A stretch of 64,000 nucleotides of DNA, taken from assembly GCF_000723185.1 (NCBI RefSeq), contig NZ_CBTY010000006.1:124001-188000 (forward strand), given 5' to 3'. This document shows, in pieces, positions 1-64,000 of this stretch. The notes beneath the pieces are model-generated. The model did no database searches, was not told where the DNA came from, and saw only the letters and a program-made list of their open reading frames with translations. Within the stretch, counting starts at the first letter, position 1; each line of letters starts with the position of its first letter. This DNA comes from Candidatus Nitrosotenuis uzonensis. GTDB lineage: Archaea > Thermoproteota > Nitrososphaeria > Nitrososphaerales > Nitrosopumilaceae. Both the position numbers and the translations under genes were made by a program.

Positions 1-99
1 CTTTTGCAACGACTCGAACGTCTGGGTCCATTTCTTTAACAACTCGCTGTACTCATTCCACATGGCATCCCAGCTTTTTGTTTCGTTATCTTTGCTCAA
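1..99 (-). CDS. Truncated N-terminus of a small acidic/aromatic protein (possibly PhaE-like), cut by the window edge
   Basis: Thirty-three codons are visible, reading from a TTG at 99 towards position 1 without a stop. The peptide has regularly spaced tryptophans (WDAMWNEY, KKWTQTF). This resembles the N-terminus of polyhydroxyalkanoate-synthase-associated PhaE-type proteins, but the fragment is too short to assign. The start is chosen because an in-frame stop lies seven codons upstream and a TATA-like element (122-130) sits about 29 bases ahead, which suits a leaderless TTG. An ATG 13 codons in is the alternative. Confidence 0.45.
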   Translation of the reverse strand, partial: MSKDNETKSWDAMWNEYSELLKKWTQTFESLQK

Positions 100-121
100 T
101 ATATCCAGATAGACACTCTAC

Positions 122-130
122 GATAAATAA
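122..130 (-). promoter_or_regulatory. TATA box for the leftmost gene
   Basis: Read on the minus strand this is TTATTTATC, about 29 bases before the TTG at 99. That is the usual archaeal TATA-to-start distance for a leaderless transcript. Confidence 0.4.
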
Positions 131-270
131 TGATCTAATGTGCAAGCACGTCATGATGCAGTTATGGCTAACAAACGTTTGATACTATGTGCAAAACCTG
201 CCCTGAATGTAACATCTGAATGATCATTTACGATATTTTTAAACAACTTTTTTGTTATTTCACAATTCAT

Positions 271-279
271 GATAAATAT
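271..279 (+). promoter_or_regulatory. TATA box of the zinc-ribbon/RAM/DUF6659 operon
   Basis: GATAAATAT lies 28-30 bases upstream of the ATG at 301, which predicts a leaderless transcript starting at that codon. Confidence 0.4.
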
Positions 280-300
280 GTTATCTGCGATATCTTTGAT

Positions 301-444
301 ATGAGCTATTGTATAGAATGTGGAGATGAGGCAGCCGTATGCTTCTGCCAAACCGAAAAAAAACCCATGAGTGAATATCTGTCCGCACTAAAAGAGTGTG
401 AAGACCTAAAGTGTTATTGCAAAAGGCACTTGCCTACGGGATGA
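301..444 (+). CDS. Small cysteine-rich putative zinc-binding protein (47 aa)
   Basis: The reading frame can open further upstream, but the ATG at 301 is preferred because a TATA box lies 28-30 bases before it. The 47-residue product carries an N-terminal CIECGDEAAVCFC cluster and a second cysteine pair near the end (LKCYCKRH), as in a small treble-clef or zinc-ribbon fold. It is followed after four bases by an AsnC-RAM gene, and the three genes appear co-transcribed. No family is recognised. A role as a metal-binding or protein-interaction adaptor for the two downstream proteins is inference only. Confidence 0.55.
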   Translation: MSYCIECGDEAAVCFCQTEKKPMSEYLSALKECEDLKCYCKRHLPTG

Positions 445-448
445 GTAT

Positions 449-685
449 ATGACCACTGCATATGTTCTCATAAACTGTGATCTGGGCTCTGAGGACAAGG
501 TCCTCTCTGAGCTGAAATCAATTAAAAAGATCAAAGAGACAAGGGGCGTGTTTGGCGCATATGATATAGTTACAAAGATTGAAGCACCTTCTTCGGAGAT
601 GGTAAAGGATATCATTTCTTCGAAAATAAGAAGGATAGACAGGATACGTTCTACATTGACATTGATGGGGGTGGATGAAAAATAA
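449..685 (+). CDS. Stand-alone AsnC/Lrp effector-binding (RAM) domain protein
   Basis: The 78-residue protein is only the alpha/beta RAM effector-binding domain of Lrp/AsnC regulators, with no helix-turn-helix. The central RGVFGAYDIVTKIEAPS segment fits the family pattern in which a G-x-x-D-(I/L) turn follows the effector loop. Such single-domain proteins usually form decamers or pair with full-length Lrp proteins to sense amino acids. Its last base is the first base of the next gene's ATG (TAATG junction). A full-length Lrp/AsnC gene lies 1.4 kb away and is a possible partner, by inference. Confidence 0.8.
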   Translation: MTTAYVLINCDLGSEDKVLSELKSIKKIKETRGVFGAYDIVTKIEAPSSEMVKDIISSKIRRIDRIRSTLTLMGVDEK

Positions 686-1086
686 TGTCGCTTCTAAGCA
701 AGATCAAATATCCTGCATACGATGAAAAGTGCAGGACGCTGTGCAAGGAAGATCATATCAGGTTTGCCGGTATTTTGGACGAATATGGTAAACTTGTTGC
801 AGGGGGATTCAAAGAAGGTCTTGTCCCACTGGAAAGCGATAAAAAAAGACTGTATGATTTTATGAAATTTGTATCGGAAATATCGTTGCGAAAAGAGCTT
901 GACAAGACACTTGGCCCAATCAACTATCTTGCTGCAAGGAGGGATAAAGTAATACTACTCAGTTTCCCGTTTCCGCTTGCAAAAATGACACTTTTAGTTT
1001 CGGCGGATAAATCTCTTGATATAGAAAAGCTAGCATCGCATGTATGCAGTGTATTTAGTTGTGAGCACGCGCGACTAGGAAGTTAG
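685..1086 (+). CDS. DUF6659-type thaumarchaeal protein (133 aa)
   Basis: The product matches the pattern I associate with the thaumarchaeal DUF6659 family: an IRFAGILDEYGKLVAGGF opening, a middle helix pair with RKELDKTLGPINYLAARR, and a C-terminal strand-helix part (LLVSADKSLDIEKLASHV). The layout resembles a Roadblock/LC7-like alpha-beta fold. It has no signal peptide and no membrane segment, and its function is unknown. It is the last gene of the three-gene operon and abuts the convergent ctaB stop codon with no gap. Confidence 0.7.
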   Translation: MSLLSKIKYPAYDEKCRTLCKEDHIRFAGILDEYGKLVAGGFKEGLVPLESDKKRLYDFMKFVSEISLRKELDKTLGPINYLAARRDKVILLSFPFPLAKMTLLVSADKSLDIEKLASHVCSVFSCEHARLGS

Positions 1087-2022
1087 CTATCTTAGTGCCG
1101 AATCTACCATGAGCGCAATGAACAGTACCGCAAGGTAGGGGCTTGAGAACTTGAAGAGCATCCATGATGCCTTCTCTGATGGCTTTGCAATAACCCAGAA
1201 CGAGAGGGCCAACATTAGTGCGCCTGACGCAATGGCCGTGTACAAGTAAACCTCACGCATCACTGGTTCTCCAGATTCTGTACTCAAAAAGAACGGTACC
1301 ACACTGAACAGCACCATCACAAGTGTCGATATTGCAATTACTCTTACCGAGGTCTTCTCTGATTGTACTGCAGTAAGCATGGGCACGTTTACCTTGTTAT
1401 AATCGTCTTTAAAGTGCAACGTAAGAGCCCATATGTGCATCGGAATCCAGATGAAGACAAGGCCTGCCATGACCAGTCCAAGATCCCACAGACCTTGCAA
1501 TGTAACAGCAGCATATCCTATCATGGGCGGGGATCCGCCGCAGAGACCTCCCAAAATGATATTTGCCCTACTTCTTCGCTTCAGTGCATGAGAGTATACT
1601 AGAACATTGTTTATCAGACCAAATGCCATGAAAGTTCCTGCCCATATCCCATTCCAGAATCCAGCGGTGTATGATATTGCAAACGCGCATGCAAGCGAGA
1701 TTCCAGCAAGCACGAGCCCAAAATCTCTAGCTCTCTCAGGAGGAGATATCCTGCCTGAAGGTATCGGTCTTCCCTTGGTGCGTTCCATTATTGCATCAAT
1801 GTCCCTATCGTGATAGTTTGTCAGAGTGTTGGCCGACGCAGAGCCAGCAGCCACACCAAAGAGCATAAGTGCCCAAGTGAGCGGCGATACCTCTACACTG
1901 TAAATCTTTGAGGCCACGATAGCTGCTCCGAATGCGGTAAATACTAAAAGATACCAGATCTTTGGCTTTGTAAGCTCATAATACGTCTTAATTTTTGAGC
2001 TACTCTCGGCCTTTTGCATCAT
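1087..2022 (-). CDS. ctaB: Protoheme IX farnesyltransferase (heme O synthase)
   Basis: This UbiA-superfamily membrane prenyltransferase transfers a farnesyl group to protoheme IX to make heme O, the precursor of heme A for terminal oxidases. The 311-residue protein has about eight or nine hydrophobic segments. The UbiA aspartate motif is NYHDRDID (residues 69-76), followed by RTKGRPIPSGR, and a second acidic motif is KDDYNKVNVPML. Length matches the family. The start at 2022 gives MMQKAE; the second Met is equally possible. It is probably transcribed alone, downstream of the Lrp-type regulator. Confidence 0.93.
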   Translation of the reverse strand: MMQKAESSSKIKTYYELTKPKIWYLLVFTAFGAAIVASKIYSVEVSPLTWALMLFGVAAGSASANTLTNYHDRDIDAIMERTKGRPIPSGRISPPERARDFGLVLAGISLACAFAISYTAGFWNGIWAGTFMAFGLINNVLVYSHALKRRSRANIILGGLCGGSPPMIGYAAVTLQGLWDLGLVMAGLVFIWIPMHIWALTLHFKDDYNKVNVPMLTAVQSEKTSVRVIAISTLVMVLFSVVPFFLSTESGEPVMREVYLYTAIASGALMLALSFWVIAKPSEKASWMLFKFSSPYLAVLFIALMVDSALR

Positions 2023-2075
2023 GATTTCCCCATCCAGTAACGGTCACAAAGCCAATTAAATGTAAAGGCGCTCAC

Positions 2076-2525
2076 CTATGCCTGATGATTATAAGGCATT
2101 GCCTTTGTTCTGCGTTTCATCTCGATAAATGACTCTGAGGCCAAAACTCCTTGAATTCTGCCTATTCCCTCAGAAATGAGCTTGTGCATGTCTGCAAGGC
2201 TCTGAGCGTACATTGTGACTATGATATCAAACCTGCCTGTTACTTCAGATATCTCGCGTACTCCCTTTATCTTGAAGAGTTCATCTATTATGGTATCTCG
2301 ATACTTGGAGTCCATGTTAAGTCCAGTTAGTGCCTTGACACCGTACCCGAGTTCCTTATCATTTACCACTATCGTGAATCGCTCAATCAGCTTCCTTTTT
2401 GTCAGTCTCTTTATCCTGCTATACACTACTGATGGGTTTACTTTGATTTTCTCTGAGAGTTTTGGTATTGAAATTGACGCGTCTTCGCTAAGCTCCGAAA
2501 GTATGATGAGATCAAGTTCATCAAT
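2076..2525 (-). CDS. Lrp/AsnC family transcriptional regulator with abnormal start
   Basis: The frame encodes a complete Lrp/AsnC regulator: an N-terminal winged helix-turn-helix (KIDELDLIILSEL, then SIPKLSEKIKVNPSVVYSRI) and a C-terminal RAM domain (TGRFDIIVTMYAQS). No ATG, GTG or TTG precedes the helix-turn-helix after the TAA at 2535-2537. The first ordinary start, a GTG at 2426, would delete most of it. The coordinates assume ATT at 2525; ACG at 2534 is also possible. The predicted transcription start coincides with a GTG at 2543 in the same frame, whose third codon is that TAA. The gene is therefore either a nonsense allele or uses a rare start. Confidence 0.7.
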   Translation of the reverse strand: MDELDLIILSELSEDASISIPKLSEKIKVNPSVVYSRIKRLTKRKLIERFTIVVNDKELGYGVKALTGLNMDSKYRDTIIDELFKIKGVREISEVTGRFDIIVTMYAQSLADMHKLISEGIGRIQGVLASESFIEMKRRTKAMPYNHQA

Positions 2526-2551
2526 TTTTGCCGTTTAGAACACCTGCCTTG

Positions 2552-2566
2552 CAGAAATAATTTCTG
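2552..2566. promoter_or_regulatory. Perfect palindrome in the lrp promoter, likely autoregulatory operator
   Basis: CAGAAAT-A-ATTTCTG is a perfect 7+1+7 dyad lying immediately downstream of the TATA box of the Lrp/AsnC gene and upstream of its predicted transcription start. Lrp/AsnC proteins commonly repress their own promoters from dyads of this size, so this is the likely operator. Confidence 0.5.
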
Positions 2567-2574
2567 TTTTATAA
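2567..2574 (-). promoter_or_regulatory. TATA box of the Lrp/AsnC gene
   Basis: On the minus strand this reads TTATAAAA, a near-consensus archaeal TATA box. A start about 30 bases downstream falls at 2543-2544, on the GTG of GTG-TTC-TAA. Confidence 0.6.
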
Positions 2575-2604
2575 GCGTAGATCAAAAATTTGGGAAATTT
2601 ATGA

Positions 2605-3684
2605 TTAAAGTTTGCCTTTTTTGTAGAGCATCTCTGCAAGAAGAACCGCACCCTTTGCGGAACCCATCTTCTTGTTGTGTGAGAACAGGACGTACTTTAC
2701 ACCACTATCAAATATCTGGTCTTCTTCCAGTCTACCAATAGATGTGGTCATGCCGTCATTTAGCTCCCTATCAATTCTTGGCTGAGGTCTTGTTGGATCT
2801 TTGTGAACAACAAGATAGTCCTTCGGAGCTGATGGCAGTCCCTGTACACTGACATGCTCTGAGAACTCTTCAATCGTATGTTTCACATCTTCGACCTTTG
2901 CGGGCTTGGAAGTTTCAACAAAGACAGACTCGGTATGGCCATCAATTACAGGAACTCTGGTGCACGTGCAGCTTACCTTGATATCTGCCGGTTCTATTTT
3001 ACCATCTTTGAGTTTACCGAGTATCTTGGCTGTCTCAATTCTGACCTTGTTTTCTTCTTTGGGTATGTATGGTATGAGGTTGTCAGTTACATCCAACGCT
3101 GAGACTCCCGGTGATCTGCCGGCGCCAGATATTGCTTGCATGGATGTCATTATCACCCGCTTTGCCCCATAGTTCTCATACAGGGGCTTCATCGTAATGG
3201 CAAGTCCAGTGGTAGTGCAGTTCGGCAGGGGTAGAACATATCCCTTCCAATTGCGGTTCTTCTTTTGAGTCTCTATAAGATCCACATGATCATCGTTAAT
3301 TCCGGGAATCAGGATCGGGACGTCTTCTTCATATCTGTAGGCGGACGAAGTGCTTATGACGGGTACCTCCTTTGCAAACTTGGTTTCAATCTCTCTTGCA
3401 GCGTCGCTTTCTACTGCAGAGAACACCAGATCAAGCTCATTTGTCTTTACTTGGTCAATTGAGACTACAGTCATATCCCTTACGTATTCTGGGACGTCTC
3501 CGCCAACCTGCCACTTTACGATACCTGAATTCGGGTCCCTTATGGCCTCAATGTACTTTTTACCGGCTGACCTTTCCGATGCTGCCAGCTGGGTTACCTC
3601 AAACCATGGGTGATCCTTTAGCGAAACTATGAATTCTTGGCCAACGGCGCCCGTTGCCCCAAGTATTGCTACTCTTTTCTTCAC
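2605..3684 (-). CDS. asd: Aspartate-semialdehyde dehydrogenase
   Basis: It reduces beta-aspartyl phosphate to aspartate semialdehyde with NADPH, the branch point for lysine, threonine and methionine. The NADP loop GATGAVG is at residues 9-15 and the catalytic cysteine lies in LPNCTTTG (Cys156). The general-base histidine region GHTESVFV is near residue 250. At 359 aa the length fits archaeal/fungal-type enzymes. The GTG at 3684 is chosen over longer forms because family members start right before the Rossmann fold and a TATA element sits 30 bases upstream. Confidence 0.92.
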   Translation of the reverse strand: MKKRVAILGATGAVGQEFIVSLKDHPWFEVTQLAASERSAGKKYIEAIRDPNSGIVKWQVGGDVPEYVRDMTVVSIDQVKTNELDLVFSAVESDAAREIETKFAKEVPVISTSSAYRYEEDVPILIPGINDDHVDLIETQKKNRNWKGYVLPLPNCTTTGLAITMKPLYENYGAKRVIMTSMQAISGAGRSPGVSALDVTDNLIPYIPKEENKVRIETAKILGKLKDGKIEPADIKVSCTCTRVPVIDGHTESVFVETSKPAKVEDVKHTIEEFSEHVSVQGLPSAPKDYLVVHKDPTRPQPRIDRELNDGMTTSIGRLEEDQIFDSGVKYVLFSHNKKMGSAKGAVLLAEMLYKKGKL

Positions 3685-3707
3685 AAGGGGAATTTTTACG
3701 CGATCAA

Positions 3708-3715
3708 TTAATAAT
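3708..3715. promoter_or_regulatory. Shared bidirectional TATA-like element between asd and the cobalamin operon
   Basis: TTAATAAT on the plus strand reads ATTATTAA on the minus strand. It lies about 30 bases from the asd GTG (minus strand) and 38 bases from the first in-frame GTG (3746) of the CobD-like gene, so one AT-rich element may serve both directions. Confidence 0.35.
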
Positions 3716-3787
3716 TCTTGTTCTGCCGTACGTGTACCATCTAAGGTGATCGCAAGGACTAAACCCGTGGTAAATGGTTGTCTGTGT

Positions 3788-4855
3788 GTGAAACTTGCCA
3801 GAAACGCAGTAAAGCACAAGAGAGTGCCTCACGGAGGATTGTACTCTATTCCAAATCCTCATTCTACGATTTTAGATTTTAGCTCGAATGTAAATCCACT
3901 TGGCTGCCCGCCGTCAGTTGCCAAAGCTCTAAGAAATGCCATGAACAGGATACCTATCTACCCCGATCCTGACTCAAAGGCATTAAAAGAAAAAATAGCA
4001 AAACATCTTGGAATACATCAGAGCAGAATAACTGTCGGAAACGGAGCCACCGAAATCATCTACAACTTTTGCCGTGCTACTCTGTGGAAAGGAAAATCTA
4101 CTCTTATTCCAGCTCCGACTTTTGGTGAATACGAAGCAGCATCAAAACTGTGTGATGCAAGAATATCGTTTTTCAAAACCATGCGTCTACAGGATGACGT
4201 AAAAGAATTTGTCAGAAAAATACCTCAAGGGGGGATTGTATTTGTATGCAATCCTAACAACCCGACAGGAGAACTCATCCCAAAAGAGATTATGTTACAG
4301 ATACTGCGCCGGGCAAAAAGAAAGCAAGCAACGATATTCATAGATGAGTGTTTTGCAGAGCTTACCACATCCCAAGAGTCGCTAGTAGGACATGTATCTG
4401 AATTTGAGAATCTCTTTGTTCTAAGATCGCTGACAAAATCATTTGGTCTTGCTGGACTTCGTATCGGCTACGGAATAGGAAACAAAAAGATTATCTCCGT
4501 ACTAGAAAATATCAAAATCCCGTGGAATGTTAGCGGGATTGCACAAGAGGCTGCAGCGCTAGCGCTCAAAGAAAAAAAATTCCTTGCAAGGACGCAAAAG
4601 TTAATTCTTACAGAATCAGAATATTTGAAAAACTCTATCTCAAAGATTCCCGGGCTTTCTTGTTATGATTCCAAGACTAACTTTATTCTGATAAGGACAA
4701 AAATGCATTCTAATTTACTGCAAAAAAAGTTATTGAAGAAAGGAATTCTGGTGCGTGATTGTAGCACATTCAGGGGTCTTGATTCGCATTACATTCGCAT
4801 CGCGGTAAGAACACACAAAGAAAACCTGATGCTAGTGAAAGCGTTAGGGAGTTAA
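3788..4855 (+). CDS. cobD: Threonine-phosphate decarboxylase-like / histidinol-phosphate aminotransferase-like PLP enzyme
   Basis: This is a fold-type I PLP enzyme of the HisC/CobD family. The N-terminal VPHGG and LDFSSNVNPLG are typical of CobD (CobC) enzymes that make aminopropanol phosphate for the cobalamin nucleotide loop. The PLP lysine lies in RSLTKSFGLAGLRIGYG and the phosphate arginine side in the C-terminal YIRIAVRTHKEN. It is first in an operon with cobQ, cbiB, cobS and cobY, which supports the cobalamin role over histidine synthesis. Start is uncertain between GTG 3746, 3788 and 3824; 3788 best matches family length (355 aa). Confidence 0.82.
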   Translation: MKLARNAVKHKRVPHGGLYSIPNPHSTILDFSSNVNPLGCPPSVAKALRNAMNRIPIYPDPDSKALKEKIAKHLGIHQSRITVGNGATEIIYNFCRATLWKGKSTLIPAPTFGEYEAASKLCDARISFFKTMRLQDDVKEFVRKIPQGGIVFVCNPNNPTGELIPKEIMLQILRRAKRKQATIFIDECFAELTTSQESLVGHVSEFENLFVLRSLTKSFGLAGLRIGYGIGNKKIISVLENIKIPWNVSGIAQEAAALALKEKKFLARTQKLILTESEYLKNSISKIPGLSCYDSKTNFILIRTKMHSNLLQKKLLKKGILVRDCSTFRGLDSHYIRIAVRTHKENLMLVKALGS

Positions 4856-4856
4856 G

Positions 4857-5693
4857 ATGAGTCGCACATTGATGATCCAGGGTACTGCTTCTGGTGCTGG
4901 CAAGACTACACTGGTAGCGGCGTTTTGCAGAATACTTGCAAACAAAGGGTACAACGTGGCGCCATTCAAATCACAGAATATGTCAAACTACTCGTACAAA
5001 TGGGATGGATTTGAGATATCGCAAGCACAGGCAATGCAAGCAATGGCTGCCAAGATTGAACCTTCGCCTCACATGAACCCGATACTGCTAAAACCTCTTG
5101 GAAACTATCGCAGCTCGATACTACTTCAAGGCAAATTCTACAAAAAGATGGATGCAAATGACTATTATGAAAAATTCGTCCTCAAACATGGCATGAGGGT
5201 GGCACTTGACTCGTTCAAAATACTGTCGCAAAAATATGATTTGGTGATTATGGAAGGTGCTGGCTCGCCGGCCGAAATTAACTTACAAAAATTCGATATT
5301 GCTAACATGCTGCTTGCAGAAAGACTGAACTCTCCGGTGATATTGGTCGCCGATATAGAAAAAGGCGGCTCCTTTGCAAGCATAATAGGTACAATGTCGT
5401 TGTTACCCAAAAAGCATCAGAAAATGGTAAGAGGATTCCTCATAAACAAGTTCCAGGGAAATGCTGACCTGCTCAAGCCTGGCCTAAGAAAGATAAAACA
5501 AATAACATCTAAATCCGTTCTTGGTGTAATACCAAAGATCAAGATGAACCTGCCAAACGAGGACTCTCTTGATGACCGGATACATCTCTTTAACAAAGGG
5601 AACCGAAAAAAGATCAACTCTGAGCTTGACAGACTTGCAAGGACTGTATCGACACACGTTGATATCAAATCAATTGAGAGGCTTTTTGCATGA
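4857..5693 (+). CDS. cobQ: Cobyric acid synthase CobQ lacking the glutamine amidotransferase domain
   Basis: It adenylates and amidates adenosylcobyrinic acid a,c-diamide to cobyric acid. The synthetase domain is complete: GTASGAGKT P-loop (residues 9-17), APFKSQNMSNY, MNPILLKPLGNY, IMEGAGSPAEINL, ILVADIEKGGSFA and INKFQGN. Normal CobQ is about 480-500 aa with a C-terminal GATase domain carrying a catalytic cysteine. Here the protein is 278 aa. The linker PNEDSLDDR (near 235) runs almost directly into a helix (DRLARTVSTHVDIKSIERL) that resembles the extreme C-terminus of full-length CobQ/CbiP. The GATase domain therefore appears to be excised internally, with no frameshift. The stop overlaps cbiB (ATGA). 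Confidence 0.88.
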   Translation: MSRTLMIQGTASGAGKTTLVAAFCRILANKGYNVAPFKSQNMSNYSYKWDGFEISQAQAMQAMAAKIEPSPHMNPILLKPLGNYRSSILLQGKFYKKMDANDYYEKFVLKHGMRVALDSFKILSQKYDLVIMEGAGSPAEINLQKFDIANMLLAERLNSPVILVADIEKGGSFASIIGTMSLLPKKHQKMVRGFLINKFQGNADLLKPGLRKIKQITSKSVLGVIPKIKMNLPNEDSLDDRIHLFNKGNRKKINSELDRLARTVSTHVDIKSIERLFA

Positions 5694-6652
5694 TTGAAAT
5701 TCCATTACTTGTGGTGGCCGGAGCAATATTGTTGGACCTTGCATTCGGTGATCCCAAAAACAAGTATCATCCAACAGCATGGATTGGTACACTGATTGCA
5801 TCTGCAGTACCTACTGCAAAAAAAATGAAATCTGAAAGACTCGGCGGTGCACTTGTAACAATGGCAATAGTCTCAATTGTGGCCTTACTTGTCATCTCAT
5901 ATGAGTATGTGGTAAGATCCCTTGATGGCGTTATAGCTGTACTGATTACAACGCTACTTGGAGCAATATTGCTGAAAACCACTATTGCAATAAGGGGTCT
6001 TGAGGTACATGGGAGGCAGGTAATGAATTTGCTATCACAAGGAGATATTCATGGAGCCCGTTGCAGTCTTGCCATGCTTGTCAAACGCAACACAAAAGAC
6101 CTCGATGAGCATCACATAGCTTCAGGCGTATTGGAGACCACCAGCGAAAATATTGTGGACGGAATAACTGGGCCGCTATTCTACTATGCGCTGTTCGGGC
6201 TTGCAGGCACATTCGTCTACAGGACGATAAATACGATAGACTCTATGATTGGATACAAAGATGCCATATTCAAGAACATGGGATGGTTTGGAGCAAACTG
6301 TGACAAAGTTCTAAATTTCATACCATCTAGGATCACTGGATACGTCATGGTGCTTGCAGCAGCCTTGGTGGGTGCAGATTGGAAGGGCTCGCTTGTTACT
6401 CTAAAAAAAGATGGCAAAAAGACCGAGAGCCCTAATGCCGGATATCCAATGGCTGCAATGGCAGGGGCACTTGGAACCAAATTTGAGAAGGTTGATCATT
6501 ATATCCTTGGGGATGGTACAGCTGAGATTAACATGAAGCAATTCGAAATTGCAATCAGAATGGTCAAGGTTACAAGTATCTTGTTCTGCATTCTAGTTGT
6601 AGCGCCTATTATCATAATTCTCTCAACTCTTGGATGGTGGATACATGTTTAG
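5690..6652 (+). CDS. cbiB: Adenosylcobinamide-phosphate synthase
   Basis: This integral membrane enzyme attaches aminopropanol phosphate to adenosylcobyric acid. It has the family N-terminus LDLAFGDPKNKYHPTAWIG, the conserved RNTKDLDEHHIASGVLETTSENIVDG region and the C-terminal SPNAGYPMAAMAGALG. About five membrane segments are seen and 320 aa is normal length. It overlaps cobQ by four bases upstream and cobS by eight downstream, so translational coupling is likely. Confidence 0.93.
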   Translation: MIEIPLLVVAGAILLDLAFGDPKNKYHPTAWIGTLIASAVPTAKKMKSERLGGALVTMAIVSIVALLVISYEYVVRSLDGVIAVLITTLLGAILLKTTIAIRGLEVHGRQVMNLLSQGDIHGARCSLAMLVKRNTKDLDEHHIASGVLETTSENIVDGITGPLFYYALFGLAGTFVYRTINTIDSMIGYKDAIFKNMGWFGANCDKVLNFIPSRITGYVMVLAAALVGADWKGSLVTLKKDGKKTESPNAGYPMAAMAGALGTKFEKVDHYILGDGTAEINMKQFEIAIRMVKVTSILFCILVVAPIIIILSTLGWWIHV

Positions 6653-7370
6653 GCAGGTTGGTTCGGTATTCTCTTTTCTTACAATAATGCCAACTGGCAG
6701 CTCTGATCTGCAGATCGTTGCAAGGTACATGTACCTGTTCCCACTAGTTGGAATAGTAATAGGACTGATAGTCGGCTCTGCGGGTTATGGGCTATCGCTG
6801 TTTCTTGAGCCGTTGGTTGTGGGGCTTCTTGTAACTGCAGCGTTTGTATTGATAACAGGAATACACCACATCGACGGACTGGCTGATTTTGCAGACGGCT
6901 TGATGGCAAGGGGAACAAGAGAGAAAAAATGGCAGGTGATGAGGGATCCGTCTGTTGGCTCTGCGGGAATCATAACTCTGGTACTGTATGTGGGCGGTAT
7001 GGTCATATCACTTTCGTCAATGAATGGCTTTGATATGCTTGTCGCAATAATTGCAGCAGAGATAATAGCCAAATTCTCAATGGTGCTTCTTGCATGTATT
7101 GGGCCGTCTGCTTGGGAGGGCTCTAATTCCATCTTTGTATCTAGCATGAAGGACAAAAGAAAGCTCATTCTTGCAGCAGGCATAACGGTGGTATCCCTTT
7201 TGGCACTGCAAAATAATAGCGCATTTTTTGCGTTAGCTATCTCAATGGCAATTTCCTTGATTATAACTCTGGTCTCAAGGCGCAGTTTCGGCGGAATATC
7301 TGGTGATATAATGGGTGCAACTAATGAAATGACGCGTCTTGCGTCGCTTTTGGTGTTCATATCTGTATGA
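6645..7370 (+). CDS. cobS: Adenosylcobinamide-GDP ribazoletransferase (cobalamin synthase)
   Basis: It joins alpha-ribazole phosphate to adenosylcobinamide-GDP in the membrane. The diagnostic HHIDGLADFADGLMA motif follows two hydrophobic segments, and GGISGDIMGATNEM lies near the C-terminus. Five or more membrane helices and about 241 aa fit the family. The ATG at 6645 (MFRQVGSV) is preferred over an upstream TTG at 6630 because family members start at this point. It overlaps cbiB by 8 bases and cobY by 4. Confidence 0.93.
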   Translation: MFRQVGSVFSFLTIMPTGSSDLQIVARYMYLFPLVGIVIGLIVGSAGYGLSLFLEPLVVGLLVTAAFVLITGIHHIDGLADFADGLMARGTREKKWQVMRDPSVGSAGIITLVLYVGGMVISLSSMNGFDMLVAIIAAEIIAKFSMVLLACIGPSAWEGSNSIFVSSMKDKRKLILAAGITVVSLLALQNNSAFFALAISMAISLIITLVSRRSFGGISGDIMGATNEMTRLASLLVFISV

Positions 7371-7948
7371 TCGGGCTTGTTATGGCAGGAGGAAGAGGCA
7401 CAAGGATGGGCCTCAATGGTGAGAAGCTCTTACTGCAACATGGAAAACCAGTAGTGCTTTGCGTGGTTGATGCTATGAGAGAGTCAAAATGTTTTACGGA
7501 TGTGATAGCCGTAACAAGTCATAATTCGCCAAAGACGCAACAGATGCTCTCAGAATATGGAGTGAGGACGATACAAACCAGTGGCAAAGGATACGTGCAA
7601 GATTTGATGACCGCACTATCCTTTGTTGATGAGATCGCACTGGTGATTTCCGGAGACCTGCCTCTTGTGGATTTCCAGATAATCAGGAATTTGGTGGATA
7701 TGCACAAGGAAGATTCAGCATGGCACAGTTTTGTTGTGACAAAAAGATTTCTTGACGAACAAAAGATGGCGGCGGAATTTTCAGTGGTATGCCAGGGACA
7801 AGATTGCTATTATACTGGAGTCTCAATTGTAAACCCAAAAAAAATCACTGCGAGCGTTGTAGCTGAGACATACACCATACTTGATGACAAAAGGATTGCT
7901 CTTAACCTGAATACAAAATATGATTACAGCTTACTCAAGGATACCTAG
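7367..7948 (+). CDS. cobY: Adenosylcobinamide-phosphate guanylyltransferase, archaeal CobY type
   Basis: It transfers GMP from GTP to adenosylcobinamide phosphate. The nucleotidyltransferase loop MAGGRGTRMGLNGEKLL is at the N-terminus, the acidic metal site is in VISGDLPLVD, and YYTGVSIVNP follows. At 193 aa it is the single-domain archaeal CobY, with no CobU-type kinase domain. It ends the cobalamin operon and its last 18 bases overlap the 3' end of the convergent S27e gene. Confidence 0.88.
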   Translation: MIGLVMAGGRGTRMGLNGEKLLLQHGKPVVLCVVDAMRESKCFTDVIAVTSHNSPKTQQMLSEYGVRTIQTSGKGYVQDLMTALSFVDEIALVISGDLPLVDFQIIRNLVDMHKEDSAWHSFVVTKRFLDEQKMAAEFSVVCQGQDCYYTGVSIVNPKKITASVVAETYTILDDKRIALNLNTKYDYSLLKDT

Positions 7949-8128
7949 TACTGTACCGTGAATCTTTGCAACGGAGCCTGTAGGCTCTGCTATTATGTTA
8001 CCACAGGACTTGCATGTGACAGAAGTTGTAACATGTGAGTATAATACGTTCTCTGCACTGCATTCTTTACACTGGACTTTTTGGAATTTGCTCTTTGGCT
8101 TTGGAACAAGTATGTGATTTTTCTTCAT
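7931..8128 (-). CDS. rps27e: 30S ribosomal protein S27e
   Basis: This 65-residue zinc-ribbon ribosomal protein starts MKKNHILVPKP at 8128, with paired cysteines CKEC and CKSCG forming the zinc site. A longer in-frame extension is rejected because the ATG overlaps the L44e stop in the usual ATGA arrangement and archaeal S27e is about 60-65 aa. Confidence 0.95.
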   Translation of the reverse strand: MKKNHILVPKPKSKFQKVQCKECSAENVLYSHVTTSVTCKSCGNIIAEPTGSVAKIHGTVLGILE

Positions 8129-8406
8129 GCTGCCACCAACTCTAGCTTTCTTAGCCTTATACCTTTCTTGTTGAATTTCTTTTTGCATTGAGGACAGCTT
8201 AGAATCAAAGTCTGCTTCTTTGTTGTCTTGGCTGGCTTGGCAAGTTTTGGGAATTTTTGTCCGCCGTATCCTTTCTTGTCTTCTTCGTGCCTTCGCTCGC
8301 CTATTGCAGAACCTCTTCTTTTGCCTGCCTTGTACAAGGAGACCTTTTGAAGTGTATGCGTCTTACATTTTGGGCAATACCTGTTGATCTCCTTTGGTAT
8401 GTTCAT
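8125..8406 (-). CDS. rpl44e: 50S ribosomal protein L44e
   Basis: The 93-residue protein starts MNIPKEINRYCPKCKTHT and has a second CPQCKKKF zinc pair near the C-terminus, with the basic middle typical of L44e. The start at 8406 is supported by family length and by a TTTAAATT element about 27 bases upstream. L44e followed by S27e is a conserved archaeal pair. Confidence 0.95.
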   Translation of the reverse strand: MNIPKEINRYCPKCKTHTLQKVSLYKAGKRRGSAIGERRHEEDKKGYGGQKFPKLAKPAKTTKKQTLILSCPQCKKKFNKKGIRLRKLELVAA

Positions 8407-8448
8407 AGTTGGGGAAAATTTTGTACGTAATTTAAACATGGCTCTGAC

Positions 8449-8456
8449 TTTATAAT
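8449..8456 (+). promoter_or_regulatory. TATA box of the adenine deaminase gene
   Basis: TTTATAAT lies 31 bases upstream of the GTG at 8480 and predicts a leaderless transcript. This decides that start over the TTG at 8462, which is too close to the box. Confidence 0.55.
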
Positions 8457-8479
8457 GTGGGTTGCCGCAGATTCATACC

Positions 8480-10240
8480 GTGTCTAGGCTTGCATCGATG
8501 ATTTTGCATCTAAATGCCGTTGCCATGGGCGAGAAAAAGGCGGACATGGTCCTAAAGAACTGCTCACTTGTGAATGTATACACGCATGAGATAATCCCAA
8601 AAACGCAAGTAGCGGTACTAAAAGACAGAATTGCGTATGTAGGGCCTGACGCATCGCACACGGTGGGTACAACGACTGCGATTCTTGACATCGAAGACAA
8701 ATTTCTGACTCCGGGATTTGCGGACCCGCACACGCACATAGATCAATTTATGACTCCCTCAGAGTTGGCAAAAAAGTCACTTCTTTGCGGCACTACGAGT
8801 CTCTTTTCCGATCCAATAGACATCGTAAGCGTTTGCGGATTCAAAGGGTTAAAGGAATTTGTCAGGATTTCATCTAAACTACCCATTAGAATATTCAATG
8901 TTGCGCCTGGCGGAATACCAGTAGACAGCAAGTTCAGTCATGGAAAGGCCTTGAGCATTGCAGAAGAAAAATCCGCAATAAAGCTCGATGGCATAGTGGG
9001 ACTAGGAGAGGTGTTCTCTTGGACAAAGGTAACATCAAGGGATTCAATTACAATGAAAAAACTATCAAACATGCTAGAGAATGATTGCATCATAAATGGG
9101 CACACTGCAGGCGCCTCAGACAAAAAACTCAACGCTTACATTGCGTCCGGAATTTTTTCCTGCCACGAGCCTATTGATTATGAACAGGTGATGGAAAGAT
9201 TACGCCTTGGGATGTGGGTGATGATGAGGGAGGGCTCCATAAGACGTGACCTAAAGAACATAATACCAAAAATTTTACTCAATAGGCCATATCTTGACAG
9301 ATTGATGTTCTGTTCAGACGGACTTGATCCTGAAGACATTGACAAATTTGGACACATTGATCACTGTGTCAGGGAGGCAGTCAAGCTCGGAGTGGATGCA
9401 GTAGATGCAATTGCAATGGCCACAAAGAACTGTTTTGATTATTACAGAATGGGAAATAATCTGGGTGGAATAGCCCCAGGCAAGCTTGCAGACATGCTCG
9501 TATTTGATGATCTTGAAAAACTCAAACCTCGTAAAGTATTTGTTGGAGGCAGACTTGTGGCCTCAAATGGTAGTATCGTGACTACAATTCCAAGTCCCAA
9601 AATTCCAAAATGGATCAAAAATACAGTTAAACTTTCAAAAATATCTGAAAATGATTTTGATATTAAAAACAAGGGTCAGTCTGCGATAGCCAACACGATA
9701 GACATGGAGACAGAAATAATCACAAAGCTTGGAACTGCCGAGCTTTCCACAGAGAATGGCAAAGTGAAAGCTTCTGATAGTGCAGACATCTGGAAGGTAG
9801 CCGCATTTGACAGAGTATATGGTTCTGGCAGACGCGCAGTTGGGTTCTTGAAAAACTTTGGTGCGGATGTAGGTGCATTTGCATCCACTTGGAGCTTTCA
9901 TGAAAACGACCTGATTGTTATCGGATCAAGCGATACCGATATGGCGTTTGCCGCCAACCATCTTATAAAATCACAGGGGGGTATGGTTGTGGTCAAAGAC
10001 GGTAAAGTGCTCTCGTCTCTACCGTTACCGGTTGCCGGAATAGTGTCGACATCCTCATTTGATGATGTGGCGCAAAAGTTTGCAACCGTCAACTCCACAC
10101 TTGTCGAGCGTGGCTGTCTGTTCGCAAGACCTCACCTAATACCGTTGTTTCTGCCGTTTCTTGCTCTGCCTTCAGTGAGAATACTCCACAGCGGTATAGT
10201 GGATGTCAAGAAAAGATCGATAATACCACCAATCCAGTAG
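8480..10240 (+). CDS. ade: Adenine deaminase family amidohydrolase
   Basis: The protein is an adenine-deaminase-type metal hydrolase (about 586 aa) that would convert adenine to hypoxanthine in purine salvage. Seen in order: metal motif PHTHID, the SDPIDIVSV loop, IINGHTAGASDKKLNAYI, REGSIRRDL, CSDGLDPEDIDKFGHIDH and the family's C-terminal domain. Canonical enzymes usually have DPHEI where this one has DPIDI, so metal content or substrate may differ. The start is set by the TATA box at 8449. Confidence 0.82.
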   Translation: MSRLASMILHLNAVAMGEKKADMVLKNCSLVNVYTHEIIPKTQVAVLKDRIAYVGPDASHTVGTTTAILDIEDKFLTPGFADPHTHIDQFMTPSELAKKSLLCGTTSLFSDPIDIVSVCGFKGLKEFVRISSKLPIRIFNVAPGGIPVDSKFSHGKALSIAEEKSAIKLDGIVGLGEVFSWTKVTSRDSITMKKLSNMLENDCIINGHTAGASDKKLNAYIASGIFSCHEPIDYEQVMERLRLGMWVMMREGSIRRDLKNIIPKILLNRPYLDRLMFCSDGLDPEDIDKFGHIDHCVREAVKLGVDAVDAIAMATKNCFDYYRMGNNLGGIAPGKLADMLVFDDLEKLKPRKVFVGGRLVASNGSIVTTIPSPKIPKWIKNTVKLSKISENDFDIKNKGQSAIANTIDMETEIITKLGTAELSTENGKVKASDSADIWKVAAFDRVYGSGRRAVGFLKNFGADVGAFASTWSFHENDLIVIGSSDTDMAFAANHLIKSQGGMVVVKDGKVLSSLPLPVAGIVSTSSFDDVAQKFATVNSTLVERGCLFARPHLIPLFLPFLALPSVRILHSGIVDVKKRSIIPPIQ

Positions 10241-10245
10241 CAAAC

Positions 10246-10253
10246 TTTTAAAA
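10246..10253 (+). promoter_or_regulatory. TATA box of the thermosome gene
   Basis: TTTTAAAA lies 37 bases before the ATG at 10283, predicting a transcript with a leader of roughly 6-8 bases. Confidence 0.5.
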
Positions 10254-10282
10254 AAGGGCATGAGGGATTTTTTTCGATTAGC

Positions 10283-11881
10283 ATGGCTTCAATTCAACAA
10301 ACTCCGAACGGTCCTGTTTTGGTTTTAAAGGAAAGCGCACTCCAACAAAAAGGCAGGGATGCACAAAAAAACAACATAATGGCAGCAAAGCTTGTTGCCG
10401 ATCTGGTCAGAACCAGCCTTGGTCCACGAGGACTGGATAAGATGCTAGTGGACTCTATTGGTGATGTTACGATTACAAATGACGGTGCTACAATTCTGAA
10501 AGAAATCGACGTTCAGCACCCTGCGGCAAAAATGATGGTTGAGATCTCAAAGACAATTGACAATGAGGTTGGCGATGGAACTACATCATCAGTTGTGTTC
10601 GCAGGAGCTCTGCTGGAAAAAGCCGAGGAGCTTTTGGCAAAAGACGTACATTCCTCGGTAATAGTTGAAGGATATCAAGCAGCACATGAGAAAGTCATGG
10701 AACTGCTCTCACAACTGGCAAAGAAAATAGATCCTACTGATGAAGACTCGCTTCTAAAGATAGCAACAACTAGCATGCAATCAAAATTAATATCAGAAGA
10801 CAGCGGCATTCTCTCAAAACTTGTAGTTGATGCAATACTGAGAATAGCCGAAAAGAAAGGAGACAAGTACGTTGTGGATCTTGACAATATCAAGGTAGAA
10901 AAAAAGGCAGGTGGTTCGATACAAGATACAGAGCTTGTAAAAGGAATCATACTTGACAAAGAAGTTGTTCACAGCGGGATGCCTACAAGGATAGACAAAG
11001 CAAAAATTGCGCTCTTGAACGCCGCACTCGAAGTGGAGAAAACAGAAATGAGCGCGGAAATTAGAATTACCGACCCAACACAAATGCAGATGTTTCTGGA
11101 GGAGGAAAACAGAATGCTCAAGTCTATGGTGGACAAGTTGCAAAGAGTCGGAGCAAACGTTCTGGTGTGCCAGAAGGGAATAGACGATATTGCGCAGCAT
11201 TATCTTGCAAAGTACGGAATTCTAGCTGTGAGACGCGTAAAGGAAAGTGACATGACAAAGCTCTCCAAGGCTACTGGAGGCAGGATCACCACCAACATTG
11301 ATGACATGACGGAAAAGGATCTAGGCCATGCAGAAATTGCGCATCAAAAAAAGGTCGAATCAGACAAATGGGTCTTTATTGAAGGTTGCAAGAATCCAAA
11401 ATCTGTTTCCATACTGGTGCGAGGTGGTTCTCAAAGGGTGGTTGATGAGGTTGACAGGTCGCTTCACGATGCACTTATGGTGGTAAAAGATGTAATTGAA
11501 AAGCCAGCAATAGTTGCAGGAGGAGGAGCTCCAGAAGCATATCTGGCATCGCAACTTAAAGAATGGTCTGATAATTTTGAGGGCCGCGAGCAGCTTGCCA
11601 TAAGAAAATATGCGGAAGCTCTTGAGGTAATTCCACTTACAATTGCAGAAAATGCTGGAATGGATCCTATAGACACAATGGCAAATCTGCGGGCAAAGCA
11701 GAGTAATGGCAGAAAATGGGCCGGAATCAATGCAAAAGAAGGAAAGATAGATGATATGTTCTCGCTTAACATTGTAGAGCCTGTGGCAGTAAAAGAGCAG
11801 ATATCCAAATCCGCTACAGAAGCCGCATGTATGATACTGAGAATTGACGATGTCATAGCAGTATCCGCAGGCAAAAAATAA
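10283..11881 (+). CDS. thsA: Thermosome subunit (group II chaperonin)
   Basis: This 532-residue cytosolic ATP-dependent chaperonin subunit forms double rings with a built-in lid. It has [26 protein letters not shown] and the ATP-hydrolysis [12 protein letters not shown] in the N-terminal equatorial half, and [10 protein letters not shown] in the C-terminal half. The C-terminus ends after SAGKK without the Gly-Met tail. It is probably monocistronic, with its own strong TATA box. Confidence 0.96.
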
Positions 11882-11913
11882 AACTTCAAAACACTTTTCT
11901 TCGATAAATTAAC

Positions 11914-12777
11914 GTGTACAAAATTGGCATCGACCTTGGCGGCACCAAGATAGAAGGTATCTGCCTCGATGGTAGTCACAACGTTCTGGTCAGAAAGAGA
12001 ATCATGACCAATCAGCACAATGGGTACGAATCAATACTTGATTCTATTGTGTCTCTTGTGGGCCAGATTGCATCGGGCCTTTCGGATTATTCAATAGGAA
12101 TCTGCACTCCTGGAGCAATATCAAAAAAAACTGGCATGATAAAGAATAGCAATACGCAATGCCTTATTGGAATGCCTCTTAAAGACGATCTTGAGAGACT
12201 GCTTGGACGCACAGTTGCAATGGAAAACGATGCAAATTGTTTTGCCATGGCTGAGGCCACGTTGGGCGCCGCTACGGGATATGGACTTGTTTTTGGGGTC
12301 ATATTGGGAACTGGAGTTGGGGGAGGAATTGTAATAGATGGCAGGTTACACAGGGGCAGGACGCTCATCGCAGGGGAATGGGGACATCACACATTACACA
12401 TACACGGAAACAAATGTTATTGCGGCAGGCAAGGCTGCGTGGAAACATACATCAGCGGGCCAGCGCTAGAAAAAAGATGGTCTGAGCTATCAGGAAAACA
12501 CGAAAAACTCAGCGATATAGTAAAGCAAGAAGGTAATGATGTAAAGTTGTGGAAAAAAGAGTTCTTGGAAAATTTTGGAATCGCGCTTGCAAACGTAATT
12601 GACATACTGGATCCTGACGCGATAGTCCTGGGAGGGGGTGTGTCAAACATAGATTTCTTGTATACTGAAGGAAAAAAGGCCGTATATGATAACGTCTTTA
12701 GTGACCTAATCGATACACCAATCTTAAAAAATAAGCTCGGTGATTCCGCCGGTGTATTTGGCGCAGCTATGTTATGA
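11914..12777 (+). CDS. ROK family sugar kinase
   Basis: The product (287 aa) is a ROK-fold ATP-dependent sugar kinase, by family a glucokinase, fructokinase or N-acylhexosamine kinase. IGIDLGGTKIEG is the ATP phosphate loop, ENDANCFA the sugar-binding and catalytic-base motif, GTGVGGGIVIDG the second phosphate motif, and CYCGRQGCVETY the ROK zinc cluster. The start is GTG 11914. Substrate cannot be set from sequence. The 3' end overlaps the convergent DUF2024 gene by six bases. Confidence 0.88.
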   Translation: MYKIGIDLGGTKIEGICLDGSHNVLVRKRIMTNQHNGYESILDSIVSLVGQIASGLSDYSIGICTPGAISKKTGMIKNSNTQCLIGMPLKDDLERLLGRTVAMENDANCFAMAEATLGAATGYGLVFGVILGTGVGGGIVIDGRLHRGRTLIAGEWGHHTLHIHGNKCYCGRQGCVETYISGPALEKRWSELSGKHEKLSDIVKQEGNDVKLWKKEFLENFGIALANVIDILDPDAIVLGGGVSNIDFLYTEGKKAVYDNVFSDLIDTPILKNKLGDSAGVFGAAML

Positions 12778-13032
12778 AGGACATCCTTCCATCTTCTGGA
12801 TGAAAAAGCCGTTTGTCATTATCTCAATTTCAATCTCGTCTGGGACTGATTCTGAATGACAAAAACGGCACTCTTCGGTTGTCACCTTTGCGCCGCCTTC
12901 TCCCATTTCGGATAGCCACTTTTTTGCATATTCGATTGCTTTCTGAGGATCTTTGGAGTCCGTAATGACATCAAAATGCATGGTGTGGCCGTCTTTTGCC
13001 TTCACATAAGTATCAAACACATGTACTTGCAT
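12772..13032 (-). CDS. DUF2024 family protein
   Basis: This 86-residue protein has the DUF2024 hallmarks: N-terminal MQVHVFDTYVKAKDGHTMHF, a central AIEYAKKWL helix and the C-terminal EECRFCHSE with two cysteines and a histidine that may bind metal. No function is established for the family. Confidence 0.82.
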   Translation of the reverse strand: MQVHVFDTYVKAKDGHTMHFDVITDSKDPQKAIEYAKKWLSEMGEGGAKVTTEECRFCHSESVPDEIEIEIMTNGFFIQKMEGCPS

Positions 13033-13068
13033 GTGATAAGTTGGTCTTGGGTCTGTTTTATTTTTTTT

Positions 13069-13515
13069 TCAAAAATTTTCGTACGCATGATAAACAAGAT
13101 TGCGAGTCAATTCCAAAAGAATGGAACATGACTTGATATCATTAGAATCATGCTGTGAGTTCAAATCAAGTAGATTGCCTACCCGTGGATCATTTCTTAC
13201 TGAACGGAATTCTTTCTCATACCAAATAAGAAAATTAATCGCATGTACATTTCCAGCCTTTTTTGCACTAGTCTTAAATTTTGCAAGACTTGTGCGACCG
13301 CTCCCACATCCGAATTTTTTGCTGTATTCGTCTAAAAGCGTATCATATACGTCCTGAATGATTCTAACAAACCTTGTTATCTTGGGATCCTTTGTAGTTG
13401 TAAGCAAAGACAGTTCTTGTTGGGCCTCATCAAGCTTTTTTGCCGCACTCATCACCAGTATGCTTACGTCGAGCCAAATTACTGTTGCCACTATTGGTGT
13501 TGATTGGAAATCCAT
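13069..13515 (-). CDS. Hypothetical helical protein
   Basis: The frame encodes 148 residues, or 127 if the start is the ATG at 13452 (MSAAKKLDEAQQ), which gives a more natural soluble N-terminus. It is predominantly helical and charged, with a GCGSGRTSL loop in the middle. I do not recognise a family. A helical scaffold or four-helix regulator is possible but not shown. It lies upstream of and codirectional with the DUF2024 gene, with a 36-base gap. Confidence 0.6.
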   Translation of the reverse strand: MDFQSTPIVATVIWLDVSILVMSAAKKLDEAQQELSLLTTTKDPKITRFVRIIQDVYDTLLDEYSKKFGCGSGRTSLAKFKTSAKKAGNVHAINFLIWYEKEFRSVRNDPRVGNLLDLNSQHDSNDIKSCSILLELTRNLVYHAYENF

Positions 13516-13641
13516 GATATCATTACCAAAGGCATGCCGCTGGCGGAAGGTTATTGCCTAATATCAATTATGTATTGGATTGGTAATGAAAGCAAATCAG
13601 ACTGTCATTGAGTGCGGAAAATCCGACTCCCAAAAATCTTC

Positions 13642-13650
13642 GGAGGTGAT
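13642..13650 (+). promoter_or_regulatory. Strong Shine-Dalgarno site of the small secreted protein gene
   Basis: GGAGGTGAT, a full match to the archaeal 16S anti-SD, sits three bases before the ATG at 13654. Most other genes here look leaderless, so this site both decides the start and marks an unusual, leadered mRNA. Confidence 0.8.
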
Positions 13651-13653
13651 ATA

Positions 13654-13920
13654 ATGAAAACAATCATGGTAACATCTATTGCAGCAATACTCGTATTTGC
13701 TGTGACCGTCGCAAACGTATCTCCTGCAGAAGCAAAAAAAGCCGATATTACGGACAGATTGTCTCCTAAAAGCTTTGGAACTAAAACCATGTACAAAGTA
13801 AGCATTGAAAAATCATACGACGCACAGGAACCTACAATGAAGCTTAAGTCAGAACAACTAAAATCGAAACTAAAACTAATGGAGGCAAAGAAAGCAAAAG
13901 AGATAACAAAGAAAACATAG
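13654..13920 (+). CDS. Small secreted, lysine-rich protein
   Basis: This 88-residue protein has a clear signal peptide (MKTIMVTSIAAILVFAVTV, with a likely cleavage after SPAEA) followed by a basic, charged mature part rich in Lys, Glu and Met. The mature part may form a coiled helix (QLKSKLKLMEAKKAKEI). No family is recognised. The start is fixed by the Shine-Dalgarno site. A T-rich tract (13930-13957) follows and probably terminates transcription before the convergent guaA. Confidence 0.72.
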   Translation: MKTIMVTSIAAILVFAVTVANVSPAEAKKADITDRLSPKSFGTKTMYKVSIEKSYDAQEPTMKLKSEQLKSKLKLMEAKKAKEITKKT

Positions 13921-13929
13921 TAAAACAGG

Positions 13930-13957
13930 ATTTTCTTTATTTTTATTTTATTTTTAT
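13930..13957 (+). terminator. T-rich termination tract after the small secreted protein gene
   Basis: A nearly pure T tract with a few A, without a strong hairpin, follows the stop at 13920. Oligo-T is the known archaeal intrinsic termination signal. It overlaps the last codons of the convergent guaA. Confidence 0.5.
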
Positions 13958-15486
13958 TGGGGCTCGATAGTAGCTGGAGGCTTGCTTGAGACCACATATG
14001 ATACCCACGTTACCTCGTCTATCTCATTTGTTATCCTATTGCTAATCTTTGCCAAAATCTCATGTGGTAGTCTTGTCCAGTCTGCCGTCATTGCGTCAAT
14101 TGATTCGACCACGCGAATCATCACTATGTTCCCATACTTTCTCTCATCTCCTACGACACCAACTGCTTTATCGTCTCCTACTGCAGCATACGCCTGCCAT
14201 ACCTTATCGTACCAGCCTGCAGCTTCAAGCTCTTCCTCGACTATCTTGCTTGCCGTCTTGGCAATGTTTAGCTTTTTCTCAGTTACTTCCCCGATTATTC
14301 GTACTGCAAGACCTGGACCTGGAAACGGATGTCTTGCAAGCAGCTTTTGCGGAACACCTAGAATTGCAGCAACCTTTCGTACCTCATCCTTGTAAAGCTC
14401 TCTGAGCGGTTCCAATATCTCTAGTTTGAGCCAGTCTGGCAGCCCTCCTACATTGTGGTGAGTCTTTATTACTGCGGCAGGGCCTTTTGAAACGCCACTT
14501 TCTATGACATCAGGATATAGCGTTCCCTGTGCAAGCCATCTGAACGGACCGTGGGTCTTTGCAAAATCAGTAAAAATTCTGACAAATTCTTCACCTACTA
14601 TCTTCCTTTTCATCTCTGGATCGGTCACGCCCTTTAATTTGCCGAGAAATTGCGCCTTTGCATTAACTGCAGTAAAGTCAACTGCAAAGTTGTCCCTGAA
14701 CATCTTTTCGATCTCCTGCTCCTCGTTAAGCCTAAGAAGCCCATTATCTACAAAGACGCACTTTAGTCTGTTGCCTATGGCTTTGTGTATTAAAAGGGCT
14801 GCAACTGTAGAGTCTATCCCGCCGCTCACACCGCACAGCACGTTGCCTTCGATTTTCGATATGTCGGAAACTGTCTTCTCAATAAAACTCTCCATTGTCC
14901 AATCTTGCCTTGCTTTGCATATGTTGAGAACAAAATTTTTGAGAATTTGGACGCCGTTTTCTGTGTGCACGACCTCTGGATGGAACTGGATTCCATAAAT
15001 TGACTGCTGCTTGTTTGCAATTGCTGCTGCATGCGAGCGCTCGGTGTGTCCTATGATCTCAAAATTCTCTGGAATTTTTTCTGCCTCATCACCGTGACTC
15101 ATCCATGCCCTTACTGAATTTCCAACTCCACTAAGAAGGCTTGAGCCATTGTCTACTGTAAGAATAGAATGACCATATTCCTTGTTTGCACGCTTTACCC
15201 TACCACCAAAATTGTCAACTATGAGTTGATGTCCATAACATATTCCAAGCAATGGTAGCTGTATCTGAAATATCTGGGAGTCGGGTTTTGGTGCTCCGTT
15301 ATTGTAAACGCTTGACGGTCCCCCGGAAAATATGATGCCTTTTGGGTTCATCTCCTTCAGCTTCTCGTAGGGAATGTCATACGGGACAAGCTCTGCGTAC
15401 ACTGAGAACTCGCGTATTCTTCTGCATATCAGGTGACTATATTGGGAACCAAAATCTAACACTATGATTTTGTCCAATCTAATCAC
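13954..15486 (-). CDS. guaA: GMP synthase (glutamine-hydrolysing)
   Basis: It aminates XMP to GMP. The 510-residue single chain carries the GATase domain (DFGSQYSHLI, catalytic GICYGHQL, FHPEVVHTENG) and then the ATP pyrophosphatase domain (CGVSGGIDSTVAALL P-loop) and the dimerisation C-terminus ending RVVESIDAMTADWTRLP. Many Euryarchaeota split this enzyme in two; here it is fused, as in bacteria and other thaumarchaea. It overlaps the upstream coiled-coil gene by four bases. Confidence 0.96.
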   Translation of the reverse strand: MIRLDKIIVLDFGSQYSHLICRRIREFSVYAELVPYDIPYEKLKEMNPKGIIFSGGPSSVYNNGAPKPDSQIFQIQLPLLGICYGHQLIVDNFGGRVKRANKEYGHSILTVDNGSSLLSGVGNSVRAWMSHGDEAEKIPENFEIIGHTERSHAAAIANKQQSIYGIQFHPEVVHTENGVQILKNFVLNICKARQDWTMESFIEKTVSDISKIEGNVLCGVSGGIDSTVAALLIHKAIGNRLKCVFVDNGLLRLNEEQEIEKMFRDNFAVDFTAVNAKAQFLGKLKGVTDPEMKRKIVGEEFVRIFTDFAKTHGPFRWLAQGTLYPDVIESGVSKGPAAVIKTHHNVGGLPDWLKLEILEPLRELYKDEVRKVAAILGVPQKLLARHPFPGPGLAVRIIGEVTEKKLNIAKTASKIVEEELEAAGWYDKVWQAYAAVGDDKAVGVVGDERKYGNIVMIRVVESIDAMTADWTRLPHEILAKISNRITNEIDEVTWVSYVVSSKPPATIEPQ

Positions 15487-16028
15487 TTTGAATTATCAAG
15501 CATCTTTGAGAGTGACCATGTTGCAGTGTTGATTATCTCATTTACTCTTTCCTTCTGACGATAATTTTTGATTATAATTTCACGTAGAGTTGCTCCGTTT
15601 TTATTCACAAGAAAATTGATCATCGCATCTTCGCTTATGATGCCCTTTTCAAGATCTGCCATATCTTTTTTTATCATTTCACCTATGATTCTGTCGATGA
15701 AAAACGACTTGAATGGATGCACATCCTCCCGTAGTGAGATCTTCTCGTCAAGTATTATTGAAACCTGTTCCGGAGTAACATAGGCATTTGCAATAAGCGA
15801 GCCGTCACTGTTCTTTCTAAGCGGGATCGCCTGGTCCTGCAGGGCGGCGGATTCGTGTTTTACTTCCTTTATCTGAGATGCCTTTGTGAAGCTTTGTTGT
15901 TTTAGAAAAGAATTGACCAGCAGTAGATTTTTCTCAAGCATCTCTATTTCCTCTTTGTGTTTCTGGATCTCAGACAAAATCCGATCCTTGACCTCAAGGG
16001 CGTCCTTGATTTGTTCTTCTGAGAACAT
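15483..16028 (-). CDS. Conserved hypothetical coiled-coil protein upstream of guaA
   Basis: In the 181-residue protein, residues 1-45 form a coiled coil (heptads through KDRILSEIQKHKEEIEMLEKN). A proline/lysine linker follows, then a mixed alpha/beta domain (ANAYVTPEQVSIILDE to the C-terminus). There is no membrane segment. It is translationally coupled to guaA (ATGA), suggesting a joint role or simple co-expression. Function unknown. Confidence 0.65.
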   Translation of the reverse strand: MFSEEQIKDALEVKDRILSEIQKHKEEIEMLEKNLLLVNSFLKQQSFTKASQIKEVKHESAALQDQAIPLRKNSDGSLIANAYVTPEQVSIILDEKISLREDVHPFKSFFIDRIIGEMIKKDMADLEKGIISEDAMINFLVNKNGATLREIIIKNYRQKERVNEIINTATWSLSKMLDNSK

Positions 16029-16129
16029 GATCTGTATGAACCTTGGACGGTATTAAAATGAATACTGTTTTAATTGATTCTAAGCATAGGTAGTGATATT
16101 GCATCGCCTGATAAGACAAATGATCTTCA

Positions 16130-16861
16130 CTAGACCACAAGTTTGGAATCTATGGCATCATACCGTATTTTCTTAAAACCCGTTATAGGTTTCGAGAGGG
16201 TATAAAGCTCAGAGCTGGTTTTATGTGCAAGCCACTCCAAGAGTTCTTTTCCATGTCTGAGCTTTTTCAGTTTTATCTTTCGATCCTGTCTTCTTGTTTT
16301 AGAATGTTTGCCTATTCTTTGTCCAAAATCCATACCGAACAAAAAGATTTTTTTTGCTCCAAAATGGCTTGCCAAAAAAACACATCTGTCTCCGTCAGTA
16401 AAGCCGCCGAAATTGCGTACCCTTCCTACATCCTCTGTTTGTGTAGTTCCTATGCAGTTTCTAAAGTTACTTGCAAATTCCAGTCTTTCCATGTTGTCTC
16501 CATGTGCGTGGACCACAAAAATCGTCTTGGTCTTGCTCAGCTTTTTCATAACCTGCAAATCGCCGTCCAAGTCTGTTACCACTATCTGTGGTATTATGCC
16601 ACCCTGCATCAGAGGCACAAGAGCACTGTCGGCGCAAATTTTCACTATATCTTTATGTCTTTTCAAATATGGAATCGAATAAGAAATCGACGGTCCAGCT
16701 CCAATTACAAAGACAGGTTTACCACGGATCATCCTTTCCATTTTGTCAAAGGGACACTCGCTTAGTATGGAGTTTAATAGCGTAGCTGATCTGCGATCCC
16801 TGTCTTTACTGTATCCCATACTCTTGGCAATATTCCGGTACATCGTATCCCATCCTCTCAT
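16130..16861 (-). CDS. mptE: 6-hydroxymethylpterin diphosphokinase MptE-like (DUF115)
   Basis: It is the archaeal replacement for FolK, transferring pyrophosphate to 6-hydroxymethyl-7,8-dihydropterin. Motifs are VFVIGAGPSI (residues near 50), CADSALVPLM, VVTDLDGD, VVHAHGDN and the LFGMDFGQRIGKHSKT region. The divergent neighbour is a dihydropteroate-synthase-like gene, which supports the pterin assignment. The start at 16861 is uncertain: the ATG at 16843 has a GAGG sequence about ten bases before it. Confidence 0.82.
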   Translation of the reverse strand: MRGWDTMYRNIAKSMGYSKDRDRRSATLLNSILSECPFDKMERMIRGKPVFVIGAGPSISYSIPYLKRHKDIVKICADSALVPLMQGGIIPQIVVTDLDGDLQVMKKLSKTKTIFVVHAHGDNMERLEFASNFRNCIGTTQTEDVGRVRNFGGFTDGDRCVFLASHFGAKKIFLFGMDFGQRIGKHSKTRRQDRKIKLKKLRHGKELLEWLAHKTSSELYTLSKPITGFKKIRYDAIDSKLVV

Positions 16862-16892
16862 AGCTCAGACAAATCTAAAATTAGCAGACCTT

Positions 16893-17771
16893 GTGATAAA
16901 TTATGTGCACAAGATAGGCCCACTACATGTGGGTGGTTCAAGTCCAGTAAGAGTGATGGGAATACTAAACGCAAGTCCCGAATCGTTTTATAAAAAATCA
17001 GTAAAAAAGGGCACACAGATTGCACAAACTGTACTCAAAATGGAGCAGGATGGGGCCGACTTTGTGGATATTGGAGGAATGTCAACTGCCCCCTATCTGT
17101 CTACCATCATCCCAGAAAAACACGAGATAAAGCGAGTGCTTGATGCAATAAAGCAGATCAGGCAGGTATCCGACATACCGCTATCTGTAGATACATGCAG
17201 GGCAAATGTGGCAAAGGAGGCGCTTGCAAGTGGAGTGCAGATTCTCAACGACATCTCTGGATTAAAATATGACAAACAAATGGCATCCGTCGTTGAAAGA
17301 TACTCTCCGTCGCTTATTTTATGTGCATATGGAAAGAATACAATACGAGGCAACTTGCTTGAGCAAACAAAAATCCTGCTAAAGCAGAGCCTCCATATTG
17401 CAAGACGCGCCGGAGTGGAGAATCAAAACATTGCGCTGGATCCGGCGGTGGGTTTTTTTAGAAATAAAGCGAAAGGCAAATTCTACACGAAAATAACGTC
17501 AGATTGGCTTGCACGTGATCTTGACGTGATTGCAAACCTATCTTCACTGAAGATGGGTCAACCGATACTGATCTCAGTTTCAAACAAGTCATTCATTGGA
17601 AGAATAATTGAATCAAAAGATCCTGAGGACCGTCTGTTCGGCTCACTTACTGCGGAGGCAATCGCAACAATAAACGGGGCCGACATCATACGAACGCATA
17701 ACGTCGGGCGGACAAAGACGGTGATCTCACTAGCGCAAAAGATGTTGAAAAAAACGGGAAAAGGCTTATAA
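16893..17771 (+). CDS. folP: Dihydropteroate synthase-like protein
   Basis: The TIM-barrel pterin-binding protein has VMGILNASPESFY, DGADFVDIGGMST, LSVDTCRANVAKEAL, ILNDISGL, IALDPAVGF and the final TINGADIIRTHNVG, all classic DHPS positions. It would condense DHPP with an aromatic amine (pABA or a methanopterin-type amine). The GTG at 16893 is preferred because family members start here and a TATA-like CTAAAATT lies about 20-25 bases upstream; GTG 16905 is the alternative. It is divergent from mptE. Confidence 0.85.
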   Translation: MINYVHKIGPLHVGGSSPVRVMGILNASPESFYKKSVKKGTQIAQTVLKMEQDGADFVDIGGMSTAPYLSTIIPEKHEIKRVLDAIKQIRQVSDIPLSVDTCRANVAKEALASGVQILNDISGLKYDKQMASVVERYSPSLILCAYGKNTIRGNLLEQTKILLKQSLHIARRAGVENQNIALDPAVGFFRNKAKGKFYTKITSDWLARDLDVIANLSSLKMGQPILISVSNKSFIGRIIESKDPEDRLFGSLTAEAIATINGADIIRTHNVGRTKTVISLAQKMLKKTGKGL

Positions 17772-17772
17772 C
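17765..17772 (+). promoter_or_regulatory. TATA box of guaB
   Basis: CTTATAAC lies inside the last codons of folP, about 32 bases before the guaB TTG at 17798, predicting an independent near-leaderless transcript. Confidence 0.45.
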
Positions 17773-17797
17773 GCATTGCAATTCTTCTGTAAAAGGT

Positions 17798-19228
17798 TTG
17801 GAAATAAGAGAAGGATTAACGTTTGATGATGTTCTTCTTGTGCCAAAATATTCTAACATAACCACAAGATCGCAGACTGACCTTAGAACCAAACTCTCAA
17901 AGAACATCTCGCTTAACATACCTTTGATCTCGGCAAACATGGATACTGTAACAGAATCAGCAATGGCAATAGCGCTTGCCCAAGAAGGAGGAATCGGAAT
18001 CATACACAGATTTCTTACGGTGCAGGAGGAAGTAGAAGAGGTACTAAAGGTAAAGCGATCTGCAAGCGTGATGATTGAAAATCCGTACACTATATCTCCT
18101 GAACAGACAGTAAGGGATGCTGTTGCTTACATGCATGAAAAGGGGGTATCGGGATTACTTGTAGTCAAGGATTCCAAACTTCTTGGCATATTGACAGGTA
18201 GAGACGTTACATTCGAGTCAAATCCAAGCAGGCTAATCAAAGATGTGATGACAAAGGATGTCATAACTGCAAAGCCAGGAATATCTCTTGCAGAGGCAAA
18301 GGAAATACTCCGGGAACACCGAATCGAAAAACTTCCACTGGTGGATCAGGCAGGAATGGTCAAGGGCCTCATCACCAGCAAAGACATCACGCACAATGAG
18401 AACTATCCTAATGCTTCAAAAGACAAAAAGGGAAGACCGCTTGTAGGCGCGGCGGTAGGCGTTAAGGGGGACTTTATGGAAAGAACAGAAGCATTGCTTG
18501 AGGCAGATGCAGACGTAATAGTAGTGGACATAGCTCACGGTCACTCTGAGAATGCCATTAATACCATCAAAAATATCAAAAAGGCATTTCCAAGCTGCGA
18601 GTTAATAGCAGGGAACGTGGCAACTGCCAAAGGCACAGAAGATCTCATCAAGGCAGGCGTCGACGCAGTCAAGGTCGGCGTCGGCTCAGGCTCGATATGC
18701 ATAACCAGAGTGATTACAGGCTCGGGAGTGCCGCAGCTAACGGCAGTCTATGATTGCGCCCAGATTGGTAAAAAATATGATGTTCCAATAATATCTGATG
18801 GAGGAACAAGGACGTCAGGCGATGTGTGCAAGGCTCTTGCCGCGGGTGCATCAACTGTTATGATTGGAAGTCTCTTTGGAGGAACTGATGAGAGTCCTGG
18901 CTCCTACGTGATGAAAAATGGAAAACGGTATAAAATCTACCGTGGCATGGCTTCATTTTATGCTGCACTAGGACGCAAGTCCAAGGAAACTGGAACTGTG
19001 GCAATAAATGAAGATCTTAACGACTATGTGGCAGAAGGCGTTGAAGCGATGGTGCCGTACAAAGGAACAGTAACTGATATCATAAAACAGCTGGCAGGCG
19101 GTGTGCGCTCCGGGCTTAGCTACTGTGGCGCTCATACCATCCCACAAATGCAACAGAATGCGGAGTTCATCAAAATGTCTCGCGCAGGATTTGCTGAAAG
19201 CCAGCCTCACGACGTAGACCTGATGTAA
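17798..19228 (+). CDS. guaB: Inosine-5'-monophosphate dehydrogenase
   Basis: It oxidises IMP to XMP, the step before GuaA, which lies 2.3 kb away on the other strand. The 476-residue protein starts [18 protein letters not shown]. It contains a CBS-domain pair (about 90-205), the catalytic loop [17 protein letters not shown] with the active-site cysteine, [16 protein letters not shown], and the flap with YRGMAS. The start TTG fits the TATA box at 17765. Confidence 0.96.
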
Positions 19229-19262
19229 AAACGTTTTTTATCATCAAATCCAAAATCACACC

Positions 19263-19727
19263 ATGCTGACCAAGAGAACCATCATCGGAATCGGCGTAGG
19301 CTCAGTCATAACGGCCATAGGCCTGTATGCACTGATACTGTCTATTGGAATTCAGACCATTAATGTGGATGAGACAGTTGATGTGGCAAAATCTGTAACC
19401 TACCAGTTTACCGCACCAAAAAGCTCGCACCAGAATTTCAAGGTCACTGGAGAAAGATTCCATGTAAAGCTTCAAACACCTGCGGATGGAATTCAAAAAG
19501 ATGAGGACTTTAAAAACGAGATAACATTTGATTGGTATGTCCTGCAGGAAGGAATAAACAGAATAGAAATCAAAAACACAGGAAGCACAGAGCTGAGGAT
19601 CACCGGCCAGTTCTCAAAGAACACTGATCCGCTCCTTTTCACATATCATATTATGGTGATAACAGCTGGGATAGTAATAATCGGATTCAGTGCAGCATTT
19701 AGCGTCCGCAAGCCAAAGGGTTTCTAG
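19263..19727 (+). CDS. Membrane-anchored extracytoplasmic protein, unknown function
   Basis: The 154-residue protein has one N-terminal membrane segment (GIGVGSVITAIGLYALILS), an outside beta-rich domain of about 90 residues (KSVTYQFTAPKSSHQNFKV onward), and a second membrane segment near the C-terminus (MVITAGIVIIGFSAAF) with a basic tail (RKPKGF). This looks like a small tethered beta-sandwich, and the family is not recognised. It overlaps the convergent pheA stop by four bases. Confidence 0.65.
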   Translation: MLTKRTIIGIGVGSVITAIGLYALILSIGIQTINVDETVDVAKSVTYQFTAPKSSHQNFKVTGERFHVKLQTPADGIQKDEDFKNEITFDWYVLQEGINRIEIKNTGSTELRITGQFSKNTDPLLFTYHIMVITAGIVIIGFSAAFSVRKPKGF

Positions 19728-20536
19728 GAAAGCTTGGCTCTCTTGTAAGAGCCGAGTATCTTCAGAAAGACCGTTTTGCGCGTTATTTTCTCTAGCAGAT
19801 CCATTATCTTCGGATCGTCATATCTGCCATCAAAGTCGACATAAAAATTGTATTCCCATGGCGTGCTCTTGTTTGGCCTTGATTCTATCTTTGTAAGGCT
19901 TATCTTGTAATCGTTAAACTCTTTTAGTATGTTGTACAATGCACCAGATTCATGCTTTATCGAAAATATTATTGATGTCTTATCCTTGTCTCCGCCGACC
20001 TCGCTCTTTGAGAGCACCAGAAATCTTGTATAGTTGTTAGCATTGTCCTCTATTCCCTCTGCAATCACGGCAACACCGTATATCTCAGAGGCCCTCTTGC
20101 TTGCAATACAGCTTATGTTTTTCTTACCTATTTCCTTTATTATCTTGACACTACCTGCCGTATCGTATGCAGGAACTGTCTTTAATTGGTGTTTTTGAAT
20201 AAAGTTTCTGCACTGCCCGAGGGCTTGGGGGTGCGAATATACAGTATCTATGTCACCTAACTTGCCAAATCCGATAAGACAATGCCTTACCCTGTAGTAT
20301 ATCTCTCCAACTATTGTCAAATTGGTGGAAAGCAACAGATCGTAGCTTTCGCCAACACTTCCCTCAAGTGAGTTTTCCACAGGTAAAACAGAATACTTAG
20401 TTTTGTTGTTTTCAGTATGTGCCACTACTTCTGCAAACGTTGCACATGGTATTGTCTCAATATCTGTGCCAAAGAATGTGATTGCCGCATCTTCGCTGTA
20501 TGCACCTCGTTCTCCCTGGAACGATACCTTGTCCAT
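19724..20536 (-). CDS. pheA: Prephenate dehydratase
   Basis: It converts prephenate to phenylpyruvate in phenylalanine synthesis. The 270-residue protein has SFQGERGAYSEDAA at the N-terminus, the catalytic motif NNYTRFLVLSK, and a C-terminal ACT domain with the feedback motif KIESRP. It has no chorismate mutase fusion. It lies directly downstream of csl4. Confidence 0.94.
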   Translation of the reverse strand: MDKVSFQGERGAYSEDAAITFFGTDIETIPCATFAEVVAHTENNKTKYSVLPVENSLEGSVGESYDLLLSTNLTIVGEIYYRVRHCLIGFGKLGDIDTVYSHPQALGQCRNFIQKHQLKTVPAYDTAGSVKIIKEIGKKNISCIASKRASEIYGVAVIAEGIEDNANNYTRFLVLSKSEVGGDKDKTSIIFSIKHESGALYNILKEFNDYKISLTKIESRPNKSTPWEYNFYVDFDGRYDDPKIMDLLEKITRKTVFLKILGSYKRAKLS

Positions 20537-20537
20537 C

Positions 20538-21083
20538 TTACTCTCGCAGTTTTAAGAAATCGGCCTTTTCGTAGTTGGATGAGATCTTTCTTTCTTCCAT
20601 GTAACCACAATTTGGGCACTTGACCCTGTCCCTGAGGGGAACCACACTTCCAGCACAAGAATTGCATTTTGTGAACAGCACTCCAAGCTCTGGCTCATCC
20701 ATGGTGGCATGTATAGCTCCATTTAGATGGGCCTCAATTCTTAACGCAACTATATCATTTACGCGCGCAAGTATTCTCCGCTTGTCAGGATTCTGGCATA
20801 TACATTCAACTCCAGAATGATTTGGTTTTCCGTTAATGTAGTGAATTACAACTGCAATCATGGAAGATAGTACAGCACTCACACTGCCAATGACGATATC
20901 TCCTTTCTTTGGTATTGACAGCTGCTTGCCGTTTTCCACCTGCGCCAGTTTGGCCTTTTTATCGATGGTCAAAATTCCAGCTGTTGAAGCCCTGATGGTG
21001 TCCCCATCATCAAATGTATTGCTGCCTGAGCCAATTTCCTCGATAAATCCAATCTTATCTCCTGGCAATACAAAATCGTTCAT
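20538..21083 (-). CDS. csl4: Exosome complex RNA-binding protein Csl4
   Basis: This cap subunit of the archaeal RNA exosome has an N-terminal domain (LPGDKIGFIEEIG), a central S1 RNA-binding domain (KKGDIVIGSVSAVLSSMI), and a C-terminal zinc ribbon (CNSCAG and CPNCGYME). The length of 181 aa is typical. A one-base gap to pheA indicates co-transcription. Confidence 0.94.
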   Translation of the reverse strand: MNDFVLPGDKIGFIEEIGSGSNTFDDGDTIRASTAGILTIDKKAKLAQVENGKQLSIPKKGDIVIGSVSAVLSSMIAVVIHYINGKPNHSGVECICQNPDKRRILARVNDIVALRIEAHLNGAIHATMDEPELGVLFTKCNSCAGSVVPLRDRVKCPNCGYMEERKISSNYEKADFLKLRE

Positions 21084-21117
21084 GCCTATCTGCCCTACTT
21101 TATAGTATTAACTCTTT

Positions 21118-21486
21118 TCAGATTTCCGACTCGCACGTAGGTATGTCTTTTAGTATGTCTCTGCCGTCCTCGTCTACGATGGATGGTGCAACAAGGCAGA
21201 TCTTTCCATTCTTTCTTTTGCAATATAACTCTGATTCATTATTGTCCTTATCTCTTGCCCAGAACGAATGGGTCTGTGAGAAGTTCGGGCTCTGACCACT
21301 TTTCTCGTATATTTCTTCGGCAGTCCATACCTGATCGCGTACTACAGAGTTAGTTCCAAGCTTCATGCCCTTGATGGCAATAACATCTCCCTCCTCATCT
21401 TTGATTATGCAACTTACGTGTATGCGTGCCTTTGGATATCTAATAAAGTTCTTTTTTGCATGTGAGAAATTGTTTTTGCGCGCCAT
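21118..21486 (-). CDS. Conserved hypothetical soluble protein
   Basis: The 122-residue protein starts MARKNNFSHAKKNF. It has a basic N-terminus, a beta-rich centre (RIHVSCIIKDEEGDVIAIKG) and a C-terminal acidic part with two cysteines. There is no signal or membrane segment. It lies just upstream of and in the same direction as csl4. I do not recognise the family; RNA-related work is only a guess from context. Confidence 0.6.
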   Translation of the reverse strand: MARKNNFSHAKKNFIRYPKARIHVSCIIKDEEGDVIAIKGMKLGTNSVVRDQVWTAEEIYEKSGQSPNFSQTHSFWARDKDNNESELYCKRKNGKICLVAPSIVDEDGRDILKDIPTCESEI

Positions 21487-21593
21487 CTGCATCCTGTTAT
21501 GCTTTTAGAAAATGAACTGTTGGACTCAAACTACTTTTTCCTGATAAGAAAACCACTTTGAATCTTCCATATTAAGATTATTGTCAACATTTT

Positions 21594-22589
21594 TCACAAC
21601 CAATGCGGTATTTGCAAGTAGCCATCTATGCTCTCATTTCGCAGTACTTTGAGCAGCGCGTTTGCTTGCGGGGTGGAAAGTACTGGCTTGTCAAACTCGT
21701 TATCTGTGGATATCCTAGGACATGCTACCTGAATGAACGCGTCAATACCTTTCAGATTTCGTAATCTCTCGTTCGTTATGTCTGTCAGTGCAAATAATTG
21801 CACTTGCTTTCCTTCCTTTTCCAGCTCGCGCTTGAATTTGAGGGCGGCTGTCTTTGACATCTGTCCTTCCTTTAATCCTACGATGACCCCGAACGTCTTT
21901 GCTTCGGCTGCCTTGTAGATTGCAAGTGTAGCCTTTCTTTGCAGCTTTTGCGCAAACTCGGTTACATCACGTACCTCATTAAAGTACGGATCGAGAATGA
22001 ATGTCGGCTTATTAGTTGAAAGCGCAAGCCCTGCTGCATGAAAGTTGCTTTGGCCCATGAAGACGTTGGCATCAACTTGGTCTTTTATCTGGGAAGCAGG
22101 ATAGAACTCACATCCAAATACTTGGCCGTCGTTTAGCTGGCCCATGCCCTTTCCCACCTTGACTGTAACGCCCCTATCTTGCAGAATTTCTCTGACCTTG
22201 TCTATCTGGTTTAGGTGCTGGCTATCAGTTACAAGGGAGATTGTCTTTTCCCGTAACATAGCTGCACATTTTTCTGCCACAGAGTCGAATGTTATATCAT
22301 CAAATGCATCAATCATTACAACATTATCGCCAAAGTTCTGCATCGTTATGGTGTGGCCTACGTTGAACAGGATCTCAGCTGAGAGTACCTTTGCACCATT
22401 TGAATTTATGTCGCAGGAGCCCCACGTCGTATCTGCTATGACGTAGGCGGGTATTCCAAATCTATTCATTATCTTAACTGCTGTATCTTGCACCTTTGGT
22501 ATCATTCCTTCAGGACCATTCAGCGCTACTGATGCGGGTTTGCGCTCCTGGATGATACGAAATATTGTTTCTTCGTCTATTATTATCAT
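21594..22589 (-). CDS. dph2: 2-(3-amino-3-carboxypropyl)histidine synthase (diphthamide synthesis)
   Basis: It is a radical-SAM-like [4Fe-4S] enzyme that starts diphthamide synthesis on elongation factor 2. The three cluster cysteines are seen in TTWGSCDINS, QVFGCEF and VACPRIS, one per repeated domain. The 331-residue length is that of archaeal Dph2 homodimer subunits. It is probably monocistronic. Confidence 0.93.
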   Translation of the reverse strand: MIIIDEETIFRIIQERKPASVALNGPEGMIPKVQDTAVKIMNRFGIPAYVIADTTWGSCDINSNGAKVLSAEILFNVGHTITMQNFGDNVVMIDAFDDITFDSVAEKCAAMLREKTISLVTDSQHLNQIDKVREILQDRGVTVKVGKGMGQLNDGQVFGCEFYPASQIKDQVDANVFMGQSNFHAAGLALSTNKPTFILDPYFNEVRDVTEFAQKLQRKATLAIYKAAEAKTFGVIVGLKEGQMSKTAALKFKRELEKEGKQVQLFALTDITNERLRNLKGIDAFIQVACPRISTDNEFDKPVLSTPQANALLKVLRNESIDGYLQIPHWL

Positions 22590-22643
22590 TGATTAGCTGA
22601 ATTTCTTTATTTTAAATTTAAACGCACCTGTCAAAACCCACAA

Positions 22644-23990
22644 ATGTCCTGCATGCTATTGCCAATCGTGCACAAGGAGACTGTTCTTAGCATCGGTTTT
22701 GATGATACGGACTCGCCAAAGGGCATGTGTACTACCTATCTTGCGTACAGACTGATAGAATCGCTGAGGAAAGAAAATGTCAAGTTTGTTGACTATCCTA
22801 GATTGGTGCGATTCAATCCCAACATACCGTGGAAGACGCGTGGCAACGGCGCAGTTTCATTCACAGTAAAAACATCTAGACCGCAGAGAATAAAGGCTAA
22901 AGTAATCCGATTTGTATCAAAGTTCTCTGATCTGAAAAATGGTGCAAACCCCGGCGTGGTATTTTATGAAAGCGAAAAAGTCCCAGACGACTTCACCCAA
23001 TTTAGCAGAGATGCACTTTGGAGCCTTGTGAGCAGAAAGAGAGCAAGAGAGTTTATCCGGAAAAACGGCCTTGAATCGTTTCATATTGGTAATGGACAAG
23101 GGCTGGTAGGAGCATTAGGGGCTATAGGCTATAGATTCGAAGACCACACATACGAGTTATTAAGCTACAGAAAAAGGAAAAGGTTTGGCACAAAAAGACA
23201 AGTTGATCCTACAAGCGTAAAGAGAATGCAGGAACGCTTTGATAAGACGTTTAACAGCTATGATACAAAAAAGGAAAAAGTACTTCTTGCTCCACGCGGG
23301 CCGGATCCAGTGCTGTATGGAGTGAGAGGTGAAGATGTCAGGACGCTCATTGATGCATCCACGATGATAAGATCAGAGGATCCTGCCGGTTATCTGGTGT
23401 TCAAGTCTAATCAGGGTACTGGTGATCACCTGCAAAATGAGCTTGACGTGCTCGCACTAAAACCTTATTCGTCTGGAAGAATTACTGGGGTGGTCTCAAA
23501 AGAGCCGAAGATGCACAAAGGAGGACACGTGATGTTCTGCATTACCAAAGATTGTGTGGAAATAAACTGCGCAGTATACAGACCCACAGGGATAACGCGT
23601 AACGCAATGGAGCTTGTAGTGGGGGACAGGATTCAGGTAGGAGGTGGCATAAGGCGGGCATCAAAAACGCATCCGCGCACTCTTAATGTCGAGTTCTTTA
23701 AAGTACTCAAGCTCCAAAAAAAGCAGATTTTGGTAAATCCCACATGCGAAAAATGTGATAAAAAAATGAAGTCAAAGGGGAGGGGGCAGGGTTTTGAATG
23801 TGCAAGGTGCGGTTGCAAACGCACCTCAAAATCAGTACAATATGTGAAAAGGAACATACGGAAGGGACTCTACATACCTCAGTCATCTGCACACCGCCAC
23901 CTTACAAGACCTCAAAAAAGAATAGGCATTGTAAACACAGACTCTAATTTCAGTGAGCGGGTACGCTGGTTTTCATCTTATAAAAATTAA
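22644..23990 (+). CDS. tiaS: tRNA(Ile2) 2-agmatinylcytidine synthetase
   Basis: It modifies the wobble cytidine of the CAU anticodon of tRNA-Ile2 with agmatine. In order: the N-terminal kinase-like domain (IGFDDTDSPKGMCTTYLAY), the FLD-type middle part (NTK region with GNGQGLVGALGAIGYRF), an OB-fold (GRITGVVSKEP) and a C-terminal zinc ribbon (CEKC and CARCGCK). The 448-residue length is normal. The first ATG is used; another Met follows within four codons. Confidence 0.94.
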   Translation: MSCMLLPIVHKETVLSIGFDDTDSPKGMCTTYLAYRLIESLRKENVKFVDYPRLVRFNPNIPWKTRGNGAVSFTVKTSRPQRIKAKVIRFVSKFSDLKNGANPGVVFYESEKVPDDFTQFSRDALWSLVSRKRAREFIRKNGLESFHIGNGQGLVGALGAIGYRFEDHTYELLSYRKRKRFGTKRQVDPTSVKRMQERFDKTFNSYDTKKEKVLLAPRGPDPVLYGVRGEDVRTLIDASTMIRSEDPAGYLVFKSNQGTGDHLQNELDVLALKPYSSGRITGVVSKEPKMHKGGHVMFCITKDCVEINCAVYRPTGITRNAMELVVGDRIQVGGGIRRASKTHPRTLNVEFFKVLKLQKKQILVNPTCEKCDKKMKSKGRGQGFECARCGCKRTSKSVQYVKRNIRKGLYIPQSSAHRHLTRPQKRIGIVNTDSNFSERVRWFSSYKN

Positions 23991-23993
23991 GTA

Positions 23994-24117
23994 GCGGGGA
24001 GTGGACTTTCAGGAGGTTACCTCCATTTGAACCACTGATCTGCGGGTTTCTCATCATGGTGATTATGAGCCCGCCGGGATGACTTAGCCCTTTAAAGACT
24101 GACTTCCCCACCCCGCT
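23994..24117 (+). ncRNA. Candidate structured RNA between tiaS and the sugar dehydrogenase gene
   Basis: This GC-rich island stands out from its AT-rich flanks and has no open frame. GCGGGG (23994-23999) can pair with CCCCGC (near 24111-24116). Inside lie an extended hairpin with GGAGG/CCTCC (24012-24024) flanked by TTCA/TGAA and GTGG/CCAC, a second with GCGGG+CTCAT pairing ATGAG+CCCGC (24042-24074), and a small third one. A near-consensus TATA box (23978-23985) precedes it. The sequence does not fit 5S rRNA, SRP or RNase P cores. It could instead be a 3' structure of tiaS mRNA or a leader of the next gene. Confidence 0.4.
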
Positions 24118-24170
24118 GATTGAAACTTGGATTATTGGGGATATATAGGCACTGCTGCGTCTGCAACTAA

Positions 24171-24178
24171 TTTAATAT
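24171..24178 (+). promoter_or_regulatory. TATA box of the sugar dehydrogenase gene
   Basis: TTTAATAT lies 29 bases before the GTG at 24200 and supports that codon as a leaderless start instead of the TTG at 24182. Confidence 0.5.
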
Positions 24179-24199
24179 CGTTTGAAAATTCTCTCAGGT

Positions 24200-25288
24200 G
24201 TGGACAAAAAGTTTCGCATTGCAGGAATTATCGGAGCTCTGATAGTGTCTGTTGTCATTCTTACTTCGCCGTCACAGCCTCCGCCAATACCAGAGCCAAG
24301 CGAGCAAACAAATGAGTCGATAAAGATTCTTGCGACTGGACTGAAAAGGCCATGGGCAATCGCATTTGCGGATCAAAAAATATTCGTTACTGAAAAGGCC
24401 GGCACCATCAGGGTTATACAATCCGATGTGCTTCTTGAGGAACCGCTTGCGACACTGCGGGCAGCAAGCATATTTGGAGGCGGACTGCTGGGTATTGCGA
24501 CGCACCCTGATTTTAGTGCTAATCATTTTCTTTATGTGTATTACACCTACTCTGAAAATGACAATCTCTGGAACAAGGTCATCCGCATAACAGAGTCTGA
24601 AAACAAAGTGTCTGACGTTGTCACAATACTTGACAAGATTCCAGGCTCCCAGTTCTATAACGGCGGAGTTCTAAAATTCGGTCCTGACGGCAAGCTGTAT
24701 GTGGCAACTGGCATCTCCTCAGAGTTTTCGCACGAATCTCAAGAGATTGACTCACTTGGTGGCAAGATCTTGCGCCTTAATGATGATGGCACTATACCTG
24801 ATGATAATCCGATTTCTGGCTCGCCGGTGTTCTCACTAGGTCATAGGGACGTGCAAGGGATGGCATGGAGAGAAAATGGTGATATGTATGTGACTGAAGC
24901 AGGGCCGACAAAAAACGACGAGATAAACATAGTTAGGGCAGGACAGAACTATGGCTGGCCTGAGCAAGAGTGTGGCGGAAAACCGGAATTTGTCGATTCT
25001 ATCATGTGCTATGATCCGAGTATAGAGCCAGGCGGCATCGTCTTTTACGGAGGCGACAAGATTGCAATTGAGGGTATGATAATGGCAACACTTCGTGGAG
25101 CAAACCTATTCCATGTTGATATAGATGAGAGGGGCATGGCGTCACAAAAAAGCATATTGAGCGGCGTGGGTAGAATCAGAGATGTGAACGAGGGTCCTGA
25201 TGGTTATCTTTATCTTATTACATCAAACACCGACGGAAAGGGATTTCCAGACAGAAACGATGACAAATTAATCCGGATTTTGAGATGA
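24200..25288 (+). CDS. PQQ-dependent aldose/sorbosone dehydrogenase-like beta-propeller protein
   Basis: A membrane anchor or uncleaved signal (IAGIIGALIVSVVILTS) is followed by a Pro-rich linker and a six-bladed propeller of the glucose/sorbosone dehydrogenase type. Family motifs are GLKRPWAIAFADQ, GGGLLGIATHPDF, NGGVLKFGPDGKLYVATG, GHRDVQGMAW, and the C-terminal IRDVNEGPDGYLYLITSN. It would act outside the cell. Substrate and cofactor are not deducible, and many archaeal relatives are not proven PQQ enzymes. Its last four bases overlap the HMG-CoA reductase start. Confidence 0.82.
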   Translation: MDKKFRIAGIIGALIVSVVILTSPSQPPPIPEPSEQTNESIKILATGLKRPWAIAFADQKIFVTEKAGTIRVIQSDVLLEEPLATLRAASIFGGGLLGIATHPDFSANHFLYVYYTYSENDNLWNKVIRITESENKVSDVVTILDKIPGSQFYNGGVLKFGPDGKLYVATGISSEFSHESQEIDSLGGKILRLNDDGTIPDDNPISGSPVFSLGHRDVQGMAWRENGDMYVTEAGPTKNDEINIVRAGQNYGWPEQECGGKPEFVDSIMCYDPSIEPGGIVFYGGDKIAIEGMIMATLRGANLFHVDIDERGMASQKSILSGVGRIRDVNEGPDGYLYLITSNTDGKGFPDRNDDKLIRILR

Positions 25289-26535
25289 CAGAAAAGATTT
25301 CAAGGTTTTTTGAAAAGAGCAGGAAGGAAAGACTTGACATAGTGGAAAGGATTACTGGTCTGACAAAGGAAGAAAGACAGACACTAGAGTCATTGGGCGG
25401 AATAGGATTTGAGCAGGCAGACAAGATGGTGGAAAACGCAATCGGCACGTTCTCATTCCCGCTCGGCATTGCAACAAATTTTGTGATAAACAAAAAAGAG
25501 TATCTTGTGCCTATGGTGATTGAGGAGCCCTCTGTAATTGCTGCCGCATCAAAGGCAGCCAAGATTGCAAGACTGTGCGGTGGCTTCTCAATGAATAATG
25601 ATGAATCGTACAGTATAGGACAGATCCAGATAGTTGAAACCGACGTAGAATCAGCTACAAAAAAAGTTATGGAAACATCTGCGCAAATATTGGAGCTTGC
25701 AAACTCGAAGAGCAACACTCTTTCCAAGATGGGAAAGGGAGCAAAAGAAATATCGTGCAAAAAACTTGAAACGCCTTCCGGCAAGATGCTCATAGTAGAA
25801 CTGTTAATTGACGTAGGTGATGCTATGGGCGCCAACGTGACAAACACAATGTGCGAGGGAGTTGCACCGCTAATAGAGCAGATAACTGGAGGCAGGGCCG
25901 TGTTGAAAATACTCTCAAATTATTCCACAAGGAGGATGGTTAGGGGCACTGCAACATTTGATAAGAATGAGGTTGGAGGGGAGAAGATAGTTGATAATAT
26001 CATCCTGGCCTACGAGTTTGCTGCAAGCGACCCCTACAGGGCTGTGACGCACAACAAGGGAATAATGAACGGAATAATCGCGGTTGCAAACGCAACAGGT
26101 CAGGACACACGTGCAATAGAAGCAGCAGCCCATGCTTACGCGGCAAGAAATGGCAAGTATACCTCGCTTACAAAATGGAGCAAGGACAAAGACGGAAATC
26201 TTGTGGGGTTTATTGAACTACCAATGTCGGTAGGAACAGTTGGGGGAATAATCAACGTGCACCCAATGGCGAAAATATGCGCAAAGATACTGGGAGTTTC
26301 ATCAGCAAGTGAGCTTGCATGCGTAATTGGTGCCATGGGTCTTGCACAGAACTTTAGTGCAATCAGGGCTCTTGCATCTGAGGGAATCCAGAAGGGCCAC
26401 ATGAGATTGCATGCAAGGAATCTTGCAGCAGCTGCGGGTGCCGCACCTGACCATATAGACTCCATCGTGGAGCAGATGATAAAAGAAGGTAACATATCTA
26501 TCAACAGGGCAAAAGAGCTTTTGAATTCGGACTGA
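25285..26535 (+). CDS. mvaA: Hydroxymethylglutaryl-CoA reductase, class II type
   Basis: The 416-residue enzyme reduces HMG-CoA to mevalonate for archaeal lipid synthesis. MVENAIGTFSFPLGIATNF, EEPSVIAAASKAAK, GDAMGANVTNTMCEG, ATGQDTRAIEAAAHA and the C-terminal GHMRLHARN agree with class II (bacterial-type) enzymes and not with class I. NAD(H) or NADP(H) preference cannot be told. The ATGA overlap couples it to the propeller dehydrogenase gene. Confidence 0.92.
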   Translation: MTEKISRFFEKSRKERLDIVERITGLTKEERQTLESLGGIGFEQADKMVENAIGTFSFPLGIATNFVINKKEYLVPMVIEEPSVIAAASKAAKIARLCGGFSMNNDESYSIGQIQIVETDVESATKKVMETSAQILELANSKSNTLSKMGKGAKEISCKKLETPSGKMLIVELLIDVGDAMGANVTNTMCEGVAPLIEQITGGRAVLKILSNYSTRRMVRGTATFDKNEVGGEKIVDNIILAYEFAASDPYRAVTHNKGIMNGIIAVANATGQDTRAIEAAAHAYAARNGKYTSLTKWSKDKDGNLVGFIELPMSVGTVGGIINVHPMAKICAKILGVSSASELACVIGAMGLAQNFSAIRALASEGIQKGHMRLHARNLAAAAGAAPDHIDSIVEQMIKEGNISINRAKELLNSD

Positions 26536-26611
26536 TCAGATCGCAGCTTCCTGTAAATCGATTCTCCATTTCTCAAAACCAATAATAGCAAGACCATTTC
26601 AATCCCACTAG

Positions 26612-28000
26612 TTGACGTTCGATTCCGTAATACTTGACTCTCACATAGTAACCACAAAGGGAATGCTGGAAAGAAACATCATAATTAATGATGGAAAGAT
26701 TGTGGATTTTACTACCGATATACCGCAGTGCGACAAAAAAATTCAAGGCAGGGGACTTGTAGCAATGCCTGGGGTAATAGATACACACGTGCATTATGGA
26801 GTGTACTCGCCAATAAATGAGGCCGCAATAACAGAATCCAGGGCGGCAGCCCTTGGCGGTGTCACCACCATGATGAGGATGCTTCGGCTTGGCCGCTCGT
26901 ACAAGACGCACCTTGCAGAGCAACTTGCTGCCTCAAAAACTACTCACTATGTAGATTATGCCATACACGGTACTATATTTGATGAAAAGCAGGCAGACGA
27001 GATGAAATACTGTGTTGAAAATGGCATAAAATCGTTCAAGCTTTACATGAACTTGGGAGGAGAGATAGGACACGTCTACATGGACATGGACCCGGGAGCA
27101 ACAGACCTATTCGAAGCTACAGTACAACTTGAAGAAAACACCATACGAAAAGTGCTTGCAAACGCCGCAAACCTTGGATGCCCGGTTCTGGTGCACGCAG
27201 AAGACTACCAAATGTGTGAATGCGGAATAAAAAAGGCAAAGCAGGATGGCAAAGATGGGCTGCCTGCATGGTCACAGAGCAGGCCGCCTGACTCTGAGGT
27301 AAAATCAATTCGAAAGGTCTGTCAAATCGCAAGAGAGTTTGGCACTGTGATTTATTTTGTACATATTGGCTCCACTTCCGCGCTTTTGGCAATAGAAGAA
27401 GAGAGGGCCAAGGGCACAAGAATCTTTGTTGAGACATGTCCTCACTACCTTACACTCTCATATGAAAAACAGTCAGGATATCTTGCAAAAGTAATGCCTC
27501 CAATAAGGACGATGCAGGATGTTGAACAGGTATGGCAAGCAGTATCACAAAACAAGGTTGATACTATAGGTACTGATCATGTCGCAAACAGACTAAAACG
27601 CAAGGTCGGACAGGATGTGTGGTCCTCACTTGCAGGCTTTCCTGGAATTGGCACTATGTTGCCAATATTGCTTTCCGAAGGCGTGAATAAAAACAGGATA
27701 CATCTGGGGCAACTTGCAAATCTTACTAGTGCCAACGCGGCGAGGATATTTGGAATGTTTCCGCAAAAGGGCGCAATACAAAAGGGTGCCGATGCAGATA
27801 TCGTACTAATAGACTTGAAAAAGGAGCAGGAGGTAAGATCAGAGTTCTTTGGAGCATTCTCAGACTATATGGTGTATGAGGGATGGAGTCTGAAAGGATG
27901 GCCACAGACCACGATGGTAAGAGGTCATGTGGTGACTGAGAACATGCAAATTGTGGGCAAGGTAGGCCATGGAAGACTAGTTGAACGCCGACTCGGCTAA
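26612..28000 (+). CDS. Dihydroorotase/dihydropyrimidinase family amidohydrolase
   Basis: The metal-dependent cyclic amidohydrolase (462 aa) has PGVIDTHVHYG, the carbamylated-lysine region IKSFKLYMN, VLVHAEDYQM, VIYFVHIGSTSA, VETCPHYLTL and TIGTDHVAN, which supply the binuclear metal site. It is closer in plan to hydantoinase/dihydropyrimidinase-type enzymes than to short dihydroorotases. Dihydroorotase in pyrimidine synthesis remains possible. The start is a TTG at 26612; no clear operon partner. Confidence 0.8.
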   Translation: MTFDSVILDSHIVTTKGMLERNIIINDGKIVDFTTDIPQCDKKIQGRGLVAMPGVIDTHVHYGVYSPINEAAITESRAAALGGVTTMMRMLRLGRSYKTHLAEQLAASKTTHYVDYAIHGTIFDEKQADEMKYCVENGIKSFKLYMNLGGEIGHVYMDMDPGATDLFEATVQLEENTIRKVLANAANLGCPVLVHAEDYQMCECGIKKAKQDGKDGLPAWSQSRPPDSEVKSIRKVCQIAREFGTVIYFVHIGSTSALLAIEEERAKGTRIFVETCPHYLTLSYEKQSGYLAKVMPPIRTMQDVEQVWQAVSQNKVDTIGTDHVANRLKRKVGQDVWSSLAGFPGIGTMLPILLSEGVNKNRIHLGQLANLTSANAARIFGMFPQKGAIQKGADADIVLIDLKKEQEVRSEFFGAFSDYMVYEGWSLKGWPQTTMVRGHVVTENMQIVGKVGHGRLVERRLG

Positions 28001-28053
28001 CAATACTTGTTATCTGCATTTACCAGTCTTCAACAAAATAACATATCGATTAA

Positions 28054-28731
28054 TTATCTTAGAATTTCAAACTTGCCGTTCTCATTTGCCTTGTATATGA
28101 TGTCGGGTTTGCGCGTGAATATGCCAACTTCAACTACACCTGCTACGAGTTTTATCTTTGATGCAAGCTGCGCTGGCGCCTTGATTGTTCCAAAATCGCA
28201 ATCGTATATGATGTTGCCATTTTCTGTGATGAACGGATATCCTCGCTCAATTGTTCTAATCTCCGGCTTTCCACCAATACCTTCTATGAGTTTTTTTGCG
28301 GTATTCCTTGCAAATGGGTGTATTTCTACTGGGACGGTCTTGTTAAAATGCCTGACAAACTTGGTAGCATCTGCCATTATGATAACTTGATTTGCACAGG
28401 AAATCAAAATGTTCTCTCGTAGCAGGGCTCCACCTCCACCCTTGATGAGATTCCTTTGACCATCGATCTGGTCTGCGCCGTCAAATACGGTGTCGATTTT
28501 CTCAATTTGATCCGAGCTGATCAGATGTATTCCCGCCCTTTCCGCAACCATCTTTATCTGTAGTGATGTTGGAACTGCACGCACGCTCATCTTTTTTTTC
28601 TTGATGTGTACTCCAAGCTCTTTTACAAATGCAGTTGCAGCTCTACCGCTACCAAGACCGAGTACGGTGTTGTTTTTTACAAATCTTAATGCGTCCTTTG
28701 ACAATGCCGCAATGGCATCATCGTACGACAA
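28054..28731 (-). CDS. rpiA: Ribose-5-phosphate isomerase A
   Basis: It interconverts ribose 5-phosphate and ribulose 5-phosphate. The 225-residue protein has GLGSGRAATAFV, TVFDGADQIDG and KGGGGALLREN, the three classic RpiA motifs with the catalytic glutamate in the last. It follows the coiled-coil gene with no gap and is the last gene of the lsm-rpl37e-coiled coil-rpiA run. Confidence 0.95.
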   Translation of the reverse strand: MSYDDAIAALSKDALRFVKNNTVLGLGSGRAATAFVKELGVHIKKKKMSVRAVPTSLQIKMVAERAGIHLISSDQIEKIDTVFDGADQIDGQRNLIKGGGGALLRENILISCANQVIIMADATKFVRHFNKTVPVEIHPFARNTAKKLIEGIGGKPEIRTIERGYPFITENGNIIYDCDFGTIKAPAQLASKIKLVAGVVEVGIFTRKPDIIYKANENGKFEILR

Positions 28732-29634
28732 CTATTCTACCTCGGCCTGCTCTAGCTTTGATAGTGTCTTCATTATTTCGCGCTTGATTGAGTCCAGATC
28801 GTCCTCGTCGTCATCGACTTCTGGTTCTGGAATGTTTATCTTCTGCTTTTTTCTTTCGGGTTCAGGCTTTGGCTCATCTTTGAATTCAAGCTTTGGTGGC
28901 TCAGATTTTACCTGTTCTTCAATGTCAATTGGATGCGTAATGAACGGGATCTGCGTTGCTTGCGGTCGTACTGTCTCTACTGCAGGCTCTATTACCTCCT
29001 GGTGTGTTTGTGGTGCGATTTGTATTGTTTGAACTGCCTTTGGTACTGGGATCTCAAATACCGGCTTTGCCGGAATCTCTGTGAGTGTCGTAATCTCAAG
29101 TCTTGTCGCTGGTCTTGCAAACGATTTGATTATTTCCTCTACGTTCGATTTTGCGTTTTCTGGCTTTTCAATTACAGTCTCTACTTTGCCTTCCTTTCGA
29201 GTCTCTTCCTTTTTGACTTCGGGTTTTTCTGTCTGAACCACAGTCATCTTTGATGAAATTTCCGCAAGACGTTTGTCCAAGGCAGAGAGCTTCTGATCCA
29301 TTAGGGACATCAATCCATCTCCAAGCGGCCCTAGATCAGGATACTTGCTTGCCTCCTCCAGTTTTTCTATCTTTGAGAGGATGGTTCCAAGCTGATACTG
29401 GTATCTTGATAATAGCTTGTCTCGCTGTATTTGGGTTAGGCCAGAATCATTCTGGTACAAGCGCGTAATAGTTTTTGTAAGTATCTCCTTTTCAATTTTC
29501 AGAGAATCTATCTGTGCTCGAATCTGAGTGGTTGCACCCAAAAGCGGCATCTTGTTCTTATTTTTCGGGAATTTGTTTATCGTGGCAGCGGTAGCCGCAC
29601 CTGCAAGGGAGCTAATTACTAGGGCTATTTCCAT
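28732..29634 (-). CDS. Conserved hypothetical coiled-coil protein with disordered Pro/Glu-rich middle
   Basis: Three parts are visible in its 300 residues. First comes a short hydrophobic N-terminus (IALVISSLAGAATAATI) that could be a membrane or peripheral anchor. Residues of about 35-130 form a coiled coil (EKEILTKTITRLY, YQLGTILSKIEKLEEA, KLSALDKRLAEISSKM). A long Pro/Glu/Lys-rich stretch then ends in a conserved-looking acidic helix (DDDEDDLDSIKREIMKTL). No family is recognised. It starts directly after the L37e stop and runs into rpiA, so all are co-expressed. Confidence 0.65.
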   Translation of the reverse strand: MEIALVISSLAGAATAATINKFPKNKNKMPLLGATTQIRAQIDSLKIEKEILTKTITRLYQNDSGLTQIQRDKLLSRYQYQLGTILSKIEKLEEASKYPDLGPLGDGLMSLMDQKLSALDKRLAEISSKMTVVQTEKPEVKKEETRKEGKVETVIEKPENAKSNVEEIIKSFARPATRLEITTLTEIPAKPVFEIPVPKAVQTIQIAPQTHQEVIEPAVETVRPQATQIPFITHPIDIEEQVKSEPPKLEFKDEPKPEPERKKQKINIPEPEVDDDEDDLDSIKREIMKTLSKLEQAEVE

Positions 29635-29802
29635 TTACGCATACCATTTGATCCAGTTGTATTTGCGTATTCTTGCCTCTGGGAAACCACAGCTGGAGCA
29701 TCTGTGCTGTCGCTTGTGATAAGAGTTCTTGCCGCACCTTCTGCATCGTATGTGGGGTTTTTTCCTTGAAAACAACCCCATTGATGGAGTTCCTCGTCCC
29801 AT
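29635..29802 (-). CDS. rpl37e: 50S ribosomal protein L37e
   Basis: This 55-residue protein reads [20 protein letters not shown] at its start, with the zinc ribbon CRRCG and [16 protein letters not shown], the L37e signature. It is preceded six bases upstream by the LSm gene, the conserved archaeal lsm-rpl37e pair, and its stop abuts the ATG of the coiled-coil protein. Confidence 0.96.
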
Positions 29803-29808
29803 ACGCTA

Positions 29809-30039
29809 TCACGCAGGTGGTGGAGATATCATTACTACGTTATCTCCTCTGACAACAATGGTCCCAATGCTTTTTGTCTCGCCTTCAGAAGGGATCTCTT
29901 CTGAGCCGTCGAGTAGCAGGTTCATGTGCTGATCAAAACCTCTCAGATTACCTCTGATGGTCTTGCCGCCCTTGAGCTTTATTAGAACTACCTTGTCGAT
30001 GCTTTCATCCAGTACTTTTACTGCCATGTCAACTGACAT
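29809..30039 (-). CDS. lsm: Sm-like RNA-binding protein (LSm)
   Basis: The 76-residue Sm-fold protein forms hexa- or heptameric rings on U-rich RNA. Sm1 ([24 protein letters not shown], residues about 18-42) and Sm2 ([17 protein letters not shown]) are both complete. The start may also be the internal Met of MAVKVLDE. It is first gene of the lsm-rpl37e operon. Confidence 0.93.
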
Positions 30040-30112
30040 TTAATTCACTTATTGGCTCTCCTAACTAGGGATTATATTAAAATTTCATTGGTGTAAATTA
30101 GAATTTCAGTCA

Positions 30113-30787
30113 CTAAGTCAACTTTGACACTGTTTTTGCAAGATTTCGCACTATTTCTGATATCATGCGTATACCTTCAGCCCTGGTAGCCCCTCTTGGA
30201 TCGCCCCACACGCCAGACTTTGTAGCTTTGATGAACTGAGTCTGGGCAAGCTTGGATACGGCCTTTCTCTGTGCAGGACTGAGCTTTGCAGGATCAAAGC
30301 CTTTTTTTGTCAACTTCATCTGCACTTTATCTGATAGTGCAAGCATGAGCGAGGTCTCTGCAAATCCTGCGTGGTCAAACTCCGTCTTCATAAAGTGCCA
30401 GTACGAAAATGTGTAAACTTGGGCGCCTGCAGCGCCGATTCCTTCAAGGGCCTTCTGGTTTCCATGATGCCCGTTGAGGATTATTATTTTTCTAATTCCA
30501 TTGCTTACGAGCGAGCTGCACAGCTCAGATAGTAGTGTATGCAGTGTCCTTGCAGTGACACTTAGATTGAAAAAGGGCGCGTGCTCAAATGATACTCCGT
30601 ACGTTATGGTAGGAAATAGTAACAGATCGCACTTTCTTGCAAGACGTTCTGCAATGCCGGTTACTATGTCTGAATCGGTCGATACTGGCAGATGAGGCCC
30701 GTGCTGTTCAAGTGAGCCGACAGGGATTAGCGCTGCCTTGTGATTTTTTATCGTTTTTCGCAGAGCGGGATCTGAATATGAAATCAT
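30113..30787 (-). CDS. Creatininase-family amidohydrolase, possibly ArfB-type formamide hydrolase
   Basis: This 224-residue member of the creatinine amidohydrolase family has the metal motifs PVGSLEQHGPHLPVSTDSDI, ILNGHHGNQ and a later acidic site (HAGFAETSLML). In archaea the best-known role of this family is ArfB, removing formate from the first GTP-derived pyrimidine on the way to riboflavin and F420. It overlaps purU by four bases, and PurU also releases formate, so a formyl-handling function is attractive but inferred. Confidence 0.82.
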   Translation of the reverse strand: MISYSDPALRKTIKNHKAALIPVGSLEQHGPHLPVSTDSDIVTGIAERLARKCDLLLFPTITYGVSFEHAPFFNLSVTARTLHTLLSELCSSLVSNGIRKIIILNGHHGNQKALEGIGAAGAQVYTFSYWHFMKTEFDHAGFAETSLMLALSDKVQMKLTKKGFDPAKLSPAQRKAVSKLAQTQFIKATKSGVWGDPRGATRAEGIRMISEIVRNLAKTVSKLT

Positions 30788-31620
30788 CTCGTATAGACTT
30801 TTCTCCAGCTGACCTCAAGTCTTCCTTCAAGGTGCATCTTGACTGCCTTTAGTAGTGTATCTGCTTCCAGCTTTTGCCCTTTCTTTTTTATCACCTCAAG
30901 CGAGTCCGCTGAATCCACCTTGAATGAGTCTTGGAATATTATCGGTCCCTGATCCAGCTCCTCTGTGACATAGTGGGCTGTAACCCCGACAATCTTGGTG
31001 CCTCTTTCAAATGCCTGCGCATAGGCAAACGCGCCTGGGAATGCAGGCAATAATGACGGATGTATGTTGATTATTCTGTGAGGATATCTCCAAACAAAGT
31101 TTGGTGTCATTATCCTCATGTATCTTGCAAGCACTACAAGATCAATGTCATATTTTTTTGTAATTTCAATCAGGTGGTGTTCTGCCTTTTGCTGATCCTT
31201 TTCGTCTACTAACACAAACGGAATTTTTGCCTTCTTTGCCATCGGCTCAAGTGTTTTTTCAGTTCCTACTATGACGCTGATATTTCCCTTCAGCTTGTCT
31301 TTTGCATCAAGCAGTGCCTGCAGGCAATGAGGTTCTTTTGTTACAAACACTGCAATGTTCTTGTGAGAGTTTATCTCATGGTATATGCTAACTTCCATCC
31401 CGAGCTTTTTTCCAAGCGATTGGAGCTCATAATCGAATTTCTTTACGTCTATTCTGCCGGAAAATGAGGCCTCCAGGTGCATGCCAAATAGCCCCCTGAT
31501 GACGTTCTGGTTGACCTTTTCAATGTTGCCGTTTTTTTGGAATATGAAATTGGTAAATGCGGCAACTATTCCCTCTTTGTCCTTTCCAACCACAGTGATA
31601 CCTATGCGAATTTTCTTCAC
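30784..31620 (-). CDS. purU: Formyltetrahydrofolate deformylase
   Basis: It hydrolyses 10-formyl-tetrahydrofolate to formate and tetrahydrofolate. The protein has an N-terminal ACT domain (GITVVGKDKEGIVAAFT) and a formyltransferase-fold domain with RIINIHPSLLPAFPGA and HYVTEELDQGPII, including the catalytic His and Asp. The GTG at 31620 (278 aa) is preferred over the TTG at 31635 because a TTAATAAA box lies 29 bases upstream. It overlaps the creatininase gene by four bases. Confidence 0.92.
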   Translation of the reverse strand: MKKIRIGITVVGKDKEGIVAAFTNFIFQKNGNIEKVNQNVIRGLFGMHLEASFSGRIDVKKFDYELQSLGKKLGMEVSIYHEINSHKNIAVFVTKEPHCLQALLDAKDKLKGNISVIVGTEKTLEPMAKKAKIPFVLVDEKDQQKAEHHLIEITKKYDIDLVVLARYMRIMTPNFVWRYPHRIINIHPSLLPAFPGAFAYAQAFERGTKIVGVTAHYVTEELDQGPIIFQDSFKVDSADSLEVIKKKGQKLEADTLLKAVKMHLEGRLEVSWRKVYTR

Positions 31621-31641
31621 AGGGTTTTGTTGCAAGCTGAC

Positions 31642-31649
31642 TTTATTAA
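31642..31649 (-). promoter_or_regulatory. TATA box of the purU-creatininase operon
   Basis: Reading TTAATAAA on the minus strand, it lies 29 bases before the GTG at 31620 and predicts a leaderless mRNA. Confidence 0.5.
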
Positions 31650-31808
31650 TTTAGATATTCCCTAATGGAAATTTTACGCATTATGGCTGCAGCAAATCAT
31701 CTACTGATCTGAAATATCGTGCTAGACGAATGATTATGATATAACCTGCCTGATAAATAAGATGAAGATCAAACCATCATCTGGTATCGCATTGCGATTT
31801 CACAAGGT

Positions 31809-32147
31809 ATGATGTCAGTGGGCCTTACTCTCTTCAGATCATTACAGTTGATTGGATTTAAGAAGAATGCAGATGGCCAAATTCGGCGAGGTAATGTGTC
31901 TGTGTCTTTGCGTATAGATGGTTGGGAACACTGGTACGTGACAACACCGTTTGGTCTTAAGGATTACAAGTCGCAACAGCAAGCATTGCATGCATTGACA
32001 GGCTACAGACTAGTAACGTACGAGGATTTGGAAAAGATGGCAAAATCTGGGTATATACCTGCAGAAAAAGAACTTGACAGATACATCGACACCATGGAAT
32101 CATATTCTAAAAAAATCACAGCAGATGCCAGAAAAAAATCCGTATAG
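31809..32147 (+). CDS. Hypothetical small soluble protein
   Basis: The 112-residue protein has a beta-rich first half (KKNADGQIRRGNVSVSLRID, EHWYVTTPFGLKDY) and a helical second half with an exposed charged C-terminus. There is no signal or metal motif. Two tandem ATG codons are possible starts, and AAGGT just ahead could be a weak Shine-Dalgarno. I do not recognise a family. It stands alone between purU and the Rieske gene. Confidence 0.6.
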   Translation: MMSVGLTLFRSLQLIGFKKNADGQIRRGNVSVSLRIDGWEHWYVTTPFGLKDYKSQQQALHALTGYRLVTYEDLEKMAKSGYIPAEKELDRYIDTMESYSKKITADARKKSV

Positions 32148-32166
32148 CACTGCAGATATGCATACT

Positions 32167-32778
32167 CTAGGCAGCCGGCAAGAATCGCCCGTATCCTACT
32201 ATGCCGTTAGCACGTGTCTCAAACTTTGGTGGCGTGATCCAAAGATAACCGTCAGCGTCGGCTTCAAGATCTAGTCTTGGCAACACGTTTGATGGTGCAG
32301 CCTGCAGGGCAGCTGGACCGCTTGTGGCCCTTCCGGTAATGGGATCATACGTGCTTGCATGGCACGGACACTGACCTTTCTTTTGGCCTTCTTGCGGCCA
32401 GTATTTCCACAAGCACCAAAGATGCAAACACACCATGCTGTATACACGGAATGCGGAAACGTCTTTGGCGGAGCCGCCAAACTCCTCTGGCAGCCTGATA
32501 AGCTGCCATTTTCTGAACGCTTCCTCATCTAGGACAATATCACCAGTGGACGGGTAAGTTATAACTTCGGCATGATTAAGAGGAAATGTGTGTATGTTTG
32601 CATGTGTTCCTCCAGGTATGATGACTGGCGCCTTTCCTAAAATGTCGCCTTTGGGATTCGGCATATACTTGCCCCATTGCACGAATGGTGCAAACGCTAG
32701 TGCAATTCCGCCTGCGCTCATCAGCTTTAAAAAATCACGTCGTGAGAGGGCGCTTCTGTTAGAACCCTGCTCTAACAT
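32167..32778 (-). CDS. Rieske [2Fe-2S] protein with Tat signal
   Basis: It is a secreted or membrane-tethered Rieske protein of the cytochrome b complex type. The Tat motif SRRDFLK is followed by a hydrophobic stretch. The cluster ligands are CLHLWC and CPCHAS, separated by 14 residues, giving two Cys and two His plus the disulfide pair. The Trp where many Rieske proteins have Gly (CTHLGC) agrees with what I recall of thaumarchaeal types. The length is 203 aa. No cytochrome b gene is next to it; a secreted 144-aa protein is co-oriented upstream. Confidence 0.88.
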   Translation of the reverse strand: MLEQGSNRSALSRRDFLKLMSAGGIALAFAPFVQWGKYMPNPKGDILGKAPVIIPGGTHANIHTFPLNHAEVITYPSTGDIVLDEEAFRKWQLIRLPEEFGGSAKDVSAFRVYSMVCLHLWCLWKYWPQEGQKKGQCPCHASTYDPITGRATSGPAALQAAPSNVLPRLDLEADADGYLWITPPKFETRANGIVGYGRFLPAA

Positions 32779-32828
32779 GACTTACATATAGTAAAATTTG
32801 GATTTAAGTGTAGTGTGGTAGGAATTGC

Positions 32829-33263
32829 CTACATTTTGTCCAATATGTCGATCCCGATATCAAATAGGCCTGATTTTTTCTGTTCTGCCAGATAACCCAG
32901 ATAGTTAGAATCAATCTCAATCATTTTGAATATCTTGACGGTATAATCACCATTGAATATTTTCGTAGTCTTGCCATCGGTCACATCTAGTACCCTGAAC
33001 TTGTACTGGTATGTACCATCATCGTTTACAGGCACTTGGGCAAAGTGCACGGGTTTTTCTCCTTGGTATATTTGGATTATCACAGGATATTGTTCTGCAT
33101 GGCTTGCAATCTTGCCTTCCACAAATCCCCATGGCAGCTTGTTGTTTTCCGGAACGTTCATCGGTATGACGGTCTCTTGCATCGCAAGAACTTCTCCGTG
33201 AGCAAGCGACATTACTGGAACAAGGAGCATCAGGAATAGAGAAACTCCAAATACGGTCTTCAT
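32829..33263 (-). CDS. Secreted beta-sandwich-like protein next to the Rieske gene
   Basis: The 144-residue protein has a signal peptide (MKTVFGVSLFLMLLVPVMSL). The mature part looks like a single beta-sandwich (VEGKIASHAEQYPVIIQIYQ, DGTYQYKFRVLD, IFNGDYTVKIFKM) and has no cysteine or clear cofactor ligands. The ATG at 33263 is used instead of the adjoining TTG. It lies 50 bases upstream of the Rieske gene on the same strand and may be an extracytoplasmic partner of it. Confidence 0.68.
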   Translation of the reverse strand: MKTVFGVSLFLMLLVPVMSLAHGEVLAMQETVIPMNVPENNKLPWGFVEGKIASHAEQYPVIIQIYQGEKPVHFAQVPVNDDGTYQYKFRVLDVTDGKTTKIFNGDYTVKIFKMIEIDSNYLGYLAEQKKSGLFDIGIDILDKM

Positions 33264-33335
33264 CAAGCTGCGTCTTGTATTGTGGTATATTAGATTGTCT
33301 ACTGATTTGTCCTATGTGACTTGAACCTGCACAAA

Positions 33336-34049
33336 TTATTCTAGTCTGGCAAGTCTTTGGGAATGATTTTTTGCCTTCCAAAAAAGTATGGCCGAAAGAC
33401 CTGCCATTATTGTCCCAAACACCACCACCTGAATCCAGAACATATCTGCAGATACCATGGGGGTTCCAGAACCAAATCCAGAGCCTGACTGGGCAACATC
33501 TACGCGCATCCTAGCCAGCCTGAGCGTTTCTTCGATTCCTCTTGGGTCTACGAGATTTCCAACCCTTCCAACTGACTGTGGAATATCCTTGACTGTCATC
33601 ATGCTCTGGCTAAGGTGAGTGCCAAGCAGTGCGCCGGCGGTTGCAAGCATTACTGCTGTAATCTTTGAGAATTTTCTTAAGGATTGGACAAGTGACTGTC
33701 TTACCTTCTCGCTCTCGCTTTGCGGCAGTATCATTATTGCAAACTTTGTCGCCGTATAGAACTTCATATCATGTGCCTTGCTGTTCTTTTCAGTCTTTGA
33801 GATGCTTACTATTCCGAGGTCTTGCATTTTGTTGAGGTGATACTTGACCAGCTGAAGAGATATACCGCTTTTCTGCGAGATCTGGTTTGCGGTAAGCTCA
33901 TCAGACAAGAGATATTTGAGAATGATCCTTCCTGCGTCGGATGTTAGGATCTCGCCAAATGATTTTATCTTTGCATCGTCTGAAAAGTATATTCTGAACT
34001 GCTCTACGTTTGAAACATGATTACTTTTCTCTGAATTGGTGGTACTCAA
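33336..34049 (-). CDS. Membrane-anchored ArsR-like winged-helix regulator with GSGTP tail
   Basis: The 237-residue protein begins with a winged-helix DNA-binding domain (TSDAGRIILKYLLSDELTAN, SGISLQLVKYHLNKMQDLG, wing ending MKFYTATKFAIMIL). It then has a first hydrophobic segment (KITAVMLATAGALLGTHL), an exposed loop with GSGFGSGTP, a second membrane segment (FWIQVVVFGTIMAGLSAILF) and a basic tail. It is thus a one-component, membrane-bound regulator. It is divergent from a small membrane protein with a similar tail. The ligand is unknown. Confidence 0.78.
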   Translation of the reverse strand: MSTTNSEKSNHVSNVEQFRIYFSDDAKIKSFGEILTSDAGRIILKYLLSDELTANQISQKSGISLQLVKYHLNKMQDLGIVSISKTEKNSKAHDMKFYTATKFAIMILPQSESEKVRQSLVQSLRKFSKITAVMLATAGALLGTHLSQSMMTVKDIPQSVGRVGNLVDPRGIEETLRLARMRVDVAQSGSGFGSGTPMVSADMFWIQVVVFGTIMAGLSAILFWKAKNHSQRLARLE

Positions 34050-34096
34050 AGGGAACTATACTACGTCTGCAAAATATCTAAGCGTTTTGGTGAAAC

Positions 34097-34106
34097 TGAA
34101 ATTTCA
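34097..34106. promoter_or_regulatory. Palindrome between the divergent regulator and small membrane protein genes
   Basis: TGAAATTTCA is a perfect 10-base palindrome within a wider imperfect dyad GGTGAAA...TTTCATC (34089-34107). It sits in the roughly 90-base divergent promoter region and is a candidate operator for the winged-helix protein. Confidence 0.35.
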
Positions 34107-34140
34107 TCAAAGCCTAAATGCAAAAATTGTGTAATGGTAT

Positions 34141-34437
34141 ATGATGAACAAAATCACCATGATTGGATTTGTAGTTCTGTGCATGATTGCACTGCCGTCA
34201 GCTGTGTTTGCATACTCTGATGCAACAGCTGACAAATCCCTAGAGAGGGTGCTTGCAGCTCAAAAAGCAGTAGAGATTGCAAAACAGAACAAGGGAGCAG
34301 GATCTGGAACGCCCTATTTTGCACTGGAGGGGGTAGCCGGAGCATCCGCAATATCGGCTGCCGTATTTGGAGGAATCGGGGCCATATTCTTTCTGAAGGG
34401 AAGGAATGGAAGATACGTGGCACAGGGACGCGGATAA
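34141..34437 (+). CDS. Small secreted/membrane protein with GSGTP plus transmembrane tail
   Basis: The 98-residue protein has a signal peptide (MIGFVVLCMIALPSAVFA), a short helix (ADKSLERVLAAQKAVEIAKQ), then GAGSGTPYF followed by a second hydrophobic segment (GASAISAAVFGGIGAIFFL) and a basic tail (KGRNGR). The GSGTP-membrane-basic arrangement is repeated in the divergent regulator. Two tandem ATG codons are possible starts. No family is known to me; a sensor partner or substrate of a sorting/processing enzyme is possible. Confidence 0.68.
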   Translation: MMNKITMIGFVVLCMIALPSAVFAYSDATADKSLERVLAAQKAVEIAKQNKGAGSGTPYFALEGVAGASAISAAVFGGIGAIFFLKGRNGRYVAQGRG

Positions 34438-34461
34438 CCCTCCTATTTTTTGTATTTGTGC

Positions 34462-34899
34462 TTAACGTCTATGCTCTTTTGGAATATCAACTAAAGCCAT
34501 GTTAAAGACCTGCTTTAGTGTGCGTGACTTGCCATCCTTGAAGACATCCCCTGCACAGTATTTCATAGAAAATTCGGCCATGGCAAGTATGACTGGCTTT
34601 AGGGCAAGCCCTTTTTCCGTGACAGAGTATTCTACGCGAGGGGGTGTGCTCGGTATTATTTTGCGCTCAATTAGGCCGCTTTTTTCCATTTCCCGCAGCC
34701 TGGCAGAAAGCGTCTTTGGGTTTATCCCCTCAATTGACTCTAGGAGCTGGTTGAATCTGTTTTGGTTTAACAGGCCCATGTTACGCAGAATGTGTATGGT
34801 GAATTTTTTTCCTATTATCTTGAACGTGTTGTCAATTGGGCAGCACGTCATGATATCGCACACACCATCTTTGATGCATTTTTCGTATTCTTGTTGCAA
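34462..34899 (-). CDS. HxlR family transcriptional regulator
   Basis: The 145-residue protein is a DUF24/HxlR winged-helix regulator: CCPIDNTFKIIGKKFTIHIL at the start of the domain, NRFNQLLESIEGINPKTLS as the recognition helix, and PRVEYSVTEKGLAL as wing. Several N-terminal cysteines (CIKDGVCDIMTCC) could sense redox or electrophiles, as in other HxlR proteins. The start is a TTG at 34899. It is divergent from the SEC-C protein gene with a dyad in between. Confidence 0.88.
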   Translation of the reverse strand: MQQEYEKCIKDGVCDIMTCCPIDNTFKIIGKKFTIHILRNMGLLNQNRFNQLLESIEGINPKTLSARLREMEKSGLIERKIIPSTPPRVEYSVTEKGLALKPVILAMAEFSMKYCAGDVFKDGKSRTLKQVFNMALVDIPKEHRR

Positions 34900-34941
34900 C
34901 TTACCTCTTCCTCACTTGCTATCTGTATGGTTACTTTCCGA

Positions 34942-34949
34942 TTTAAATA
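34942..34949 (+). promoter_or_regulatory. TATA box of the SEC-C protein gene
   Basis: TTTAAATA lies 46 bases before the ATG at 34988, predicting a transcript with a leader of about 16 bases. The reverse strand reads TATTTAAA and may serve the HxlR gene. Confidence 0.4.
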
Positions 34950-34979
34950 CTTACCTTTGTATAGTAGCTATAAGGAAGT
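34949..34979. promoter_or_regulatory. Imperfect dyad, likely HxlR operator
   Basis: ACTT-CCTT-TATAG on the left mirrors CTATA-AGG-AAGT on the right around a central TAG, with two small interruptions. It covers the stretch between the TATA box and predicted start of the SEC-C gene, where bound protein would repress. Confidence 0.4.
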
Positions 34980-34987
34980 AATTAACT

Positions 34988-35326
34988 ATGGAATGTACAG
35001 CAGAATCATGCAAAATCGAAGGAATGCAGTCATGCGCCTGCGGCTCGGACAAGTCGTACGAGCAATGCTGCGGTTGCGACACAGATCCAATCGAGCATGC
35101 GATGGCAGCCTGGCATAAGGCATTCTTTGCAGCGCACCATGAGGCTCTTACTGAGAGGATGAGAAAGAGAATAGAGACAGCATACGGACCCACACTTGAC
35201 AAATCTGCGGACGCAGTATTTGAGGCAGTGGGAAAGGTGTGGAGCTCCATGCTCACCCAATCCGAGGCAAAAAAAGAACTCGCATCAAAGTTGCAGAAGA
35301 TATTTTCTGAAACAAGTAGGAGATAG
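34988..35326 (+). CDS. Small SEC-C motif protein
   Basis: The 112-residue protein carries a SEC-C zinc motif near the N-terminus (CACGSDKSYEQCCG), preceded by two more cysteines. A helical, charged remainder follows (FAAHHEALTERMRKRIE, KSADAVFEAVGKVWSS). SEC-C motifs bind zinc and interact with proteins or nucleic acids. It is probably controlled by the divergent HxlR regulator. A hairpin-type terminator begins within its last codons. Confidence 0.75.
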   Translation: MECTAESCKIEGMQSCACGSDKSYEQCCGCDTDPIEHAMAAWHKAFFAAHHEALTERMRKRIETAYGPTLDKSADAVFEAVGKVWSSMLTQSEAKKELASKLQKIFSETSRR

Positions 35327-35364
35327 ATAGTCCTATCCCCAACTGTCTCCTACTTTATTTTTTT
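35316..35364 (+). terminator. Hairpin plus T-run terminator overlapping the SEC-C stop codon
   Basis: GTAGGAGA (35316-35323) pairs perfectly with TCTCCTAC (35346-35353) and is followed directly by TTTATTTTTTTT. The left arm includes the last codons and stop of the SEC-C gene. The shape is that of a bacterial intrinsic terminator, though the T-run alone would suffice in archaea. Confidence 0.7.
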
Positions 35365-35445
35365 TCTAGGCTGATAATTAAAACAGAATATGCAAGTCGC
35401 ATTCTAGTATCAAGCAGTACAATATGTTGTTCAAGATTTGAACAA

Positions 35446-35694
35446 TTAACATATTGAAAACGTTACAAAATATGTCTGGTCTCTATATTTGAAATAAGAA
35501 TACGGTTTTCCGGTGGCGTTACCATATTGGCTCTCATATTGTTTGAGTAACCATTTCCCGTATTTGTCAAGATCGGATTCTGAGACACCAACTGACTCAT
35601 GAGTGGACACTCTGTCGGTTCCTATTAATGATATGGCACGTTTTATTATGGGAATTTTATCCAAGTCATCCTCACTTTGTGATTTTAGGTGCAT
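35446..35694 (-). CDS. Possibly truncated small protein, paralogous to the adjacent membrane-protein gene
   Basis: The 82-residue frame lacks a signal or membrane segment. Its sequence (DDLDKIPIIKRAI, then SDLDKYGKWLLKQYESQYG and YSYFKYRDQTYFVTF) matches the order of the neighbour at 35781-36179 (EDLKKAPKIQEVV, DKMEQYYQFLEEQYRQQIG, YGFLR). The N-terminal membrane anchor found in the neighbour is missing, and an in-frame TAG lies five codons upstream of the ATG. It is either a short paralog or a 5'-truncated remnant. Confidence 0.45.
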   Translation of the reverse strand: MHLKSQSEDDLDKIPIIKRAISLIGTDRVSTHESVGVSESDLDKYGKWLLKQYESQYGNATGKPYSYFKYRDQTYFVTFSIC

Positions 35695-35780
35695 TGATAA
35701 TGGGATCTAGGCTTACATAGATCTCCACATTCTGCCCACGTTCCACGGAAACAAAATCTCCTACAAGGTAACTTTTACCG

Positions 35781-36179
35781 TCATACTCTCAAAAAACCAT
35801 ACTGTTTTTGCCTTGGTGTGAATCCTATCTGTTGCCTGTATTGCTCCTCAAGAAACTGATAATACTGCTCCATCTTATCATAAGAAATATACTCACGGTA
35901 ATCATCGTTGAACTGGATCTTGCTCGAGGATTTTCTGACAACCTCTTGGATTTTTGGCGCTTTCTTTAGATCTTCATCTGTTAGAATTATCATGTCTTGG
36001 TATTCGGGATTGTCTTCAATGCGGCCCAGATCGCGCTCGGAAAGGTGGGTTACACCTATTGAGGCACATGAGGAACCTGTAAGAAACTGAAATATGGCAA
36101 GAGGGTTGAACATAAAGAATACCATCGCAGCTATGATGACAGCAATTATAGCTAGTATGAGGATTATTAACTTCTGCAT
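35781..36179 (-). CDS. Membrane-anchored small protein, probably frameshifted near its C-terminus
   Basis: The 132-residue frame starts MQKLIILILAIIAVIIAAMV, a membrane anchor, followed by a short extracytoplasmic domain (HLSERDLGRIEDNPEYQDM, EDLKKAPKIQEVV, ISYDKMEQYYQFLEEQY). It ends YGFLRV. Skipping one base there opens a 35-codon frame to 35672 (YDGKSYLVGDFVSVERGQ...). That frame aligns with the end of the paralog at 35446-35694 (YRDQTYFVTFSI), so the stop is probably the result of a single-base change. An ATG further upstream belongs to a separate, decayed gene. Confidence 0.55.
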   Translation of the reverse strand: MQKLIILILAIIAVIIAAMVFFMFNPLAIFQFLTGSSCASIGVTHLSERDLGRIEDNPEYQDMIILTDEDLKKAPKIQEVVRKSSSKIQFNDDYREYISYDKMEQYYQFLEEQYRQQIGFTPRQKQYGFLRV

Positions 36180-36180
36180 A

Positions 36181-36536
36181 CAACTATGATTTCTGCTAAA
36201 CCCTTCTGCAGATTGTCGTCTTATTCTACTTACATGCCTTACAATACTAGTCACTGAAATACATCCGTGCTGCCTTGAACATATGCTCAGGTGGGTTGAT
36301 TTTGTAGAGCCAACATATTCTGTCTTTAGCGTATTGATGTCTCCATCAAAGGAAAACGTTGGACTGGTCAGAACAAATCGCTGCGCCACGCCTAATGCAT
36401 CGTATTTTTCTTGCTCTTCCTGAGTTGTCAGTATTATAGTCACAGTGCTTTGCACTGGAAAAGTATGCTCCTAACACACCTGCAATAACAACTGCTATTG
36501 TTGCTGCAGTTATGGAGATTTTTTGTTTTTTGACAT
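36181..36536 (-). pseudogene. Decayed gene for a signal-peptide protein, two or more frameshifts
   Basis: From an ATG at 36536 (MSKNKK) the frame is lost at an A-run. One frame over it continues with a clear membrane/signal segment (ISITAATIAVVIAGVLGAYF). Near 36460 the sense returns to the first frame (VTIILTTQEEQEKYDALGVA, TSPTFSFDGDINTLKTEYVG), and near 36300 a third switch is likely (PPEHMFKA in another frame). The pieces resemble small secreted thaumarchaeal proteins with a SPTFxFDG motif. No intact frame spans the gene. Confidence 0.6.
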
Positions 36537-36703
36537 ATTCTTCACAATAGGATGATTTGCTAAAATTATAACCTTTGATTAAATTTGATTTTAACTGATG
36601 ACTTGCAAGGTAAAACACAGCACAGTGTTAATCTTGTGAGTGCAGTTGATACATCTTAGCTAAATTAAGAATCTATTTAATGGATCATTTTCTTCTTTAA
36701 GAC

Positions 36704-37243
36704 GTGCATAATTCCAACCCTGATAAAAAAAGCCAAGTTTGCACCTTGAGACTTCCAGCATCTCTGATTGCTGAGCTAAAAAAAGAATCAAACTATGAAA
36801 AAGTAAATTTCAATTCACTCGTACTAAAAATACTCTCAAATCACGTACTGTGGGGCAGATATGAAAGAAAAGTAGGACTGCTACCAATGACAAAACCGTT
36901 TGTGAATGCAGCAATACACCGACTGGAGGATAAGGAAATAATCACATTGGCAAAAGTAATTGAAAAGGAAACATTCTCAAACATTTTGCACTTTATGAAA
37001 AGGGATTACACCGTTAATGATTTCATAGAAATACTGCGTGCATGGCTTAATGTAGCGTGGATGCAGCACAACGTAGAACAGAATCAGGACTCGTATATTT
37101 TTACCATCCAGCATGAGCTTGGTGAAAAATGGTCGCTTTATGTCGAAACGCTGGTAAAAGAGTTATTTTATGACATAATTAACAAAAAATTAGAAATTAA
37201 ATCAAAGAGAGGAAACATAACACTGATCTTTCCAACAGAATAA
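36704..37243 (+). CDS. Ribbon-helix-helix-like DNA-binding protein with helical C-domain
   Basis: In the 179-residue protein, residues 10-50 fit a ribbon-helix-helix fold (QVCTLRLPASLIAELKKES strand plus helix, NFNSLVLKILSNHV second helix). The larger C-terminal domain is helical with several Trp and Phe residues and ends in a beta pair (KSKRGNITLIF). The start is GTG 36704. It is probably a regulator; the target and the C-domain ligand are unknown. Confidence 0.68.
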   Translation: MHNSNPDKKSQVCTLRLPASLIAELKKESNYEKVNFNSLVLKILSNHVLWGRYERKVGLLPMTKPFVNAAIHRLEDKEIITLAKVIEKETFSNILHFMKRDYTVNDFIEILRAWLNVAWMQHNVEQNQDSYIFTIQHELGEKWSLYVETLVKELFYDIINKKLEIKSKRGNITLIFPTE

Positions 37244-37382
37244 CTGTAATACAATGTAATGCTACTAGTATAAGTGCAAACAATTCCACGCTGATTTGTG
37301 ATAGAAGTTTCAAGTAATCGTGCAATTCTGCCGATGCTGACAGTATGCATCTCTTTCAGATTTACTTTGGGGGTAAGCCAAA

Positions 37383-37757
37383 ATGCCTCCGTCTAACAAA
37401 TTCTGTACTTCAATAAGCTGTATGGATGGAAGAATTCAACTTCCAATAATACACTGGCTCCAAGAAAAATACAATGTAGATTTTGTCGATACCATAACCG
37501 AGCCTGGCGTTGACAAGTTATTTTCTAATTCAACCAAGATGGAGGAAATTAAAGCCAAAGTATCGATCTCAGTGAACAAACACGGTTCAAAATTAATTCT
37601 AGTTTCTGGGCATCATGATTGCGCCGGAAATCCAGTTTCAAAAAACGAACATGTAAACCACATAAAGAACACTGTCAAAATAGTCGAATCTTGGAAATTG
37701 CCAGTCCAAGTAATTGGCGCATGGGTAAACGATGATTGGGAAATAGAAAGACTCTGA
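37383..37757 (+). CDS. Short beta-carbonic-anhydrase-like protein
   Basis: At 124 residues it is much shorter than standard beta-carbonic anhydrases (about 200). It keeps the zinc and catalytic pattern: Cys13-x-Asp15-x-Arg17 in SCMDGRIQLP and His77-x-x-Cys80 in SGHHDCAGNP. It would hydrate CO2 if active, or be a zinc-binding relative with another role. It is followed by tRNA-Leu and lies alone. Confidence 0.72.
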   Translation: MPPSNKFCTSISCMDGRIQLPIIHWLQEKYNVDFVDTITEPGVDKLFSNSTKMEEIKAKVSISVNKHGSKLILVSGHHDCAGNPVSKNEHVNHIKNTVKIVESWKLPVQVIGAWVNDDWEIERL

Positions 37758-37812
37758 TTCCACAGCATATTTCCAACTAGAAGATCTAATCCACTAATGC
37801 CATAACAGAATA

Positions 37813-37900
37813 TGGTGCGGGAGGTGGGATTTGAACCCACGAACCCCTAAGAGATAAGGGCCTAAACCTTACGCCGTTGACCGGGCTTGGCAACCCCCGC
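37813..37900 (-). tRNA. trnL: tRNA-Leu (anticodon UAG), CCA encoded
   Basis: This type II tRNA folds with acceptor GCGGGGG pairing CTCCCGC, anticodon stem TAAGG/CCTTA around TTTAGGC (anticodon TAG), a long variable arm and the T-arm GGGTTCAAATCCC. Discriminator A is followed by CCA in the DNA (37813-37815), unlike the other tRNAs here. The gene is divergent from the glmM-type gene. Confidence 0.93.
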
Positions 37901-37991
37901 AATGATGCTCAAATTCCACACAAACTTATTGCTTACCATTGGAAACCAGACACTGATAACGCACAAATCCAAGCAGTTCACAAAAAATTCA

Positions 37992-39341
37992 TTGGCCAGA
38001 CTGTTTGGAACAAACGGCATCAGGGGAGTATTCTTGGAAGACCTGACGCTAGAATTCGTTCACGACATATCATTAGCGATAGGCACGTTCTTCAGAAGGG
38101 GTCCCATACTGATAGGACATGACGGGAGAGACTCGTCTCCAGTACTGGCAAAGATAGTGTGCTCGTCTCTTAATTCGATTGGGATTGACTGCAAAATGGG
38201 CGGACTTGTACCCACTCCAGCATTAGAGTTTGCCACAAGGAATCTTGGCTATTCTGGCGGTATCATGATAACTGCCTCACACAATCCACCCAAATACAAC
38301 GGAATAAAACTTGCTGCAAGCGATGGCGTAGAAGTGTCAAGGGAGGATGAGCTTAGAATTGAGAAGATTTACTTTGCAAAAAAATGGAAAAAAGGATACA
38401 AGATAGGAAGAACAGATAGAGAGCCGCAGATTATCTCATCATATGTGAAAGGCATAGTATCTCACGTCAACTCCAAAAAGATCAAAGCAAGAAAATTCAA
38501 GGTAGTACTTGATCTTGGTAACGGTGCGCAGGCAGCAGCAGCTCCAATTCTGTGCAAAGAATTAGGCTGTAAAACCTTCCTACTAAATGAAAAAATTGAT
38601 GGGCAGTTTCCAGGCAGAGGCTCAGAGCCAACGCCATCGAACCTATCAAAGCTATCAAGTACGGTGTTAAACCACAAGGCAGATCTTGGGATCGCATTTG
38701 ACGGCGACGGAGACAGGAGCATATTCTGTGATGAAAAGGGACAGATCCTGACAGGCGACAGATCCGCACTTGTCCTGACAAACCATCTTTTGCAAAAAAA
38801 TCCAGGCTCCAAAGTGGTGACTTGCCTTAACTCCAGCAATCTCACAGAACAGATTGCGTCTATGACCAGCTCCAAAGTAATCAGAACAAAGGTAGGAAGC
38901 GTAGAGGTTTCAAGGAGAATGGTGCCAGAAAAGGCACTTGTCGGCTTTGAGGAAAATGGAGGATTCATGTATGGCAAGCACAACCAGGTCCGTGACGGCT
39001 CGATGACGTTAGCTTTGGCACTTGATATGCTCGCAAGCTCTGGCAGGAGCATGTCCGAAGAAATGGATCTGCTACCAAAATCATACACCACAAAGGACAA
39101 GTTTTCATGCACAAGAGAGCAGGCAAGAAAGGTAATATCTGAGCTCAAAAAGGAACACAAAAGATACGATACAACCGATGGAATCAAAATACTGCTAGGT
39201 AAGGAATGGATAATGGTCAGGCCAAGCGGCACAGAACCCATCGCCAGAATTTACGGCGAGTCAGACTCGCAGGAAAATCTCGAGCTTTTGATGAGCCGGT
39301 ACACCAAAAAAATAAAGTCCATTCTAGAACGAATACACTAA
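37992..39341 (+). CDS. glmM: Phosphoglucosamine mutase / phosphomannomutase family protein
   Basis: This alpha-D-phosphohexomutase interconverts 6-phospho and 1-phospho sugars for glycan precursors. It has RLFGTNGIRG at the N-terminus, the phosphoserine loop ITASHNPPKYNGIK, metal loop DGDGDRS, sugar loop EENGGFMYG and phosphate loop VRPSGTEPIARIY. The TTG at 37992 (449 aa) gives the usual family N-terminus; longer frames would run into the divergent tRNA. Glucosamine specificity is inferred. Confidence 0.88.
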   Translation: MARLFGTNGIRGVFLEDLTLEFVHDISLAIGTFFRRGPILIGHDGRDSSPVLAKIVCSSLNSIGIDCKMGGLVPTPALEFATRNLGYSGGIMITASHNPPKYNGIKLAASDGVEVSREDELRIEKIYFAKKWKKGYKIGRTDREPQIISSYVKGIVSHVNSKKIKARKFKVVLDLGNGAQAAAAPILCKELGCKTFLLNEKIDGQFPGRGSEPTPSNLSKLSSTVLNHKADLGIAFDGDGDRSIFCDEKGQILTGDRSALVLTNHLLQKNPGSKVVTCLNSSNLTEQIASMTSSKVIRTKVGSVEVSRRMVPEKALVGFEENGGFMYGKHNQVRDGSMTLALALDMLASSGRSMSEEMDLLPKSYTTKDKFSCTREQARKVISELKKEHKRYDTTDGIKILLGKEWIMVRPSGTEPIARIYGESDSQENLELLMSRYTKKIKSILERIH

Positions 39342-39395
39342 TAAAGCGATGCCCTAGAATCCTAGGAATGGAGATGATCCCTACGGGTGATATAA

Positions 39396-39773
39396 TTGGG
39401 TAAAGCTTACTATGTAAAATTTGAGACACCGGCGGACTTGGTAAATCCAATACTGGAGGCCGTGCGAGTGGCAGCACAAAGCGGCAAAGTAAGACGAGGA
39501 ACCAATGAAGCAACAAAGGCAATCGAGCGCGGAATAAGTAAGCTTATCGTAATCGCAGAAGACGTAGAGCCGCCAGAAGTCGTGGCACACCTACCAATAA
39601 TATGCGAGGAGCAGAACGCCGCATACGCCTTTGTGCCAAGCAAGCAAGAGCTTGGTAAAGCACTTGGAATCGACGTCACATCAGCTGCAGCTGCCATCCT
39701 AGATGCCGGTGATGCAAATCACATTGTTGAAGAGGTAATCTCTTCAATAAAGAAGCTTAAAGGTGGAAGCTAG
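39396..39773 (+). CDS. rpl7ae: 50S ribosomal protein L7Ae
   Basis: This 125-residue kink-turn-binding protein works in the ribosome, in C/D and H/ACA RNPs and in RNase P. GTNEATKAIERGISKLIVIAED is the signature and the VPSKQELGKALGI loop contacts the kink-turn. The start is a TTG at 39396. It is the first gene of the conserved L7Ae-S28e-L24e-ndk-infB operon. Confidence 0.96.
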   Translation: MGKAYYVKFETPADLVNPILEAVRVAAQSGKVRRGTNEATKAIERGISKLIVIAEDVEPPEVVAHLPIICEEQNAAYAFVPSKQELGKALGIDVTSAAAAILDAGDANHIVEEVISSIKKLKGGS

Positions 39774-39776
39774 TAA

Positions 39777-39992
39777 ATGAGCACTTCCCAGACAGAAGAT
39801 GTAGTGCCTGCAGAAGTAATACAAATTGTAGGCAAGACCGGAATCGCTGGGGAAATAACCCAAGTTAGAGTAAAAATTCTTGGAGGACGCGACAAGGGAA
39901 GAATTCTTACGCGAAACGTCAAGGGCTCAGTTAGAATGTCAGACATATTGATGCTGCGCGAGACAGAACGCGAAGCCAAGAAAATAAAGTGA
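39777..39992 (+). CDS. rps28e: 30S ribosomal protein S28e
   Basis: The 71-residue OB-fold protein includes the S28e signature ([32 protein letters not shown]). It starts three bases after the L7Ae stop. Confidence 0.96.
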
Positions 39993-39999
39993 TGAAATA

Positions 40000-40200
40000 A
40001 TGAGCTTAATCGTAAAACCATGTTCATTTTGCAACAGGCCCGTCTCAAAGGGTTCTGGCACCATGTTTGTAAAAAATGATGGAACCGTTTTGTGGTTTTG
40101 CTCCCCAAAATGCAAAAAGAACATGATGGTACTAAAGCGTGATCCGCGTACGCTCAAGTGGACCAAGAAATACCAAAAGGGCGGAATCATCAAAAAATAA
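40000..40200 (+). CDS. rpl24e: 50S ribosomal protein L24e
   Basis: The 66-residue zinc protein has CSFCNRPVSKGSGTMFVKND and WFCSPKCKKN supplying the four cysteines. It is third in the operon, seven bases after S28e. Confidence 0.96.
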   Translation: MSLIVKPCSFCNRPVSKGSGTMFVKNDGTVLWFCSPKCKKNMMVLKRDPRTLKWTKKYQKGGIIKK

Positions 40201-40209
40201 AAGATCAAA

Positions 40210-40611
40210 TTGGCAGAACAAACACTCTTCATAGTAAAACCTGATGCGGTGGCCCGCAAACTCGTAGGCCAGATAATTGCAAGATTTGAGAGCAAGGGAT
40301 TCAAGATCTTAAAACTGAAAATGTTTACTTTCACAAGGCCGCAGGCAGAAGAATTCTATTCAGTCCACAACACCAAGCCGTTCTTTGGCGAGCTAGTCGA
40401 GTTTATCACATCAGGGCCTGTCGTAGCTGCAGTGATAGAGGGCAACAATGCCGTTGCCACTACAAGGATAATGATAGGTGCAACCAAATCGTTTGAGGCT
40501 GCCCCTGGCTCTATACGCGGTGACTTTGGCCTCGGATTCTCGGACAATGTAATTCATGCATCTGACTCTAAGGAAAGTTTTGAAAAGGAAGCGAGGGTAG
40601 TTTTTCAGTGA
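40210..40611 (+). CDS. ndk: Nucleoside diphosphate kinase
   Basis: It transfers the terminal phosphate between nucleoside triphosphates and diphosphates. The 133-residue protein has [37 protein letters not shown] and the catalytic-histidine motif [15 protein letters not shown]. The start is a TTG at 40210. Co-transcribed with ribosomal genes, as in many archaea. Confidence 0.96.
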
Positions 40612-40617
40612 TCAGCC

Positions 40618-42402
40618 TTGCGCATTCGTCAGCCCATAGTGGCCGTCCTTGGACACGTAGATTCTGGTAAGACATCCCTGCTAGACAAGATACGCGGAAC
40701 AGGCGTACAGGGAAGAGAAGCAGGAGGAATCACGCAGCACATAGGGGCAAGCTTTCTACCCACAGACACAATCAAGAAAATGTGCGGACAGCTTTACGCA
40801 AACCTGAAAAAATCAGACTATGACGTTCCTGGCCTGCTTGTAATAGATACACCTGGCCACGAAGTATTTACAAACCTGAGAACACGTGGCGGCTCTGCGG
40901 CAGATATTGCAATTTTAGTGGTTGATACTAACAGGGGATTCCAGCCTCAGACAAACGAGAGCCTCAAGATTTTGCAAGCTCGCAAGGTACCGTTTGTAGT
41001 AGCATTGAACAAAATCGATATGATATCAGGATGGAAGAAAACAGACACACCGTACGTGACTCAGGCAATAAAGCAGCAAGATCAATTCATACAGACAACA
41101 CTTGATGAGCAGATCTATAACGTTGTAGGAACTCTTTCCATTCTGGGATTCCAGTCAGAGGCGTTCTACAGGGTAAAGGACTTTGCCAAGGAAGTAGCAA
41201 TAGTGCCAGTTAGCGCAAGAACTGGAACCGGAATACCTGAGCTTCTCACAGTACTTGTGGGACTCACACAACAGTATATGCAGAAAAGGTTAGAGCAGCA
41301 GGAAAAGGCAAGTCGTGGTATAATACTTGAGGTCAACGATGAGGTCGGACTTGGAACTACTGCAAACATGATACTAATTGACGGTCACATGAAAAAAGGT
41401 GACAGCGTGGTTGTGGCAAAGAGAGATTCAGTTATAGTCACAAAACCAAAGGCAATCCTACTTCCAAAACCTCTAGACGAAATGCGAGATCCGCGCGACA
41501 AGTTCAAGCCGGTGCAAATGGTGGAGGCAGCTGCAGGTATCAAGATTGCATCACCTGACCTTGACGGCGTGCTGCCAGGCAGTACCGTATATGTCACTGA
41601 GAATCCGGCAAGAGTGGACGAATACAAAAAAATCATCGAATCGGAAATGAAATCCGTCTTTGTCGATACACAGACAAATGGGATAATACTAAAATGCGAT
41701 ACAATTGGCTCGCTTGAGGCTCTAACTGAAATGTTGCGCCGCCAACAGGTGCCTGTGGCAAAAGCAGACATAGGTCCTGTGAACAGGAGGGACGTGCTTG
41801 AGGCAAAAGTGATCAAGGAAAACGACAGGCATCTTGGCGTAATACTTGCCTTTAATGTCAAGGTGCTAGCTGATGCCCAGGAGGAGGCGGAAAACTCTCA
41901 CGTAAAGATATTCTCTGACAAGGTAATCTACAGCTTGCTTGACAACTATACCCTGTGGGTCGAAGATGACACAGCAAACGAGGAGAACGCAGTATTTGCA
42001 GAACTTACGCCAATTGCAAAATTCACGTTCCTGAAAGGATACATATTCCGCAACAGCAATCCGGCCGTGTTCGGCATACGGGTGGATGTGGGAACGGTAA
42101 GACAAAAGATGGCAATAATGAACAAAAATGGAAAGAGAATCGGGCTTATTCATCAATTACAGGACGGAAAAAAGTCAATAGAATCAGCGTCTCAAGGTCA
42201 GGAGGTTGCATGTTCAATTCAAGACGTGATGATTGGAAGGCATATCTTTGAAGAGGATGTGTTTTATTCACTTCCAAGCTCATCGGAGGCAAAAAAGATG
42301 CTTGACAGGTTTATGCACAAGCTCACGCCAGAACAGCAAACAGTATTCAATGAAATACTGGAAATTCAAAGAAAGTCAGATTCTGCCTACGGTTACATCT
42401 GA
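40618..42402 (+). CDS. infB: Translation initiation factor aIF5B (IF-2 homolog)
   Basis: This 594-residue GTPase promotes subunit joining. G1 GHVDSGKTSLLDKIRG, switch II DTPGHEVFTNLRTRGG, and G4 NKIDMISGW are followed by the EF-Tu-like domain II, the alpha/beta domain III and the C-terminal IF2 domain. It has no intein and no long N-terminal extension. The start TTG lies six bases after ndk. The last 10 bases overlap the convergent thioredoxin gene. Confidence 0.95.
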   Translation: MRIRQPIVAVLGHVDSGKTSLLDKIRGTGVQGREAGGITQHIGASFLPTDTIKKMCGQLYANLKKSDYDVPGLLVIDTPGHEVFTNLRTRGGSAADIAILVVDTNRGFQPQTNESLKILQARKVPFVVALNKIDMISGWKKTDTPYVTQAIKQQDQFIQTTLDEQIYNVVGTLSILGFQSEAFYRVKDFAKEVAIVPVSARTGTGIPELLTVLVGLTQQYMQKRLEQQEKASRGIILEVNDEVGLGTTANMILIDGHMKKGDSVVVAKRDSVIVTKPKAILLPKPLDEMRDPRDKFKPVQMVEAAAGIKIASPDLDGVLPGSTVYVTENPARVDEYKKIIESEMKSVFVDTQTNGIILKCDTIGSLEALTEMLRRQQVPVAKADIGPVNRRDVLEAKVIKENDRHLGVILAFNVKVLADAQEEAENSHVKIFSDKVIYSLLDNYTLWVEDDTANEENAVFAELTPIAKFTFLKGYIFRNSNPAVFGIRVDVGTVRQKMAIMNKNGKRIGLIHQLQDGKKSIESASQGQEVACSIQDVMIGRHIFEEDVFYSLPSSSEAKKMLDRFMHKLTPEQQTVFNEILEIQRKSDSAYGYI

Positions 42403-42797
42403 TATTTTTGTGCAATCATGTGTATTCCCGGCTCGCCTACCGCGCCTATCATTCTGTCCACAGCCTGACCTGCCCTGAACATGATGAACGTTGGGATCGA
42501 CTGCACCCCAAACCTCATGGCTATGTCCTGTGAGTTGTCCACGTTAACGCGAGCAAACTTGATGTGCCTGTATTTTTTTGCCATTCTTGTGAACACGGGG
42601 TGCATCATCCTGCAGGGGCCGCACCACTCTGCCCAAAAATCTACAAGCACCAAGTTGTTAGAGGAAACCATGTGATCAAAGTTTGATGAATCAAGATCTA
42701 CCACTTCAACTTGGCTTTGAGCCGTATTTTCCTGCTGCTGCCTTAACATCTCCTCAAGCTTACGTTGCTTTATTCTCTCGATTTCAGGATCTTCCAT
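42393..42797 (-). CDS. Thioredoxin with N-terminal PDCD5-like helical extension
   Basis: The last 100 residues are a thioredoxin domain with DFWAEWCGPCRMM and the cis-proline QSIPTFIMF. The first 30 residues (MEDPEIERIKQRKLEEMLRQ) form a charged helix very similar in pattern to the N-terminus of PDCD5/TFAR19 DNA-binding proteins. The ATG at 42797 is chosen because a TTTAAAA box lies 30 bases upstream. It probably reduces cytosolic disulfides; the extension may target it. Confidence 0.86.
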   Translation of the reverse strand: MEDPEIERIKQRKLEEMLRQQQENTAQSQVEVVDLDSSNFDHMVSSNNLVLVDFWAEWCGPCRMMHPVFTRMAKKYRHIKFARVNVDNSQDIAMRFGVQSIPTFIMFRAGQAVDRMIGAVGEPGIHMIAQKYQM

Positions 42798-42820
42798 GTA
42801 CTCAGGCAACCAAATCAATA

Positions 42821-42827
42821 TTTTAAA
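42821..42827 (-). promoter_or_regulatory. TATA box of the thioredoxin gene
   Basis: TTTAAAA on the minus strand ends 24 bases and begins 30 bases before the ATG at 42797. It overlaps the end of the gap after the archease gene stop. Confidence 0.5.
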
Positions 42828-42828
42828 T

Positions 42829-43245
42829 TTACAAGTCTAGAAGAAATCGCATTGTAACGCCACCGTTACGTACTATCTCCATTGCATGGAATGTGGGAGA
42901 TTTTATCTCAACTTTAAAGCGATGTTTTTTAAAATCAATCGGCTCTCCACCCATAGTTGCCATTATGGAGTATTCTTCGTTTTCTGTAATGGCAAGATCT
43001 ATTGTTCTAGTGGCAAATCCTTCTGTGATAGTGAGTATGATTATCTCTTCTAGCCAGTTGTAAAGAAGATACCGCAAGTCCTTGCCAGTAACTTTCAGGA
43101 CCTTTTGATGTTTGATGTCTACTGTATCAATATCTATGATTGTCTCTATAACGGATCTTGCCGCTACTACAAACGCTTCCTCCAAGTTTGAAGCGTTTAC
43201 CTCGATGAACGCATCAGTTGCATGCTCCAAGTTTTTGTAGGACAA
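42829..43245 (-). CDS. Archease
   Basis: The 138-residue protein is the activator of the RtcB-type RNA ligase used in tRNA splicing. NLEHATDAFIEVNASNLEEA corresponds to the family's DHTADxGI N-terminus, and the central DLRYLLYNWLEEII and final VRNGGVTMRFLLDL are typical. The start is a TTG at 43245. No rtcB gene is in the window. Confidence 0.87.
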   Translation of the reverse strand: MSYKNLEHATDAFIEVNASNLEEAFVVAARSVIETIIDIDTVDIKHQKVLKVTGKDLRYLLYNWLEEIIILTITEGFATRTIDLAITENEEYSIMATMGGEPIDFKKHRFKVEIKSPTFHAMEIVRNGGVTMRFLLDL

Positions 43246-43335
43246 GCAGTTCTACTCATCTTTTCTGATATTAATAGTAGGCAGAAAGATTCCTGCAGCA
43301 ACATCTAAATCCATTGGATAGAAAATTCAACCAAG

Positions 43336-44613
43336 TTGAATCTTCCCAGGGGAATGAAGGATTTTGAGACTGATGAGCAGACAAAGCTGGAATTTGTTAG
43401 AACAAAATTCCTTGAAACATGCAAGATATTTGGATTTAGCTTCATGGACCCATCCCCAATAGAGCTGGTCTCGGTAATAGAAGCAAAGAGTGGCCCTGCC
43501 ATACGTGACGAGATTTATTTTTTTACGGACAAGGGGGAAAGGGAGGTAGCACTCCGGTTTGACTTTACTGTCGGCCTTACGCGCTACGTTGTTGAGCAAA
43601 AGTCATTAAAACTTCCTGCCAAGATCGCAGCATTCGGCGGAGTGTGGAGGTATGATGAACCGCAGAAGGGAAGATACAGATACTTTCACCAGTGGGATCT
43701 TGAAATTTACGGCAAGCCTAGTCTGGAGTCGGATGCGGAAATAATAGAGTTCACATCCAAGTTCTTCTCGCGACTGAACCTCAAGGGTGTAACAATACAC
43801 ATATCGCACCGCAAACTAGTGGAGGCGGTAGTCAACAAAGTTTTTGAATCCGATGATCCTCGACTTGTTTCTGATATTTTCCGGGCAATTGACAAGATAC
43901 AAAAAAAGAGAAAAGATGAGATTTTGCAGGAATATCAGGCCAAAGGATATGCAAAAGAAAAACTCGAAAAAATACTCGAGTTCTCAAAGATAAGTGGCGC
44001 GCCAGAGCAGGTGGAAAAAGAGTTCGACATGGCAGCAATTCCTGCCTGGATGGAGCTAAAGGAGCTATTCTCATCGCTCAAAAACAGGGGAGTTGAGAAT
44101 GTAATGGTCAACTTTGGGATAGTAAGAGGGCTGGATTACTATTCTGGAGTGGTCTTTGAGGCATTTGATGTCAAATCGGAAGTCGGTGCCTTGGTGGGAG
44201 GTGGCAGATACGACAGTCTACCAAAGGCGTTCGGGCGCGATGACATTGGAGCCACCGGAGTTGCAGGAGGAGTCGAAAGAATAATCCTCTCACTTGAAAG
44301 CCAAGGAATGCAAAACCTTGAGCAAAAGCCGGTAGTGTCGGTGTTGTTTGTGAATGAACAGATGTTAAAGCCGGCGGTAGGTATAGCATCAAGACTGCGA
44401 CAAATGGACATCCCAACTGAGATTGATCTTCTTGGAAGACCGTTCAAAAAACAGATGGAAAATGCGACAAATTCCAAATTTGCAATAATTGTGGCACCAA
44501 AAGAATATGCGGAAAGGCAGGTCTTGGTGAAAAATATGGATGATGGAACAGAAAAGTTAGTGCACGTTGATCTGATTTTCTCCGACGCAAACTCGCTACT
44601 TGGAATTTCCTAA
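43336..44613 (+). CDS. hisS: Histidyl-tRNA synthetase
   Basis: It charges tRNA-His. The 425-residue class II synthetase has motif 1 LPRGMKDFETDEQ, motif 2 FGGVWRYDEPQKGRYRYFHQ, the histidine loop VRGLDYYSGVVFEAF, motif 3 GATGVAGGVERI and the C-terminal anticodon-binding domain. The start is a TTG at 43336. It converges on aIF6 with a four-base overlap. Confidence 0.96.
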   Translation: MNLPRGMKDFETDEQTKLEFVRTKFLETCKIFGFSFMDPSPIELVSVIEAKSGPAIRDEIYFFTDKGEREVALRFDFTVGLTRYVVEQKSLKLPAKIAAFGGVWRYDEPQKGRYRYFHQWDLEIYGKPSLESDAEIIEFTSKFFSRLNLKGVTIHISHRKLVEAVVNKVFESDDPRLVSDIFRAIDKIQKKRKDEILQEYQAKGYAKEKLEKILEFSKISGAPEQVEKEFDMAAIPAWMELKELFSSLKNRGVENVMVNFGIVRGLDYYSGVVFEAFDVKSEVGALVGGGRYDSLPKAFGRDDIGATGVAGGVERIILSLESQGMQNLEQKPVVSVLFVNEQMLKPAVGIASRLRQMDIPTEIDLLGRPFKKQMENATNSKFAIIVAPKEYAERQVLVKNMDDGTEKLVHVDLIFSDANSLLGIS

Positions 44614-45278
44614 ATATCAGAGAACGCCCGTGTGAGCATCATTATCTCTGGTCCATTTGTCAGGTTTCCGACAACAACTGCCTTGTTGTTTGCAAGTATT
44701 CCAGATGAGACGTAAGGTATCCCACCGTTTATTGTGGCAGGCTCAACCTTTACTTTCAATATGTCTGATACTTCCCGAATGTCGTCCTCGTCTGTCTCGG
44801 GGTGTATTATGCCGCCAACACTGTTTGCACATATCATAGCACCAGCCTGATGGTATCCGGCGACCTTTTTCTGGATGATCTCAACTCCAAGCGCATCCTG
44901 TATTGTTTTGAGGGCCTCTTTTGGTATCTTGGGGGATACAACCGCACCCCTGTCGTTTGCGCATATGAGGTTTCCAAGAGCACTATGCTTTGTATCAAGA
45001 ACTGTGACGTTTAGCTTTGTTGCTTTTTTTAGATATTCTACCTCGTAGGCAGATGATGTGCCAGGCAGCAGTATTCCATGGTTGTTCAGTGCCATCAGCG
45101 TACCTATGACGCGCGTGTTTGCTACCGAGACAAGCAGGTATTCGGCCTTTAGGTACCCTGCAAGCGTTTTTGCTTTTGTCTGTGCAAATCCGCTTGGAAG
45201 AAAAAGGAAACTGTCGTTTACCTTGCTGTATATGCCAATATTTGGGCCCCTATACACATCATACTTGTAAATATCCAA
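44610..45278 (-). CDS. eif6: Translation initiation factor aIF6
   Basis: It binds the large subunit and prevents premature joining. The 222-residue five-fold pentein protein starts DIYKYDVYRGPNIGIY; repeated ICANDRGAVVSPKI and ICANSVGGIIHPET segments mark the internal repeats. The start codon is TTG at 45278. Confidence 0.95.
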   Translation of the reverse strand: MDIYKYDVYRGPNIGIYSKVNDSFLFLPSGFAQTKAKTLAGYLKAEYLLVSVANTRVIGTLMALNNHGILLPGTSSAYEVEYLKKATKLNVTVLDTKHSALGNLICANDRGAVVSPKIPKEALKTIQDALGVEIIQKKVAGYHQAGAMICANSVGGIIHPETDEDDIREVSDILKVKVEPATINGGIPYVSSGILANNKAVVVGNLTNGPEIMMLTRAFSDI

Positions 45279-45394
45279 TCACTGAGTTTCGGGGCGAAAT
45301 GATATTAACGTAAAGGTGCGATCATCTCAAAAACAGTGTTATAATTTTGGATCGACTTTGCAAAGTGATTTAGTTTGCACTAACTTTGTTTAGA

Positions 45395-45402
45395 TTTAAA
45401 TA
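45395..45402 (+). promoter_or_regulatory. TATA box of the Zn-ferredoxin gene
   Basis: TTTAAATA lies 29 bases before the ATG at 45424, predicting a leaderless transcript. Confidence 0.6.
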
Positions 45403-45423
45403 ACATTTCGCTACAGCAGTACT

Positions 45424-45957
45424 ATGCCAATAGATGAAAATTTCCCGCAGGGACTAAAACCACTGGGAAAAATATTCCACGCTGATGGCGAACATTTTCA
45501 CTTCAGATGGGGACCTGGCAGAAGCGATGCCGAAGCTTTCTCAAACCATGAGGTTATCGAAGCATACAAGGCGCGCGGCGAAGAACAGGTTCCATTGGGT
45601 GTAAGTGGTACCATGGTCGCAGTTGATTGGGATTCTTGCGTAGCAGACGGTGCATGTATAGAAGCATGTCCTGTCCAAGTATTCCAATGGTACAGAACTG
45701 AAATGGACATTCCAGCAACCGAAGTTGTTGGCAAGACATTTGCAGGTACCGGTTCTTCAGTAAAGGAAGAACGCAAAGACTATACCGACAAAGCAGATCC
45801 GATCAGAGAACATGATTGCATCTGGTGTATGGCCTGCGTATCAGTATGCCCTCCTCAAGCTATCAAGGTAGACCAGTCTAACCTCGAGCACCATGAGAAG
45901 GCAGCCGGAACATACGTGAAACTTGAAGGCGGAGAAAATCCACACGCACACGATTAG
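45424..45957 (+). CDS. Zinc-type dicluster ferredoxin
   Basis: The 177-residue electron carrier has two cluster motifs: CVADGACIEACPVQVF and CIWCMACVSVCPPQAIK. Its N-terminal extension is rich in His (FHADGEHFHFRWG) like the zinc-binding extension of Sulfolobus-type ferredoxin. Motif spacing suggests two 4Fe-4S clusters, one possibly 3Fe-4S in vitro. It is likely a major acceptor for 2-oxoacid oxidoreductases. Confidence 0.9.
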   Translation: MPIDENFPQGLKPLGKIFHADGEHFHFRWGPGRSDAEAFSNHEVIEAYKARGEEQVPLGVSGTMVAVDWDSCVADGACIEACPVQVFQWYRTEMDIPATEVVGKTFAGTGSSVKEERKDYTDKADPIREHDCIWCMACVSVCPPQAIKVDQSNLEHHEKAAGTYVKLEGGENPHAHD

Positions 45958-46021
45958 AAAGAATATTTCTTCTCTTTTCTTTTATTAAACAAATTTTAAG
46001 CTGTTCTTTTCACCTGATTTT

Positions 46022-46105
46022 GCAGAGGTCGCCTAGCTCGGTAGGGCGCGGGCCTTGAGAGCCTGTGTGCGCAAGCACCCGGGGGTTCAAATCCCTCTCT
46101 CTGCG
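46022..46105 (+). tRNA. trnS: tRNA-Ser (anticodon UGA)
   Basis: This type II tRNA has acceptor GCAGAGG pairing TCTCTGC, anticodon stem-loop CGGGC-CTTGAGA-GCCTG (anticodon TGA), a long variable arm (TGTGTGCGCAAGCACCC) and a T-arm with GGTTCAAATCC. The discriminator is G and CCA is not encoded. The next base is the end of the convergent RFC gene. Confidence 0.94.
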
Positions 46106-47062
46106 CTATTTTCCCAGATTGCTTATCTGTGCAAGCAGTGCTGATAGCTGGATCTCCGGGTTTGCACCTGACAGGATGCGATAGTCGTATTCTGCGATTG
46201 CCTGCGATATCTCCGCAAGGTTTGGCTGCTTTGTCCTGTATACTGCCTCATTAAGATACTTTAGAAAATCAGATTCTGACATTCCATATACCTTGATCAG
46301 TTCTATCATCTTGTTTCTTGCCTCCAAGATCTTGCCTGCCACTGCAAGCTTTAGCACTGCATCTACATCGGAGGTTCTAGTGAGACCTGCAGATGCCTTG
46401 ACGTTTTCTTCTGTGACGGCTCCAAGACTTGATGATGCCTGAAGCAGGTTGATTGCGTGTCTTAGGTCGCCTTCGGTATAATCATAAATCATCTTGAGGC
46501 CATCTTCGTCGACTTTTACCTTTTCCTTTTTTGCAATTTCCTTTAGGTGTGTAACCACGTCATTTTCCTCTATTCTTGTGAACTTGAAGACTGCGCATCT
46601 GCTCTGTATTGGCTCTATTATCTTTGATATGTTGTTTGCAATCAGGATAAACCTGCAGAACTTTGATGTATCCTCTATTATCCTGCGTAGTGCAGTCTGG
46701 GCATCACCTGTCATCTCGTCAGCCTCATCTAAAATGATTATTTTGAACGGAATTTCGGTATCAAGGCCTGCAAATCTTGAGAATTTTTTTACCCTCTCTC
46801 GTACCATGTTTATTCCGCGTTCGTCTGATGCATTAAGCTCCAATGTGTATTCGCGCCACCTTTCCCCAAGAATCTCCCTTGAAAGGCAAAGTGCAAGTGT
46901 CGTCTTTCCAATTCCAGCAGAGCCTGAAAACAGCAAATGTGGCATCTCCGAGACGTTCTTTAGGAGAGCGGTGATACTTCCAACTATCTCTTTCTGGTTT
47001 ACAATATCTGAGATTTTCTGCGGCCTGTACTTTTCAACCCACATGGTGTTTGAAATTGACAT
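46106..47062 (-). CDS. rfcS: Replication factor C small subunit
   Basis: This AAA+ clamp loader subunit opens PCNA. The 318-residue protein has WVEKYRPQKISDIV, Walker A GSAGIGKTTLA, Walker B IILDEADEM, sensor 1 RFILIANN and the SRC motif IQSRCAVFKF. It is divergent from the gins23-mcm-hel308 operon; its stop abuts tRNA-Ser. Confidence 0.96.
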   Translation of the reverse strand: MSISNTMWVEKYRPQKISDIVNQKEIVGSITALLKNVSEMPHLLFSGSAGIGKTTLALCLSREILGERWREYTLELNASDERGINMVRERVKKFSRFAGLDTEIPFKIIILDEADEMTGDAQTALRRIIEDTSKFCRFILIANNISKIIEPIQSRCAVFKFTRIEENDVVTHLKEIAKKEKVKVDEDGLKMIYDYTEGDLRHAINLLQASSSLGAVTEENVKASAGLTRTSDVDAVLKLAVAGKILEARNKMIELIKVYGMSESDFLKYLNEAVYRTKQPNLAEISQAIAEYDYRILSGANPEIQLSALLAQISNLGK

Positions 47063-47181
47063 TTAGTGGATCTGAGAACACATTACTAATAAACCACGCT
47101 TGCAAGGATCAAAAGATCCAAGCTACTTGTAAACACAATTGATCGATCGTATCCATTAAATCCTTGAACGATGTTTTTTAA

Positions 47182-47697
47182 ATGTTGAAAATTAACGACC
47201 TCCTTCAGGTTTATTCCATTGGGTACGCCATACAGGATGTAAAGACGGTAATCAATCATGATTTTAAGATAAACGTGTCTGGAATTACGATCGACGGAAA
47301 ACAGGGCGAGGTACTCAACCTTCCTCGCTGGATTGGGCAGACACTAGAGTCAGAAAATCACGCAGAAATCCAAGAGACCGACATGGGAGTTGAGCTTACA
47401 CAGTCAATATCAAAGGAGAATTTTCAGGGCGAAGAGCTGTCGCACCTAGAGCCTGACTTTTACATCAAAGTTACAGGATACATCCAAAGACAGTCAGAGA
47501 AAGAAAAGGACAAATTGCAAAGTCTTCTTAAAATGCTCATACGCAGGAGGCTCGGCAAGATAATTCCCAGGGCAAATTCTATGGATCTTACAGCCGATCT
47601 GGCAAAAAAATTATCCGTTGAAGAGAGGGCGCTGTACAACCAGATTCACAAGAATAGCGCAGAATTCATGGAACAAGTATTTGGTGAGGAAAAATGA
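47182..47697 (+). CDS. gins23: GINS complex subunit Gins23
   Basis: The 171-residue protein lies directly before mcm, the usual archaeal place for Gins23. The small beta domain comes first (NLPRWIGQTLESENHAEIQ, the Psf2/Psf3-like pattern) and the helical domain last (QSEKEKDKLQSLLKMLIRRR). It is part of the CMG-like replicative helicase. The ATG overlaps nothing upstream; its stop overlaps mcm (ATGA). Confidence 0.82.
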   Translation: MLKINDLLQVYSIGYAIQDVKTVINHDFKINVSGITIDGKQGEVLNLPRWIGQTLESENHAEIQETDMGVELTQSISKENFQGEELSHLEPDFYIKVTGYIQRQSEKEKDKLQSLLKMLIRRRLGKIIPRANSMDLTADLAKKLSVEERALYNQIHKNSAEFMEQVFGEEK

Positions 47698-50600
47698 CAC
47701 TGGAAACACAAACACAATCCGCATTAATTGATCAGATACAGAACTTTCTTGCTTCATTTAAGGACAAGTCCGGAACTTTCCATTATGTAGAAGAAATAGA
47801 CCAGATGATGGCAAAGCAGACCAAGTATATCGTAGTAGACTATAATGATGTAGTCTCTCAAAAGGAGATCGAAGTAAAGTTTAATCTGGAGCCAGACGCA
47901 GTGCTGTACGCGTTCTCTAGAGCAATCAAGAACATTCTCGAGGAAAGATTCCCTGATTACGCGCAAAAGATTTCAGATGACATACGAGTAAGGATTGCGA
48001 ACTATCCTATTCAGAGAAGCCTTCGCCAGATAAACGCAGAGGTTATCGGCAAGATGACAAGCGTTTCTGGCATGGTTGTGCGCGCATCGGAGGTAAAACC
48101 GCTTGCAAAGAACATGGTATACAAGTGCCCAGAAGGTCACCTGACAGAGATTCCGCTTGAGCGCGGTATGATGATATTTACGCCTACCAAGTGCTCGCAC
48201 GAAAAGTGCTCACAAAGAGACCTGCGAATAGACCCTGAGACAAGCAAATTCATCGACTTTCAGATTGTAAGGTTGCAGGAACTTCCAGAAGATCTCCCTC
48301 CGGGACAGCTGCCCCATTATGTTGATGTGACAATAAAGCAGGACTTGGTGGACAACGCAAGGCCAGGTGACAGGATAATACTTACAGGAATCGTACGAAT
48401 AGAGCAGGAACAGATAACCGGAACGCGTGTGCACAGCGGGTTGCACAGGTTAAGAATTGAAGGAAACAACATAGAGTTTCTGGGAGGCAAGGGGTCAAAA
48501 AATTCCAGACGTTCAGAAAGAGAAGAGATCTCACCAGAAGAGGAAAAAATAATCAAATCTCTTGCGAGAAGCCCAGACGTATATGAGAGACTGATTGGCT
48601 CGTTTGCACCACACATCCAGGGGCACGCAATAATCAAGGAATCAATTTTATTGTTAATGGTCGGCTCGACGCAGAGAGTTCTTCAGGATGGCACAAAGAT
48701 AAGAGGCGACATCAACGTGTTTCTTGTCGGTGATCCTGGCTGCCTTGATGGTTCTACCAAGGTAATACTGGCAGACGGCAGAATCGTGGATCTTGAATCA
48801 CTAGGAAAAAATCATCTTGAGGAAATAAACGTCAGAATGCAACACGAATACGGTGATGACACGGCTACAGTATTTCATAAATATGAAAACCAAAAGGTAA
48901 TTGAAATTGTGACTGAAACTGGGAAAAACATAATTGGGACGTACAACCATCCACTGTTTACAAAAAATGGATGGAAAAGACTTGATGAGCTAAAAGAAGG
49001 CGATGAACTAAGAACCATAACGCACATTCCATGCACAATCAAAAATTACGTGCCGACCGACTTTGGCGTGGTTACAAGAAGTGCATATCATGGCAAGATT
49101 CCAGAGTTTGTAAACGAGGAGCTCGCCGCATTCATGGGATTTCTCACAGGCGATGGCTGGTGCAGGACAAACGGCTACAGAATTGATTTCATAGTGTCTC
49201 AAAAGGAAGAAGATCTCTTGCAGCCGCTGCTTCAGATGGGAAAGAACCTCTTTGGGCTTGAACCAAAAATCTCCAAGCGTGGATACCCCGGACAGCTTGT
49301 AATGATGAATGATGGCAGACAGATCACAAGAACAATGTATGTGACAAACGTTGAATACAACTCAAAAAATGTTGTAGAAATGCTGGAATTCCTCAAGGGA
49401 GGATCATGCGGTAGGCATGTGCCTTCCTCGATATTCCAGTCCCCAAACAGCGTAGTGGCTTCCTATTTGAAATGGCTGTTTGAAGCAGATGGCACCGTTT
49501 TCAACATGGGGCGGGCAAGGCGTGCAATACAGCTGAGATCGACTAGTATCAGATTGTTAAGGGACGTACAGATGCTGTTGCTAAGGTTTGGAATTCATTC
49601 CAGAATAATACAGCATGAAACTGGAAGTAATCTTGTTATCCGACGAGGTACATCAATTGTCAAATACGCCAAACACGTCGGATTTGTATCAAATACCAAG
49701 GCGTCAAGGTTGAACGATCTTGTCCGATGGGCACTTGAAACAAGACGAAATCAGCGACATGATGAGGAATACGAAAAAATTGTAAAGATAAACTATCTTA
49801 CAAGATCACAAATTGTGTATGATGTTGAAATTCCAAAAACACACAAATTCATTGCTAATGGTATATTGTCCCACAATACTGCAAAAAGCGAAATGCTAAA
49901 GTTCTGTGCCAGAGTGGCACCCAGGGGGCTGTACACCTCTGGTAGGGGATCTACTGCTGCAGGACTTACCGCAGCTGTAGTTCGTGACAAATCCGGAATA
50001 CTCATGCTCGAAGCTGGAGCCGTAGTTTTGGGCGATCAAGGTTTAGTCTGCATAGACGAATTTGACAAAATGAAGCCAGAAGACAGAAGCGCCCTTCATG
50101 AGGTCATGGAACAACAGTCTGCAAGCATTGCAAAGGGTGGTATAGTAGCTACACTTAATGCAAGAACATCAATCCTTGCGGCTGCAAACCCGATGTATGG
50201 AAAATATGACCCATTCAAGAACATTACGGAAAACGTGGCATTACCGATCCCATTACTGACAAGGTTTGATCTTATCTTTGTAGTACGTGATATTCCATCA
50301 AAGGAAAAGGACAGGAACATTGCAAAGCACATCATCGGTATGCACAAAAAGTCCTCATCTGATACAAGGTCTTTAATCGATGTTGATATTTTCACAAAAT
50401 ACCTCTCATACTGCAAAAGAATCGACCCTATACTCACGCCGGAAGCAGAGGAAAAGATTCTCGAATATTATCTAAAAATGAGAAACGTGGAATCGGAGGA
50501 AATGATCACAGTGACGCCAAGGCAGCTTGGAGGACTTGTCAGGCTTGCAACTGCCAGGGCAAGACTCTTACAAAAGGATCAGGTAGACGGCGAGGACGCA

Positions 50601-50906
50601 GACCGAGCCATATTTCTAATCCAAAGCATGCTGGAGGATGCAGGCGTTGACGTTAACACGGGCAAGGTGGACCTTGGGGTATTACAGGGAAGGCCTCACA
50701 GCGAGGTCTCAAAACTGCAGCTGTTCATGGATGTGCTAAAATCACTTGAGGGTGACAGCAAGACTGCAGTAGAAGAGAAGCTGTTCGTAAAGGAGCTTGT
50801 CAAGACCACAAAATTCACTGAAGAAGAGGCAAGGAATTTTATTCGAAGAATGCTCCGCGAGGCATCAATTTATGAATCCAAACCCGGCCACTATAACCGT
50901 GTATGA
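47694..50906 (+). CDS. mcm: Replicative DNA helicase MCM with intein in Walker A
   Basis: The precursor is 1070 aa. The N-extein has the N-terminal domain with a zinc site (CPEGH, then CSHEKC) and an OB fold. The AAA+ core begins before residue 349. The Walker A loop GDPG-TAKSEML is split after Gly349 by a 379-residue intein (residues 350-728). Walker B is LVCIDEFDKM, followed by sensor 1 (LAAANPMYGKYD), LPIPLLTRFDLIFVV, and a C-terminal winged helix. After splicing the protein is 691 aa, a normal MCM length. Co-transcribed with gins23 and hel308. Confidence 0.96.
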   Translation: MTLETQTQSALIDQIQNFLASFKDKSGTFHYVEEIDQMMAKQTKYIVVDYNDVVSQKEIEVKFNLEPDAVLYAFSRAIKNILEERFPDYAQKISDDIRVRIANYPIQRSLRQINAEVIGKMTSVSGMVVRASEVKPLAKNMVYKCPEGHLTEIPLERGMMIFTPTKCSHEKCSQRDLRIDPETSKFIDFQIVRLQELPEDLPPGQLPHYVDVTIKQDLVDNARPGDRIILTGIVRIEQEQITGTRVHSGLHRLRIEGNNIEFLGGKGSKNSRRSEREEISPEEEKIIKSLARSPDVYERLIGSFAPHIQGHAIIKESILLLMVGSTQRVLQDGTKIRGDINVFLVGDPGCLDGSTKVILADGRIVDLESLGKNHLEEINVRMQHEYGDDTATVFHKYENQKVIEIVTETGKNIIGTYNHPLFTKNGWKRLDELKEGDELRTITHIPCTIKNYVPTDFGVVTRSAYHGKIPEFVNEELAAFMGFLTGDGWCRTNGYRIDFIVSQKEEDLLQPLLQMGKNLFGLEPKISKRGYPGQLVMMNDGRQITRTMYVTNVEYNSKNVVEMLEFLKGGSCGRHVPSSIFQSPNSVVASYLKWLFEADGTVFNMGRARRAIQLRSTSIRLLRDVQMLLLRFGIHSRIIQHETGSNLVIRRGTSIVKYAKHVGFVSNTKASRLNDLVRWALETRRNQRHDEEYEKIVKINYLTRSQIVYDVEIPKTHKFIANGILSHNTAKSEMLKFCARVAPRGLYTSGRGSTAAGLTAAVVRDKSGILMLEAGAVVLGDQGLVCIDEFDKMKPEDRSALHEVMEQQSASIAKGGIVATLNARTSILAAANPMYGKYDPFKNITENVALPIPLLTRFDLIFVVRDIPSKEKDRNIAKHIIGMHKKSSSDTRSLIDVDIFTKYLSYCKRIDPILTPEAEEKILEYYLKMRNVESEEMITVTPRQLGGLVRLATARARLLQKDQVDGEDADRAIFLIQSMLEDAGVDVNTGKVDLGVLQGRPHSEVSKLQLFMDVLKSLEGDSKTAVEEKLFVKELVKTTKFTEEEARNFIRRMLREASIYESKPGHYNRV
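48741..49877 (+). mobile_element. LAGLIDADG intein in mcm (Walker A insertion site)
   Basis: This in-frame 379-residue element begins Cys-Leu-Asp-Gly (block A) and ends SHN with Thr as the +1 extein residue. Block B is GTYNHPLFT with the needed Thr and His. The homing endonuclease has two LAGLIDADG-type helices, FMGFLTGDG and YLKWLFEADG, each with an acidic residue. Block F is YDVEIPKTHKFIANG and the penultimate His is kept. All splicing residues look intact. The site lies in the Walker A loop, so splicing is essential for helicase activity. Confidence 0.95.
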
Positions 50907-53029
50907 GAATAACGGAATTACCACTGGCCAATTCTGCCTTTAAGCTTCTAGAAGAGATAAACATCAAAGAGCTCTTTCCGCCGCAAAAAATGGCAGTTGA
51001 TGCCGGGCTGCTTGAAGGAGAAAACATTCTGGTCTCTGCTCCTACTGCAAGCGGAAAGACCATCATTGCCATGCTTGCAACAATGCAGTTTCTTGAAAAA
51101 AACAGGGCAAAGGCAGTATACCTATCACCTCTGAGAGCACTTGCATCCGAAAAATTCTCAGAATTTAAAAAACTCGAAAAAATCGACTTTGGCAGAAAAA
51201 TCAACGTGGCAATATCTACGGGAGATTTTGACTCTGTTGACGAGGAGCTGGAAAAGGCAGACGTGATAATACTTACTAACGAAAAAATGGATTCTCTTAT
51301 ACGGCATGGCGTTGAGTGGATAGATAACATCGGACTTGTTATTGCAGACGAGGTACATCTTATTGGCGATGCAGACAGGGGGCCAACACTTGAGATCGTG
51401 CTGACCAAGCTCAAGGAGATGGAGTCCAAACCGCAGATTCTGGGGCTGAGTGCAACTATTACAAACTCTGATGAGATTGCTCAATGGCTTGGATGCAAAC
51501 TGGTATCAAGCGAGTGGCGGCCAGTGCCTCTTGCGGAAGGAGTATTTGACGGTGGCCAGGTATACTGGAGCAACGGTAAATCAGATGAGGTCGAATCCAG
51601 TATCAGAGGGCCGGCAATAGACTTGTGCATTGACACGATAAAAAGCGGAGGCCAGTCGATAATATTTGCAGAGACTAGGATGCGTTCTGCATCGCTTGCC
51701 ACCAAAGGAGCAGAAGCCGTCTCAAGATTGCTCTCTGATTCGGAAAGGGAGGAACTAGATCATATATCGCAAATGATTCTTTCTGAAAACGAGCATACTG
51801 ACCTTATCAAAACACTAGCATCTCTATTAAAAAAGGGTGTAGGATTCCATCATGCTGGACTGAACCAGAACTGCAGAAAGGTAATAGAAGAAAAATTCAG
51901 AGAAGGTAAGATAAAACTGATTGCGTCAACGCCGACTCTGGCAGCAGGTGTCAACCTGCCTGCAAGAAGAGTCGTCATATCGAGCGTGCTCCGTTACGAT
52001 GTAAAGGCTGGAACGAACAAGCCAATCAGCGTCCTTGAATACAAACAGCTTTGCGGTAGAGCCGGACGGCCCCAATATGACAAATTCGGTGAGGCAGTAA
52101 TAGTTGGCAACTCTAACAGCTCTGATTTGACAGAATACTATATCAACGGTGTACCGGAGCCAATAGAGTCACAGCTGGCAAATGACAGGTCGCTTCGAAT
52201 ACACATTCTGAGCCACATAGTGTCAAACCCGGGAATAAAAAATGACGATCTACTTGAGTTTTTTTTAAAAACGCTTGCGGGAAGGCAGACAAGAAAGAAC
52301 ACACTCAAGTTTGCAATCGAGATTGCAAAAAAATTCCTCATAAATGAAAAGCTCATAGTGCAAAAGGCAGAAAGATTTGCAGCAACAGAATTTGGCAAAA
52401 AGGTCTCGATGCTGTACATTGATCCAGTTTCTGCAATTTACTTTAAACGCGCGCTGGAAATTGTTTCGGAAAATGGAAAACACACTCTTGGATTTCTCCA
52501 TCTTGTGACAAACTCTGAGGAGTTTTTCCCCAAATTCTCTCTTCGAAACAAGGACTATGAAATGGCAAGTGTCCTGATTGAAAACCGTGCATCCGAGCTT
52601 ATCGAGAGGATATCAGAGTATGACTGCTCAAGGGGCATGCTTGCGCTCCATTCCTGGATAAACGAAGCATCCGAAGTGAGCCTCTCAGATAACCTGAACG
52701 TGGAATCAGGCGATATGCACAGGATGGTGGAGATTGCTGACTGGCTGCTTTACTGCCTGTATGAGCTTGCAAAGCTGTTAGAACGGACGGACCTGCTAGA
52801 AGAGATATCCGTACTTAGGGCAAGAATCAGATATGGAATAAAAGAGGAGCTTGTAGATTTGACGCAGATACGCGGCATAGGGCGAGTCCGCGCGCGCAAG
52901 CTGTATGATCGGGGAATAAAGACGATTGAAGATCTAAGAAAGATACCAGTCGAGAAGCTAGCTGAGATTGACAAAATTGGGGCCACTCTGGCAGATAATA
53001 TTAAATCCCAACTGTCAAAAGTTAGGTAG
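50903..53029 (+). CDS. hel308: Hel308-type ATP-dependent DNA helicase
   Basis: This 708-residue Ski2-like superfamily 2 helicase works at stalled forks. Motif I is APTASGKTIIAML, motif II ADEVHLIGDADRG, motif III LGLSATI, motif V STPTLAAGVNLPAR and motif VI QLCGRAGRPQYD. The ratchet domain follows and a C-terminal helix-hairpin-helix (IRGIGRVRARKLYDRG) ends it. It overlaps mcm by four bases, giving a rare direct gins-mcm-hel308 operon. Confidence 0.93.
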   Translation: MRITELPLANSAFKLLEEINIKELFPPQKMAVDAGLLEGENILVSAPTASGKTIIAMLATMQFLEKNRAKAVYLSPLRALASEKFSEFKKLEKIDFGRKINVAISTGDFDSVDEELEKADVIILTNEKMDSLIRHGVEWIDNIGLVIADEVHLIGDADRGPTLEIVLTKLKEMESKPQILGLSATITNSDEIAQWLGCKLVSSEWRPVPLAEGVFDGGQVYWSNGKSDEVESSIRGPAIDLCIDTIKSGGQSIIFAETRMRSASLATKGAEAVSRLLSDSEREELDHISQMILSENEHTDLIKTLASLLKKGVGFHHAGLNQNCRKVIEEKFREGKIKLIASTPTLAAGVNLPARRVVISSVLRYDVKAGTNKPISVLEYKQLCGRAGRPQYDKFGEAVIVGNSNSSDLTEYYINGVPEPIESQLANDRSLRIHILSHIVSNPGIKNDDLLEFFLKTLAGRQTRKNTLKFAIEIAKKFLINEKLIVQKAERFAATEFGKKVSMLYIDPVSAIYFKRALEIVSENGKHTLGFLHLVTNSEEFFPKFSLRNKDYEMASVLIENRASELIERISEYDCSRGMLALHSWINEASEVSLSDNLNVESGDMHRMVEIADWLLYCLYELAKLLERTDLLEEISVLRARIRYGIKEELVDLTQIRGIGRVRARKLYDRGIKTIEDLRKIPVEKLAEIDKIGATLADNIKSQLSKVR

Positions 53030-54045
53030 TGCAATCCGAGATAATATCTGCGATAACCGGCTCTGCCATCTCCTTTCTTGTGGTGATTGCACTAACTCCT
53101 GTCTTGATAAAGTCGCTGACAAAACACAACTGGACCGTAAAAGACGTCAACCGCGCAGGAGGGGCAATGGTGCCAAGACCTGGTGGCCCTGCAATCATTG
53201 TGGCAATCATAATATCAGAAATATCAATATTTTTTCTTCTTCCACAAAGTGAGCTTGTAGCAAAGCAGATTGCCGCAATACTGACCACGACGTCTGCTGC
53301 GTTTGTAATAGGATTAATAGATGATAGGAAGGTGATGGGAGGGTGGTTCAAGCCCCTTGCATTGGCAGCATCTTCCATTCCGATAATAGCTCTTGGTGTA
53401 TACGAACCAAATCTAGCATTTCCGATCTTTGGAGAGGTGAAGATTCCTGCATTGTACCTTGGCGTTATTGTAATTATGATATCGATTACAGGTAATACGA
53501 TAAACTCTATTGACGTAATGAATGGCATTGCATCGGGATTTATGGCAATAGCATCAATAGCACTCGTACTGTCTCTTATCATACTGCAAAAATACAATGT
53601 GGCAATAATGGCCCTGCCGCTGGTATTTGCGTCACTGGCGTTTTACAGATATCACAAGTTTCCAAGCAAGATATTTCCAGGCGACTCAGGAGCGCTTACT
53701 CTTGGAGCAATGTATGGCGTTATAGCAATAATCGGACGGGTCGAGGTGGTGGCCGCAATAGCGCTTCTTCCCGCAGTCATCAATTCATTCTTGTTCTTAT
53801 CCAGCGTCAAGAAGATAGTGGAACACAGACAGATAAAGGGGCCTACAACCCACACCGATGATAACAAAATAACTGCTACGAAAGAAAAGGATGCGCCAAT
53901 AACTCTTGTGCGGCTCTTAGTAGCAGCAAAACCACTTACAGAAAAAGAGATCGGATTTGCTATTTTCAGACTAGCAACTTTTTCGGCCGTACTTGCTTTA
54001 ATCTCAGCCTTTCTTATGGGGGTAAGGATTTGGGGCAACCCTTGA
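53029..54045 (+). CDS. GlcNAc-1-phosphate transferase family (MraY/WecA/AglH-like) membrane enzyme
   Basis: This 338-residue polytopic protein, about ten membrane segments, should transfer a sugar-1-phosphate from a UDP-sugar to a polyprenyl phosphate lipid, the first step of N-glycan or exopolysaccharide assembly. Motifs: VNRAGGAMVPRPGGPAI, GLIDDRK, NTINSIDVMNGIASG and FPGDSGALTLG. The start is GTG 53029, overlapping hel308 by one base. Confidence 0.88.
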   Translation: MQSEIISAITGSAISFLVVIALTPVLIKSLTKHNWTVKDVNRAGGAMVPRPGGPAIIVAIIISEISIFFLLPQSELVAKQIAAILTTTSAAFVIGLIDDRKVMGGWFKPLALAASSIPIIALGVYEPNLAFPIFGEVKIPALYLGVIVIMISITGNTINSIDVMNGIASGFMAIASIALVLSLIILQKYNVAIMALPLVFASLAFYRYHKFPSKIFPGDSGALTLGAMYGVIAIIGRVEVVAAIALLPAVINSFLFLSSVKKIVEHRQIKGPTTHTDDNKITATKEKDAPITLVRLLVAAKPLTEKEIGFAIFRLATFSAVLALISAFLMGVRIWGNP

Positions 54046-54266
54046 TGTATTCATTCATTGCAATAATGTGGGTACTCATACTTGCAGGCGGCGGCATACT
54101 GGTAGTATTGGTATCACAAATATCTATTTCAGGATACGGAGAGCAGATGGATTTTCTTATTGCCTCGGCAATAAAGGCAGTAATCGCAATAGTGCTTGTG
54201 GTGCTCTGGATAATAGTTCTAACAAAGCTGAAAAACAAGATTTTCCAAAAACAGATAAGATCCTAG
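54045..54266 (+). CDS. Small membrane protein with two transmembrane segments
   Basis: The 73-residue protein starts MYSFIAIMWVLILAGGG and has a second helix (AIKAVIAIVLVVLWIIVL) and a basic tail. It begins on the stop of the glycosyltransferase gene (TGATG), so the two are coupled; it may be an accessory to that enzyme. No family is recognised. The four last bases overlap the convergent hexapeptide transferase gene. Confidence 0.68.
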   Translation: MYSFIAIMWVLILAGGGILVVLVSQISISGYGEQMDFLIASAIKAVIAIVLVVLWIIVLTKLKNKIFQKQIRS

Positions 54267-54736
54267 GACTCCCAGTCTTTCTGTTTTTTGTCATATTCTT
54301 GACGCGAATATCTTGGCCTTGCAGGCACTCCTGCAACCACAGTATTGTCTGGCACATCCTTTGTGACAACGGCACCCATTGCAACAACGCTGTTGCGCCC
54401 TATGGTCACACCTGCCTTGATCACTGCACGTGATCCGATTATGGCGCCGTCCATTATGGTGACTCCAACCATCTTCTTACTTGGGGGATACGGATCGTTT
54501 GTGAGCGAGGCTGCAGGTCCTATGAAGACATTCTTTCCTATTCGCGAGAGAGGTGGGATGTAAACAAGTCCCTCTATCATGGTGTTCTGTCCAATCACCA
54601 CGTTATAGTCTACATGTGCAAGTGAGCCTATCTTGACGTTATCGCCGATTATGGTGTTATCCCCAACGTATGCAAAATGCCAGATTTTGACATTTTTTCC
54701 TATTTTTGCCTTCTCTGAGATGTAGTTGGTGACCAA
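54263..54736 (-). CDS. Left-handed beta-helix acyltransferase (UDP-sugar N-acetyltransferase-like)
   Basis: The 157-residue protein consists of hexapeptide repeats (IGKNVKIWHFAYVGDNTIIG through VTIGRNSVVAMGAVVTKDV) and ends GVPARPRYSR. The plan and length match WbpD/WlbB-type acetyltransferases that acetylate the 3-amino group of UDP-sugar acids. The neighbouring Gfo/Idh dehydrogenase fits the same pathway, though the aminotransferase is not in the window. Confidence 0.85.
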   Translation of the reverse strand: MVTNYISEKAKIGKNVKIWHFAYVGDNTIIGDNVKIGSLAHVDYNVVIGQNTMIEGLVYIPPLSRIGKNVFIGPAASLTNDPYPPSKKMVGVTIMDGAIIGSRAVIKAGVTIGRNSVVAMGAVVTKDVPDNTVVAGVPARPRYSRQEYDKKQKDWES

Positions 54737-54740
54737 GCTA

Positions 54741-55010
54741 TCACAGGTGCCATGGTTTTGCGTCTTTAATTATTTTCTGGGGAAGAGAGTTTTTGTGTTT
54801 TTCAAGAAATGCAATATCCTGATTTTTGTCCCTCAGCTCATCTGGAAGCATTATTGGAATTTCCTCTATTATGGGATAGAATCTTTCACAATTGGCGCAG
54901 TACAGTGAGCCTTCGACTACAACCTGGTCTTTTGATTCCAACTCGTACATTTCCAGCGGAAAGTGTTTGTCTATAGGACATGCCAAGATGTCCAGCATTT
55001 TTTTGTTCAT
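54741..55010 (-). CDS. Trm112-family zinc-ribbon-like protein
   Basis: The 89-residue protein reads MLDILACPIDKHFPLEM at the start and has a second pair in LYCANCERFYPII. It belongs to the Trm112/UPF0434 family, activators of methyltransferases acting on tRNA, rRNA or release factor. It lies between sugar genes and overlaps the dehydrogenase gene by four bases, so it may also serve a local methyltransferase. Confidence 0.86.
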   Translation of the reverse strand: MNKKMLDILACPIDKHFPLEMYELESKDQVVVEGSLYCANCERFYPIIEEIPIMLPDELRDKNQDIAFLEKHKNSLPQKIIKDAKPWHL

Positions 55011-55942
55011 TGTAACTCCAAGTATAACGGGACTCCTTTCTGGCTGGAAATAAGTGCTGCTTCGGCTATTCTAGTCACGTTCACTGCATCCTGTGGTGTG
55101 ACCCGCGGCGTTTTCTTTGATTCTATACAGTCAAGAAAATGCTTTATCTCTAGTGTGAGCGGCTCTGCTTTTTCACTGCGCGGTATCTCAGAGCCCTGGT
55201 CTTTTTCAATTCTGACTTCTTGTGAGATAAAGTCAGCTGAAATTATTCCGTCAGTGCACACTGCGCTAAAATGCCTGACACGCGCTGGCGTTATCCAGTT
55301 CGATGAGATTATGGCCACCTTGTTGTCCTTGAATCCAAGCATGATGGTGGCAAAGTCTTCATGATCGTGTTTTATCTTTCCAGATCGGGCAAAAACTATC
55401 TCCGGGGTGTCATCAAAGAGCCACATTGCTGTGTCGATATCGTGCACCGCTGTATCGTATATTATTCCAACATCTTTTATGTGAAGTGGCATTCTGTTTT
55501 CCCTGTGAAATTCCAACATAATCAGCTCGCCGTATGTCTTTGACTTGACAAAGTTCTTCACAGTCTCTACTGCAGGATTGAATCTCTCTATGTATCCGCA
55601 TGTGAGGGTGACGCCGTTCTTTTTGGCAAGGTGTACAAGCTTTGCACCCTCTTCTGACTTGTACGTCATGGGTTTTTCGATAAATACATGTTTTTTCATC
55701 TCTAGCATTTTTGTTGCGAGTTTGTAGTGGGTGGAAGTCGGAGTACAGATGAAAGCAGCGTCAAACTTTTCAGATTCTAACATATCTTCAATTGCAGTGT
55801 AATAGTTTACGCCGTACTTTTGGCCAGTGTCTTTTGCCCTTACTGCATCAGCATCGCATACTGCACAGAGGGCGCCAAACTGTGATAGTACTCTTGCGTG
55901 ATTTTTACCCCAACCGCCTACACCGATTTGAGCTACTCTCAT
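55007..55942 (-). CDS. Gfo/Idh/MocA family oxidoreductase, probable UDP-sugar 3-dehydrogenase
   Basis: The 311-residue NAD(P)-dependent enzyme has the Rossmann GVGGWGKNHARVL, the EKPMTYKSEEG motif with the catalytic Lys, and DVGIIYDTAVHDIDTAMWL. With the hexapeptide transferase it fits UDP-GlcNAc(A) 3-dehydrogenase (WlbA-type) of 2,3-diamino sugar synthesis. Substrate inferred from the neighbour only. Confidence 0.85.
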   Translation of the reverse strand: MRVAQIGVGGWGKNHARVLSQFGALCAVCDADAVRAKDTGQKYGVNYYTAIEDMLESEKFDAAFICTPTSTHYKLATKMLEMKKHVFIEKPMTYKSEEGAKLVHLAKKNGVTLTCGYIERFNPAVETVKNFVKSKTYGELIMLEFHRENRMPLHIKDVGIIYDTAVHDIDTAMWLFDDTPEIVFARSGKIKHDHEDFATIMLGFKDNKVAIISSNWITPARVRHFSAVCTDGIISADFISQEVRIEKDQGSEIPRSEKAEPLTLEIKHFLDCIESKKTPRVTPQDAVNVTRIAEAALISSQKGVPLYLELQ

Positions 55943-55943
55943 T

Positions 55944-56861
55944 CTAATACACCGGCGTTATCCAATCCTGATGGTTCTGGTCTGTGCCCATGGCTGCCTT
56001 ATTGTAGGAATCCAGTATCTGCTTTGTAATGTTTCCTGTTCGTCCGTCCCCTACCTTCTGGCCGTCTATATTTATTATGGGAATTATCTCCGCTGCAGTT
56101 CCAGTAAGGAATACTTCATCTGCAAGGTAGATCTGACTTCGAGTTATCTCTTTTTCAATTGTCGAGTATCCTAATTCATCTGCTAATGTCATGACCGAGT
56201 CCCTAGTGATCCCTTCCAATGCGGACGAGCTAAGTGGCGGCGTAATCAGGGTGTTATTTTTTACAATGAAAACATTCTCTCCTGGCGCCTCGCTTACATT
56301 ACCATTAATGTCCAGCATTATTGCCTCGTCGTAACCGTTCCTCTTGCATTCCTGTGTGGCAAGAATGGAATTAAGATAATTGCCTCCCATCTTTGCAAGG
56401 GTAGGTGCGGAAAGGTCGCTAAATTTCCGCCACGATGAGATGCCGGCACTTATGCCGTTTTTGTTGAAAAGGTCGCCGAACGGGAAGGCAAACATGGCAG
56501 CGTGCGTTGGAGCACTCGGCGTCACGTGAAGATTTATCCCATACTGCCCTACAAAATAAAACGGTCGTATGTAGCAGGATCTTCTTATCTTGTTCTTTTT
56601 GCACAAGTTTATGGCAGCGTCAAATATCTGATCATCTGTGTAATTAAGTGAAATAGAGTAGAACTGTCCTGACCTTCTGAATCTTTTGATGTGGTCGTTC
56701 AGCCTGAATATGTTTAGGTTTTTTCCGTTCCAATACGCACGTATTCCCTCAAAGATGGATGTGCCATAGTGTATTGCATGCGTGGTGATGGGCACATGTG
56801 CCTTCTCATACGTGACGAACTTGCCGTCAAACCAGACATACTTTGAGATTGCCAGCTTCAT
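55944..56861 (-). CDS. ilvE: Branched-chain amino acid aminotransferase
   Basis: The 305-residue fold-type IV PLP enzyme catalyses the last step of Leu, Ile and Val synthesis. It has HAIHYGTSIFEGIRAY, the PLP lysine in LAKMGGNYLNS, EAIMLDINGNVSEAPGENVF and FLTGTAAEI. It lies one base upstream of the dehydrogenase gene, so it may share its transcript. Confidence 0.94.
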   Translation of the reverse strand: MKLAISKYVWFDGKFVTYEKAHVPITTHAIHYGTSIFEGIRAYWNGKNLNIFRLNDHIKRFRRSGQFYSISLNYTDDQIFDAAINLCKKNKIRRSCYIRPFYFVGQYGINLHVTPSAPTHAAMFAFPFGDLFNKNGISAGISSWRKFSDLSAPTLAKMGGNYLNSILATQECKRNGYDEAIMLDINGNVSEAPGENVFIVKNNTLITPPLSSSALEGITRDSVMTLADELGYSTIEKEITRSQIYLADEVFLTGTAAEIIPIINIDGQKVGDGRTGNITKQILDSYNKAAMGTDQNHQDWITPVY

Positions 56862-56887
56862 AACCTGCCTTCAAGTGAGATCTTAAT

Positions 56888-57490
56888 CTATTTTTGTTTG
56901 ATGCCTACCTTGGGGAACTTCATTCCTGCGATTCTTGTCGTGGTATCCTCGGCTGTAGAATACCTTTCTACTATGTGCCAGTTTGCCTCGATGATCTTTA
57001 CTACCTGCTCTGGCACGTCATTCTTCCAATCAGTATTCTTGCCTTGAGCCGCCTCGTACATCTTGTTCTTAACTGAGGAAGCTGAGATCTCCTTGCGCGT
57101 TCCGACTCGCGGGTTCAATCTGTATGCCTTTAGCATTATTCCCTCAATCTTATCGCCCGTGTATGTGTAATAATCGCGGCCAATACCGCTCAGGATCTGA
57201 CTTCTCAGCTTCCAAGAGTATGGTGATAGTAGTGGCGGAAAATATCTCCAGAACGGGGAATAGAACGTATAATTTGGAGAGACTTGCACCGAGTCACCAA
57301 ATACTGAAATTATCATCTCCTTTCTTGTCTGAAAGTCAAACGGGAAACTCCTGCTGTTTATCTCTGTTGTACCGCACATAAAGACTACTGGCATGACTAC
57401 GACCTCGGATTCTTTTTTTAGCTCCTCTATTATCTGCACATGCGCGTTGGTAAGCGGGTTTAGGTGTGCAAGGTATACTGCAACTGTCAA
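56888..57490 (-). CDS. Cytidylyltransferase-like nucleotidyltransferase
   Basis: This 200-residue protein has the HxGH-like loop HLNPLTNAHVQII at the N-terminus (NAH in place of GxH) and ISASSVKNKM, corresponding to the ISSTxVR motif. That places it in the NMN adenylyltransferase/PPAT superfamily. Longer loops and several prolines in the middle make it unlike standard NadM. It probably adenylylates or cytidylylates an unknown substrate. Confidence 0.75.
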   Translation of the reverse strand: MTVAVYLAHLNPLTNAHVQIIEELKKESEVVVMPVVFMCGTTEINSRSFPFDFQTRKEMIISVFGDSVQVSPNYTFYSPFWRYFPPLLSPYSWKLRSQILSGIGRDYYTYTGDKIEGIMLKAYRLNPRVGTRKEISASSVKNKMYEAAQGKNTDWKNDVPEQVVKIIEANWHIVERYSTAEDTTTRIAGMKFPKVGIKQK

Positions 57491-57529
57491 GCGATTTGAT
57501 TTGATTTTGGGTATATTTATGATTAAAAG

Positions 57530-57603
57530 TGGGGACGATGGGACTTGAACCCATGATCTCCAGCGCCCGAGGCTGGCAGTATACCAAGCTAACCTACGTC
57601 CCC
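57530..57603 (-). tRNA. trnP: tRNA-Pro (anticodon CGG)
   Basis: Acceptor GGGGACG pairs CGTCCCC; the anticodon stem-loop is CCAGC-CTCGGGC-GCTGG, giving anticodon CGG; the T-arm has GGGTTCAAGTCCC. Length is 74, no intron. Discriminator A; CCA is not encoded. Confidence 0.94.
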
Positions 57604-57661
57604 GATGCTCAAAGAAAATGACACAATATTACTTTTGGTGCGATTGAATGGAAAGTAAAAG

Positions 57662-57736
57662 CGGGCCAGAAGGGCTTCGATCCCTTGACCACTGGATTAG
57701 AAGTCCAGCACTCTATCCATGCTGAGCTACCGGCCC
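57662..57736 (-). tRNA. trnR: tRNA-Arg (anticodon UCU)
   Basis: Acceptor GGGCCGG pairs CTGGCCC, the D-arm reads TAGCTCAGCATGGATAGAG, the anticodon stem-loop is CTGGA-CTTCTAA-TCCAG (anticodon TCT), and the T-arm is AGGGATCGAAGCCCT. Discriminator G; no encoded CCA; no intron. Confidence 0.94.
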
Positions 57737-57770
57737 AACGCTTTTCAAATTTATAGCATTTTAAGGGTTT

Positions 57771-58598
57771 TCACCATCTTTTCTGGTTCGAATCTCTTAT
57801 CATCTTGAAGAGAAACTGTTGGCAGTATCCTGCATATGCTCCAAAATACTCTCTTAACTCATCGTGCAAAATATGATATCTTCTTTCAGTGAGACTTTCA
57901 TCAACGGTAAATCTTCCCGGATAATAATTGTGCAACGCACGCAGCATCCACCTGTCAAGTGGGAACGCATCTGTCTTTTCAAGCGAGAATAACATGATGC
58001 AGTCTGCCACCTTGTTTCCTATCCCATCAATCTTGCAGAGTTCATCTCTTGCGGTGTGGTAATCTGATTTTTTCAACAGCTCCAAGTCGATTGCACCGCT
58101 CCTAACTGCCTCTGATGCAGCGTGTACATATTTTGTCCTGTAGCCAAGACCGCATGATGAGATCTCTGAAATGCTTGCACTTGAGATTTTTTTTGCATCC
58201 GGGAATAGAAAGAATTCCTTTCCATTAAATCTGACTTTTTTACCGAATTTTTTTGCAAGTTTGTACAAAGACAGCCTTATGTTCTGTATGTTCGAGTTTG
58301 CCGAGACGATAAATGAGATGTAGCATTGAAACGGGTCCTGCCTTAGAAGCCTCATGCCTGCAAACCTCTTTGTGGCCTCCTTGATTATCACATCCTTTGC
58401 TATCTCTCTGATTACCTTGTTAAAATTATCACTCTGCCTGAAAAGATCGTATTTTTCACCGCTGTAAGAAACTACGATTTCAGGGTTGCTCTGATCAACT
58501 AAAAGCACGTCGTCACCGTGTATTCCGTACCATTTGTTGCCGTATCTTTCCCACAAAAATACTTGGCCGCTGTTTATGGTGTGCTCTAGGTTCAGCAT
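57771..58598 (-). CDS. ogg: 8-oxoguanine DNA glycosylase (Ogg family)
   Basis: It excises 8-oxoguanine and nicks by beta elimination. The 275-residue protein begins NLEHTINSGQVFLWERYG, contains the helix-hairpin-helix KIDGIGNKVADCIMLFSL with the catalytic Lys, and the catalytic Asp in FPLDRWM. The N-terminal beta domain makes it eukaryote-like Ogg1 rather than AGOG. It overlaps the nuclease gene by one base. Confidence 0.9.
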   Translation of the reverse strand: MLNLEHTINSGQVFLWERYGNKWYGIHGDDVLLVDQSNPEIVVSYSGEKYDLFRQSDNFNKVIREIAKDVIIKEATKRFAGMRLLRQDPFQCYISFIVSANSNIQNIRLSLYKLAKKFGKKVRFNGKEFFLFPDAKKISSASISEISSCGLGYRTKYVHAASEAVRSGAIDLELLKKSDYHTARDELCKIDGIGNKVADCIMLFSLEKTDAFPLDRWMLRALHNYYPGRFTVDESLTERRYHILHDELREYFGAYAGYCQQFLFKMIRDSNQKRW

Positions 58599-59854
58599 TA
58601 TACTGAAATTACATCGCCAATCTGCGGTGCATGTGCCTCAAGGCCAAATCTCTGATGAATTTCCTCGGCAAACTTGGTGCAAGAATCTCCGTCACCGTGA
58701 ACTGTGAGCACCTTGGGGCTTCCCTTCATGCGACTTACCAAATCAAATAATGCAGTTCTGTCAGAATGGCCAGAGAATTCAAACTGGCGTACTTGGGCCT
58801 CTGCCTTTTGTTCCCGGCCATGAATCATTACCTTGCCGGTTTCCAGAAGCTTTCTGCCAGGCGTTCCCTCACCTTGGTATGAGACAAGCGCAATGCCGTT
58901 CTTTTTATCAAATGCGAGCTCTTGCAGATAGAAAACAGCGTTGCCTCCAACAAGCATTCCTGCAGGAGAAATGACTACGCACGGTTCGCTCAACTCGCGT
59001 TTTCGGTGAGCCTGATTCTTTATCCATACTGTGTTCTTTACTGCGTCTCTGAAGACGTCGTAATCACGAAGGTACTCGGGATACTGCATGATTATCTCAT
59101 TAACACTGAGCGCCATCCCATCCATGACTATTTTGTGCTTGAATTTGGCGTTCTTTAGAACACACGCAATCTCCTGCGAGCGTTCTACTGAGAATGAGGG
59201 GATGAACAGCGTTCCCTTTTGGTCAAGTATCTCGTTTGCAAACTCGATTAGTTTTTCCTCGGACTCTTTTCGCGGCATCTGGGTTGTCTGGGAATACGTA
59301 CTTTCTGTTATGAGAAGGTCGATCTCTCCTATGTCAAGGTCCATCTCGCGTAACATACGAGAACCATTCAGATTCACATCGCCTGTATAGAATATTTTTT
59401 TGCCATCTGATTCTACAAGGACAGAACTGCCTCCAACCACGTGGCCCGAATCGCGTAACTCAAAGCTAGAATTGCCTCTCCTTATCCTTTGCTTGTATTC
59501 TACGGGTATTGCATGGGAGTACATCTTGTTTACCTCGGGCAGGCCAAACGGATGTATGTCCTTTTCAAGCTTTAACATGTCCTCAATTAGGAGACGGCTA
59601 AGATCAAATGTCGGTGGCGTTGCAAACACATCGGCGTTTCCACTTACATACATTAATGGGACATATCCGGAATGGTCAAGGTGTGCATGGCTTATCACTA
59701 TGGTGTCTACCTCTCTTGGCATGACATGAAGCGGTGTTGCAAGGTTTTTTCCAAGGTTCACGCCATAATCTAAAAGATAGTTTGCCCCATCTGCATTCAC
59801 CAAAAAGCCAGATCGGCCTACTTCGAGGCCAGCACCTAATACTTTGACCTTCAA
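58598..59854 (-). CDS. Beta-CASP metallo-beta-lactamase ribonuclease (aCPSF2-like)
   Basis: The 418-residue protein has the lactamase metal motif SHAHLDHSGYV, the GHVVGGSSVLVE and YTGDVNLNGSRML blocks, and beta-CASP motifs (IPSFSVERSQE, VVISPAGMLVGG, FSGHSDRTALFDLV, VHGD). It has no KH domains, so it is aCPSF2-like rather than aCPSF1, with 5'-3' exo- or endonuclease activity in RNA turnover. Confidence 0.9.
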   Translation of the reverse strand: MKVKVLGAGLEVGRSGFLVNADGANYLLDYGVNLGKNLATPLHVMPREVDTIVISHAHLDHSGYVPLMYVSGNADVFATPPTFDLSRLLIEDMLKLEKDIHPFGLPEVNKMYSHAIPVEYKQRIRRGNSSFELRDSGHVVGGSSVLVESDGKKIFYTGDVNLNGSRMLREMDLDIGEIDLLITESTYSQTTQMPRKESEEKLIEFANEILDQKGTLFIPSFSVERSQEIACVLKNAKFKHKIVMDGMALSVNEIIMQYPEYLRDYDVFRDAVKNTVWIKNQAHRKRELSEPCVVISPAGMLVGGNAVFYLQELAFDKKNGIALVSYQGEGTPGRKLLETGKVMIHGREQKAEAQVRQFEFSGHSDRTALFDLVSRMKGSPKVLTVHGDGDSCTKFAEEIHQRFGLEAHAPQIGDVISV

Positions 59855-59965
59855 GAATTTGATTTTCTCTGGTCTATCTTAATACCTTGCCTCATTTAGC
59901 TCGATCATTCCATTTGCGATGTAATCTTCAAAAGCTTTAATTAGTCAAACCTAAGATCCACCTTT

Positions 59966-60178
59966 ATGGGTAGAACTTTCGACCAATGGTGGAATTCAAT
60001 CCCAGCAGACCTACGCAGCAAAGTACGCGCAGGCGATGAGGGAAACAAACCACTGCTAAACCAGATTAACTGGGTTTGGGTAAAAAATCTGATGGATAAA
60101 AGAGCTGACTTGAATCCAACAGCAGCAGAGCTGCTCGACTGGGTAACAAGCGGCCAGATAGATGCAATGCGAAAGTAG
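59966..60178 (+). CDS. Small conserved hypothetical protein rich in Trp
   Basis: The 70-residue helical protein (GRTFDQWWNSIPADLRSKV, NQINWVWVKNLMDKR) has five Trp residues and no signal or cysteine. It has its own short transcript region. I do not recognise a family. Confidence 0.62.
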   Translation: MGRTFDQWWNSIPADLRSKVRAGDEGNKPLLNQINWVWVKNLMDKRADLNPTAAELLDWVTSGQIDAMRK

Positions 60179-60269
60179 AGCACCATCTGATATCATCTTT
60201 TTATCTTTTGAAATTTTTCAAATTTTTGCGATCTGATTTTTCTATAACGCTGTTGAATTTTTTAATCAT

Positions 60270-60278
60270 AGTTTAAAT
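60270..60278 (+). promoter_or_regulatory. TATA box of the ferredoxin gene at 60312
   Basis: TTTAAATAG is found about 40 bases before the ATG at 60312, so a leader of about 10 bases is predicted. Confidence 0.5.
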
Positions 60279-60311
60279 AGTTACGAAAAGAGATTACATT
60301 TAGTGAAATAA

Positions 60312-60614
60312 ATGCCAATAGCAATACTTCCAGACGTAGATGAGCAAAGATGTATTGGATGCGCACTATGCGTTGAAATCTGTACATCTTTAGGCCCAGA
60401 CGTACTTCGTGTAAAGCCTGTTGAGGGCTGGAAGAGAGGTAAAGCATTTGTCTTTTATCCAGAAAGATGCATCTCCGACGGAGCATGCATCGGAGTTTGC
60501 CCAACAAAGGCAATCTTTTGGATGAGACCAATGAACTACACAGCTGGTCAACCAGTTCCTCTCCACAAGAACGGAGTTTTCGTAAAGGGCTGGGCAGAAG
60601 ACGCAGGCCTTTAA
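60312..60614 (+). CDS. 2[4Fe-4S] ferredoxin
   Basis: This 100-residue protein has two cysteine motifs, CIGCALCVEICTSLGPDV and CISDGACIGVCPTKAI. The second contains a longer spacing (CISDGAC) like the Zn-ferredoxin at 45424. An unusual C-terminal tail (FVKGWAEDAGL) follows. It is a low-potential electron carrier; partners not visible. Confidence 0.9.
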   Translation: MPIAILPDVDEQRCIGCALCVEICTSLGPDVLRVKPVEGWKRGKAFVFYPERCISDGACIGVCPTKAIFWMRPMNYTAGQPVPLHKNGVFVKGWAEDAGL

Positions 60615-60626
60615 ACGGGTCTTCTT

Positions 60627-62150
60627 CTATTTCTTTTTACTTTTTATTTTCTTGAGCCTAGTTCTAGCTGGGAATTTTGCAAACTCTTTTAGGAATCTGT
60701 CATCCGTGATGTGGACTGTCTTGAACTTGTTGTTTGAAAAGAATTCTGTCCACGTCTTGGCAAATTCTGGAAAGTCATCTGGTTTGTATTGTATGTCTGC
60801 CATGACATAGTGTGATGCAGGATAGAGGTCGGAAAGCTCAAGCGGTGTTATTCCAAAGAACGGATTGTAGATGCACACTTGAACCTTGTCAGGCCTGAAT
60901 TTTTTCATTATCTTGGAGTATTCATCTGAGAGATAATACGGCCTTCTTTGCGAGTCCGGAACTATTACTGCCTCTTTTTTATCAGATCTGAATTTTCGCA
61001 CAGTCTTGTGGTGCAGGTAAATCTCTGGCCTGAACTGGTCCTCTGGAGATGACAAAAATAGTGCGCGCTCCTTAAAGCGTGGCGTGGTCCTGGCAAAAAA
61101 CTCCGGGTTTTCCGTGAATATGCCAAGTGTTTCGAATAGCTTGGGATGGGCACGTATCTTCTTTACGGTGTATTCCCACAGCCTTCCTTCATGTATTGCC
61201 TGCTTGACTCTGTCTACTTCGGACTTTATTGCGTAGAGGTTGTGTAGTGCGATGGCGTTAGTACGGTCCTGATCGGCAAGGCTTGAAATCTCCTTTGGCG
61301 TATGCCTTGAGCATATCTCGCAACTACATGCAAAATACTGCATCTCAGATAGGTGTGCCGTCCTGTCCTCCGTTATGTATCTGTCATGCTTGGCATAGAG
61401 CATGTATGATGCCGAATCGAACGTATCGCATCCCAGAGCTACAGCTATTGGTATAGTGAGTGGATGGCCTGCTCCGAACAGGTGGAGCGGAATGGATGAT
61501 GGGATGAGCTTTTTTGCGTGCAGTATCATCTCTGCTAGAATTTTGTATTCATATGACTCCATCACTTCTACAGGACTTCCAAGTGCAAGCATCTTGTAGC
61601 CGAACTCGACTAGCGCCTTTGTGGACCTTTTCACAAGGTCATAATGCTCAGCTCCCTGTATTGGACCGCACCAGATCTGTCCGTTATGGTCGGCTGCATC
61701 CAAGGTGTCCTTTGATATCCTCAGGGTATAGTCTACATACTCGGTTGCTTTCTTCTTTGGCAGTCCGTATCCTGTAGGACGGTCAAGCGGTATTGCGATA
61801 TCTGTCATTATTTTTCTCTCATATGATGCCATCTCTGGCGAAGAAACATCCACTTTGCCATATTCTAGCACCTGATAGCCGCCAGAGTCGGTCATGACTG
61901 CACCATCAAAATCTATTATGTCGTGAATGCCGCGTCTCACTGCCTCCTCACCGTACCTGTTCATGGTAATGTACGCGTTTGTTATCACAAGCGAGAATCC
62001 GATTTTTTTCAGCTTTTTTGCAGGTATGGACTGGTTTACAGGATGGATCACAGGTACAAATGCAGGCGTTTCTACCTTGCCATGGTTTGTATGCAGAATG
62101 CCGATCCTTGCGGCCATGTCTGTCTTTAGTACCTCGAACATATCTCTCAC
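60627..62150 (-). CDS. tgtA: Archaeal tRNA-guanine(15) transglycosylase
   Basis: It exchanges guanine-15 for preQ0 on the way to archaeosine. The catalytic domain has MTDSGGYQVLEYG, GPIQGAEHYDLV and LALGSPVEVMES, and the zinc site is CSCEICSRHTPKE. Euryarchaeal TgtA is often about 580-650 aa with a C-terminal PUA domain; this one ends at 507 with a basic KKIKSKKK, so the PUA seems absent or on another protein. The GTG start overlaps fap7. Confidence 0.91.
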   Translation of the reverse strand: MRDMFEVLKTDMAARIGILHTNHGKVETPAFVPVIHPVNQSIPAKKLKKIGFSLVITNAYITMNRYGEEAVRRGIHDIIDFDGAVMTDSGGYQVLEYGKVDVSSPEMASYERKIMTDIAIPLDRPTGYGLPKKKATEYVDYTLRISKDTLDAADHNGQIWCGPIQGAEHYDLVKRSTKALVEFGYKMLALGSPVEVMESYEYKILAEMILHAKKLIPSSIPLHLFGAGHPLTIPIAVALGCDTFDSASYMLYAKHDRYITEDRTAHLSEMQYFACSCEICSRHTPKEISSLADQDRTNAIALHNLYAIKSEVDRVKQAIHEGRLWEYTVKKIRAHPKLFETLGIFTENPEFFARTTPRFKERALFLSSPEDQFRPEIYLHHKTVRKFRSDKKEAVIVPDSQRRPYYLSDEYSKIMKKFRPDKVQVCIYNPFFGITPLELSDLYPASHYVMADIQYKPDDFPEFAKTWTEFFSNNKFKTVHITDDRFLKEFAKFPARTRLKKIKSKKK

Positions 62151-62707
62151 TGTGGAAAGAACCTTGCAAGGTCTCTTTTTTTTGCTACTATTTCAAGCCA
62201 GTCGACATTATCTCCACCTGATTTTTTCCCAAGAATCAAGAGTGCCTTCTGGGTCATTTGTTTTATTGAAATGTTGGTGGTATCTATCTGTGCGGTCTTT
62301 TTTGCGCCAAAGCTTTTCACTGCGTCATACAAGATGACTCCGAGGATCTCACTCCCGGCATTTTCTATTGCCTTTCTTTTTGTGTATTTTCTTTTCTTGT
62401 AAATTGCAATCAATTTGTAGGGATTTTTGCGTAAAATCAGGGCAAATTTAACTTGTGATCTAGGTATCACGTACGGTGCAAGGTGGCCTACGACTATGGC
62501 GTTCTGTATTCTAATCTTCTTTACTATCTTTGCCAGCTGGGCCGTATCAACATCGAGCGTGCCACCACTCTTCTTGAAGGCTTTGCTCTCTACTGCAATC
62601 TTGTTTAAATCGACAATCTCGACTCTGAGCTTGGAGGCAAGATTTCTTGCCAATGTGTGCTTTCCGACCCCCGGATTTCCTGTTATTACTAACACACACT
62701 TGATCAA
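62147..62707 (-). CDS. Fap7/AK6-type NMP kinase-like ATPase
   Basis: This 186-residue P-loop protein has TGNPGVGKHTLARNLASKL, VVGHLAPYVIP and LRKNPYKLIAIYKKRKY. It belongs to the Fap7/adenylate kinase 6 family, which acts in small-subunit rRNA maturation with uS11. It overlaps tgtA by four bases. Confidence 0.85.
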   Translation of the reverse strand: MIKCVLVITGNPGVGKHTLARNLASKLRVEIVDLNKIAVESKAFKKSGGTLDVDTAQLAKIVKKIRIQNAIVVGHLAPYVIPRSQVKFALILRKNPYKLIAIYKKRKYTKRKAIENAGSEILGVILYDAVKSFGAKKTAQIDTTNISIKQMTQKALLILGKKSGGDNVDWLEIVAKKRDLARFFPQ

Positions 62708-62770
62708 AGCCGCACCCGATTAAATGATTTGGGCTGTACAATAATATGAAGTCGGCAAGAACTGGCTTCT

Positions 62771-63952
62771 GTGCAAATAGGGCTTTTAGGCAAGGCGAAC
62801 GTTGGAAAATCGACGTTTTTTTCGGCTGCAACAGAGACCGCTGTGCCAATAGGAAACTATCCATTCACCACAATTGAGCCAAACGTTGGAGTCACATACG
62901 TTAGGACCAAGTGCGCCTGCAAGCATTTTACAATCGTTCATCAGAATCCGCACTGCATGAACGGGATAAGATTGGTGCCGGTCAAGTTGATTGATGTTGC
63001 AGGGCTTGTTCCGGGAGCACATGAAGGGAAGGGTCTTGGCAACAAATTCCTTGACGACGCAAGGCAAGCAGAAGTACTAATACACGTAGTTGATATTGCG
63101 GGGACAACTGACATACAGGGCCAGCCAGTTCCTGCTGGAACACACGATCCGCTCGAGGATGTGGAGTTTGTCGAATCAGAATTTGATTTGTGGTTCAAGC
63201 AGATACTTGATAGGGAATGGCAGAAGCTACTCAGGGAGATCACACAAAAGACGGCCACATTAACGGAAGGAATCGCAAGGAGGTTCAGCGGTCTTGGAGT
63301 CAAAGAATTTCTTGTATCTGAGGTTCTCAAAGAATCAGGTCTTGTAACAAAAAAGCCTGCAGAATGGAGCGATAGTGATATTTTGAGTTTTGTGAGAATA
63401 CTTCGGAAAAAAACAAAGCCTATTCTTATAGCTGCAAACAAGGCCGACTTGTGTAAGGATCTCTCAATCGTGGAAAAGATCAAAGGTCATGTAGTGCTGT
63501 GCAGCGCCGAGTCGGAGCTTCTTTTGCGCAAGGCAGTCAAGGCAAATCTGATAAAGTATGTTCCGGGGGATTCAAGCTTTGAAGTGCAGGGTAATGCAAC
63601 ACCGCAACAAAAGCAGGCGCTTGAACTTGTACGCACAGTACTTGGCAAGATAAAGACTACCGGAATACAACAGGCGCTAAATCATGCGGTATTTGAGACG
63701 CTCAAATTCATCACTGTATATCCAGTCGAGGATGAGGCAAAACTCACAAACAAGGACGGGGTTGTTCTGCCTGATGCAAGACTGCTGCCTTTGGGATCTA
63801 CCGCAAGAGATCTTGCGGCAACTATACATGCTGATCTTGCAAAAGGATTCTTGCATGCAGTTGATGTGAAGACAAAGCAGAGAATAGGCGCCGACCACAT
63901 ACTAAAGGACGGAGATGTAATCAAGATAGTCTCCACTATGAGCCGTGGATAA
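62771..63952 (+). CDS. OBG-family GTPase, YchF-like
   Basis: The 393-residue protein has G1 GKANVGKSTFFSAAT, G2/G3 NYPFTTIEPNVGVTYV and LIDVAGLVPGAHEGKGLGN, and the NKADLCKD G4. It ends in a TGS domain (VYPVEDEAKLTNKDG through GDVIKIV). It differs from bacterial YchF, having a Cys/His stretch (TKCACKHFTIVHQNPHC) after G2. Start GTG 62771. Followed by Kae1 after one base. Confidence 0.92.
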   Translation: MQIGLLGKANVGKSTFFSAATETAVPIGNYPFTTIEPNVGVTYVRTKCACKHFTIVHQNPHCMNGIRLVPVKLIDVAGLVPGAHEGKGLGNKFLDDARQAEVLIHVVDIAGTTDIQGQPVPAGTHDPLEDVEFVESEFDLWFKQILDREWQKLLREITQKTATLTEGIARRFSGLGVKEFLVSEVLKESGLVTKKPAEWSDSDILSFVRILRKKTKPILIAANKADLCKDLSIVEKIKGHVVLCSAESELLLRKAVKANLIKYVPGDSSFEVQGNATPQQKQALELVRTVLGKIKTTGIQQALNHAVFETLKFITVYPVEDEAKLTNKDGVVLPDARLLPLGSTARDLAATIHADLAKGFLHAVDVKTKQRIGADHILKDGDVIKIVSTMSRG

Positions 63953-63953
63953 G

Positions 63954-64000
63954 ATGCTGTGTCTTGGGTTTGAGAGCACCGCTCACACATTCTCATGTGC
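63954..64000 (+). CDS. kae1: Kae1 (tRNA threonylcarbamoyladenosine synthase subunit), N-terminus only
   Basis: Only the first 15 codons are in the window. MLCLGFESTAHTFSC matches the Kae1/OSGEP/TsaD N-terminus (GIESTAHTF). The start is the ATG one base after the GTPase stop. Confidence 0.75.
   Translation, partial: MLCLGFESTAHTFSC

What the first reader, a model, noticed from the sequence alone, without database searches (positions are those of the whole stretch)
4857..5693. CobQ has lost precisely its glutamine amidotransferase domain
The gene is in the normal place of a complete late cobalamin operon and its synthetase domain is intact. But the protein is 278 aa where the family is about 480-500. 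The N-domain linker (PNEDSLDDR) is followed after about ten residues by a helix (LARTVSTHVDIKSIERL) that resembles the very C-terminus of full-length CobQ/CbiP. That pattern suggests internal excision of the GATase domain, not truncation. An ammonia oxidiser has high internal ammonia, so an ammonia-dependent, GATase-free cobyric acid synthase is a coherent hypothesis. Otherwise a separate GATase subunit must exist.
Basis: partly seen in the sequence, partly recalled or inferred. Interest (0 to 1): 0.72.

Follow-up and report, generated by a model that had tools for sequence, protein, structure and literature searches.

The report
Vitamin B12 enzyme missing its glutaminase
Ammonia-oxidising archaea make vitamin B12 with a cobyric acid synthase whose glutamine-splitting half has been cut out or has died, and some unrelated bacteria have done the same, so the enzyme probably takes its nitrogen from free ammonia instead of glutamine.

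Summary
The window's CobQ is 278 aa: an intact synthetase domain, no glutamine amidotransferase (GATase) domain, and a tail that matches the extreme C-terminus of full-length CobQ (E 4e-7 in a small search; scrambled tails never match). This is internal excision, not truncation or misassembly. The short gene is single copy, sits in an intact cobD-cobQ-cbiB-cobS-cobY operon, is under purifying selection, and occurs in all 58 related ammonia-oxidising archaea (AOA) of one profile search.

Two deep AOA lineages still carry the domain at the same locus, but dead: catalytic His to Tyr, or Cys to Asp. Eleven inspected AmoA-negative relatives keep Cys and His. So every AOA lineage examined lost glutamine hydrolysis by CobQ.

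The same excision, again beside dead relics (Cys to Ser), recurs in Bacillota, including most CobQ-bearing genomes of the Oceanobacillus family. Ammonia oxidation is therefore not the only route to it.

The model is a complete dethiobiotin-synthetase fold, the tail supplying its last helices. Best explanation: a free-standing, ammonia-using cobyric acid synthase (inferred, about 0.6). The main rival is a separate GATase subunit; one AOA-wide candidate exists, without cobalamin context. I found no prior description in the papers searched.

The parts
4857..5693 (+). cobQ, GATase-free cobyric acid synthase, 278 aa
4857..5570 (+). synthetase (BioD-like amidoligase) domain, residues 1-238
   Evidence: NF001989 positions 2-237; AlphaFold2 model and BioD match
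4881..4907 (+). ATP-binding P-loop GTASGAGKT (residues 9-17)
   Evidence: S12, G15, K16 invariant in 40 sequences
5253..5282 (+). EGAGSPAEIN motif (residues 133-142) of the CobQ synthetase site
   Evidence: E133, G134, A135, G136, E140, N142 invariant in 40 sequences
5571..5594 (+). excision junction: short disordered linker where full-length CobQ carries the GATase (residues 239-246)
   Evidence: alignments; pLDDT under 50 at residues 238-240
5595..5690 (+). retained C-terminal helices (residues 247-278), homologous to the C-terminus of full-length CobQ
   Evidence: tail model E 4.2e-7; helices 247-267 and 270-277
3629..4855 (+). cobD, threonine-phosphate decarboxylase (the true start is probably downstream of the ORF start)
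   Evidence: TIGR01140 303 bits, over cut-off, residues 74-406
5690..6652 (+). cbiB, adenosylcobinamide-phosphate synthase
   Evidence: TIGR00380 over cut-off
6630..7370 (+). cobS, adenosylcobinamide-GDP ribazoletransferase
   Evidence: TIGR00317 over cut-off
7367..7948 (+). cobY-like adenosylcobinamide-phosphate guanylyltransferase
   Evidence: NF045495 and TIGR00454 matches, below cut-off

Best explanation
The window encodes a functional cobyric acid synthase from which the whole class-I GATase domain has been excised, leaving the ATP-dependent amidoligase as a complete, free-standing dethiobiotin-synthetase-like fold. Shown here: the glutaminase active site was lost in all AOA lineages examined; dead relics of the domain survive at the same locus in two deep AOA lineages; in the main lineages the domain is gone, and the tail helices that complete the synthetase fold are kept. 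Inferred: inactivation came first, in the AOA ancestor or early within AOA, and deletion followed. Inferred: the enzyme activates the b, d, e and g carboxylates of adenosylcobyrinic acid a,c-diamide with ATP and amidates them with free NH3 from solution instead of NH3 channelled from glutamine. The loss is probably tolerated because the flux to B12 is small.
For: Excision with tail kept. Complete BioD fold, Z 19.2 over residues 2-273 including the tail. ATP-site and EGAGSPAEIN residues invariant; dN/dS 0.04-0.18 between close pairs. 24 of 24 AmoA-positive genomes have an absent (22) or dead (2) GATase, while 11 of 11 inspected AmoA-negative members of the class and all 89 non-AOA full-length CobQs compared keep Cys and His. 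No CobQ-type stand-alone GATase in the window genome or in three Bacillota genomes with short CobQ. Repeated excision in Bacillota beside Cys-to-Ser relics. N. maritimus releases cobalamin in culture (PMC8281238). CobB accepts glutamine or ammonia (PMC8123684), and MurT/GatD-C94G keeps NH3-dependent activity at pH 8.5 (PMC3266927).
Against: No assay exists. MurT does not work with ammonia at pH 7.5 and needs GatD bound even for NH3 use (PMC3266927). The same genome keeps GATases in CobB, CarA, GuaA, PyrG, PurQ, HisH, TrpG and PdxT, so general ammonia excess is not an obvious cause. AOA are one clade, so the match with ammonia oxidation rests on very few evolutionary events. A GATase of another type could serve as subunit.
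Confidence: 0.6

Rival explanations
1. CobQ works with a separate GATase subunit encoded elsewhere, as MurT does with GatD. The best candidate is the 191-aa stand-alone class-I GATase P0001 at G000 contig 11:60532-61104.
For: P0001 relatives occur in every AmoA-positive genome tested, at E 1e-22 or better, with the Cys and FHPE motifs present. P0001 lies about 10 kb from CobB in G000 and 8-19 kb from cobQ in G015, G066, G076, G079 and G098.
Against: Its conserved operon is DNA primase, UPF0182 and TPR genes, not cobalamin genes. It also occurs in G196, which has no CobQ, and in G191 of a family whose inspected member has an intact CobQ. It is GuaA-N-like and not of the CobQ GATase family.
Confidence: 0.2
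2. The GATase of CobB (CbiA) supplies ammonia to the short CobQ in trans, for example in a CobB-CobQ complex.
For: CobB with an intact GATECGG-type site is kept in the window genome, although CobQ lost its own.
Against: Three Bacillota genomes with short CobQ (G492, G495, G496) show no CobB-like GATase_3 match, though they may be salvagers. In the window genome CobB is on another contig.
Confidence: 0.1
3. The short CobQ no longer makes cobyric acid; the gene is decaying or has another role, and B12 comes from salvage.
For: A domain is missing; some Bacillota carriers lack CobB.
Against: Purifying selection, conservation in 58 of 58 genomes, no other CobQ in the genome, and cobalamin released by N. 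maritimus (PMC8281238).
Confidence: 0.06
4. Assembly gap or frameshift artefact.
For: None found.
Against: 58 of 58 related genomes, complete chromosomes included, are short, with varied linker sequences.
Confidence: 0.01

Closest known systems
CobQ/CbiP glutamine-hydrolysing cobyric acid synthase (EC 6.3.5.10; TIGR00313, NF001989)
   Same: Same synthetase domain, same operon position between cobD and cbiB, same C-terminal helices, same predicted substrate.
   Different: The roughly 200-residue class-I GATase between the synthetase core and the last helices is absent (dead in two AOA lineages).
BioD dethiobiotin synthetase
   Same: Same complete fold without a GATase (Z 19.2).
   Different: Different substrate and chemistry (carboxylation-ring closure); 18% identity.
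MurT/GatD lipid II amidating complex
   Same: An ATP-dependent synthetase separated from a CobQ-like Cys/His GATase; NH3 can replace glutamine at pH 8.5 (PMC3266927).
   Different: MurT is a Mur ligase and needs GatD; no GatD-like gene accompanies cobQ here.
PurF' of Crenarchaeota
   Same: An amidotransferase paralogue that lost its catalytic Cys and was proposed to be ammonia-dependent (PMC3261824).
   Different: Class II GATase, domain retained, different pathway.

Membership tests
CobQ/CbiP cobyric acid synthase | Synthetase domain matching the curated family model over its cut-off | tested here: met
   NF001989 342 bits, cut-off 273; TIGR00313 310.4 bits, cut-off 309.9
CobQ/CbiP cobyric acid synthase | C-terminal class-I GATase (GATase_3) with Cys/His dyad | tested here: not met
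   No GATase_3 match in the protein; the profile match ends at 237 of 480
CobQ/CbiP cobyric acid synthase | C-terminal helices after the GATase | tested here: met
   E 4.2e-7
CobQ/CbiP cobyric acid synthase | Genomic context of late cobalamin genes | tested here: met
   cobD-cobQ-cbiB-cobS-cobY; cobD and cbiB also flank cobQ in AmoA-negative relatives
CobQ/CbiP cobyric acid synthase | Four ATP-dependent amidations of adenosylcobyrinic acid a,c-diamide | not testable with these tools
   Needs an enzyme assay
BioD dethiobiotin synthetase | Sequence match to the family over its cut-off | tested here: not met
   TIGR00347 26.9 bits, cut-off 83.3; only the fold is shared
Two-subunit amidotransferase (MurT/GatD type) | A dedicated GATase gene next to the synthetase gene | tested here: not met
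   Neighbours are CobD and CbiB; no CobQ-type stand-alone GATase in the genome

The most novel reading that the evidence does not exclude
All ammonia-oxidising archaea make B12 with a cobyric acid synthase that takes free ammonia. Its glutaminase died once in their ancestor and was later excised at least twice; the same two-step loss happened several times in Bacillota. The GATase of CobQ would then be a dispensable module set in a BioD-like ligase, lost whenever free NH3 suffices.
Probability: 0.5. Interest if true: 0.68.

Novelty: new variant of a known kind. Interest (0 to 1): 0.62.

Why it matters
AOA are regarded as major B12 producers, and cbiP/cobQ has been used as a B12 marker gene (PMC4303638), yet their CobQ cannot hydrolyse glutamine by itself. 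The nitrogen donor of a key B12 step in AOA thus becomes an open, directly testable question. It is also a rare case where one domain is seen intact, dead and excised at one locus, and repeatedly. The short protein offers a natural minimal cobyric acid synthase. No earlier description was found in the open-access papers searched; most subscription papers are not held, so this is weak evidence of novelty.

Tried and rejected
Truncation instead of excision: rejected; the linker model gives the window tail -1.2 bits. Assembly artefact: rejected. A CobQ-type stand-alone GATase in the genome: the other GATase_3 matches are CobB, PdxT (next to PdxS), PurQ and one below cut-off. The 207-238-aa NF001989 matches in other AOA looked like a split CobQ GATase; the one checked (G060, L256) is PdxT beside PdxS. 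P0001 as partner: kept as a rival, weakened by its DNA-primase neighbourhood and its presence without CobQ. A single deletion for all AOA: not formally rejected (AU p 0.069), though the trees favour at least two. 'Only ammonia oxidisers': rejected by the Bacillota. A first genome-contig scan with the f5 protein found nothing. Sequence search of the PDB with the window protein alone found nothing; a profile finds only dethiobiotin synthetases.

Full report
WHAT IS THERE. ORF 4857-5693 encodes a 278-aa protein. It passes the curated cut-off of the cobyric acid synthase model NF001989 with 342 bits although it covers only positions 2-237 of 480, and it just passes TIGR00313; Pfam sees the nucleotide-binding synthetase domain and no GATase. 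Upstream is threonine-phosphate decarboxylase (CobD); downstream are CbiB, CobS and a CobY-like guanylyltransferase. The genome holds no second CobQ.

EXCISION, NOT TRUNCATION. A model built from the last 45 residues of 67 full-length CobQs matches the window tail with E 4.2e-7 (Z=100). It matches 48 of 49 tails of family f1 and all 15 Bacillota tails, and none of 385 shuffled tails. The f3 tails are weaker: 7 of 10. A model of the segment that follows the N-domain in full-length CobQ matches none of them. The AlphaFold2 model has mean pLDDT 92.9, with helices 247-267 and 270-277 at high confidence and a short low-confidence linker at the junction. It aligns with dethiobiotin synthetase over residues 2-273, tail included (Z 19.2, rmsd 3.3). 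So in full-length CobQ the GATase sits before the last helices of a BioD-like fold, and removing it leaves a complete ligase.

IT IS FIXED AND UNDER SELECTION. In 58 of 58 genomes of f1, f3 and Nitrosocaldus the match to the 480-position model stops early (one runs on only through stop codons). Close pairs have dN/dS of 0.04-0.18. ATP-site and EGAGSPAEIN residues are invariant in 40 sequences.

DEAD RELICS. Of 24 AmoA-positive genomes, 22 have the short form and two have a full-length protein. In f5 (G111 and its relative G491, the latter also fetched as L157, a 'Thaumarchaeota archaeon SAT137' MAG) the catalytic His is Tyr and GICGG is GICEG. In G136 (f2, genus g29) the Cys is Asp (GIDEG) and the His motif is gone. 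Both groups share CGG to (C/D)EG and a degenerate LPGTKN loop, which suggests, without proof, one ancestral inactivation. CobB/CobQ GATases conserve only Cys and His of the catalytic triad (PMC5871853). All 11 inspected CobQs of AmoA-negative members of the class, and all 89 non-AOA full-length CobQs compared, keep both residues. AOA CobQs form one clade, so the link with ammonia oxidation rests on few evolutionary events, not on 24 independent ones.

HISTORY. In AOA and in AmoA-negative relatives cobQ sits with cobD and cbiB. The CobQ N-domain tree groups f5, g29 and Nitrosocaldus (93/80) apart from f1+f3 (100/95). A cobD-cobQ-cbiB concatenation gives 97/95 for that group and 93/94 for g29+Nitrosocaldus; the genome collection also puts these two in one family. 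This implies separate deletions in Nitrosocaldus and in f1/f3. Holding all short AOA forms together is not quite rejected (AU p 0.069).

CONVERGENCE IN BACILLOTA. The same architecture was found in six Bacillota loci of the named-genome scan, among them an Oceanobacillus with a late cob operon. In the Oceanobacillus family 29 genomes have a CobQ match; in most of them (about 24) the match ends near position 240 with an open frame of about 285-330 codons, and every one of the 14 read in detail has the typical tail. Two full-length relatives, L234 and L237, have Cys to Ser (GISGG, GISSG; L237 also has an in-frame stop) and lie near short L238/L239 in the tree. That tree needs six changes between forms, three forced by well-supported branches. 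Inactivation beside excision is therefore seen twice, and ammonia oxidation is not required for it.

HOW IT WORKS. I think the short enzyme uses free NH3 (0.6). Basis: no glutaminase in the protein, no CobQ-type GATase gene in this genome, and precedents: CobB accepts glutamine or ammonia (PMC8123684), and MurT works with NH3 when GatD's catalytic Cys is removed, though only at pH 8.5 and with GatD present (PMC3266927). The genome keeps GATases in CobB, CarA, GuaA, PyrG, PurQ, HisH, TrpG and PdxT, so the loss is special to CobQ. A low-flux pathway that tolerates slow amidation would fit AOA and Bacillota alike; this is inference.

RIVALS. A separate GATase subunit (0.2): P0001 has relatives in every AmoA-positive genome tested, but its operon is DNA primase, UPF0182 and TPR genes, and it occurs in G196, which has no CobQ match. 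CobB in trans (0.1): three Bacillota genomes with short CobQ show no CobB-like GATase_3 match. Loss of function (0.06): contradicted by selection and by cobalamin production.

NOVELTY. The protein is a CobQ by descent and by its synthetase domain but fails the GATase criterion, so it is best called a GATase-free variant of CobQ. No description was found in the open-access library. Doxey et al. used the CobQ model TIGR00313 as a thaumarchaeal B12 marker; a search of that paper's text for CobQ, CbiP, amidotransferase and glutamine found no remark on the missing domain.

Noticed in passing
L121:15530-16105 (-), G000 contig 11:60532-61104: A 191-aa stand-alone GuaA-N-like class-I GATase with relatives in every AmoA-positive genome tested; in most, in an operon with DNA primase subunits, a UPF0182 membrane protein and a C39-peptidase/TPR protein. 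Function unknown.
   Followed up: partly
L253:3981-4916, L254:1611-2549, L255:360-1322: Divergent CobQ-like proteins of about 310 aa in other Thermoproteota (G475, G356, G396), also without a GATase and with a CobQ-like tail, but away from recognisable cobalamin genes: possibly another GATase-free ligase family.
   Followed up: partly
L234, L237 (Oceanobacillus family genomes G582, G649): Full-length CobQs with the catalytic Cys changed to Ser; L237 also has an in-frame stop. A bacterial parallel of the dead AOA relics.
   Followed up: yes
G542 contig 1:2345748-2347159 and 3129767-3130474: One Bacillota genome carries a short CobQ plus a second, full-length CobQ split over two reading frames.
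   Followed up: no
family f4 (G095, G145, G162, G168, G213): Members of the same order without AmoA that also lack CobQ, near-complete genomes included.
   Followed up: no
window 7367-7948: The CobY-like protein scores far below the curated cut-offs (79 bits against 250 for NF045495), so automatic pipelines may miss this step.
   Followed up: no
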